Shown here piece by piece: positions 1 through 33,201 of a stretch of 33,201 bases of DNA. The translations under genes were made by a program, and so were the position numbers. The stretch covers positions 1 through 33,201 of the forward strand of contig JAFGGI010000023.1 of assembly GCA_016930635.1 (NCBI GenBank), given 5' to 3'. The first letter of the stretch is position 1, and each line of letters opens with the position of its first letter. The notes below the pieces were generated by a model that was not told the origin of the DNA, ran no database searches, and was given only the letters and a program-made list of their open reading frames with translations. Source of the DNA: Sedimentisphaerales bacterium (GTDB lineage Bacteria > Planctomycetota > Phycisphaerae > Sedimentisphaerales > UBA12454).

Positions 1-171
1 CTGGGCTTGAAATAAATTTCGCCCCAGCCAGTTTGCTTTGTTCATAGTCTGACAAGGTCAGCTTTTGCTGAAATAAAAACTGCCAAATCATATCAATTTA
101 TGTCATAGTTCCCCTTGCTTGATAACTATCAAGTATTACTTTAAGGCAAAGCCCTTTAAGGGGCAAGCACG

Positions 172-195
172 ACCCCTCACCGCAGGGGTGGGGGC
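172..195. repeat. Hairpin repeat A with GGGGCTAA border
   Basis: ACCCCT (172-177) pairs with AGGGGT (184-189) across the six-base loop CACCGC. The hairpin is followed by GGGGGCTAAG. The same right border follows the hairpins at 204 and 232 and the one at 6440, although the stem sequences differ. Confidence 0.5.
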
Positions 196-203
196 TAAGC
201 AAA

Positions 204-226
204 CCCGCCGTGAAACGGCGGGCTAA
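204..226. repeat. Hairpin repeat B with GGGCTAA border
   Basis: CCCGCCGT (204-211) and ACGGCGGG (215-222) form a perfect 8-bp stem with loop GAA, followed by CTAA. It is a member of the same structural family as the neighbouring hairpins. There is no T-run on either strand, so a terminator role is not supported. Confidence 0.65.
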
Positions 227-231
227 ATAAA

Positions 232-257
232 CCCTGCCATAGTGATGGCAGGGCTAA
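232..257. repeat. Hairpin repeat C with GGGCTAA border
   Basis: CCCTGCCAT (232-240) and ATGGCAGGG (245-253) form a perfect 9-bp stem with loop AGTG, followed by CTAA. The stem sequence is unlike hairpin B, 10 bases away, but length, spacing and right border are the same. That points to selection on structure rather than on primary sequence. Confidence 0.65.
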
Positions 258-353
258 CCGAGATTGTCGCGGCTTTGTGCCTCGCAATGACGATGGATTC
301 CTGCCTGCGCGGGAATGACATTCTTAGGGTCTTTGCGCCTTGGTGGCTGAATA

Positions 354-1382
354 TCAATTTGAGGGTTCGAGTCTTTGGGATTCGGGCAGGTGTTTGCCGG
401 CGAGGTGTATAACAATGCCGGGCAGCGAAGTTATGATCCAGATAAGCCTTTGAGCCAGGGCAAGTGTTGGTATCTTTTCAGTAACTCCAATGACTTTGAA
501 CATTCCCTGGATGCCGATTTCCATGACTCCTGCCCCGCCTACACTGATAGGAATAACGCCTATTATCCATGACATCGGGAAAAAGACAAAATAGTATTTG
601 ATATGAGCTTCTATACCAAGATTTCGGCCTATGAGCCAAAAGCCTATGATTGCCAGGGACTGACACATAAAGGTGAGAATTATCGCCAACAGAATTGTAA
701 ACGGCTTGGTGCAATAAATTTTTACTGCTGTCATTATTCGGCCAAGCCAGAACTTCCATTTCATAGCAAATACAAGGCCGTATTTATAAAGTATGGGACG
801 AAGTTTCTTATTAAAATACATTACGGCAAGTACCGCAGCAACCAATAGAATCAAAGCGGCCAGGGCAATGGAGGCCTTAATTGCTAACGATGCAAAATCG
901 AAATTTGCAGTGAACTGCAGTTCGGTTTCGGCACCTTTTGCGGGTATCAGCCAATATGACAGGAAAATGATAGCAAAGGTACCGAAAAGGCCGATGGCAC
1001 GGTCGACAAAGACGCTGAGGGCTGCTTCGATTTTCTTTTCGGTATGCATTGTAACATACCAGGCCCTTATGGCATCTCCGCCGACTGAGCCGGGCAGACA
1101 ATTGTTATAAAACAGGCCGAGAAAATGAAGCTTGAGTGCGGGTATATAATTTATATGTATTCCCTGGGTACGCAGTAATGTCAGCCAGCGAAGGACGAAC
1201 AGCAGCTGGCCGGCGACAAAAAGACCAAGAGCAATGGCAAAAATAACTTTATTCAGGCCGGCAAAATCACTTATTATGCTTTTAGGATTATTTTGAATCA
1301 CAAAATACAAAAAAGCTCCGACAGCTACCGTTATCCTGATAAGATGCGAAAGATGTCTGTTTTTTTTGTTATTTTGTGCCAA
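354..1382 (-). CDS. YbhN / LPG-synthase-TM family integral membrane protein
   Basis: This is a polytopic inner-membrane protein of the UPF0104 / lysylphosphatidylglycerol synthase transmembrane family (YbhN-like). The 342 residues contain about seven to eight hydrophobic segments. The family signatures are visible: NNCLPGSVGGDAIRAW near residue 95 and PISVGGAGVMEIG near residue 280. The fused MprF lysyl-transferase domain is absent, so transfer of lysine to lipid should not be assumed; stand-alone members are poorly characterised and are often found near lipid or glycan genes. The start is TTG, preceded by AAGGA six bases upstream. The C-terminal residues EPSN are encoded inside a dispersed-repeat block that continues into the non-coding region. 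It is transcribed divergently from hisI. Confidence 0.85.
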   Translation of the reverse strand: MAQNNKKNRHLSHLIRITVAVGAFLYFVIQNNPKSIISDFAGLNKVIFAIALGLFVAGQLLFVLRWLTLLRTQGIHINYIPALKLHFLGLFYNNCLPGSVGGDAIRAWYVTMHTEKKIEAALSVFVDRAIGLFGTFAIIFLSYWLIPAKGAETELQFTANFDFASLAIKASIALAALILLVAAVLAVMYFNKKLRPILYKYGLVFAMKWKFWLGRIMTAVKIYCTKPFTILLAIILTFMCQSLAIIGFWLIGRNLGIEAHIKYYFVFFPMSWIIGVIPISVGGAGVMEIGIQGMFKVIGVTEKIPTLALAQRLIWIITSLPGIVIHLAGKHLPESQRLEPSN

Positions 1383-1464
1383 AATGTTTCCTTAAAAAAA
1401 ACTTGAGTTCGGGCATAATAACGTGTAAAAGATTATTAGGCAAGAAGATAAATCAGAAGTACTT

Positions 1465-1470
1465 AAGGAG
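1465..1470 (+). promoter_or_regulatory. Shine-Dalgarno site fixing a TTG start for hisI
   Basis: AAGGAG lies seven bases before TTG at 1478-1480. That is better than anything in front of the upstream in-frame ATG at 1376, and the resulting protein has the normal HisI length. Confidence 0.65.
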
Positions 1471-1477
1471 TTTGAAA

Positions 1478-1888
1478 TTGGCAGCGGATGAGAAAATAGA
1501 GGTTGGGACAAATTTTGAGCCGAAATTCGACTCTAATGGGCTGATTACAGCTATATCACAGGATATAAATACCGGCGAGGTTCTGATGGTCGCATATATG
1601 AACCGAGAGGCGCTGGATTTGACTGTGAAAACAGGTAATGCTGTTTTTTACAGCAGGAGCAGAAAAAAACTGTGGAAAAAAGGGGAAGAGAGCGGGCACG
1701 TACAGAAGGTTAAACAGATCCTTGTGGACTGCGACCAGGATTGCCTGATCTTAAAGGTCCAGGCAGATGCCGGGCAGTGCCACGTGGGGTTTAGAAGCTG
1801 TTTCTACAGGGCATTAAAAGATAATTCAAAAGAACTTGAATTTATCGCTGAAAAAGTTTATGATCCTGATAAGATATATAAGAAATAA
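1478..1888 (+). CDS. hisI: Phosphoribosyl-AMP cyclohydrolase
   Basis: HisI opens the adenine ring of phosphoribosyl-AMP to give ProFAR, the third step of histidine synthesis, using zinc in the cytosol. With a TTG start at 1478 the protein has 136 residues, close to the usual single-domain length. Family motifs follow in order: MNREAL, LWKKGEESGHVQ, the metal-site stretch DCDQDCL, and GQCHVGFRSCFYR with its conserved Cys and His. No HisE (phosphoribosyl-ATP pyrophosphatase) domain follows and no other his gene is nearby, so hisI stands alone here. An in-frame ATG at 1376 would add 34 basic, non-conserved residues and overlap the divergent gene, so I prefer the TTG start with its strong ribosome site. 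Confidence 0.93.
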   Translation: MAADEKIEVGTNFEPKFDSNGLITAISQDINTGEVLMVAYMNREALDLTVKTGNAVFYSRSRKKLWKKGEESGHVQKVKQILVDCDQDCLILKVQADAGQCHVGFRSCFYRALKDNSKELEFIAEKVYDPDKIYKK

Positions 1889-1994
1889 ACGCTTTAGAGA
1901 ACTAAATCATGATAAAGCCTAAGAAAATCAACTGTCGTACGATAGTTGGCAGCGGCCTTTGGAGGGTGTTCTGCAACAATGGGAGGACAGGGTC

Positions 1995-2711
1995 ATGAAT
2001 GAGATTGCTTTTGGCGTTTTTCTTATCTTCATAATAATCGCAGCAGGCGTATTTGCAATTCAACGATTTCAGCACAAGGCAGAAAAGGACAGGCAGGATA
2101 AATGGTTTACCGACCTGCTGGCCAATAAGGCCAAGATACAAACAGATACAAACTATGCACACGGGTCATGGTACCAGGAAATAGATGTAGATGATGACGG
2201 AAATGCAAACCATACTGTGGAGGCAGGTATTATAAATATCGGGGAAAAGGCATTAGAACATTTAACCTTTCCTGTTTACTGTGAAACCGAAAACGTATCT
2301 GAAAAAGAGGTACAGCCCTGGGCAGCGTGTGGGGAGAAATCTTTACCAGTCCAGGTGAAAAACTGGGTCAATGAACAGGGTCGAGGCCAATTGGTTATTT
2401 CCATTACTCCGGCTCTTTTGCCGGGGGAAAGACGAAATATACGATGGGGCTACAGACTTCCGTCAATATTCTCATCGGGAGATGAATTCTATAACTGGGA
2501 TGTGAGGACTCCCTTTCTTGAAATCGGCGGTAAAATCCAGTTCTCCCGGTCATGGTCTATTAGCGACATCCGATGGGACAGCGGCGTCAAAAAAAACCAG
2601 GCAATACCCAAAGTCAAGAAAAATGCAATCGTATGGAAAATGCGTTTCCCCAAATTAGGACAGAGAATTACAATGAGGTTCGGGCTGAGCAATAAGGCTA
2701 AAGATGCTTAG
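1995..2711 (+). CDS. Membrane-anchored protein of unknown function
   Basis: I do not recognise a family. From ATG 1995 (GGGAGG eight bases upstream) the product has 238 residues. It has one N-terminal membrane segment (about residues 4-20, rich in Ile, Phe and Ala), a basic and glutamine-rich juxtamembrane stretch, and then a soluble region with many short beta-type segments. The middle contains acidic DVDDDGNAN, and the C-terminal half is rich in Trp and Lys. The fold could be an all-beta extracytoplasmic domain, but that is only an impression. The last 14 bases overlap the 3' end of the convergent ahbD gene. No signal peptidase site is obvious, so it is probably anchored rather than released. 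Confidence 0.6.
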   Translation: MNEIAFGVFLIFIIIAAGVFAIQRFQHKAEKDRQDKWFTDLLANKAKIQTDTNYAHGSWYQEIDVDDDGNANHTVEAGIINIGEKALEHLTFPVYCETENVSEKEVQPWAACGEKSLPVQVKNWVNEQGRGQLVISITPALLPGERRNIRWGYRLPSIFSSGDEFYNWDVRTPFLEIGGKIQFSRSWSISDIRWDSGVKKNQAIPKVKKNAIVWKMRFPKLGQRITMRFGLSNKAKDA

Positions 2712-4290
2712 TTTTCAGTGATTTAACAGTGCCCAAAGTCTCAAACTTTTCTATTCCAAATCTTTCGACAAAATCATTCACAATTTCAGCAAGCTGTTCG
2801 GAGCTTTGTGAGTGTATCATCGCGTAAATATTATACGGCCAATGGGGCTGTGTCTTCCTTTGGAAACAATGGCTTACCTGATCCAGGCTGCTTAGAAATT
2901 CAGCAGAGGATTGCAGGACATTACCTTGGGCTTCATAGCAAAACAAGGTATTAATTATATCGGGGGGGTTGTGACGCCTGACGGCAGATGAGTCGAGCTT
3001 GTAACGTCTGGTCGCAGGAAAAGAAAAGAATTCCGTCTTAAACTTTCCGGAAAACTCTTTGATAATTTTGTTTATTCCATCCGAATTTTTCGCCTTTAAC
3101 GTAAACCACAAATTATAATAATGGTCTCTTAAATAATTATGAGAAACATTCGGCAAAGAATTTACCGCATCGGTAACGGCGGCAAGCTGGCCGGTCTCTA
3201 TATGTGCAGCGATGAGTGTACTGACCGGGCCGGTATAAGAACAAATCGGATCGGAAGCGAGATAATCGCCTGTTTGAGCAAAGGCTCTTGCCCGGCACCC
3301 GCCGCAGGTTTCTATATAAATACACTCGCCACATTTACCAACGAAATTTTTTCGACGAATCGAATTTAAAAAATCGGATTTTTCCCAGATGGAGCCAAAA
3401 TCACCTGCTTTTAAAATATTACCGGCTGAGATTTTCAAAAATCCGCAGGTTTGGACATCACCTTCGTAACTGATAAATACAAAGTCGCCAGCCGCCAGAC
3501 AGCCAAAGGTTTTTTTCTTTGAGTCGGGATATAAACTATGAAAAACCACAGCAAACCGAGGGGCGCAGGTAAAACGCACATCGATATCACTTTCGGCTTT
3601 CAACTTTGCAACGGTTTTTAAGGTCTGTTCGTACTCTTTGCCGGTTAAAGCGATATCAGCAAGTTCGACTCCCCTGCCGGCAGGGACGAGCATAAACGGA
3701 TTGAAGCAATAGGCTCCAAGTTTTTCAGAAAGTTCAGCGATTTCAGTAAGATTTTTGAAATTGAGTTTTGTAACAGTTGTATTGATTTGAAATTTCAGAC
3801 CGGCCTGGCGTGCAATATCAGCTGCAGCGAGTGTTTTTTCAAAAGCACCGGGTGTTTGACGGAAATTATCATGCATCACAGCATTGGCTGAGTCGAGTGA
3901 AAAGGAAAGTGATATAACCTGTGCTTGTACGAGCTTTTGTGCAATATCCTGATTGAAATTGTAGCCGCAGGTCGCAACCGAAACAGGCAGGCCAACGGAA
4001 ACTGCATAGTCGATCAATTCAAATATGTCGTCTCTTTCGAGAGGTTCGCCGCCGGTGAAAATAAGGACAGACCTGTTGTAATCGGCGATGGATTTTATAA
4101 TCCTTTTACATTGCTCGGTAGTTAAATCATCTTTAAATTCAGGATCCGCCGATGCCCTGCAGTGAATGCAGTTCATTTTGCATCTGCGTGTAACTTCAAA
4201 GGCGATTATTCGAGGTTTTTTCAGACACGGACTTACACTGACTTTATCAGAGACTGACTGACACGGATTAATATTGTTTTTTTTAGACAC
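2698..4290 (-). CDS. ahbD: AhbD-type radical SAM heme synthase fused to AhbA-like and AhbB-like siroheme decarboxylase halves
   Basis: Residues 30-350 match AhbD, which oxidatively decarboxylates Fe-coproporphyrin III to heme b. The radical SAM cysteines are C37, C41 and C44 in RRCKMNCIHCRASA. TGGEPL follows at 79-84, FMLVPAGRG at 199-207, and SPASM-type auxiliary cysteines at 264, 282, 320, 323, 329, 332 and 350. A second part begins four residues after C350. Residues 353-437 resemble the ligand-binding half of AhbA (VSTLIAAH, VSHNYLRDHYYNLWFTL), and residues 443-530 resemble that of AhbB (VSHCFQRKTQPHWPYNIYAM, IHS). Both lack the roughly 60-residue AsnC-type helix-turn-helix found in stand-alone AhbA/B. 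Such halves form siroheme decarboxylase, so one polypeptide may carry two separate pathway steps. The gene is last in the heme operon, 23 bases after hemB. GTG at 4290 is the most upstream in-frame start; it has no ribosome site and lies in a 10-bp repeat, so the true start is uncertain. Confidence 0.85.
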   Translation of the reverse strand: MSKKNNINPCQSVSDKVSVSPCLKKPRIIAFEVTRRCKMNCIHCRASADPEFKDDLTTEQCKRIIKSIADYNRSVLIFTGGEPLERDDIFELIDYAVSVGLPVSVATCGYNFNQDIAQKLVQAQVISLSFSLDSANAVMHDNFRQTPGAFEKTLAAADIARQAGLKFQINTTVTKLNFKNLTEIAELSEKLGAYCFNPFMLVPAGRGVELADIALTGKEYEQTLKTVAKLKAESDIDVRFTCAPRFAVVFHSLYPDSKKKTFGCLAAGDFVFISYEGDVQTCGFLKISAGNILKAGDFGSIWEKSDFLNSIRRKNFVGKCGECIYIETCGGCRARAFAQTGDYLASDPICSYTGPVSTLIAAHIETGQLAAVTDAVNSLPNVSHNYLRDHYYNLWFTLKAKNSDGINKIIKEFSGKFKTEFFSFPATRRYKLDSSAVRRHNPPDIINTLFCYEAQGNVLQSSAEFLSSLDQVSHCFQRKTQPHWPYNIYAMIHSQSSEQLAEIVNDFVERFGIEKFETLGTVKSLKTKHL

Positions 4291-4310
4291 GGATTTACAC
4301 GGATTAACAC
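4196..4310 (-). repeat. Degenerate ~10-bp repeat (ATCCGTGT type) at the 5' end of the ahbD fusion gene
   Basis: Read on the minus strand, the unit GTGTTAATCC is followed by GTGTAAATCC and GTGTCTAAAA at exact 10-base spacing (4310 down to about 4281). Further variants occur inside the gene: TTAATCCGTGTCAGTC and GTAAGTCCGTGTCTG. The first 25-30 residues of the predicted protein are therefore repeat-encoded (NINPCQSVSDKVSVSPCL), which explains why they do not resemble AhbD. Confidence 0.6.
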
Positions 4311-4313
4311 TGT

Positions 4314-5288
4314 TTATAATTTATTTTGAGCAAGCTCTTTCGCAAAGTAAGTAATAATTACATCGGCACCGGCTCGTTTAATAGCTGTCAAAGATTCTAT
4401 CGCTGTTTCTTTTCTGTCAAAGACATCATGAGCGGCGGCAACATTTATTGCCATATATTCGCCGCTGACCTGATAGGCAGCTATGGGCACATCAAAACGC
4501 TGTTTGGCCCGGCAGATAATATCAAGATAAGCCATGGCAGGCTTGATCATTACAATATCAGCTCCTTCGTCAATATCGAGCTGGATTTCCCGCATAGCCT
4601 GTTTTACCGATGAGGCAATGTCCATCTGATAGGTTTTTCTATCGCCAAAGGCAGGAGCAGAATCGGCGGCATCACGGAATGGGCCATAAAATGCTGATGC
4701 GTATTTTGCTGAATACGACATAATAACAGTATCTGTAAATCCCTTTTCGTCAAGGGCTTTTCTTATTACAGCCACTCTGCCGTCCATCATATCAGATGGA
4801 GCAATTATATCTGCACCGGCATTTGCATGCGACAGAGCTACTTTAGCCAATATTTGACAGGTCGTATCATTGTCAATCTTTTCATCTTTTATTATGCCGC
4901 AATGGCCATGGTCGGTATAGGCGCAAAGACAGACATCGGTAATAACTAATAATTCTGGAACAGCTTTTTTGATTTTTTTAATTGCCTGCTGGAGGGCAGC
5001 ACTATCGTTATAGGCATCTGAGCCCTTTGCATCCTTCTTTTCAGGAAGGCCGAACAGTAAAACCGCAGGTATGCCGAGAGAGAAGACCTCCTTTGCCTCA
5101 TCAGCAATTAAGTCAGGTGAAAAGTGGAAACAGCCTATCATTGACTCTATCGGTTTTTTTATTCCGGCACCCGGGCAGATGAATAAGGGATAGATCAGAT
5201 TATCAACAGACAGATTTACACCTCTGACAAGCCGGCGCATTGATTCGCTCGTTCTGAGCCTGCGCATTTTAGCTGGTAACTTATCCAC
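4314..5288 (-). CDS. hemB: Delta-aminolevulinic acid dehydratase (porphobilinogen synthase)
   Basis: HemB condenses two 5-aminolevulinate molecules to porphobilinogen in the cytosol. The 324 residues are the usual length. The zinc-type metal site is present as DVCLCAYTDHGHCG, with C120, C122 and C130. The two active-site lysines are K195 in MSYSAKYASAFYGPF and K249 in DIVMIKPAMAYLD (Schiff base). GDRKTYQMD follows the first lysine as expected. The start is GTG, with AAGGAG six bases upstream at 5295-5300. That ribosome site lies inside the last codons of ahbC, and the ahbC stop is separated from this GTG by one base, so translation is probably coupled. It is the fourth gene of the heme operon. 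Confidence 0.97.
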   Translation of the reverse strand: MDKLPAKMRRLRTSESMRRLVRGVNLSVDNLIYPLFICPGAGIKKPIESMIGCFHFSPDLIADEAKEVFSLGIPAVLLFGLPEKKDAKGSDAYNDSAALQQAIKKIKKAVPELLVITDVCLCAYTDHGHCGIIKDEKIDNDTTCQILAKVALSHANAGADIIAPSDMMDGRVAVIRKALDEKGFTDTVIMSYSAKYASAFYGPFRDAADSAPAFGDRKTYQMDIASSVKQAMREIQLDIDEGADIVMIKPAMAYLDIICRAKQRFDVPIAAYQVSGEYMAINVAAAHDVFDRKETAIESLTAIKRAGADVIITYFAKELAQNKL

Positions 5289-5289
5289 T

Positions 5290-6420
5290 TTATACTCCTT
5301 GGGCGGATATTTCCTCGTCAGTCAGGAAACAATCCGGCTCCAAAACCCATTCAGATTTTAAATCATTACCGAAAAACCGCATATTTGTACCGCAGATTGT
5401 CAGCCAGCGGCATTTTTTGCATCTGGCCGGTGCAAAAGCGGTTTTATCTTTAAATATATGTAAATAATTCTTCATAATATTTTCAAATTTCTCTTCTGTT
5501 ATATTACCGAGCGTGTAATTTTGCCAGAACTGGTCAGGGTGAACATTGCCCTGCGAATCAACGTCGAAAATTTTCGTACCAATTTTGTTTCCGCCGAATT
5601 TTTCGAGCAGAGACAATACTTTTTCGTAAGACTCTGATTTTTCCTGTTTCAGACGATGTAAAACAAACGCGCCATCGACGTGATTGCCGACGGTAAGGAC
5701 CTCGGTTACACCTTTTTTGGAATATTCTTTTGCACAATCGAGAATATTGGCCAGGGCAGTTCTTATCTGCTGGTTTGTACACTTTAGATTGTTTTCTGCC
5801 GCCCTGCCTGCAGAGATCAGGTGATAGAAACAAATCCTGGAAACATTCAATTTTGCAGCAAGTGCGAAGATGTCAGCTATCTGGGTATAATTTATATTTG
5901 TTATTGTAAAACGCATACCTGTTTTCAGATTTATATCTTTACAAAACTTCATCGCATTTACAGCCGATTTGAAACTGCCTTTGATGCCGCGGAATTTATC
6001 ATGTGTTTCTTCTGTGCCGTCGATAGAGATGCCGACATATTTTACGCCTGCATCGAGAAGTTTTTTTGCTATTTCGGCATTTATCAGGCTTCCATTTGTC
6101 GAAAGGACGGTCCGCAGACCGATTTTGTGCGAAAACTGTAAAAGTTCTAATATCTTTTCCCTTTCGAGCGGTTCGCCGCCGCTGAAAAGTACAACAGGAC
6201 ATTTAACGGCTGCTAACTGCTCTAAAAGCTGTTTTGCCTGGGTTGCATCAAGTTCTTTGCCGCTTGTAGATTGCGCTTTGGCATAACAGTGGAGACAGTT
6301 TTGGCCGCATTTATTGGTACAATTATAGACAACTATAGGGCCTGTATCATTATCCGCACGATAACGATATTTGTCCGATTCATTTTCAATACCGCAATAT
6401 AATCTTGAAATATTAATCAT
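5290..6420 (-). CDS. ahbC: AhbC, radical SAM 12,18-didecarboxysiroheme deacetylase-type enzyme
   Basis: AhbC removes the acetate side chains of 12,18-didecarboxysiroheme to give Fe-coproporphyrin III in the alternative heme pathway; the heme d1 protein NirJ is its close relative. From ATG 6420 the protein has 376 residues. The radical SAM cysteines are C38, C42 and C45 (CGQNCLHCYA), and FSGGEPL follows at about 79-85. Markers typical of AhbC/NirJ are YHLISAGR (199-206), GNHVDGAF (245-252) and VHPDQFW (293-299). The C-terminal auxiliary cysteines are C334, C337, C343 and C364. Context favours AhbC over NirJ, because no heme d1 genes are present. An upstream in-frame TTG at 6468 would add 16 residues encoded by a hairpin repeat, so ATG is preferred although its ribosome site is weak. 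Confidence 0.9.
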   Translation of the reverse strand: MINISRLYCGIENESDKYRYRADNDTGPIVVYNCTNKCGQNCLHCYAKAQSTSGKELDATQAKQLLEQLAAVKCPVVLFSGGEPLEREKILELLQFSHKIGLRTVLSTNGSLINAEIAKKLLDAGVKYVGISIDGTEETHDKFRGIKGSFKSAVNAMKFCKDINLKTGMRFTITNINYTQIADIFALAAKLNVSRICFYHLISAGRAAENNLKCTNQQIRTALANILDCAKEYSKKGVTEVLTVGNHVDGAFVLHRLKQEKSESYEKVLSLLEKFGGNKIGTKIFDVDSQGNVHPDQFWQNYTLGNITEEKFENIMKNYLHIFKDKTAFAPARCKKCRWLTICGTNMRFFGNDLKSEWVLEPDCFLTDEEISAQGV

Positions 6421-6439
6421 AATCTTTGGGGATATTACC

Positions 6440-6464
6440 CCCCCGCCACAGGGGCGGGGGCTAA
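6440..6464. repeat. Hairpin repeat D with GGGCTAA border, between cobA/hemD and ahbC
   Basis: CCCCCGCC (6440-6447) pairs with GGCGGGGG (6453-6460) around ACAGG, followed by CTAAC. It belongs to the same family as the hairpins at 172-257. The CTA of its border is the TAG stop codon of cobA/hemD on the minus strand. In the transcript it would form a G+C-rich hairpin between two operon genes. It has no U-run, so it may affect mRNA processing or stability, but termination is not indicated. Confidence 0.6.
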
Positions 6465-7927
6465 CCAAATTTTTCCATTATTTCTATCAGACCATCAATA
6501 GTATGTTCCTGTGCTTCGACAGTCGGCATGATACCAAAATTTTTCAAGGTATCAGAAGTGGCCGGGCCTATAGACGCTATTTTTATTTTCTTTATCTCTT
6601 TCGGGTCAATATTTTCGAAGAAGCATCTAACAGCAAAGCTGCTTGCAAAGGTTATCCAGTCAACATTTCCGGAAAAGCTACTTTTCAGTCTTTCAGCAGT
6701 ATAGGTTGAGACCTGAGCAACTTCAGCCTTCGCTGCCTGAAGTTTTTCTGCTAATGTCAAATCTGCAAGAGCAGAACGAAGCAGCAGTATTTTTTTGCCT
6801 GCAGGGGCTTGTTCTTTTATAAAACTATCGGCAAGTGTTTTTGAAGTAAATTCTGCAGGCAGAAAATCAGCTATTATTCCAAACTCGCCAAGAGCATTTG
6901 CGGTTTCGCTGCCTATGCAGGCAATTTTGGCAGAGGCAAAGGCCCTGGCATCCTTACTAAATCCGGCCAAGGCATGGAAAAATACTCTAACACCTGTGGG
7001 GCTTGTAAAAAAGACCCAGTCAAAATCTCCAATTTTATTAATAATGTCTTTAACTTCTCTGGTATCGGTTAAATCCTGCAATTCAAATGCCGGACAACTA
7101 ATTGGGCAGGCTGCTCTGGCAGCAAGTTTATACGCAAAGGCAGCATTTCCTGTCACATCGCGGGTCATTAAAACTCTTTTACCGAACAACGGCTGGTTTT
7201 TCAGATAACTTTGACAATTTTTCCCGATTATCATTAAGGCAGGCGGCTCGATTTTTTCGACGGTGCATTTTTCAGCAATATCTGAGACTGCACCTTCGAC
7301 GATTTTTTGATTTTCCATCGAAGCATTTGCTACAACAATTGCATTTATATCAGAAGCGAGACCTGAGTCGACAAGTTTTCGGCAAATTTGTTTCATATTT
7401 GCAACGGCCATATAAAAAACTATTGTGCCGTTAAGTTTAGCAAGACTTTCAAAATCGACATCGATTTCTTTGTCTTTTGCGCCATGGCCTGTAATAAATG
7501 TTACCGCTGAAGCTGTGTCCCTGTCAGTAAGAACAATCCCGGCACAAGCGGCGGCTGCCGAGGCGGCCGTTATACCCGGGACAATCTCAAAATCGATATC
7601 GTTTTCAATCAGACATTTGATTTCTTCTGTTGCCCTGCCGAAAATCATTGCATCGCCGCCCTTGAGCCTGGCGATGGTTTTATGAACACTGGCCTTTTCG
7701 ACAAGCAAACGATTTATCTGTTGCTGGTCAATGGGATGTTTTGAGTGGTCTTTACCTACATAAACAAGTTCTGCGTCTGAGCGGGCAAAACTTAACAGTT
7801 CTTTGGCGATCAACCTGTCGTAAAGAATACAATCAGCCTGTTTGACTATCTGCAATGCTCTTATGCTGATAAGCTGCTGGCTGCCGGGGCCGGCACCGAT
7901 TAAATATACTCTTGTTTTTTTAGCCAT
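6461..7927 (-). CDS. cobA/hemD: Uroporphyrinogen-III C-methyltransferase / uroporphyrinogen-III synthase fusion
   Basis: The N-terminal part (about 5-240) is a SUMT/CobA methyltransferase that turns uroporphyrinogen III into precorrin-2 with two SAM. The C-terminal part (about 248-488) is HemD, which cyclises and inverts ring D of hydroxymethylbilane. The methyltransferase motifs are GAGPGSQQLI, ADCILYDRLI, RLKGGDAMIFGR, PGITAASAAAACAGI and VTFITGHG. The usual Asp-Pro after GAGPG is replaced by Ser-Gln here, and the usual Pro of GGDP is Ala. HemD shows VLMTR, FTSPTGVRVFF, IACIGSETANAL, ITFASSFAVRCFF and IASIGPATSDTL. CobA-HemD fusions are known in other anaerobes. ATG 7927 overlaps the hemC stop by eight bases, so translation is likely coupled. 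The fusion commits tetrapyrrole flux toward siroheme, the precursor used by the downstream ahb genes. Confidence 0.95.
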   Translation of the reverse strand: MAKKTRVYLIGAGPGSQQLISIRALQIVKQADCILYDRLIAKELLSFARSDAELVYVGKDHSKHPIDQQQINRLLVEKASVHKTIARLKGGDAMIFGRATEEIKCLIENDIDFEIVPGITAASAAAACAGIVLTDRDTASAVTFITGHGAKDKEIDVDFESLAKLNGTIVFYMAVANMKQICRKLVDSGLASDINAIVVANASMENQKIVEGAVSDIAEKCTVEKIEPPALMIIGKNCQSYLKNQPLFGKRVLMTRDVTGNAAFAYKLAARAACPISCPAFELQDLTDTREVKDIINKIGDFDWVFFTSPTGVRVFFHALAGFSKDARAFASAKIACIGSETANALGEFGIIADFLPAEFTSKTLADSFIKEQAPAGKKILLLRSALADLTLAEKLQAAKAEVAQVSTYTAERLKSSFSGNVDWITFASSFAVRCFFENIDPKEIKKIKIASIGPATSDTLKNFGIMPTVEAQEHTIDGLIEIMEKFG

Positions 7928-8837
7928 TGTTCAAAAGCTCCGAAGCACCGGCTGCCAAAAGCTGGTCCGCTAAATCCCTTGCGATTTTTTTTGCTTCTGC
8001 AACCGGGCCTTGCAGGCGGCAATTAATAAAGCCATCTGTCTGTCCATCAGAGACAAATGCATAAATTATTATATCATTTTCTTCGATTTTTGCAAACACA
8101 CCGGCCGGGGCGTGACAACCTGCTTTTATATGATGCCAGATAAGCCTTTCCGTATCGGAGCTGATTCGCGACTGTTCGTCGTCAATTGCAGAAAGTAAAT
8201 TTATAGTATCAGTATCTGCCGCTCTTGTCTGGACGGCGATTGCGCCCTGGGCCGGGGCTGGAATAAATTCCGTCGGGTCGAATATTACGGAAATCTTATC
8301 TGTCAGGCCCAATCTTTCCAGGCCGGCATAAGCAAGGACAGATGCATCGTATTGGCCGCTGTTAACTTTTTCTACTCTTGTCGGCACGTTGCCCCTTATC
8401 GGTTCGCAGATAATATCGGGGCGTAACTTTAATATCTGTGCCCTTCTGCGCAGGCTTGATGTGCCAACTTTAGCGCCTTTGGGTAAATCTTTTAACGATT
8501 CGATTTTCTGTGCGGCAACCAAACAGTCCTGGCAGAATCGTCTATCGAGTACTGCAGCAGTTATAATATCTTTTGGTTCTGCTATCGGTAAATCCTTGTA
8601 ACTGTGCACCGCTATATCGGCTTTGTTTGAGCGTAAAGTCTCTTCAATGGCAGCCGTGAAAAAACCTGTCTCAGATAACTTCCACAAAGGCTTGTTCCTA
8701 TCGATATCGCCTTTGCTTTTTATCTCGACTATCTCAAAATCAATGCCGGGATGCACCTTCCTCAAAGCCTTAATCACAATCTGAGTCTGGATCAGGGCTA
8801 AACTGCTCGAACGTGTTGCTATCCGGAATTTGGTCAT
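7920..8837 (-). CDS. hemC: Porphobilinogen deaminase (hydroxymethylbilane synthase)
   Basis: HemC polymerises four porphobilinogens into hydroxymethylbilane in the cytosol, using a covalently bound dipyrromethane cofactor. From ATG 8837 the protein has 305 residues, the normal length. Visible motifs are IATRSSSLALIQT at the N terminus, the catalytic-Asp region VHSYKDLP, GTSSLRRRAQ, IRGNVPTRVEK, LAYAGLERLG and PAPAQGAIAVQ. The cofactor cysteine is C241 in AGCHAPAG. A TTG one codon upstream is possible but less likely. It is the first gene of the operon, transcribed away from the TPR/alpha-CTD gene across a 314-base divergent region. Neither hemA nor hemL is adjacent, so 5-aminolevulinate synthesis must be encoded elsewhere. 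Confidence 0.97.
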   Translation of the reverse strand: MTKFRIATRSSSLALIQTQIVIKALRKVHPGIDFEIVEIKSKGDIDRNKPLWKLSETGFFTAAIEETLRSNKADIAVHSYKDLPIAEPKDIITAAVLDRRFCQDCLVAAQKIESLKDLPKGAKVGTSSLRRRAQILKLRPDIICEPIRGNVPTRVEKVNSGQYDASVLAYAGLERLGLTDKISVIFDPTEFIPAPAQGAIAVQTRAADTDTINLLSAIDDEQSRISSDTERLIWHHIKAGCHAPAGVFAKIEENDIIIYAFVSDGQTDGFINCRLQGPVAEAKKIARDLADQLLAAGASELLNNG

Positions 8838-8881
8838 CAAAACATCACTTTTAAAACATTTACCTCAATATAACCACTTAT

Positions 8882-8909
8882 AGAATAGCATATTTGGCAG
8901 ATTTTGCCA
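8882..8909 (-). promoter_or_regulatory. Candidate sigma70-type promoter for the heme operon
   Basis: On the minus strand, TGGCAA (8904-8909) is separated by 16 bases from TATTCT (8882-8887), with TG one base upstream of the -10 (extended -10). An imperfect TGGCA/TGCCA inverted repeat overlaps the -35. The match is moderate and no start site is known. Confidence 0.35.
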
Positions 8910-9040
8910 CCCTGTGACATCCCAGCCTTCGATGAATCTACGGCGGGTAAACACCTGGGCTCTGATTCCAAGAATCCGTTCGTCAACATTCGCGGCTCTG
9001 GGACCCCCTAAAAACCTCAAAATCAGCCTGTAAATGGCTA

Positions 9041-9068
9041 TTGCAAATCATTTTAGTTACGCTATAAT
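9041..9068 (+). promoter_or_regulatory. Sigma70-type promoter for the TPR/alpha-CTD gene
   Basis: TTGCAA (9041-9046), a 16-base spacer and a perfect TATAAT (9063-9068). The ribosome site AGGAG (9138-9142) and ATG 9152 lie about 80 bases downstream, leaving a 5' leader of roughly 75 bases. Confidence 0.6.
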
Positions 9069-9069
9069 A

Positions 9070-9086
9070 CCCTGTTTGCAACAGGG
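9070..9086 (+). promoter_or_regulatory. Perfect palindrome at the transcription start region
   Basis: CCCTGTT (9070-9076) and AACAGGG (9080-9086) form a 7-bp inverted repeat around TGC, immediately downstream of the TATAAT box and across the expected +1. It could be an operator or a 5' mRNA hairpin. The spacing does not fit the gamma-proteobacterial LexA box. Confidence 0.5.
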
Positions 9087-9151
9087 AAATCCGAAATTAG
9101 AATACCAAATAACCAAAATTACAATGTTTTAAATAATAGGAGCAAAAGATA

Positions 9152-10468
9152 ATGGTAGCGATAAGCCAGCCTCAGGTCGATTTGTTAAGTGCTGAAAATG
9201 TTACTCTCGAAGCTATTGCTTCGACGGCAGAATTTGTAAACTCCAGTGAGCGAAACAAACTTGATTTTACTCAAAAAGTTAACGAGGAAGCCTCAAAACC
9301 CGGCAGAAAAAACTATCTCGGATTAGGTTCTGCCCTTGCGATACTGGGTAAATATGATGCCGCGATAGAGACACTTGAAAAGGCCGATGAAAGTAAAGAG
9401 AAATACTTCGAACTGGCTTTTTGTCTGCGGAAAACAGAAGAATATGACAGAGCAATCGAATCACTCGACAAAGCCGGCAACATAGGCGCTGACGGACTGG
9501 TTGTTAATTGCGCAAAAGCATCCATATACAGAGTAAAAGGTGATTTTGAAAAAGCCTTAAAAACACTGTCAGCATATGAGAATTATCAGAAAGTAAGCGC
9601 CTTATATCATTATACGCTCGGCAGATGCCTGCAAAGTCAGGGCAAGTATGACGAGGCTATTGAAAATTATCAGGCAGCGGTAGAAATCGAACCAACTCAC
9701 CCGAAAGCGCTGTTCCATCTTGCATTTCTGCTTGATATCAGGGGTGATGAGGAGGCTGCTATCAACTACTACAAGCAGTTGATAGGAAACGGGCCTGTAT
9801 ATGTCAGTGCCCTGCTGAACATGGTCGTACTCTACGAAGATATGGGTGAATACGACAAGGCGTTTAAATGTGTCAACCAGGTTCTCAAATTTCATCCGAA
9901 TAACGAAAGAGCGATACTTTTTAAAAAGGATATCGAAAGTTCCAAGACAATGCTTTATGACGAAGAAATCGAGAAGTCGAAAGATATTCAGCACAGAACT
10001 CTTGAGACGCCTATTTCTGATTTTGAACTTTCCGTAAGAAGCAGAAACTGTCTTAAAAAGATGAATATTTTTACTATCGGCGACCTGATGAGAATTACAG
10101 AGACCGAATTGCTTGCTTATAAAAACTTCGGCGAGACATCACTTAATGAAATCAAACAGATGCTTGAATCGAAGGGTTTAAGGCTCGGTATGGCGATAGA
10201 AGGTAAGCCGACACCGTCAATTCTGCCGGAAATACTCGAATCTGAAACTGATATAGACCCTGAACTGCTTAACAAACCTCTGGCTGATTTTGAGATGTCC
10301 GTCAGAGCAAGAAAATGTCTGGAACATCTGAATATCAGAACTATTGGCGATATCATTGGAAAAACAGAGGCCGAGCTGCTCGGCGTCAAGAACTTCGGTG
10401 CTACAAGCCTAATAGAAATAAATCAGATTCTCGAGCCGCTCGGATTGTCTTTGCGCAGGCTCGACTGA
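9152..10468 (+). CDS. TPR protein with two C-terminal RNA polymerase alpha-CTD domains
   Basis: Residues about 50-260 are tetratricopeptide repeats, for example LGRCLQSQGKYDEAIENYQA and the block starting at 189. Two copies of the RNA polymerase alpha-subunit C-terminal domain follow, at about 284-348 and 374-438. Copy 1 reads FELSVRSRNCLKKMNI and copy 2 FEMSVRARKCLEHLNI. Both keep the Arg matching E. coli alpha R265, the main UP-element contact (R296 and R385). Asn268 is kept only in copy 1, Gly296 and Ser299 are kept in both, and Lys298 is Thr in both. There is no alpha N-terminal domain, so this is not RpoA. DNA binding, or contact with transcription factors that normally touch alpha, is an inference. 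The downstream gene starts 12 bases later and is probably cotranscribed. I recall similar TPR-plus-alpha-CTD proteins in planctomycetes, with unknown function. Confidence 0.85.
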   Translation: MVAISQPQVDLLSAENVTLEAIASTAEFVNSSERNKLDFTQKVNEEASKPGRKNYLGLGSALAILGKYDAAIETLEKADESKEKYFELAFCLRKTEEYDRAIESLDKAGNIGADGLVVNCAKASIYRVKGDFEKALKTLSAYENYQKVSALYHYTLGRCLQSQGKYDEAIENYQAAVEIEPTHPKALFHLAFLLDIRGDEEAAINYYKQLIGNGPVYVSALLNMVVLYEDMGEYDKAFKCVNQVLKFHPNNERAILFKKDIESSKTMLYDEEIEKSKDIQHRTLETPISDFELSVRSRNCLKKMNIFTIGDLMRITETELLAYKNFGETSLNEIKQMLESKGLRLGMAIEGKPTPSILPEILESETDIDPELLNKPLADFEMSVRARKCLEHLNIRTIGDIIGKTEAELLGVKNFGATSLIEINQILEPLGLSLRRLD

Positions 10469-10480
10469 GAAACGCCGAAT

Positions 10481-11716
10481 ATGAAGCATGAAGCAAAATT
10501 CGCAATCCCGCCTGCCGTGGGTTTACTGCTGCTTCTTACGGCAGGTTGGGGGCCGATTAGCCAGGCAGGTATTAACAATCATATCGGTGAACCTGTTATC
10601 AGGGTCCTGCTCGACAAACAAATTTCAACGGCATCTCTAAAAATCAACTCTTCATATAAATTGATCAGCCGTGACAGCGCTGAAGTATTTAATGCAAAAA
10701 AGACAAAAGGCACTATTCAGATAAAACTCTCTCAAAACGGCATAAATATAGGCGAGCAGTTATTTAAGACAAAATGTCTTCTAATAGAACCCCGGAGCAA
10801 CACACCCTTTGCGATTAACAAACAATCGTATAGGGGCAGTTGCGAACTGGTTATCAATGATGATGGTAAAACAATGTCGATAATAAACAATGTCGCCCTT
10901 GAAACATATCTTGCAGGAGTTGTTTCCGCTGAGATGCCCAGCTATTGGGACAAAGAAGCTTTACGTGCCCAGGCTATCGCGGCAAGGACATATTGTCTTT
11001 ACATAAAATCAAACTTCGGCAAAAAACGCAACTGGGATGTCATGGCAACTCAGGCAAATCAGGTCTATAAAGGCATCGTAGCTGAGACCCTGCGAACTAA
11101 TGATGCCGTTAAAAGTACCGATGGTATGGTTCTTTGCTGTAAGCAGGATTCAGGGACATGTGAATACTTTCCTGCATATTACAGCTCGGTCTGCGGCGGG
11201 CATACCGAAGATACCAAAAACATCTTCGGCGACAGCTTCAGCCCGCTGGCGGGTGTGCCTTGTCCGTACTGCAGCGAGACTGCAAGACTGAGTCTGTTCT
11301 TTTGGCCGATGGCAAAGTTCGATAAAAATTACGTAACTGAACAAATCATTAAAAGATATCCCAAGCTGAAAGATCTGGAAAAAATAGAAAATATAGAACC
11401 GATTAAAGTAAATACCTATGCTAATGGTTTTAAAAGAATTATTACTGTAAAATTAACAGGCTCTTCCGGGAAAACCGGTATATTGCGTGCCGAGGATTTG
11501 CGATTGGCAATTGACCCTACCGGTGCGAAAATTCAGAGCACCAGTTGTACGATATCAAGAAGCGGAGACGAATTTTTATTCGTCTCAGGCAGAGGTTTCG
11601 GCCATGGCGCGGGCCTGTGTCAATATGGCGCAAGACAAATGGCAAGAGAAGGTAAAAAGGCCCAGGAAATTTTAAATTATTACTACCCGCACAGCAGAAT
11701 TAAAACGCTATATTAG
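10481..11716 (+). CDS. SpoIID/LytB domain protein, probable peptidoglycan lytic transglycosylase
   Basis: The SpoIID/LytB core is clear. VALETYLAGVVSAEMP carries the family catalytic Glu (E151), followed by WDKEALRAQAIAARTY, ATQANQVYKG and the C-terminal GRGFGHGAGLCQYGARQMA (370-388). Cysteines and a histidine at C238, H241 (VCGGHT), C261 and C264 (CPYC) could bind a metal, as described for some SpoIID proteins. Residues about 8-29 form a signal peptide or anchor, so it should act outside the cytoplasmic membrane by cleaving denuded glycan strands. The organism group does not make endospores, so a general cell-wall remodelling role is more likely than sporulation. It follows the TPR/alpha-CTD gene by 12 bases in an apparent operon. 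The ribosome site before ATG is weak. Confidence 0.9.
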   Translation: MKHEAKFAIPPAVGLLLLLTAGWGPISQAGINNHIGEPVIRVLLDKQISTASLKINSSYKLISRDSAEVFNAKKTKGTIQIKLSQNGINIGEQLFKTKCLLIEPRSNTPFAINKQSYRGSCELVINDDGKTMSIINNVALETYLAGVVSAEMPSYWDKEALRAQAIAARTYCLYIKSNFGKKRNWDVMATQANQVYKGIVAETLRTNDAVKSTDGMVLCCKQDSGTCEYFPAYYSSVCGGHTEDTKNIFGDSFSPLAGVPCPYCSETARLSLFFWPMAKFDKNYVTEQIIKRYPKLKDLEKIENIEPIKVNTYANGFKRIITVKLTGSSGKTGILRAEDLRLAIDPTGAKIQSTSCTISRSGDEFLFVSGRGFGHGAGLCQYGARQMAREGKKAQEILNYYYPHSRIKTLY

Positions 11717-11786
11717 GATACAGAAGATAAAAGAGTCAAACAAACAGACAACTATCTTGATTAATTTTGATATTTTCATATCTTTA

Positions 11787-13517
11787 TTACGGCTCATCCG
11801 CTGTGTATTCAAGAAACACATTTAAAAACATAAAAATATCACCCATGCAAGTGTCATTCATATGCGATGCTTCCCTCTTTAATGTAATAGAAACAAAATC
11901 GCCGGCAGACAGATCCGGAACCATACGACAAGATTCGTGAATAGTCTGTGCTGCTTCACAGACAGCAAGATTTTCATTCTGCGGCAAATAATAAGGGCTA
12001 TCCGGGATAACACCTGAGTTTGGTGCATGTGCAATACGTGTATTAAACCGGACAACTCTACTGCAAACCTGATCATTAGTCGGAGCCCATCTCCATTTAA
12101 ACAAAGCAGCAGTCCCGGCTCTAAAATCATTGGGAACAAAACCGGTGAGAACCACATATTCATCAGATGAGTCGTCAAAATACTGTCCATACTGGCCGTT
12201 TTGACTGCCGGGATCTGTAGTATTAAATTCATGATTCCAGTCCAGTGTGATCAACTTCGTTACAGAAGCTTTATAACCGGCGTTGTGTCTTATTATATTA
12301 TCAACACCAGAATCAATTATCGGTGTTTTTACAAATGATCCATCCTCAAACGTATTGCCTACCACAACACATGAATCAGCATTTAATTCAATGCCGTATT
12401 TCTCTCTTGATTTACCATCAAAAGAATTACCAATAATTTTAGTATCATCTCCGGTGTAATTCAGCTTAATGGCAGAATAAGTACCTTCCGACCCGACAGA
12501 GTTGCCATTAAACACATTAGCATTTATCACAACGCGCTGACCATAAGAATAAATTCCGTGCTGACAGTTTTGGAAGATATCACAGCCGGAAATAATCAAC
12601 TCGCTATTTACAGCCTTGATTCCAGCTATGCCCTGATTATAAGCAATAAAAGTGCCAAAGATGTTAATCTGAGAATATCCCGACATATTTATTCCACAGC
12701 CTATATTGTGTTCCGATATGGAATTCCATATTTTCAGGCCCCATGTACCATTATCAAAATGCATTCCATCCTGGGCACATTCACGTGTATAAACATGGTC
12801 TATCATCATGTCCCGCGGTGTATAACCATCATTATCGGTGATATGTATTCCATGACCAATATGACCTTCACAGTCACCGATAATCTTCATTTGTCTAATA
12901 AAAGCAAATCCTTCGTCTTCCGTTGGCGACCATTCGATAACATTCGTCTCGGCACCATCGGCAAGATAGATAAGAGTATTTCCCATACTCACACCAACCA
13001 AACCCACTTTCTGTTTGAGAATAATAGAATTATTTACATAAAAACTGCCGGCAGACAGATAGACAACGCCTCCAACAGAAGTGAGACGATCTATGGCTGC
13101 TTGTATCTGGACTTCATCAGCTTCACGATCACAGACATAATCAGCAACTTGCTTAACTGTCGGATCAGCATTTGAGGCTGCAACTAAAAAAGTGGCAGTT
13201 CCTTTTGTACCACCAATCAGAGGAGGATTGTCTGATACGAGCCAGAGGTCAACAAAACCGCTAAGGTCTTTGAGGTCTAATATGCCGCTTGAATCGTAGT
13301 CATAACCATCGCACCAGCCGTTGTCAGGATTACAGCACTGGCGCCAGTTTTTCGCAAAAAGAGCAAAATCCTCACCATTATACGTACAAGCATAACTCCA
13401 AGAGCCGGCGAGCAGAATGAAGGCAGCAATTATCAGAAAAAAGCCGCGACGAACTGCCAATCGTCTCCATGTTCCGCATTCCTCTGGAGCATGAAGCTTT
13501 TTTGTTTTCTTGTCCAT
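11787..13517 (-). CDS. Secreted right-handed beta-helix protein with dockerin-like module (paralogue 2)
   Basis: This 576-residue exported protein has a signal or anchor at about 26-42. A single dockerin-like calcium-loop module follows at 44-93, with DYDSSGILDLKDL and paired cysteines in CCNPDNGWC. A linker leads to the conserved block ATFLVAASNADPTVKQVADY and the start of the pectin-lyase-type superhelix (DEVQIQAAIDRL, GGVVYLSAGSFYV). Repeating Asn- and Gly-rich turns run to about residue 410. The C-terminal ~150 residues form a separate beta domain containing GDFVSITLKREA and FLNVFLEYTADEP, resembling domains seen in phage tail-spike and virion proteins. Catalytic residues are not identifiable, so polysaccharide lyase activity is only possible. 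It starts two bases after the stop of its upstream paralogue, and both share the N-terminal layout, so this is a tandem duplication that diverged in its C-terminal half. Confidence 0.75.
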   Translation of the reverse strand: MDKKTKKLHAPEECGTWRRLAVRRGFFLIIAAFILLAGSWSYACTYNGEDFALFAKNWRQCCNPDNGWCDGYDYDSSGILDLKDLSGFVDLWLVSDNPPLIGGTKGTATFLVAASNADPTVKQVADYVCDREADEVQIQAAIDRLTSVGGVVYLSAGSFYVNNSIILKQKVGLVGVSMGNTLIYLADGAETNVIEWSPTEDEGFAFIRQMKIIGDCEGHIGHGIHITDNDGYTPRDMMIDHVYTRECAQDGMHFDNGTWGLKIWNSISEHNIGCGINMSGYSQINIFGTFIAYNQGIAGIKAVNSELIISGCDIFQNCQHGIYSYGQRVVINANVFNGNSVGSEGTYSAIKLNYTGDDTKIIGNSFDGKSREKYGIELNADSCVVVGNTFEDGSFVKTPIIDSGVDNIIRHNAGYKASVTKLITLDWNHEFNTTDPGSQNGQYGQYFDDSSDEYVVLTGFVPNDFRAGTAALFKWRWAPTNDQVCSRVVRFNTRIAHAPNSGVIPDSPYYLPQNENLAVCEAAQTIHESCRMVPDLSAGDFVSITLKREASHMNDTCMGDIFMFLNVFLEYTADEP

Positions 13518-13519
13518 TA

Positions 13520-15292
13520 TCAGAGTTTATTTAAATTATTTTCTATAACTATGTTGGTCCCGCCGGAATCACTAACAGGTGTACTGTCTAATGTAAAATT
13601 ATTATTGGAAATCTTAACGTTCTCCGCTTCTGCCTTAATATAAACTAAGCGAGTAATTGAAAGAGTAACATCAACCGTCCATTTATCACCTAAATCGTGA
13701 TTATCTGTTCCTGCAAAAGTAATTGAAACACCATTATCTAATAATTGAGCAGAACCAGTAATCTCAACAGTTTCCGCTTCCCAAACGTTTCCCCCATCTT
13801 TTGACCATTTGAAAGTATCAGGGGTTCCTTCTGCGTCTATCTCTATCGTATAAGTAATTTCTTCGTGTCCAGTAAATACCCCGCTTGAATTGCAATCATC
13901 CGGGCCGGTATTACCTCCATCGGCTGTTGCTTCTTCAATAGCAAATGATGCACTTGCAGGATTCACCCAGGAATTTTCTGTGATTAAGACCTCGTCAGCC
14001 TGAATATAAAAATACTCTGCATTATAACGAAAATCAGATATAATATTATCTGATATAGTAAGACCGGCCACATCACTGCTTGTAAACAATGGGGTACCTA
14101 TCACCGAATCAATCAAACATCCTTTCATAATAATTTGCTCACTTGAAGTAATGTAAACACCCGTCTGCGCTGCATTTTTTAACATACAATTGTCTATTGT
14201 AACGTTCTTGGAAGTGCGGATAAAAACACTATTCTCCCCTGTCGTATCAATAATACAATTCTGCACAATAACAGTGTCGCTATTTTCGGATACTAATATA
14301 CCCGACGATTCTATATTTTTAATAACACAACTTGTTACAACAATGTTCTCGCCAAGAAGGTCTAATCCATGTGGGGCAGTACCGCCAGAAGCCGTATCAA
14401 TTAAGCAATTAGCAACAATTACATCATCACTGTCAAGACGAATAGCTCCATCATCACTATTTATAACCCTGCAATCATTAATTGTAAGATTATTAGAGGC
14501 AGTAGCGGCTGATATACCGTGATTACCTGCATTTACAAGCGTACAATTTAATATGGTCGTGTATGGAGAAGTGTCCACTCGAATAATGTCACGATAAGTA
14601 TCCGAAGCATAAATATTAGAAATAGTTGAATATGTCACCTTTCGGAACTGAATAGCATTCTCATAATTATTTCCAGTCTGATTTGAAATTTGTGCTGAAG
14701 CATCAATCTTCAAATCACTTATAGTTATTCCTGTGTTTCCCGTATCAATTTCACTATTCACAAGAACAGGGTCGCTAAAAGCCCCGCATACCAATTCAGT
14801 AGCATATCCTGCCCCTTGTAACCAAACATAACTTGGAATTTCAATCTTTGCGGCAGTGGTAAAAACCCCTTCACTTAATACAACCTTACCGCCCAAAGCG
14901 GGTAATATATCCATCGCTGCCTGTATTTCCACCTGGTCAGCCGTACCATCACAGACATAATCGGCAATTTGCTTAACCGTCGGATGCGCATTTGAGGCTG
15001 CAACTAAAAAAGTGGTAACCCCTTGGTTATTTGATGTGAGCCAGATTTCCGCAAAATGGCTAAAGTCTTTGACGTCTATGGTACCGCTGGTGTCGTAGTC
15101 GTAACCATTACACCAGTTGTTGTCAGGATTACATTGCCGGCACCATTGTTCCGCAAAACCAGCAAAATCTTCTGCGTCACACAGAATAGCATAGGCCGAA
15201 GAGCCGACAAGCAAAAGGAAGGCGGTAATTAGTAGAAAAAAGCTGTAATGAGCGGCTAATATTGACGAGCAAACTGGTATATATCTCTTCAT
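13520..15292 (-). CDS. Secreted right-handed beta-helix protein with dockerin-like module (paralogue 1)
   Basis: From ATG 15292 the product has 590 residues. It has a signal peptide ending near SSAYA, a dockerin-like loop (DYDTSGTIDVKDF) next to CNPDNNWCNG, and then VTTFLVAASNAHPTVKQIAD, nearly identical to the neighbouring paralogue. A long beta-helix follows with regular Asn ladders such as VIVQNCIID, VTIDNCMLKN and IIMKGCLID. A small inserted domain near the C terminus contains IDAEGTPDTFKWSKDGG, VEITGSAQLL and HDLGDKWTVDV, a type common in phage structural proteins and adhesins. Beta-helix strands resume after it (VKISNNNFTLD). It probably binds or degrades an extracellular glycan, but no catalytic site is evident. 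Upstream in-frame TTG codons (to 15343) could lengthen it; the ATG puts the signal peptide in the usual place. Confidence 0.75.
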   Translation of the reverse strand: MKRYIPVCSSILAAHYSFFLLITAFLLLVGSSAYAILCDAEDFAGFAEQWCRQCNPDNNWCNGYDYDTSGTIDVKDFSHFAEIWLTSNNQGVTTFLVAASNAHPTVKQIADYVCDGTADQVEIQAAMDILPALGGKVVLSEGVFTTAAKIEIPSYVWLQGAGYATELVCGAFSDPVLVNSEIDTGNTGITISDLKIDASAQISNQTGNNYENAIQFRKVTYSTISNIYASDTYRDIIRVDTSPYTTILNCTLVNAGNHGISAATASNNLTINDCRVINSDDGAIRLDSDDVIVANCLIDTASGGTAPHGLDLLGENIVVTSCVIKNIESSGILVSENSDTVIVQNCIIDTTGENSVFIRTSKNVTIDNCMLKNAAQTGVYITSSEQIIMKGCLIDSVIGTPLFTSSDVAGLTISDNIISDFRYNAEYFYIQADEVLITENSWVNPASASFAIEEATADGGNTGPDDCNSSGVFTGHEEITYTIEIDAEGTPDTFKWSKDGGNVWEAETVEITGSAQLLDNGVSITFAGTDNHDLGDKWTVDVTLSITRLVYIKAEAENVKISNNNFTLDSTPVSDSGGTNIVIENNLNKL

Positions 15293-15333
15293 CTTCGCTG
15301 TTAAAACCCTCTCCGAACTTCTATTATTTTTAC

Positions 15334-15355
15334 ACAACAACAACTACTACTACTA
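15334..15355. repeat. Trinucleotide microsatellite (CAA)n(CTA)n
   Basis: About three CAA units run into four CTA units just upstream of the beta-helix gene. The unit is three bases, so slippage would change leader length and not reading frame. Confidence 0.5.
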
Positions 15356-15471
15356 TGACTTGTTTTTGAAATCGAGAATCACTCCCTGACTTAAAAACCT
15401 CTTCCAGCTAAGGTCATTATAACAAAAAACGCTGATTTGTCAATAAACAATAGCACATACAGGTTATCTGC

Positions 15472-15500
15472 TTGCCAAAAGTCCTTTTTCGGCTTATAGT
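15472..15500 (+). promoter_or_regulatory. Sigma70-type promoter for the tgt-yajC-secDF cluster
   Basis: TTGCCA (15472-15477), a 17-base spacer and TATAGT (15495-15500). It lies about 65 bases before the tgt start codon and is the best promoter match in the divergent gap. Confidence 0.6.
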
Positions 15501-15564
15501 TACGTGAATAGGGCTTAAGTACAGATATAACAAAGCCTGGAGCGAAAGCGACAGGAGTACAATT

Positions 15565-16716
15565 ATGAGTATTTTTGAGATAACAAAAAAGGACAGCCAA
15601 AGCAATGCACGCATGGGCGTTTTGCAGACAGCGCACGGTCCTGTAAGTACCCCTGTCTTTATGCCTGTTGGAACAAGGGCAGCGGTCAAGGGTATAATGC
15701 CTAAAGAACTTAGTGACGCCGGCAGTCAGATAGTCCTTGCCAATACATTTCACCTGATGTTAAGGCCCGGGGTTAGTGTAATAGAAAAATCCGGCGGGTT
15801 GCATAAATTTATGGCCTGGGATGGACCTATACTGACTGACAGCGGAGGATTTCAGGTCTTCTCACTAAGCTCGATAAACGCTACTGATGATTCGGGTACG
15901 GAATTTTCGAGTCCTTACGATGGGGCAAAAATCAAGCTCGATGCAACCGGGGCAACTAATATTCAAAACAGACTCGGAGCAGATATTATAATGTGCTTTG
16001 ACCAGTGTCCTGCCTTTGATGCTAAACCACCGGAACAACAAAAGGCAGTGGAGAGGACAATAAAATGGGCAAAAATTTGCAAACAGTCACATTCTAATGA
16101 TAAGCAATTGTTATTCGCGATCGTACAAGGCCAGACAGATAAACAGCTTCGCCAAAACTGTGCAGAAGAGCTTATCAAGATGGATTTTGTCGGTTATGCG
16201 ATAGGCGGATTAAGCGTCGGCGAGGGACCGGAGCAGATGATTGAAACTACCCATTTTACCGCTCCGCTTTTACCGGAAAACAAGCCCCGCTACTTGATGG
16301 GGGTCGGGACGCCAGCGGATATAATACAGGCTGTCGAGGCTGGGGTCGATATGTTCGACTGTGTAATGCCGACCAGAAACGGGCGAAATGCACTGGCTTT
16401 TACCGAAAATGGGCCTATCAGGCTGCGTAATTCGGCCTATATCGACGATTTTGGGCCTGTAGATGCATCCTGCCAATGCCTTTGTTGCAGAACGTTCAGC
16501 AGAGCGGCAATTAGACACTTTTTCAACGTTTCTGAGATGCTTGGGCCAATTATGCTGGCTCTGCATAATATTGTTTTTTACCATAATTTAATGGACAAAA
16601 TACGAAAGAATATAGAAAATGGCACATTCAAAATCTGGGCGGCGCAGGCACTTAGCTCTCCTGCATACGGCCGGAGTATTGAGGCGAATAAAAATATGGG
16701 AAATATTGAATCATAG
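15565..16716 (+). CDS. tgt: tRNA-guanine(34) transglycosylase (queuine/preQ1)
   Basis: Tgt swaps guanine 34 for preQ1 in GUN-anticodon tRNAs during queuosine synthesis. The 383 residues cover the complete TIM-barrel enzyme. TDSGGFQVFSL holds the general acid/base D92. GGLSVGE lies at 214-220, and D265 in MFDCVMPTRNGRN is the nucleophile. The structural zinc site is C303, C305, C308 and H334 (CQCLCC...LALHN). AGGAG lies seven bases before ATG 15565. The gene begins a tgt-yajC-secDF cluster, an arrangement also found in proteobacteria. queA is not adjacent. Confidence 0.97.
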   Translation: MSIFEITKKDSQSNARMGVLQTAHGPVSTPVFMPVGTRAAVKGIMPKELSDAGSQIVLANTFHLMLRPGVSVIEKSGGLHKFMAWDGPILTDSGGFQVFSLSSINATDDSGTEFSSPYDGAKIKLDATGATNIQNRLGADIIMCFDQCPAFDAKPPEQQKAVERTIKWAKICKQSHSNDKQLLFAIVQGQTDKQLRQNCAEELIKMDFVGYAIGGLSVGEGPEQMIETTHFTAPLLPENKPRYLMGVGTPADIIQAVEAGVDMFDCVMPTRNGRNALAFTENGPIRLRNSAYIDDFGPVDASCQCLCCRTFSRAAIRHFFNVSEMLGPIMLALHNIVFYHNLMDKIRKNIENGTFKIWAAQALSSPAYGRSIEANKNMGNIES

Positions 16717-16727
16717 AAAGGATAATT

Positions 16728-17141
16728 ATGAGAAGTGGATGGATTTTAGCTGAATCACAGCCCGCAGGTCAGGAAGTAATTACTGCGGAGGATATTTCCT
16801 CTCAAGAGAAATCAACCTCGCAGAGCACAACACAGCAGGCAACCGACCCGAACTATGCAATGCCGGTCAGAAACCCCAAACCTCAATTGCATTCAATGAT
16901 CCTTCTCATTCTGATGTTCGGAATTCTTTACATCGTTATGTTCAGAACTCCTAAAAAGAAGCAGCAAGAACAGCAGCGAATGATACAGTCTTTAAAGAAA
17001 AATGACAGAGTACAGACTATCGGCGGGATATTAGGCACCGTTATAGAAGTTAATGACAATGAAGTAACCCTTAAGATAGACGAATCAAATAATACAAAAA
17101 TGAAAGTTACGGCAACTTCTATCAGCAGAGTTGTCGGATAG
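16728..17141 (+). CDS. yajC: Preprotein translocase subunit YajC
   Basis: YajC is a small inner-membrane partner of SecDF. The one membrane helix lies at about 57-72 (MILLILMFGILYIVMF), followed by the basic stretch RTPKKKQQEQQRM and the conserved cytosolic fold LKKNDRVQTIGGILGTVIEV. The protein has 137 residues and carries an unusual Ser/Gln/Thr-rich N-terminal extension of about 50 residues before the helix; typical YajC has only a few residues there. Eleven bases separate it from tgt, and secDF follows after 40 bases. Confidence 0.93.
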   Translation: MRSGWILAESQPAGQEVITAEDISSQEKSTSQSTTQQATDPNYAMPVRNPKPQLHSMILLILMFGILYIVMFRTPKKKQQEQQRMIQSLKKNDRVQTIGGILGTVIEVNDNEVTLKIDESNNTKMKVTATSISRVVG

Positions 17142-17181
17142 GAACTAAAAAAGATTAAATAAATTTTTTCGGGAAATCGAC

Positions 17182-20100
17182 ATGGACAGAAATCTCGCAC
17201 GTTTTGGATTTGTAGCGATAATTATCCTGGTGGCTTTTGCTGTTTCTCAGCTTTATCCGCCTGAGAAAACATTAAAGCCCGGCCTTGACCTGGCCGGCGG
17301 TACAAGTCTTATCTATGAAATCGACACAACGGGTCTTCAGGGTAACGAGGTAGATAATCTTGCCCAGAAGCTTGCACCAACATTGTTGAAACGTATTGAC
17401 CCCGGAAATGTTCAAAATATCATTATGCGTCCCCAGGGTGATACGAGGCTTGAAATACAGGTTCCTCTGGCAAGCGCGGATACACATCTTAAGCGTCAGG
17501 CTTATGATGACGCACTTGAAGCTATCGCCAAAGATAATATTAATCTGGCAATCATAAAAAGGACTCTGGCCAAAGACCCGGCTCAAAGAGACGAGGATTT
17601 TGCCAAATTTGCCGGCGACAGTGACAACCGAAAAGAGATTCTTGCAAAACTTTCTTTAACCTACGACGCCCGGAAAATTGCTCAGGATGAGAGAGACGAC
17701 CTTAAATCCAAACTTAATACAATAACTGATAAGCTTGAAAATGCCGGCATAGATAATCAGTCATTGTCATATACCGCTCTTTCATGGAATAATCTGGACC
17801 CCAACAAACAATCCAAGCAGATAGACGAGCTTATCGCCGACGCAAACACGGCTGGAAAGATATTCGTTTCTCAACAGGAGACACGTCAGCAAATCGAACA
17901 GTATCTCGATATCTACCAGCAATGGGCCCAGGTGGTTAACAAACTTACAGAGCCGGAAACAGGTCTTAACGCCGCATACAGGCAGGCTGAAAGACAACTC
18001 AGAGATTTTAACCTCAGTACTGATGTTCTTGTCGGTGTTCTCGAGATGCCGGCAAAGTCCGTAAGCCGTGCAGATATGATTCAACAATTGAAAAACAACT
18101 TCCCCTCAAAAGAGCAGGAAATCGATAACCTCGTAAAAGTCTTTGAAGAATATCGCCCTGTCAGGGGAAGAATTGACGGACCTGAAGATGTAAAACGAAT
18201 GCTTAAAGGAGCAGGCGTACTGGAATTCCGAATTTTGCCTAAACTGGATGACGGAAGAACCAAGCAGGATGAGATACTCACTTACATCGAAGCACTAAAA
18301 ACAAAGGGACCGAAACTTGCTTCGGACAGCAAATACGTCTGGATAGAAATAGAAGACAAAGAAAATAACAGTTGGCGACAAACAGAAAACAACCAGATTA
18401 TTATCGATACCTTTGCAGATAAGTACTATGTCCTTGCAAGTAATCAGAAAGATGAATGTCTTCTGAAGGGCAGCGGTCAAAAAGCCTGGAAGCTGCAAAA
18501 GGCAGGTCATACCGTCGACCAAATGGGTAAAAGAGCTATTGATTTTATGTTCGATGAAGTCGGTGCCGGACTATTTTATAATGTAACCAGAAATAATCTT
18601 CAAAGACCACTTTGTATTATTCTCGACGGCATGGCAATATCATCGCCGAATATAAGAAGTGCGATTCGCAGCCGAGGCGTAATCGAAGGCGACTTCTCCG
18701 CAGTCGAGCAGACGGATATGGTTGACAAGCTCAACGCAGGTTCACTTCCTGCAAGGCTTATCGAACCTCCGATATCAGAAAAGACTATAGGACCTATCAT
18801 AGGAGCGGACAACCGTACTCGAGGTATTAAAGCCGGGCAAATCGGTTTGATAGCGGTCGCTATATTTATCTTTATTTATTACACATTTGCAGGATCGATC
18901 GCAGATTTAGCACTGTTTATGAATATTCTTTTTGTTCTGGCAATAATGGCGCTGAGCAGAGCGACTTTCACATTGCCGGGCATTGCCGGTATTATCCTTA
19001 CTATAGGTATGAGCGTTGACGCAAACGTGCTCATATTCGAGCGTATCCGTGAAGAACAGCTCAAGGGCTCGTCACTGCGTATAGCTATAGACAGTGGTTA
19101 TCAGCGGGCTTTCAGTACAATTCTTGATGCCAACATAACAACCTTCATCACTGCGATGATTCTTTATATGGTAGCCTCAGAAGAAATCAAAGGTTTCGCC
19201 CTGACATTAATGCTTGGTATCGGCTCAAGTATGTTCACGGCACTTTTTGTGACGCGAGTTATTTTTCAACTGCTGCTTGACAAAGGTATAATCCGAAACC
19301 ATCTGACAATGAGGAGAATTATTAAAGACCCGAAAATTAACTGGATGAAAATTCGCATGCCTATGCTTATTTTCTCTGTTATAATGGTAGCTGGAGGTTT
19401 AAGTGTTTTCTACACACGGGATGACGAGGCTAATAATAAATATGATATTGAATTTACAGGCGGCACAAGCATACAAATAAACCTAAAGCCTGAATGTGCA
19501 ATGGACCGTTCAGAGGTTGAAGAGATTATTCGGCAAGAAGGTGCTCAGCTAAATAATAATGCCATTGCAGCAGCTAAAGTCTATAGTGTAGGTGATAAAG
19601 AATCAAAAACACAATATGAAATCACAACTACGGAGACAAATAAAACGACATCTGAACTGTTGTTTTACGATGAGACTGAAAGAACTATTGCAGGTATTAC
19701 TGCAGCAATCTTAAATGCTCAAAAAAGTGTCAGAGGTGTAATGTTCGACCTTTCAGTTAAACAGGATCCGCAAAACACATCAAAATTTATTGTTACCACA
19801 AGCCAGGCTAATAGATATATCGTCTCGGCAATACTATCTAAAGCTTTTGATACAGACAAATCCGCGGTAGTAATAAGTGATCCGAAAGTTGACGAAATTG
19901 TCAGCCGAGCTGTCAAGGAAGCTTTCGAAGGTAAATTACAGATTATGGAGAATCTTAAGCCTAATATTACCTCAACCGAAAAAATTGATGATTCTGTTCT
20001 TGATAAGATGCCTGAACTGGGAGATTTTCTCGGCGGAATTAAAATCAACTTTACAGTTGAAAAACCTGTAACTCTTGCCGAGATAAATAAACGGCTCAAA

Positions 20101-20904
20101 GAATTGCAGTTCAAACCGGATATGCAGGATATTATATGGAACAGTTATGAACTCTATGACAGCGATCTAAACACACAAAATGAGGAAAAGCTAACAGAAT
20201 TTGTCTACGTAAGCGCTGAAGCTGATGCAGGATATCGTCAACTAAGCGAGGATGAATGGAACAGATTTACAGCAAATGAAACCACCAAAATTACAACTGC
20301 CGGCACAATGCAGACTTCGCTGCCTCGTGTTACACAAATAGCCCCTTCTGTGGGACAACAGGCTAAGACACGGGCAATAGTCGCAATTGTATTGTCGATA
20401 CTTGCGATAATCGCTTATATCTGGATCAGGTTCGGTACACTTCGTTACGGCATCGCAGCAACTGTCGCACTTGTTCATGACGTATCTATAACCTTAGGAG
20501 TAATAACGGGCTGTACTTATATCGCAGGAACTCCGCTGGGACAGGCTTTGCTTATCGGTGATTTCAAAATAGACCTTGCAATGATAGCGGCATTTTTGAC
20601 AATTATCGGTTATTCATTGAATGATACCATCGTTGTATTTGACAGGATTCGTGAGAACAGAGGTAAACTCGCAACTATCAGCCCCGAATTAATAACAAAC
20701 AGTATCAATCAGACACTTTCCAGAACGTTACTTACATCATTGACAACGTTCCTCGCTGTCATCGTAATGTATATCTGGGGAGGCCCGGGCCTCAGAGGCT
20801 TTACATTTGCAATGCTTGTCGGTATTATTGTCGGTACGTATTCTTCAATTGCGATAGCCGCCCCGCTGCTGATACTTGGGAAAAAGCTGAAAAAGACTAA
20901 ATAG
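17182..20904 (+). CDS. secDF: Fused SecD-SecF protein-export membrane protein
   Basis: SecDF uses proton motive force to pull secreted proteins out of the SecYEG channel on the outer side of the membrane. One open frame of 1240 residues contains all of SecD and SecF. SecD has LDLAGGTSLIYEID (about 33), GVLEFRILP (about 341), AISSPNIRSAI, LNAGSLPARLIEPP, and six-helix motifs ending TIGMSVDANVLIFERIREE (about 610). SecF begins near 727, with YDIEFTGGTS (about 755) and IIGYSLNDTIVVFDRIRENR (about 1141). Two regions are much enlarged: roughly residues 98-333 of the SecD periplasmic part, rich in Gln, Asp and Lys and partly coiled-coil-like, and the SecF first periplasmic loop (about 743-1061). 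Fused SecDF is normal in several phyla; the size of these loops is not typical of proteobacteria. Confidence 0.96.
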   Translation: MDRNLARFGFVAIIILVAFAVSQLYPPEKTLKPGLDLAGGTSLIYEIDTTGLQGNEVDNLAQKLAPTLLKRIDPGNVQNIIMRPQGDTRLEIQVPLASADTHLKRQAYDDALEAIAKDNINLAIIKRTLAKDPAQRDEDFAKFAGDSDNRKEILAKLSLTYDARKIAQDERDDLKSKLNTITDKLENAGIDNQSLSYTALSWNNLDPNKQSKQIDELIADANTAGKIFVSQQETRQQIEQYLDIYQQWAQVVNKLTEPETGLNAAYRQAERQLRDFNLSTDVLVGVLEMPAKSVSRADMIQQLKNNFPSKEQEIDNLVKVFEEYRPVRGRIDGPEDVKRMLKGAGVLEFRILPKLDDGRTKQDEILTYIEALKTKGPKLASDSKYVWIEIEDKENNSWRQTENNQIIIDTFADKYYVLASNQKDECLLKGSGQKAWKLQKAGHTVDQMGKRAIDFMFDEVGAGLFYNVTRNNLQRPLCIILDGMAISSPNIRSAIRSRGVIEGDFSAVEQTDMVDKLNAGSLPARLIEPPISEKTIGPIIGADNRTRGIKAGQIGLIAVAIFIFIYYTFAGSIADLALFMNILFVLAIMALSRATFTLPGIAGIILTIGMSVDANVLIFERIREEQLKGSSLRIAIDSGYQRAFSTILDANITTFITAMILYMVASEEIKGFALTLMLGIGSSMFTALFVTRVIFQLLLDKGIIRNHLTMRRIIKDPKINWMKIRMPMLIFSVIMVAGGLSVFYTRDDEANNKYDIEFTGGTSIQINLKPECAMDRSEVEEIIRQEGAQLNNNAIAAAKVYSVGDKESKTQYEITTTETNKTTSELLFYDETERTIAGITAAILNAQKSVRGVMFDLSVKQDPQNTSKFIVTTSQANRYIVSAILSKAFDTDKSAVVISDPKVDEIVSRAVKEAFEGKLQIMENLKPNITSTEKIDDSVLDKMPELGDFLGGIKINFTVEKPVTLAEINKRLKELQFKPDMQDIIWNSYELYDSDLNTQNEEKLTEFVYVSAEADAGYRQLSEDEWNRFTANETTKITTAGTMQTSLPRVTQIAPSVGQQAKTRAIVAIVLSILAIIAYIWIRFGTLRYGIAATVALVHDVSITLGVITGCTYIAGTPLGQALLIGDFKIDLAMIAAFLTIIGYSLNDTIVVFDRIRENRGKLATISPELITNSINQTLSRTLLTSLTTFLAVIVMYIWGGPGLRGFTFAMLVGIIVGTYSSIAIAAPLLILGKKLKKTK

Positions 20905-20913
20905 CCTGAAAAT

Positions 20914-21378
20914 ATGAGAAAAGACGTAAAAACAGGGATGTTCGCAGGTACGGTCCTGTGTCTTGTTGCTATTGTCTGGTTCTGTGCAAAACAGCAGATC
21001 GTTACCAGCCCTTTGATAAAATTCGAGTCGCCAAATCTGGTCGAACTCACAGAGCAGGAAATCATAGAAGATGAAAATGCCGACTTTCCTGTTTCGAAAA
21101 TGCCGGAGAAACCCGTAGTTACAGAGAAATCAACGGCAACATTTAATGATTCTGCTTATCAACCTGTTCAGCAGTTACTTACGGAAGAGAAAAAACCTGC
21201 AGTTCCTGAATCTCTCAGGGTTCACACCGTAACAGCCGGGCAAACCCTCAGTGATATATCAAAGATTTACTACGACAGTCCCAATAAATGGAAGAAGATC
21301 TACGAAGCAAATAAAGAAAAATTCCCCAAAGGTCCTGATGCAATAACACCTGGTATGAAGCTTACAATACCGCAATAG
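20914..21378 (+). CDS. Membrane-anchored LysM-domain protein
   Basis: The 154-residue protein has an N-terminal membrane segment (about 8-25), an acidic low-complexity linker and one C-terminal LysM domain at about 103-153 (HTVTAGQTLSDISKIYYDS, then ITPGMKLTIP). LysM binds N-acetylglucosamine polymers, so the protein probably sits in the membrane and holds peptidoglycan or another glycan outside. It has no catalytic domain. It starts nine bases after the secDF stop and is likely the last gene of the tgt-yajC-secDF unit, with pgl convergent downstream. Confidence 0.85.
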   Translation: MRKDVKTGMFAGTVLCLVAIVWFCAKQQIVTSPLIKFESPNLVELTEQEIIEDENADFPVSKMPEKPVVTEKSTATFNDSAYQPVQQLLTEEKKPAVPESLRVHTVTAGQTLSDISKIYYDSPNKWKKIYEANKEKFPKGPDAITPGMKLTIPQ

Positions 21379-21395
21379 AGGTGTCCCGCTCTCTG

Positions 21396-22151
21396 CTATA
21401 GAAGTTTAGCTGCCTGTTTATCAACAAGCCATGTAACCTTATCGAGTATCGGCCAGAGGGTATGAACAGGGTATTTAACCTCATCCGGGCCGCCAAGCAG
21501 GACTTTATGGACAATATGAGCTTTTTCTTCGCCGGATACCATCACAATTAACTGTTGTGCGGCACACATTACAGGATGTGTAAGCGTAATGCGATTTAAT
21601 CCCCCTTCCATCTGATAAACAACTGTTACCAGGTCATCTGTATCAAATAAGGCATAAGAATTCGGCAATAACGAACCAATATGACCATCAGGACCCATAC
21701 CAAGAATCATAAGGTCAAACTCAGGAAAATGCCCTGGACCAAGACCAAATACTTCCTTTAATGTATTCGTATATTCCTCGACAGCCAGATTATAATCTTC
21801 ACATTCTCCGCCAATCCTGTGAATATTTTTGGGGGGGATAGGAACTTTATTCAGGAAAGTACTCGCAGCAAGTCCATAATTACTGTCAGCAGAATCCGGC
21901 TTTACACACCTTTCATCGACCCAGAACAACTCTACTTTGTCCCACTCAAGACTGAGACTTCTATCCTCTTTACCAATCAATTGAAAAAAGTGCAGAGGCG
22001 TTTTCCCTCCGGATATGGCTACATAAAACACACCCTTGCTCTCTATAGCTCTGCTCGCAGCATCAAGAAAAAGTTCGAGTGCCTTTTGAGCAAGCTGGGC
22101 AGAATCATTTACGCTCATGAGTTTGAGTTTATCATTATTCAAAGTTCTCAT
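21396..22151 (-). CDS. pgl: 6-phosphogluconolactonase
   Basis: Pgl (DevB-type) hydrolyses 6-phosphogluconolactone in the oxidative pentose phosphate pathway. The 251 residues show the isomerase-like sugar-phosphate fold motifs: YVAISGGKTPLHFF (44-56), ELFWVDERCV (74-83), DSNYGLA (89-95), and FDLMILGMGPDGHIGSLLPN (145-164). The family usually reads GHTASLFPG at the last site, so GHIGSLLPN is a mild variant. AAGGAG (22159-22164) precedes ATG 22151 by seven bases. No zwf or gnd lies beside it, so it appears to be transcribed alone. The ~208-base region upstream shows no second gene. Confidence 0.95.
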   Translation of the reverse strand: MRTLNNDKLKLMSVNDSAQLAQKALELFLDAASRAIESKGVFYVAISGGKTPLHFFQLIGKEDRSLSLEWDKVELFWVDERCVKPDSADSNYGLAASTFLNKVPIPPKNIHRIGGECEDYNLAVEEYTNTLKEVFGLGPGHFPEFDLMILGMGPDGHIGSLLPNSYALFDTDDLVTVVYQMEGGLNRITLTHPVMCAAQQLIVMVSGEEKAHIVHKVLLGGPDEVKYPVHTLWPILDKVTWLVDKQAAKLL

Positions 22152-22359
22152 GGCTCAACTCCTTATGACTTTCAGCTGTTATCTAAAATACGCAGCTCAA
22201 AGCTGAAAGGTTTAACGGTTTTCCTCATTTTCCAATCCAACATATATATTATCGCCATTAAGACGAATAATGGCTATAAAATTTTCAAAATTATAAAACA
22301 ACACATCAGGCCTTTAGGCTGTAACACCTTAATTGTCAAAGGGTTAAGCGCAGCAAGTT

Positions 22360-25300
22360 TTACGTGATTTTACGATTATTAAAAAGATGAATAATGTCCA
22401 TAACAATCATATACAACGATGGCACAAGAAACAGGGTAATCAGAGTTGCAAAAGCTACACCGAATGCGAGACTTACCGCCATTGGTATGAGGAATTTCGC
22501 CTGGAGAGACCTTTCAACGATCATCGGCATAAGGCCAAAAAAGGTTGTCAGGGTAGTAAGCAGGATAGGTCTGAACCGCCTTGTTGCAGAGTCTCTAATT
22601 ACCTCGTTCAGTCCAATACCCTCCTTTATTTCCCGATTAATTAAATCAATAATAATCAGCGAATCATTCACCACAACACCGGCTAATGCAACAATACCAA
22701 ACATGGAAAAAATACTTAAATTATAACCTAAAAGCATATGTCCGAGTGTCGCTCCAACTATTCCAAAAGGTATCGCCGACATAACAATCAAAGGCTGAAA
22801 ATAACTTCTGAATTGTACCGCAAGCAGAGCATACATAGCAAGCAATGCCAGCGGAAAATGAGTTTTGAGTGTCCCCAAAGATTCACCTATCTCACGCTGT
22901 TCACCGGAAAACTTGAATTGCAAAGACGGATACTCGGCAACAAGCTTCGGCAAAACAGTAGATTGTAATTCAGCATTAACTTCTTCACTGCTTGTAACAG
23001 TCTCGTCTACATCAGCAGTTACAGTAACTATTCTTCTTCTGTCAATACGGTCTATCGTTGCATATCCTCTCGTATAACGAACATTGGCAACAGACTTAAA
23101 CGGTATCTGCGTGCCGTTCGGCAGTCTTATCCGCATATTTTCAACATCAGCGATACTTCTTCTCTGCTGCTGCGGATAACGAACCATAACACGAATATCA
23201 TCCCTGCCCCGCTGAATCCGCTGGGCTTCATGACCATAAAAACCCTGCCTGACCTGTCTGGCAAGATCGGACAAAGTAAGACCTAACATTCTGCCGCTGT
23301 CGGTAAGGTCAAGCTGGAGTTCCATCTTGCCCTGTTCAAAACTATCAGCAATATCTGTCACACCGGCATATTGCCGAACGATATCCTTTAAATCATCTGC
23401 TGCAGCAAGGAGCATACCAAAGTTTTCATGAGACAGTTCAACACTTATCTTGTCGCCTGCACTGAATATTTCCGAAACAAATTTAAGTGAAGAAACACCC
23501 GGAACCTCACCAACAATTTCGCGCCAGCGATCCTTTAAGTCTTTACTGGAAACATCATCGCGTTCTTCGCCTCCTAAAAGCTCTACATTAATCTCCGCAA
23601 GATGTGCCTGGCCTGAAGAACCGGTAACATCGGTTGAATCAGGACCGCCTCTGGAAAGGGTGGGCATTGCTCCGATTGTTGTGGATATATGTTTTATAAC
23701 AGATTTTCTGCCTTTTCTTTCAGCATCAAATTCTCTGCGAACCTGCTGTGCGGCATCTTCAAATTTCCTGACCACCTCCAGTGTCTGTGCATAAGGAGTC
23801 CCCATAGGCATAACAATTGCTGCAACCATATTATCAGCTTCTACCTCACCAAAAAGGACAACCTTCACGTAGCCGCCTTTGATTATACCTATATTAATTA
23901 TGAATATCGCTATGCCGATACTCAGTGTTATATATCGCTTATTTATTGCTTTTTCGACTGTTCTTTTGAAAGGCCCATGAATGAAATGCTGCAATTTGTC
24001 ACGTGTAAACTTGTGCAGGTTGTCAAGGAATCTTGAAAAGACATTCGGCTTATAAATCCTTGTAAAGGAAAGATGTGCAGGCAGTATTAACAGAGCTTCG
24101 ATAAGTGAAAACGACAGGATACTCATAACAATAATCGGCAATACCCTTAAGAACTTACCCATAATACCTGCTGTAAAAGCAAGCGGTACAAAGGCTATTA
24201 TAGTTGTAGAGACCGCCAGAAAGACCGGCATAGCCATCTCCTTTACACCTTTAACCGCTGCATCTGCTTCTGAAAGACCCCTTTGCTTATAGGAAAAAAT
24301 ATTTTCCCCCACCACTATCGCATCATCGACGACAATACCAAGCACAAGTATAAAGGCAAAAAGTGTCATCATATTAATAGTAAGATCCCAGGCAGGCATA
24401 AGCCAAAACGCCCCCAGAAAGCTTACAGGTATTCCCATTGTTGTCCAAAAGGCCAGGCGAAAATCCAGGAATAACAGCAAACACAAAAACACAAGCACAA
24501 GACCTATACTGCCATTCCTTAATAACAGACTGAGTCTGGACTTGAGAATGTCTGTTTCGTCTTCCCAAAGAGCGAATGAAATACCCTCAGGCAGAACCTT
24601 TTCTTTTCTTGCGATATACTCTTTTACTGTTCTTGCTACGTCGAGTGCATCCTGTCGGCCGATCCTGCTGACTTTTAATTGAACAGCTCTTTGTCCGTCA
24701 AACCGGCACGACAATTCCGTATCCTCAAAGTCATCACGAACGACAGCAATATCCCCAAGTTTTATTTTCGTGCCGTCATTTCTACTCAGGATAACAATAT
24801 CAGAAAATTGCGAACCGTGATATTTCTGCCCTTCGGTTCTTAAAAGGATTTCTCCGCCGCTGGTCTTGACAACTCCTGCAGGCACATCAACCGATGAGGC
24901 ACTGACAATTTTCGCAACTTCATCAAAGCTCAGCTCATACCGTCTCAGAGCTTCTTCCGAGACCTCAATGGAAATCTCATAAGGTCTGACGCCCCATATA
25001 GAAACCTGGCTGATAGTATCTGTAGCCGTCAAGTCATTTCGAACCTGCTCGGCAAGTTGTTTTAAGGTTTTTTCCGAAGCATCACCATAAATAACGATAG
25101 TTATAACCTGGTGAGTCGTTTCCACCTCTGCGATTACCGGCTTTTCTGTCTCTTCAGGAAAAGTTATTATACGGTCAATTGCTGCCTTTACATCATCGAG
25201 AACTTCCTTCGGGTCGGAATATTCCTCAACCTCAACTACAACCGATGCCATACCCTCGGCAGCAGTTGCACTTATCCTTTTTATCCCGTCAATACCCGCT

Positions 25301-25545
25301 ATAGCCTCTTCAACACGCAGACAAACGCCCTGTTCAACATCAGAAGGTGAAGCACCTCTATAAGGAACAGATATGGTAATTCTATCCAGGGATATTTCCG
25401 GAAATACTTCCATGTTTAGCCTTTTAATAGTAAGCAAGCCGCCTGCTATTATCAGAAACATCAGCAGATTGGCTGCAACGTGGTTCCTTGCAAACCAGGA
25501 AAGTATTCCCTTATCGTCATTATTGATCGGATTTACAGTATTCAT
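22360..25545 (-). CDS. RND family efflux pump, inner-membrane permease (HAE-1/AcrB-like)
   Basis: This proton-driven drug-type efflux permease has 1061 residues, the full AcrB-like length with twelve expected helices and two large periplasmic loops. Family markers include the N-terminal WFARNHVAANLLMFLIIAGG, the GASPSDVEQ motif, the TM4 acidic pair in GIVVDDAIVVGENIF (about 405), and the second-half GVVVNDSLIIIDLINREI (about 950). The TM4 Asp pair indicates a proton-driven drug-type pump, not a copper/silver CusA. The substrate cannot be read from sequence. Its ATG shares one base with the stop of the membrane fusion gene, so the two are tightly coupled. It is the last gene of the tetR operon. 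Confidence 0.95.
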   Translation of the reverse strand: MNTVNPINNDDKGILSWFARNHVAANLLMFLIIAGGLLTIKRLNMEVFPEISLDRITISVPYRGASPSDVEQGVCLRVEEAIAGIDGIKRISATAAEGMASVVVEVEEYSDPKEVLDDVKAAIDRIITFPEETEKPVIAEVETTHQVITIVIYGDASEKTLKQLAEQVRNDLTATDTISQVSIWGVRPYEISIEVSEEALRRYELSFDEVAKIVSASSVDVPAGVVKTSGGEILLRTEGQKYHGSQFSDIVILSRNDGTKIKLGDIAVVRDDFEDTELSCRFDGQRAVQLKVSRIGRQDALDVARTVKEYIARKEKVLPEGISFALWEDETDILKSRLSLLLRNGSIGLVLVFLCLLLFLDFRLAFWTTMGIPVSFLGAFWLMPAWDLTINMMTLFAFILVLGIVVDDAIVVGENIFSYKQRGLSEADAAVKGVKEMAMPVFLAVSTTIIAFVPLAFTAGIMGKFLRVLPIIVMSILSFSLIEALLILPAHLSFTRIYKPNVFSRFLDNLHKFTRDKLQHFIHGPFKRTVEKAINKRYITLSIGIAIFIINIGIIKGGYVKVVLFGEVEADNMVAAIVMPMGTPYAQTLEVVRKFEDAAQQVRREFDAERKGRKSVIKHISTTIGAMPTLSRGGPDSTDVTGSSGQAHLAEINVELLGGEERDDVSSKDLKDRWREIVGEVPGVSSLKFVSEIFSAGDKISVELSHENFGMLLAAADDLKDIVRQYAGVTDIADSFEQGKMELQLDLTDSGRMLGLTLSDLARQVRQGFYGHEAQRIQRGRDDIRVMVRYPQQQRRSIADVENMRIRLPNGTQIPFKSVANVRYTRGYATIDRIDRRRIVTVTADVDETVTSSEEVNAELQSTVLPKLVAEYPSLQFKFSGEQREIGESLGTLKTHFPLALLAMYALLAVQFRSYFQPLIVMSAIPFGIVGATLGHMLLGYNLSIFSMFGIVALAGVVVNDSLIIIDLINREIKEGIGLNEVIRDSATRRFRPILLTTLTTFFGLMPMIVERSLQAKFLIPMAVSLAFGVAFATLITLFLVPSLYMIVMDIIHLFNNRKIT

Positions 25546-26768
25546 TATTTATCCGAGGCAATTCTTACTTTCATTCCGTTTACTACTGCATCAACACTGC
25601 TTGTTACAACCTCCAGCCGGCTGTCTTTGCCCTGTTTTATATAGGCAAACTCATCATCGGCTCGAATGATATCGGCAAGTTTAATATGAAGGACGCTGTC
25701 ATTTACCACCCACAATTCATCTGCATTATGAACCCAGTCTCTGTTGACAGTAAATATGTTTTCGACCTTCCTGCCGGTTATATTTACCTCTACGAACATA
25801 CCGGGGATAAGGGTATCTGTCGTTGCTGCTGATTGGGCAGGATTTGCAACCTCAACGACTACATAAACCAGTCTCGATGTTTCATCGACTTTGCCGGTGG
25901 TTCTTTTAATAATACCATCAAATACTTTTTCTGTTCCCGCAAAAGCTGTTTTTACCTTTACAGAACTATCAGGTATATCAAACCATGCCAGTTCGCCATC
26001 TTCGAGCGGCACTTCAATTTCCACCGCATCTATGCCGTATGCGCTGCCGACAGAAACACCTGCTGTCAGGAACTGTCCGAGGTCAACATTTTTGGTAGTA
26101 ATACAAACATCAATCGGTAATGTAATACTGGTTCTTTTCAAATCGAGCTGAGCCTTTGCCAGAGCTGCTTTTGCAGAATCAAGCGAGGCCTGGGCCTGGC
26201 GGATTTGGGGCTCTCTCAATACAAGGGCCGAATCAGGTTCTGTGCCGGGATTAATCTGCTGCCATTCCCTTCTGGCAACGGTTGCTTCGGACTTTTCCAT
26301 ATCACGTTTTACTTCTGCCTCGGCAACCTTGGCCCGTGCCTGTTCAACTGCGAGTTCAAAATCCTGTGGCTCTATCTGGAATAACTGCTCACCAGCCTTT
26401 ATAAAACCACCTGCCCTGAACTGTGGATTCATTGAAACTATCTTGCCCGAAACCTGAGGCACTATCTGAACTTCCGACTTGGGCTTGACGGTACCGAATC
26501 CCTTGACAACCATTTCGATATTACCAGGCTCTATAACAGACGTCTGTACTAATGGAGGCAGCTCCTGGATATCCAGCTTTTCAGGTTTTGAACGAAGAAA
26601 CACTACTATGATTGTAAGTATAATACTGGCCAAAATGATACGAACCGACATAGCAAATTGCTTATGTGTTTTCCAGAACTCGACCGCCAGTGCAAACCAT
26701 TTTTTCAGTTTGCCTTTTAACCATTGCAATTTTTCCATTGTGATTCTTTTTATTTTATCTTTATTCAT
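25545..26768 (-). CDS. RND efflux membrane fusion protein (HlyD/AcrA family)
   Basis: This periplasmic adaptor joins the pump to the outer-membrane channel. From ATG 26768 (AGGAAAG upstream) it has 407 residues. A membrane anchor lies at about 43-61 and carries no lipobox, unlike AcrA. A lipoyl half-motif follows (VSGKIVSMNPQFRAGGFIKA), then a coiled-coil hairpin rich in Ala, Glu and Lys (VEQARAKVAEAEVKRDMEK to LDSAKAALAKAQLDLKR), the second lipoyl half, and a beta-barrel/membrane-proximal region. An upstream in-frame start at 26843 would overlap the preceding gene by about 50 bases and has weaker support. The order of genes and near-zero spacing show a dedicated tripartite system. Confidence 0.92.
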   Translation of the reverse strand: MNKDKIKRITMEKLQWLKGKLKKWFALAVEFWKTHKQFAMSVRIILASIILTIIVVFLRSKPEKLDIQELPPLVQTSVIEPGNIEMVVKGFGTVKPKSEVQIVPQVSGKIVSMNPQFRAGGFIKAGEQLFQIEPQDFELAVEQARAKVAEAEVKRDMEKSEATVARREWQQINPGTEPDSALVLREPQIRQAQASLDSAKAALAKAQLDLKRTSITLPIDVCITTKNVDLGQFLTAGVSVGSAYGIDAVEIEVPLEDGELAWFDIPDSSVKVKTAFAGTEKVFDGIIKRTTGKVDETSRLVYVVVEVANPAQSAATTDTLIPGMFVEVNITGRKVENIFTVNRDWVHNADELWVVNDSVLHIKLADIIRADDEFAYIKQGKDSRLEVVTSSVDAVVNGMKVRIASDK

Positions 26769-26793
26769 ATTGAACTTTCCTGTTGTCTGAATT

Positions 26794-28218
26794 TCAGCTT
26801 GTCCAGTCTCCGCCCAAAGCAAGGAAAAGATTAACCCTTGCATTCCAGATACGCCCCTTTAGTATCGCAAGCGACTCTGCCGCTGTATTTCTTCGTCTTT
26901 CAGATTCGAGCACAGTAAGAATACTTTCCACGCCCCTGTTATACCTTTCTCTTGCAAGCTCTTCAGCCGCTTGTGCCTGGTCAAATCTGATTTTTGCAAA
27001 CTTTAATTTTTTACGAAGCAGATCTTCAGTCACAGTCTGGTCGGTAACTTCACGCATTGCACCGAATACCGTCTTGGCATAGCCGGCAGCCAATTCAGTA
27101 AATTTCGCCTGGTCCCATTCGACTTGAGCTTTTAACTGGCCACCCATAAATAATGGCTGAGAAAGGCTGATCAAGGTCGAGTAAATCCAGGCCTGGTCAA
27201 TAAATATCAGGCTGGAAGTATTAGAGCTCCAGCCCATCGAACCGGTAAATGTCAAATCCGGATATAAATTAGCTATGCTTTTACCAATTTTTTCATTTTG
27301 AGCCTGCAGTTTAAGCTCTGCCTCAACAATATCAGGTCTGCGCTGAAGTAGAGTAGCAGGTAGGCCGACAGGTATATCCTGCGGCAAAGGTAAGTCACTG
27401 ACAATATGGGCAAAATCCTTTGACCTGCCGATACTAACAGCACAAAGTTCATCCAGAGCATTTTCGGCAAGTTTAAGAGACAATTCTATTTCAGGCTCGG
27501 CCGCCTGGGCAGCTGCGAAATTTTCCCTGGCCAATCTTACATCTACCGGACTGACAAGACCAAGTTTGTATCTTCTTTCAACAATATCGAGCGTCTTGGC
27601 AAGACTTTCGGTATTGGCTTTTGCTATAGCAAGTCTGTTCTGCAATGTCGAAATATTGACCCTCGCATTTACAACCGAAGCAATTAACGAATTTATAACA
27701 GTGTTTTGATAAGCCTGAGAAGCAAGCAGCTCTTTTAACTCGGCTTCTCTTGCATGTTTGAGCTTACCGAACAGGTCCATCACATAACTGACGTCAAGCG
27801 TATTGGTATATGTCCTTGTCTTGGCAACGACTGCTGTACTTTCCAGAGCTGAGCCGGGCGGGCCTGTGCTTTGTCTGAGTAATTTACTGTCAGAACCTAT
27901 GGTAAACGATGGCAAAAGCTTTCCGCCTGCGATCTTAAACTCCGCTTCTGCCTGGAGCACCTTTGCCGCGGTTATTTTTAAATCGTAATTGTTCTCAAGA
28001 GCTGTTTTAACAAGCTCATTTGTCGTCTGGTCTTCAAATTTTTCCCACCATTTGCCCGGGCTGTTCGTATCCTGCGTATATTCATCATTTTCAAACGACC
28101 AGCCGGCCGTTTGGGCAAGAGTTGTCGGCCTTTCGTACTTAGGCCCAACCGCACATCCCGCCAAAAGGCAGCAAACTGCTAAAAACAAGCCAAAATGTAA
28201 TCTATTTTTTAATGACAT
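26794..28218 (-). CDS. RND efflux outer-membrane lipoprotein (NodT/OprM family)
   Basis: This is the outer-membrane channel of the tripartite pump. The signal peptide ends in lipobox LLAGC with C22 as the lipidated residue, followed by AVGPKYERP, the standard start of the NodT/OprM family. Two repeats of the outer-membrane efflux domain follow, with long helices in the first half (AREAELKELLASQAYQNTV) and LLQRRPDIVEAELKLQAQNE in the second. The 474 residues are full length. ATG 28218 follows the tetR stop with no gap. The ribosome site would lie in the last tetR codons and is weak, so translation is probably coupled. Confidence 0.94.
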   Translation of the reverse strand: MSLKNRLHFGLFLAVCCLLAGCAVGPKYERPTTLAQTAGWSFENDEYTQDTNSPGKWWEKFEDQTTNELVKTALENNYDLKITAAKVLQAEAEFKIAGGKLLPSFTIGSDSKLLRQSTGPPGSALESTAVVAKTRTYTNTLDVSYVMDLFGKLKHAREAELKELLASQAYQNTVINSLIASVVNARVNISTLQNRLAIAKANTESLAKTLDIVERRYKLGLVSPVDVRLARENFAAAQAAEPEIELSLKLAENALDELCAVSIGRSKDFAHIVSDLPLPQDIPVGLPATLLQRRPDIVEAELKLQAQNEKIGKSIANLYPDLTFTGSMGWSSNTSSLIFIDQAWIYSTLISLSQPLFMGGQLKAQVEWDQAKFTELAAGYAKTVFGAMREVTDQTVTEDLLRKKLKFAKIRFDQAQAAEELARERYNRGVESILTVLESERRRNTAAESLAILKGRIWNARVNLFLALGGDWTS

Positions 28219-28863
28219 TTAACTACTCATACCTTTAATAGCCGCTGAGGAAAATTCCACTATATGGTCAATACGCTGCTGTATACTGAATGATACAAAT
28301 TTCTCGGCTTGGGCACCGGAAAACATTTCCCCAGTCTGAATAATATGCAATAATTGACCTACAACAGATGCAAGACACAAAACTATTTTGTCGTCAGATA
28401 AATTTGGGCACAATTTTCTCATTGCAGGGAACATAAGCTGCATCACAGGCTTAATCATCTCATCAATAAATTCCTGCACAGGAAATTTAGGAGTTATCAT
28501 TTCCCATCTGATCATCTTCTTGAATTGCCTGCCGCTTTCATCTTCCATCAAAGGCTCTATGAAAGACTCAGCAAAAACTCTCAGCAAATCTTCGATTGTT
28601 AAAGCCTGACCTTTATCAGCTATAACGCTTCTTATCATTTCAGTACGTAAGTCTTTGAGATATTTTAATTTTCTGCGTATAACCTCAAGGTACAGCTCGT
28701 ATTTGCCGCCAAAATAATAATTAACAGAAGCCAGGTTACAGTCTGCTCTTTTCGTTAGCTGTCTTGTGCTTGTCCCATCAAGGCCAAATTCGGAAAAAAG
28801 CTCCTCGCCGGCATTAAGCAGCCTTTGCTTTACGGCATCTTTAATCTCGATATTATCTGCCAT
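28219..28863 (-). CDS. TetR/AcrR family repressor of the efflux operon
   Basis: The N-terminal helix-turn-helix (about residues 10-55) has typical TetR features: LLNAGEELFSEFG, TSTRQLTKRADCNLASVNYY and FGGKYELY. The C-terminal half, including FIEPLMEDESGRQFKKMIRWE, resembles the CecR/YbiH-type ligand domain. It is the first gene of the RND operon, and its promoter is covered by a 42-bp palindrome, so autoregulation together with control of the pump is strongly suggested. ATG 28863 is preferred because GGTGAT lies just upstream; an ATG four codons earlier (28875) has no ribosome site. The inducer cannot be predicted. Confidence 0.93.
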   Translation of the reverse strand: MADNIEIKDAVKQRLLNAGEELFSEFGLDGTSTRQLTKRADCNLASVNYYFGGKYELYLEVIRRKLKYLKDLRTEMIRSVIADKGQALTIEDLLRVFAESFIEPLMEDESGRQFKKMIRWEMITPKFPVQEFIDEMIKPVMQLMFPAMRKLCPNLSDDKIVLCLASVVGQLLHIIQTGEMFSGAQAEKFVSFSIQQRIDHIVEFSSAAIKGMSS

Positions 28864-28878
28864 TTTTATCACCATTTA

Positions 28879-28920
28879 TTAAACAACTGTTTCATACTAA
28901 AGTATAAAACGCTCGTTTAA
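28879..28920. promoter_or_regulatory. 42-bp near-palindromic operator for the TetR regulator
   Basis: The outer arms are TTAAAC (28879-28884) and GTTTAA (28915-28920). The inner arms are ATACT (28894-28898) and AGTAT (28901-28905), with GTTT/AAAC between them, all on one symmetry axis at 28899/28900. Sixteen of 21 base pairs match. It covers the -10 and spacer of the tetR promoter, the classic position for TetR autorepression. Confidence 0.75.
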
Positions 28921-28929
28921 GAATGTCAA
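28901..28929 (-). promoter_or_regulatory. Near-consensus sigma70 promoter of the tetR-RND operon
   Basis: On the minus strand, TTGACA (28924-28929), a 17-base spacer and TATACT (28901-28906). Consensus -35 and optimal spacing predict strong activity unless repressed. The palindromic operator overlaps it. Confidence 0.8.
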
Positions 28930-28950
28930 GGCTAAATTTTGGAAAAATCG

Positions 28951-28980
28951 TTTACTTTTCCTGAAAAATGTTCATATTAA
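28951..28980 (+). promoter_or_regulatory. Candidate promoter of the divergent histidine-rich membrane protein
   Basis: TTTACT (28951-28956), an 18-base spacer and TATTAA (28975-28980). The match is modest. Its -10 overlaps the partial operator copy at 28971-28983. Confidence 0.3.
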
Positions 28981-28983
28981 AGT
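28971..28983 (+). promoter_or_regulatory. Partial second copy of the TetR operator
   Basis: TTCATATTAAAGT matches TTCATACTAAAGT (28891-28903) in the main operator at 12 of 13 positions. The right arm is disrupted by one extra base (CATA in place of ATA). It suggests the regulator may also bind in front of the divergent gene. Confidence 0.4.
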
Positions 28984-29041
28984 CATATTTATACAAAACC
29001 CGATAATCTAAAAGAAGTTAGGATTTGTTGGTATTTATAAG

Positions 29042-29767
29042 ATGATGTTAGCAAACAAGTTAAGACTGACAGGACACGAGCTCAAAGAGCACATACCTTT
29101 TACTGCTCTGGGGGCGGTAACAGGCGTTATTTTCATGCTTATTTTCAAAAACTTAAGCCATGCATCCAGCCATACCCTTTTTGCGATATTCCACCCCGCT
29201 CACGTTCTGTTAAGTGCGATGGTCACTGCCGCCATGTTCAAGATGCACAGGAAACAGACCAATATATGGATAGTGATTATTGTCGGATACATTGGATCGA
29301 TCGGCATAGCCACTTTAAGCGATTCGATCATGCCATATATAGGCGAAAAGGCTCTCGGTCTGCACATCCCTTCACACAGTGAACTCCATCATCACGAATC
29401 AGAAGTCGAAGCAGCAGATGAACATCTTCACGAGCATATGGATAATGAGCATCATCACGAAGAACACGCACCGAAAGTTCACCTTGGATTTATAGAAGAA
29501 TGGTATCTTGTTAATCCCGCCGCTCTTTTGGGAATTTTGATCGCATGGTTTCTGCCAAAGACTAAAATGCCGCACGCAGCCCATGTACTTATCAGTACCT
29601 GGGCATCATCCTCTCATGTTCTTATGACCACCCAGAATGAAATTACTTTCCAAATAGCGATGTCTATGCTTTTGGTATTGTTCCTGGCAACCTGGCTGCC
29701 CTGCTGTATAAGCGATATAGTCTTTCCACTAATGCTTACAGACAAACCAATAGAACATACCCATTGA
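29042..29767 (+). CDS. Polytopic membrane protein with histidine-rich loop, unknown function
   Basis: I do not recognise a characterised family. The 241-residue protein has about six hydrophobic segments (near 20-37, 45-65, 74-92, 155-170, 178-195 and 203-225). Between the third and fourth lies a hydrophilic loop (about 108-147) with 13 histidines and many acids, including HHHESE and EHHHEEH. More histidines sit near or in the helices: HPAH at 51, and H178, H181 and H192. Such loops usually bind divalent metals, so a metal-related permease or sensor is a reasonable guess, no more. Two ATG codons occur in tandem (29042, 29045) without a strong ribosome site. It is divergent from the tetR operon and shares its control region. 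Confidence 0.65.
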   Translation: MMLANKLRLTGHELKEHIPFTALGAVTGVIFMLIFKNLSHASSHTLFAIFHPAHVLLSAMVTAAMFKMHRKQTNIWIVIIVGYIGSIGIATLSDSIMPYIGEKALGLHIPSHSELHHHESEVEAADEHLHEHMDNEHHHEEHAPKVHLGFIEEWYLVNPAALLGILIAWFLPKTKMPHAAHVLISTWASSSHVLMTTQNEITFQIAMSMLLVLFLATWLPCCISDIVFPLMLTDKPIEHTH

Positions 29768-29774
29768 TATGCAA

Positions 29775-30926
29775 TTACTTTAGAGCACCAAGCTTTGCTT
29801 TGACATCATCCAGTGTCTTTGTATAAGCACCCCCAAAAACCAACTCACAGCTTTTACCACTATCGGTAATCTCTATCGAATAGCCGACCAGACCTTCTTT
29901 GACTTCCTTTGAGACCTGGCTGCTGTCTAAATCCCTGACCATCGGAGCCTTTAAAAAACAAGGCTTAACCAAAGAGACACGATTGGCGATAAATATCAGA
30001 CAACACAAATCTTTTTTCTTTATCTTGCCGAGTTTGCGCATAGGGAAACACTTAACCAACAGCTCTATGCCGGGTATATGTTTAGACATCTTATCCTTTG
30101 CCTTTGAATCCGGTATACATTCCTTACTGGATATACTCCTTTTAAGACCCAACAGCATCGGGTCAAGCAGCATTGCCCTTAGATATCGTATTCTCCGCTT
30201 TACCCATTTGAATATCACAAGGCAGATAAGGAATATTATTATATTGATAACAAGTGCCAGCCAGGGATCAAAAGCATATATCAATGCAAGAAAAGCTGCG
30301 ATTGATTTATTGGCAATTTCGAAAATCGCATCCAAAGTCGGGATTGGTGATATAAGCGTCAGCAGCTCGAAGAAAAACCTGACGGTACTGATAACAAAAA
30401 TATTTACCGCTGCAGCACAGGCAAGTAAGCCCTGATGTGTAAACGTAAAGATCCCCGCAGTATAAACTACCTGCTGGGCGTCCGGCTGGTCTACAAGCAT
30501 AAGTATCACGCCATATGAAATTATACCGGCATACGTTTCCAGCCGTTCTGTAGATTCAGCAACTACTTTAGATACCGTCAGTAATCTCGGCACAGATGTA
30601 ATAATAGTCAGCCCCAGAAACGCTGCAAATACAAATGCGTTGTTGAGAGTATCATTGCCCATAAGGAAACTATTTTCAGGAAGTATGCCGTTATTACACA
30701 GGATTGAAGTTCCGCTCAGGCAGGTAAGACCGAAGAAAGGTGACAGTGCAACAGGCGCTAAAGGTCCAAGAGCCTCTGAAATGTTGAGCTTTTCAACTAA
30801 TATATTTGCTTTTAGCTGGTCCTGCTGCAGATTGAATTTATTTGCACTTGCCAGGCAGCAATCAACACAAAGCCAGAGGCAAATAAGCAGTAAAACCAAA
30901 AAATTTATATAGACAACTTTTCTCAT
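29775..30926 (-). CDS. Exported multi-pass membrane protein of unknown function
   Basis: I do not recognise the family. From ATG 30926 the 383-residue product begins with a typical signal sequence (MRKVVYINFLVLLLICLWLC, then CLASA), followed by a short polar segment. Four to six membrane helices lie between about 60 and 235, including NAFVFAAFLGLTIITSVP and LALVINIIIFLICLVIFKW. A basic soluble tail of roughly 130 residues ends in a small beta-type domain. An in-frame TTG at 30953 is possible but would put nine residues before the signal. It ends seven bases from the convergent 3' end of the histidine-rich membrane protein and follows a probable terminator after the Pmp3-family gene. Confidence 0.6.
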   Translation of the reverse strand: MRKVVYINFLVLLLICLWLCVDCCLASANKFNLQQDQLKANILVEKLNISEALGPLAPVALSPFFGLTCLSGTSILCNNGILPENSFLMGNDTLNNAFVFAAFLGLTIITSVPRLLTVSKVVAESTERLETYAGIISYGVILMLVDQPDAQQVVYTAGIFTFTHQGLLACAAAVNIFVISTVRFFFELLTLISPIPTLDAIFEIANKSIAAFLALIYAFDPWLALVINIIIFLICLVIFKWVKRRIRYLRAMLLDPMLLGLKRSISSKECIPDSKAKDKMSKHIPGIELLVKCFPMRKLGKIKKKDLCCLIFIANRVSLVKPCFLKAPMVRDLDSSQVSKEVKEGLVGYSIEITDSGKSCELVFGGAYTKTLDDVKAKLGALK

Positions 30927-30951
30927 ATCATCAGCAAAGGCCGAGAATAAC

Positions 30952-30981
30952 AAAAAATACCCAGATTTTCGCGTAAAATCT
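30952..30981 (-). terminator. Candidate rho-independent terminator after the Pmp3-family gene
   Basis: On the minus strand, AGATTTT and AAAATCT form a 7-bp stem with loop ACGCG (30963-30981), followed after a few bases by TTTTTT. The stem is A+T-rich, so strength is uncertain. It starts at the stop codon of the upstream gene. Confidence 0.45.
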
Positions 30982-31148
30982 TATGCGGTTTTTCCAGATA
31001 ATACAAGCCAGAGAGCATGGATCACGCCAGGAACGCCACCAAGGATTGTCAGAATAATATTGATCCAGAAATGTGTGCTTACTCCAACCTGCAGAAAGGC
31101 CGCTACCGGCGGCAGGAAAATTGCCAAAATGATTTTAACTATGGCCAT
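30981..31148 (-). CDS. Pmp3/YqaE family small membrane protein
   Basis: This is a 55-residue proteolipid-like protein of the UPF0057/Pmp3 family, with two membrane helices and the signature FLPPVAAFLQVG followed by FWINIILTILGGVPGVIHALW. Family members affect membrane potential and salt or cold tolerance in plants and yeast; the bacterial role is unclear. ATG 31148 is preferred over the upstream in-frame codon at 31175 because GGAAGGAA lies about seven bases before it and family members begin at this Met (MAIVKIILA). It has its own near-consensus promoter and a probable terminator, so it is likely a single-gene transcript. Confidence 0.9.
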   Translation of the reverse strand: MAIVKIILAIFLPPVAAFLQVGVSTHFWINIILTILGGVPGVIHALWLVLSGKTA

Positions 31149-31190
31149 AACAGATTCCTTCCTATAGCTGGACATTATTAGCTGGGAAGG

Positions 31191-31219
31191 ATTTTACTAA
31201 ATAACAATTCTGATGTCAA
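31191..31219 (-). promoter_or_regulatory. Near-consensus sigma70 promoter of the Pmp3-family gene
   Basis: On the minus strand, TTGACA (31214-31219), a 17-base spacer and TAAAAT (31191-31196), about 45 bases before the start codon. Confidence 0.7.
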
Positions 31220-31236
31220 TATGTCTTTTTTTACGG

Positions 31237-32376
31237 TTATATACCGTGAATCGGGAAAACATTTTTTTTGATATAATCTGTCGTTGTTTTTATCTGGCGG
31301 GTAACTGTCTTGTGCTGGGAGTCGTTAATGGGTAATTGCCTGTCCCGCAGGCCGCCGGGCCAGTCGGTACTTTCCAGCATAACGCCGCCAAGACCAGCAT
31401 TAGCGTGTTTATCTTCGGCGTCAGCTCCGCAAAGTACGCTCCATGCCAGCGACCACGCCCTTACGGTATTTTCGATATTGTAGCCTCCCCCGCCTGTCAT
31501 AAGAATTGGAATATTAAACTCCAGCAGTTTATAGATAATGTCCGCATAAGTATTATTCGTCAACTGCAAACGGGCTAATGGGTCTCCTGCCAGACCGTCT
31601 GCACCTAATTCAAAGACAAAACAATCAGGCTTATAAGCTTTTGCCAAAGGCAGAACTATCGCTTTAAACGCCTCCATATAAGCCTTATCATCGGTTCCCA
31701 TTGGCAGAGGCACATTTACGCTGAAACCTTTGCCCCGGCCGGTACCTATCTCATCTTCAAAACCTGTCCCGGGAAAAATCGTCCTGCCGTTCTGGTGGAA
31801 TGATATAGTCATCACATCATTACGGTCATAAAACGCGTTTTGAACACCGTCGCCGTGGTGAACATCGACATCAAAATAAAGAATCCGTTTGCCGGCCTGA
31901 GCCAATGTTAAACAGCCGATCGCTACATCATTCATATAACAAAAACCTGATGCCTTTTTAGGGCCTGCATGATGCAATCCGCCGGAGGGATTAAAGGCCA
32001 ATTCAGCCTGGCCTGAAAGAATCAGTTTAGCGCCTGTCAATGTCGCACCGCAGGCCATAACGGAATAATCATACATATCTTCAAAGACCGGGCAATCCGA
32101 TGTGCCGATTCCCATATAAAGCAATTCGACGTCAAAATCTCCCTGAGCAGCGTCCTGCAGGGCATCTAAGTATTCTTTAGTATGAAATTTTTCAAGTACC
32201 GCTCTTGACGCCGCTTCCGGAGCAACTTCGCGTCTGAAATCACCGTCAAGCAAACCCATCGAATTGATTACTTTTCGCACCTTCCCTGCCCTGCTGACAT
32301 TAAACGGACACTGCGAGGGATACTTGTATTTTTCAAGCTGAGGTGAATGAACAAAAACGGATTTTCTCGCTGCCAA
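31237..32376 (-). CDS. Histone deacetylase family protein (AcuC-like protein lysine deacetylase)
   Basis: This is a class I HDAC-fold, zinc-dependent amidohydrolase of 379 residues. The zinc ligands by alignment to HDAC8 are D171 and H173 in YFDVDVHHGDG and D260 in ELGADGLAGDPL. The catalytic His pair is H135/H136 (GGLHHAGPKKASGFCYMND), and the transition-state Tyr is Y299 in GGGGYN, so the site is complete. In Bacillus, AcuC deacetylates acetyl-CoA synthetase; here an acyl-CoA transferase-GNAT fusion lies 16 bases upstream, which supports control of acyl-CoA metabolism by lysine acetylation. Such proteins are widespread in bacteria and do not imply histones. The start is TTG, fixed by AGGAG at 32383-32387 six bases upstream. 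Confidence 0.92.
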   Translation of the reverse strand: MAARKSVFVHSPQLEKYKYPSQCPFNVSRAGKVRKVINSMGLLDGDFRREVAPEAASRAVLEKFHTKEYLDALQDAAQGDFDVELLYMGIGTSDCPVFEDMYDYSVMACGATLTGAKLILSGQAELAFNPSGGLHHAGPKKASGFCYMNDVAIGCLTLAQAGKRILYFDVDVHHGDGVQNAFYDRNDVMTISFHQNGRTIFPGTGFEDEIGTGRGKGFSVNVPLPMGTDDKAYMEAFKAIVLPLAKAYKPDCFVFELGADGLAGDPLARLQLTNNTYADIIYKLLEFNIPILMTGGGGYNIENTVRAWSLAWSVLCGADAEDKHANAGLGGVMLESTDWPGGLRDRQLPINDSQHKTVTRQIKTTTDYIKKNVFPIHGI

Positions 32377-32392
32377 GATCTACTCCTGCTGT

Positions 32393-33201
32393 TTAAGTTA
32401 AATCATACATTACACTATAGACTTGGCCGTCGAACTCGGTTTTAACATCGAAATCTGAATTATTAAAGATCGCCAGCATCGCTTTATTACTCGCCAGCAC
32501 TTTGGCATAGAGGCTCCTGACACCGCGATCTTTTGCTATTTGAGTAAGATATGCAAGCAAAAAAGAGCCCAACCCCTTCTGTTGCCATTCATCCTGGACC
32601 AAAAACGCAACTTCAGCCGCCCCGGTTTTAGGGTCAAGATAGTATTGAGCGATCGCAACTATCTGTTCGCCTGAAACACTCGGAACGATTCCGACAATGG
32701 AAACATCCTGCCTGTAATCGATATTCGTCAATTGCTGAACATCTTTATGCGGGAAGTTTACTGTTTGAGCCATATACCGCATCTGAACAGAAGTTTTACT
32801 TAGTGAATACAGCATTTCAGACAGTGCCTTTTCATCCGTAGGCTTAACAGGCCTGAAGAATATTTCCGTACCGTCTTTCAATGTGTCATATTTTTCCAAT
32901 TCTTCCGGATATGAAACCTTCTCCGTGTCCAGTTCGATCTGGTCTGGATAGACATAATTCTGGGCTTTGGCCGCCTGAATCAATTCTGTTCTGAATTTTG
33001 GATGTGCGATATTAATCAGTGATAATACTCGCTCTCTGATACTCCTGCCGTGCAGATACGCGACACCGTGTTCGGTAACTACATAATGAACATCTCCGCG
33101 AGTTGTAACCACGCCTGCGCCTTCTGTCAGGTGAGGCACTATCCTGCTGACCTGACCGTTTTTCGCTGTTGACGGCATTGCGATTATGGCTTTGCCGCCC
33201 C
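32393..33201 (-). CDS. Acetyl-CoA hydrolase/transferase - GNAT acetyltransferase fusion (5' end beyond window)
   Basis: The gene is incomplete: the frame stays open to the window edge, and codons before the internal ATG at 33178 read GGKAIIA, which fits the family. The first ~90 visible residues are the C-terminal part of an acetyl-CoA hydrolase / 4-hydroxybutyrate CoA-transferase domain: MPSTAKNGQVSRIVPHL, GAGVVTTRGDVHYVVTEHGV, LHGRSIRERV and AHPKFR. After a short linker a GNAT domain follows, with EIFFRPVKPTDEKAL at its start, and VAFLVQDEWQQKGLGSFLL containing the Q/R-x-x-G-L/I-G acetyl-CoA motif. The same two-domain fusion is known in other bacteria. The downstream deacetylase lies 16 bases away, so writer and eraser of acetylation may be cotranscribed. 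The direction of CoA transfer and the acyl substrate cannot be told. Confidence 0.88.
   Translation of the reverse strand, partial: GGKAIIAMPSTAKNGQVSRIVPHLTEGAGVVTTRGDVHYVVTEHGVAYLHGRSIRERVLSLINIAHPKFRTELIQAAKAQNYVYPDQIELDTEKVSYPEELEKYDTLKDGTEIFFRPVKPTDEKALSEMLYSLSKTSVQMRYMAQTVNFPHKDVQQLTNIDYRQDVSIVGIVPSVSGEQIVAIAQYYLDPKTGAAEVAFLVQDEWQQKGLGSFLLAYLTQIAKDRGVRSLYAKVLASNKAMLAIFNNSDFDVKTEFDGQVYSVMYDLT

Follow-up and report, generated by a model that had tools for sequence, protein, structure and literature searches.

A predicted AhbD-AhbA-AhbB fusion protein lacking HTH domains in a family of planctomycetes

The heme gene cluster and the fusion gene

The window, which is the whole stretch of DNA analysed (33,201 nucleotides of contig JAFGGI010000023.1 from a Sedimentisphaerales bacterium, GCA_016930635.1), has heme-pathway genes on one strand in the order hemC-cobA/hemD-ahbC-hemB-fusion, the fusion gene being directly downstream of the others. 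The features of the fusion gene and its neighbors are as follows.

2698..4290, minus strand: AhbD-AhbA-AhbB fusion gene, HTH-less, 530 aa (open reading frame, Pfam, NCBIfam)
4225..4290, minus strand: N-terminal ~22 residues from tandem AATCCGTGT-type repeats, low-confidence, start codon uncertain
3241..4224, minus strand: AhbD-like radical SAM heme synthase part, residues 23-350
4159..4182, minus strand: CX3CX2C radical SAM cluster motif, C37-C44
3241..3567, minus strand: eight-Cys SPASM motif, AuxI and AuxII ligands (spacing as in PMC10452713)
2980..3225, minus strand: AhbA-type ligand-binding half, residues 356-437
3127..3141, minus strand: HXYXR of the AhbA half, H384, Y386 and R388, equivalent to His115A, Tyr117A and Arg119A (alignment, PMC4145669)
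2962..2979, minus strand: linker, residues 438-443, sitting where the AhbB HTH would be (alignment)
2707..2961, minus strand: AhbB-type ligand-binding half, residues 444-528
2857..2871, minus strand: HXYXR position of the AhbB half, H474-C-F476-Q-R478, equivalent to His98B, Tyr100B (changed to Phe) and Arg102B (alignment)
4314..5288, minus strand: hemB, porphobilinogen synthase (Pfam, NCBIfam)
5290..6468, minus strand: AhbC/NirJ1-like radical SAM protein, presumed 12,18-didecarboxysiroheme deacetylase (Pfam, NCBIfam)
6461..7927, minus strand: cobA-hemD fusion, uroporphyrinogen III methyltransferase/synthase (Pfam, NCBIfam)
7920..8840, minus strand: hemC, hydroxymethylbilane synthase (Pfam, NCBIfam)

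The fusion gene is a single intact open frame of 530 codons with a GTG start. A sequence-only reading had proposed that this one polypeptide combines AhbD with HTH-less AhbA and AhbB halves, and the order of an AhbD-like radical SAM/SPASM region, an AhbA-type half, and an AhbB-type half along the chain, with no HTH, was confirmed at the level of sequence families. Pfam places Radical_SAM at residues 32-186 and SPASM at 264-323, followed by two stretches of AsnC_trans_reg2 (PF17805). The latter family matches the whole protein with an E-value of 2.8e-35 and 120.8 bits (curated cut-off 27), with 58.7 and 69.1 bits for the two halves. The halves are resolved by NCBIfam, in which the AhbA model covers residues 356-433 and the AhbB model residues 447-528, each matching from about model position 60 on, the part after the HTH. 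No HTH family is listed for the protein by Pfam at E≤1, and PF22451, an HTH found in the decarboxylases of unfused relatives, is likewise unmatched, so the proposed loss of the winged-helix parts holds. No stop or frameshift lies between the radical SAM and C-terminal parts. An internal start yielding a free decarboxylase was rejected, as residues 330-378 include no in-frame ATG, GTG, or TTG codon. The true start codon is uncertain because the first ~22 residues are repeat-coded and mostly have a pLDDT <50: tandem AATCCGTGT-type repeats (window 4224-4315, minus strand) enter the 5' end of the gene and encode these residues, including the GTG. A relative (L010/L024) carries a similar NPCKSVSEKNSVNPC stretch at this position.

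The genome has 2.45 Mb in 64 contigs and is 96% complete. Within that completeness, no second PF17805 domain was found at E up to 1, nor any PF22451 HTH, ferrochelatase, cytochrome cd1/NirF domain, or heme d1 gene; SirC and HemA are encoded. To judge from gene content, the set is that of the siroheme-dependent heme route. The classical route was rejected on the missing ferrochelatase and a heme d1 pathway on the missing cd1/NirF domain. The genome has a single URO-D match, to the C-terminal region of a protein of 375 aa; by eye, no HemE-type motif is seen in the N-terminus of this protein, which was presumed to be a different kind of URO-D-like protein. The AhbC-like neighbor falls below the AhbC cut-off and its NirJ1 score is slightly above its AhbC score (NCBIfam). 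The genome-wide search for separate ahbA and ahbB genes that had been proposed as a check returned none, and the fusion seems to be the only siroheme decarboxylase and the only AhbD encoded in this 96% complete genome. Divergent from the heme operon (9152-10468, plus strand) is a gene for a TPR repeat protein with two terminal RNA polymerase alpha C-terminal domains (PF03118).

The AhbD part and the decarboxylase halves

The best NCBIfam match of the N-terminal part is AhbD (TIGR04545, 327.6 bits), followed by NirJ2 (296.9). The curated cut-off for TIGR04545 is 500 bits, which the fusion misses; two unfused Phycisphaerae AhbD homologues that were tested are also below it (367 and 370). The radical SAM cysteines of the CX3CX2C motif are C37, C41, and C44. 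The SPASM cysteines (C242, C264, C282, C320, C323, C329, C332, and C350) match exactly the eight-Cys spacing described for AhbDs that carry two auxiliary [4Fe-4S] clusters (PMC10452713). The C-terminal motif of AhbD is CX2CX5CX2CX17C, and the full eight-Cys SPASM motif is found in the AhbDs of methanogens and sulfate reducers (PMC10452713). C350 is the last SPASM cysteine, where the sequence-only reading had placed it, and the motifs that it had quoted for the halves are present. In a structure search with the full-length AlphaFold2 (AF2) model (pLDDT 91.8, pTM 0.79), the radical SAM part resembles SPASM enzymes such as SkfB, SuiB, and PqqE. The fusion has CX3CX2C, the eight-Cys SPASM motif, the best-scoring family, and an operon with ahbC in common with the AhbD heme synthases (TIGR04545) of Methanosarcina barkeri and Desulfovibrio; unlike them, it carries a C-terminal siroheme decarboxylase region and scores under the curated cut-off.

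In the AhbA half, H384, Y386, and R388 (H384-N-Y-L-R388) align with His115, Tyr117, and Arg119 of Desulfovibrio desulfuricans AhbA, and for the AhbB half the counterparts of H474 and R478 in AhbB are His98 and Arg102 (numbering per PMC4145669). Mutagenesis has shown Arg102B to be essential, with the active site between the two C-terminal domains, while Tyr100B was proposed as a possible acid (PMC4145669). Loss of active-site residues from the fused halves, together with separate ahbA and ahbB genes, had been named earlier as refuting the proposed function; the active-site residues are kept, except that the Tyr100B equivalent is F476. The equivalents of His115A, Arg119A, His98B, and Arg102B are invariant across 37 aligned proteins. 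At the Tyr100B position, Tyr is present in 29 of 30 HTH-bearing homologues, while of the eight fused proteins five have Tyr, one Phe, one Leu, and one Ile. The halves miss the curated NCBIfam cut-offs (AhbA 83.3 against 140 bits, AhbB 76.4 against 125), partly because both models extend over the HTH that the fusion lacks; one HTH-bearing AhbAB that was tested clears both, with 207 and 215 bits.

The AF2 model of the C-terminal 181 residues (pLDDT 92.3, pTM 0.87) has the secondary structure beta-alpha-beta-beta-alpha-beta, twice. Its best matches in the PDB are two NirDL entries, followed by AhbA/B chains, and the top match in Foldseek is NirDL 4ch7 (E 1.2e-12, TMq 0.82), in an alignment of 229 columns that spans both halves and skips the HTH. 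The rmsd of this match is high (8.1), which we take to be due to aligned residues flanking the HTH gap, and the TM-score is the better guide. Since NirDL is the top PDB match over both halves, these are predicted to pack as a pseudo-dimer like the known siroheme decarboxylase, and the intramolecular AhbA/AhbB pairing suggested earlier is consistent with the model. Like NirDL (PDB 4ch7, 4czc) and the archaeal AhbAB fusions, the protein has AhbA/NirD- and AhbB/NirL-type halves in one chain, with the NirDL likeness extending to the predicted fold over both halves and to the retained active-site His and Arg; unlike these, it has no HTH, is joined to AhbD, and has Phe for Tyr100B. With the AhbA/AhbB heterodimer of D. 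desulfuricans (PDB 4czd, 4un1), it shares HXYXR in the AhbA half, His98B and Arg102B, and pseudo-dimeric ligand-binding domains, but it is one chain, HTH-less, and within a larger protein.

Occurrence of the fusion and its relatives

The HTH-less fusion is present in eight of the 13 genomes of the planctomycete family. The members include Planctomycetes bacteria GWF2_42_9, GWF2_41_51, and HGW-Planctomycetes-1 and four more Phycisphaerae or planctomycete MAGs; these seven other fused proteins have 62-70% identity over the protein. Among the 13 family genomes, those with the fusion have no separate ahbA or ahbB except for one fragment of an AhbB half. This 92-aa second AhbB-half fragment (L124, G008, and L044, HGW-Planctomycetes-1) is on its own contig, and the genome has the full fusion too. 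A family member that is 97% complete (G001) has neither a PF17805 domain nor an AhbD match, and the pathway seems absent in some members. All three parts of the fusion are under purifying selection, judged where dS is unsaturated: dN/dS is 0.08-0.25 in each part in the unsaturated pairs only, many other pairs being saturated. In the fusion genes of L029, L030, and L024, in-frame inserts resembling translated interspersed repeats (such as SVIPAQAGIRAATVMERSS, VIPNEAQRSEESRS, and KLARHSLS..) sit at domain borders and ahead of the SPASM CX2C.

In a tree, the AhbD parts of the fusions fall together in a single clade (100/100) nested within the Phycisphaerae AhbDs, and the AhbC-like paralogues form a separate group (100/100). 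Other families of the order mostly have ahbD adjoining a two-HTH ahbAB (326-348 aa), after hemB. Relative to AhbAB, the alignment shows loss of the N-terminal HTH and of the inter-domain stretch, the latter now a linker of about six residues. The sequences suggest that adjacent ahbD and ahbAB genes were probably joined and that both HTH domains were deleted.

Fusions of AhbD to decarboxylase domains are also found elsewhere. HTH-bearing full fusions (AhbD-HTH-AhbA-HTH-AhbB) occur in the order of the window genome (L118 in G017, 688 aa), in two other Planctomycetota families (L121 and L123), and in a MAG of the Lentisphaerae (Lentisphaerota; L095). These four have the same domain order in a single frame as the HTH-less fusion, but they keep NirDL-like HTHs and are outside the HTH-less clade in the tree. 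Partial fusions were found in two Bacillota (L057 and L058; AhbD-HTH-AhbA, with AhbB separate) and in bacterium ADurb.Bin243 (L074; HTH-AhbB-AhbD). The HTH-bearing full fusions are scattered in the AhbD tree, requiring four changes, at least two of them forced by well-supported branches; as they are not one group, the AhbD-decarboxylase fusion probably arose several times.

Joining of AhbA to AhbB, earlier treated as a feature of this protein, is not special to it: ahbA and ahbB are fused in most archaea (PMC3942049), and the joined form is common both there (PMC3942049, PMC11237513) and among relatives of the order. An ahbAB-ahbD fusion has been reported in five Methanomicrobia assemblies (cluster 36.2; PMC11237513), where one predicted protein covers both of these pathway steps; these are archaeal, and the passage describing them makes no claim of HTH loss. 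The sequence-only reading had known of no described enzyme with this architecture. Given the archaeal report, the AhbAB-AhbD fusion per se is not unprecedented, while the HTH-less form was undescribed in the open-access literature searched. The apparently new features are that the fusion occurs in bacteria, that it originated repeatedly, and, most notably, that one planctomycete family has lost both HTHs completely. Overall, the earlier interpretation is well supported as a prediction, with a narrower novelty than was first thought because the archaeal fusion has already been reported (PMC11237513).

Proposed function and alternative explanations

On this evidence the fusion is very probably a bifunctional heme-pathway enzyme that carries out the first and third of the steps leading from siroheme to heme, AhbC taking the one between. 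Both activities are putative, assigned by analogy from family knowledge. Siroheme would bind between the C-terminal AhbA and AhbB halves, folded together as an intramolecular decarboxylase that would strip the C12 and C18 acetate carboxyls. The separate neighbor AhbC would convert the decarboxylated product to Fe-coproporphyrin III, which would go back to the AhbD part, where two propionates would be oxidatively decarboxylated to vinyl groups to give heme b.

A join of two neighboring genes by misassembly or frameshift has a natural source in adjacent genes, and the assembly is fragmented (64 contigs); however, the HTH-less fusion is found in seven more independent assemblies, a mere frameshift could not produce the HTH deletion, and purifying selection is seen in all parts. 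The probability of such an artefact is negligible and it was rejected on the seven independent relatives that share the fusion. It is improbable that the C-terminal halves are inactive and serve AhbD as a regulatory tail that binds heme or siroheme, for instance in heme feedback, with siroheme decarboxylated by an unrecognised enzyme. In M. barkeri and D. vulgaris the AhbA/B complexes do bind heme (PMC3942049, PMC4145669), and Tyr100B is replaced in three of the eight fused proteins, but the four other active-site His and Arg equivalents are invariant, the predicted fold matches NirDL across both halves, and the fused family genomes, apart from the single AhbB fragment, have no other siroheme-decarboxylase domain.

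The radical SAM part could instead be another tetrapyrrole enzyme of the NirJ/AhbC/AhbD group, acting toward heme d1 or an unknown heme and a different end product. The sub-threshold AhbD score and the AhbC-like neighbor, slightly nearer to NirJ1 by score, point in this direction; AhbD is nevertheless the best model for the fused part, the published SPASM spacing is present, the AhbC-like paralogues group apart in the tree, and the genome has no cytochrome cd1/NirF domain, making this explanation highly unlikely.

If the bifunctional enzyme is as proposed, a more tentative extension is that the fusion holds the two end enzymes around AhbC in a complex for making heme, along which the tetrapyrrole is handed on, and that its naturally minimised decarboxylase works without HTH and without Tyr100B; this is possible but doubtful. 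If true, both the HTH and Tyr100B would be dispensable for siroheme decarboxylation, and the fusion family would be a test of the role proposed for Tyr100B. The protein is also a natural experiment on a transcription-factor-like enzyme: should it decarboxylate siroheme despite having no HTH, that domain would be unneeded for catalysis. Such a result would bear on the question, raised in PMC4145669, of a DNA-binding role for AhbA/B. Any gain from tethering, whether through stoichiometry, channelling with AhbC, or feedback by heme, is speculative. Fusions of AhbD to the decarboxylase recur in several lineages although the two enzymes act at steps that do not follow one another. This suggests a link between the two ends of the pathway, either physical, through association with AhbC, or regulatory, given that heme binding is reported for AhbA/B from some species (PMC3942049, PMC4145669).

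Elsewhere in the window, proteins of 392 aa (29775-30953, minus strand) and 250 aa (1959-2711, plus strand) have no Pfam match at E≤0.001, and SecD and SecF are encoded as one 1240-aa protein (17182-20904, plus strand).
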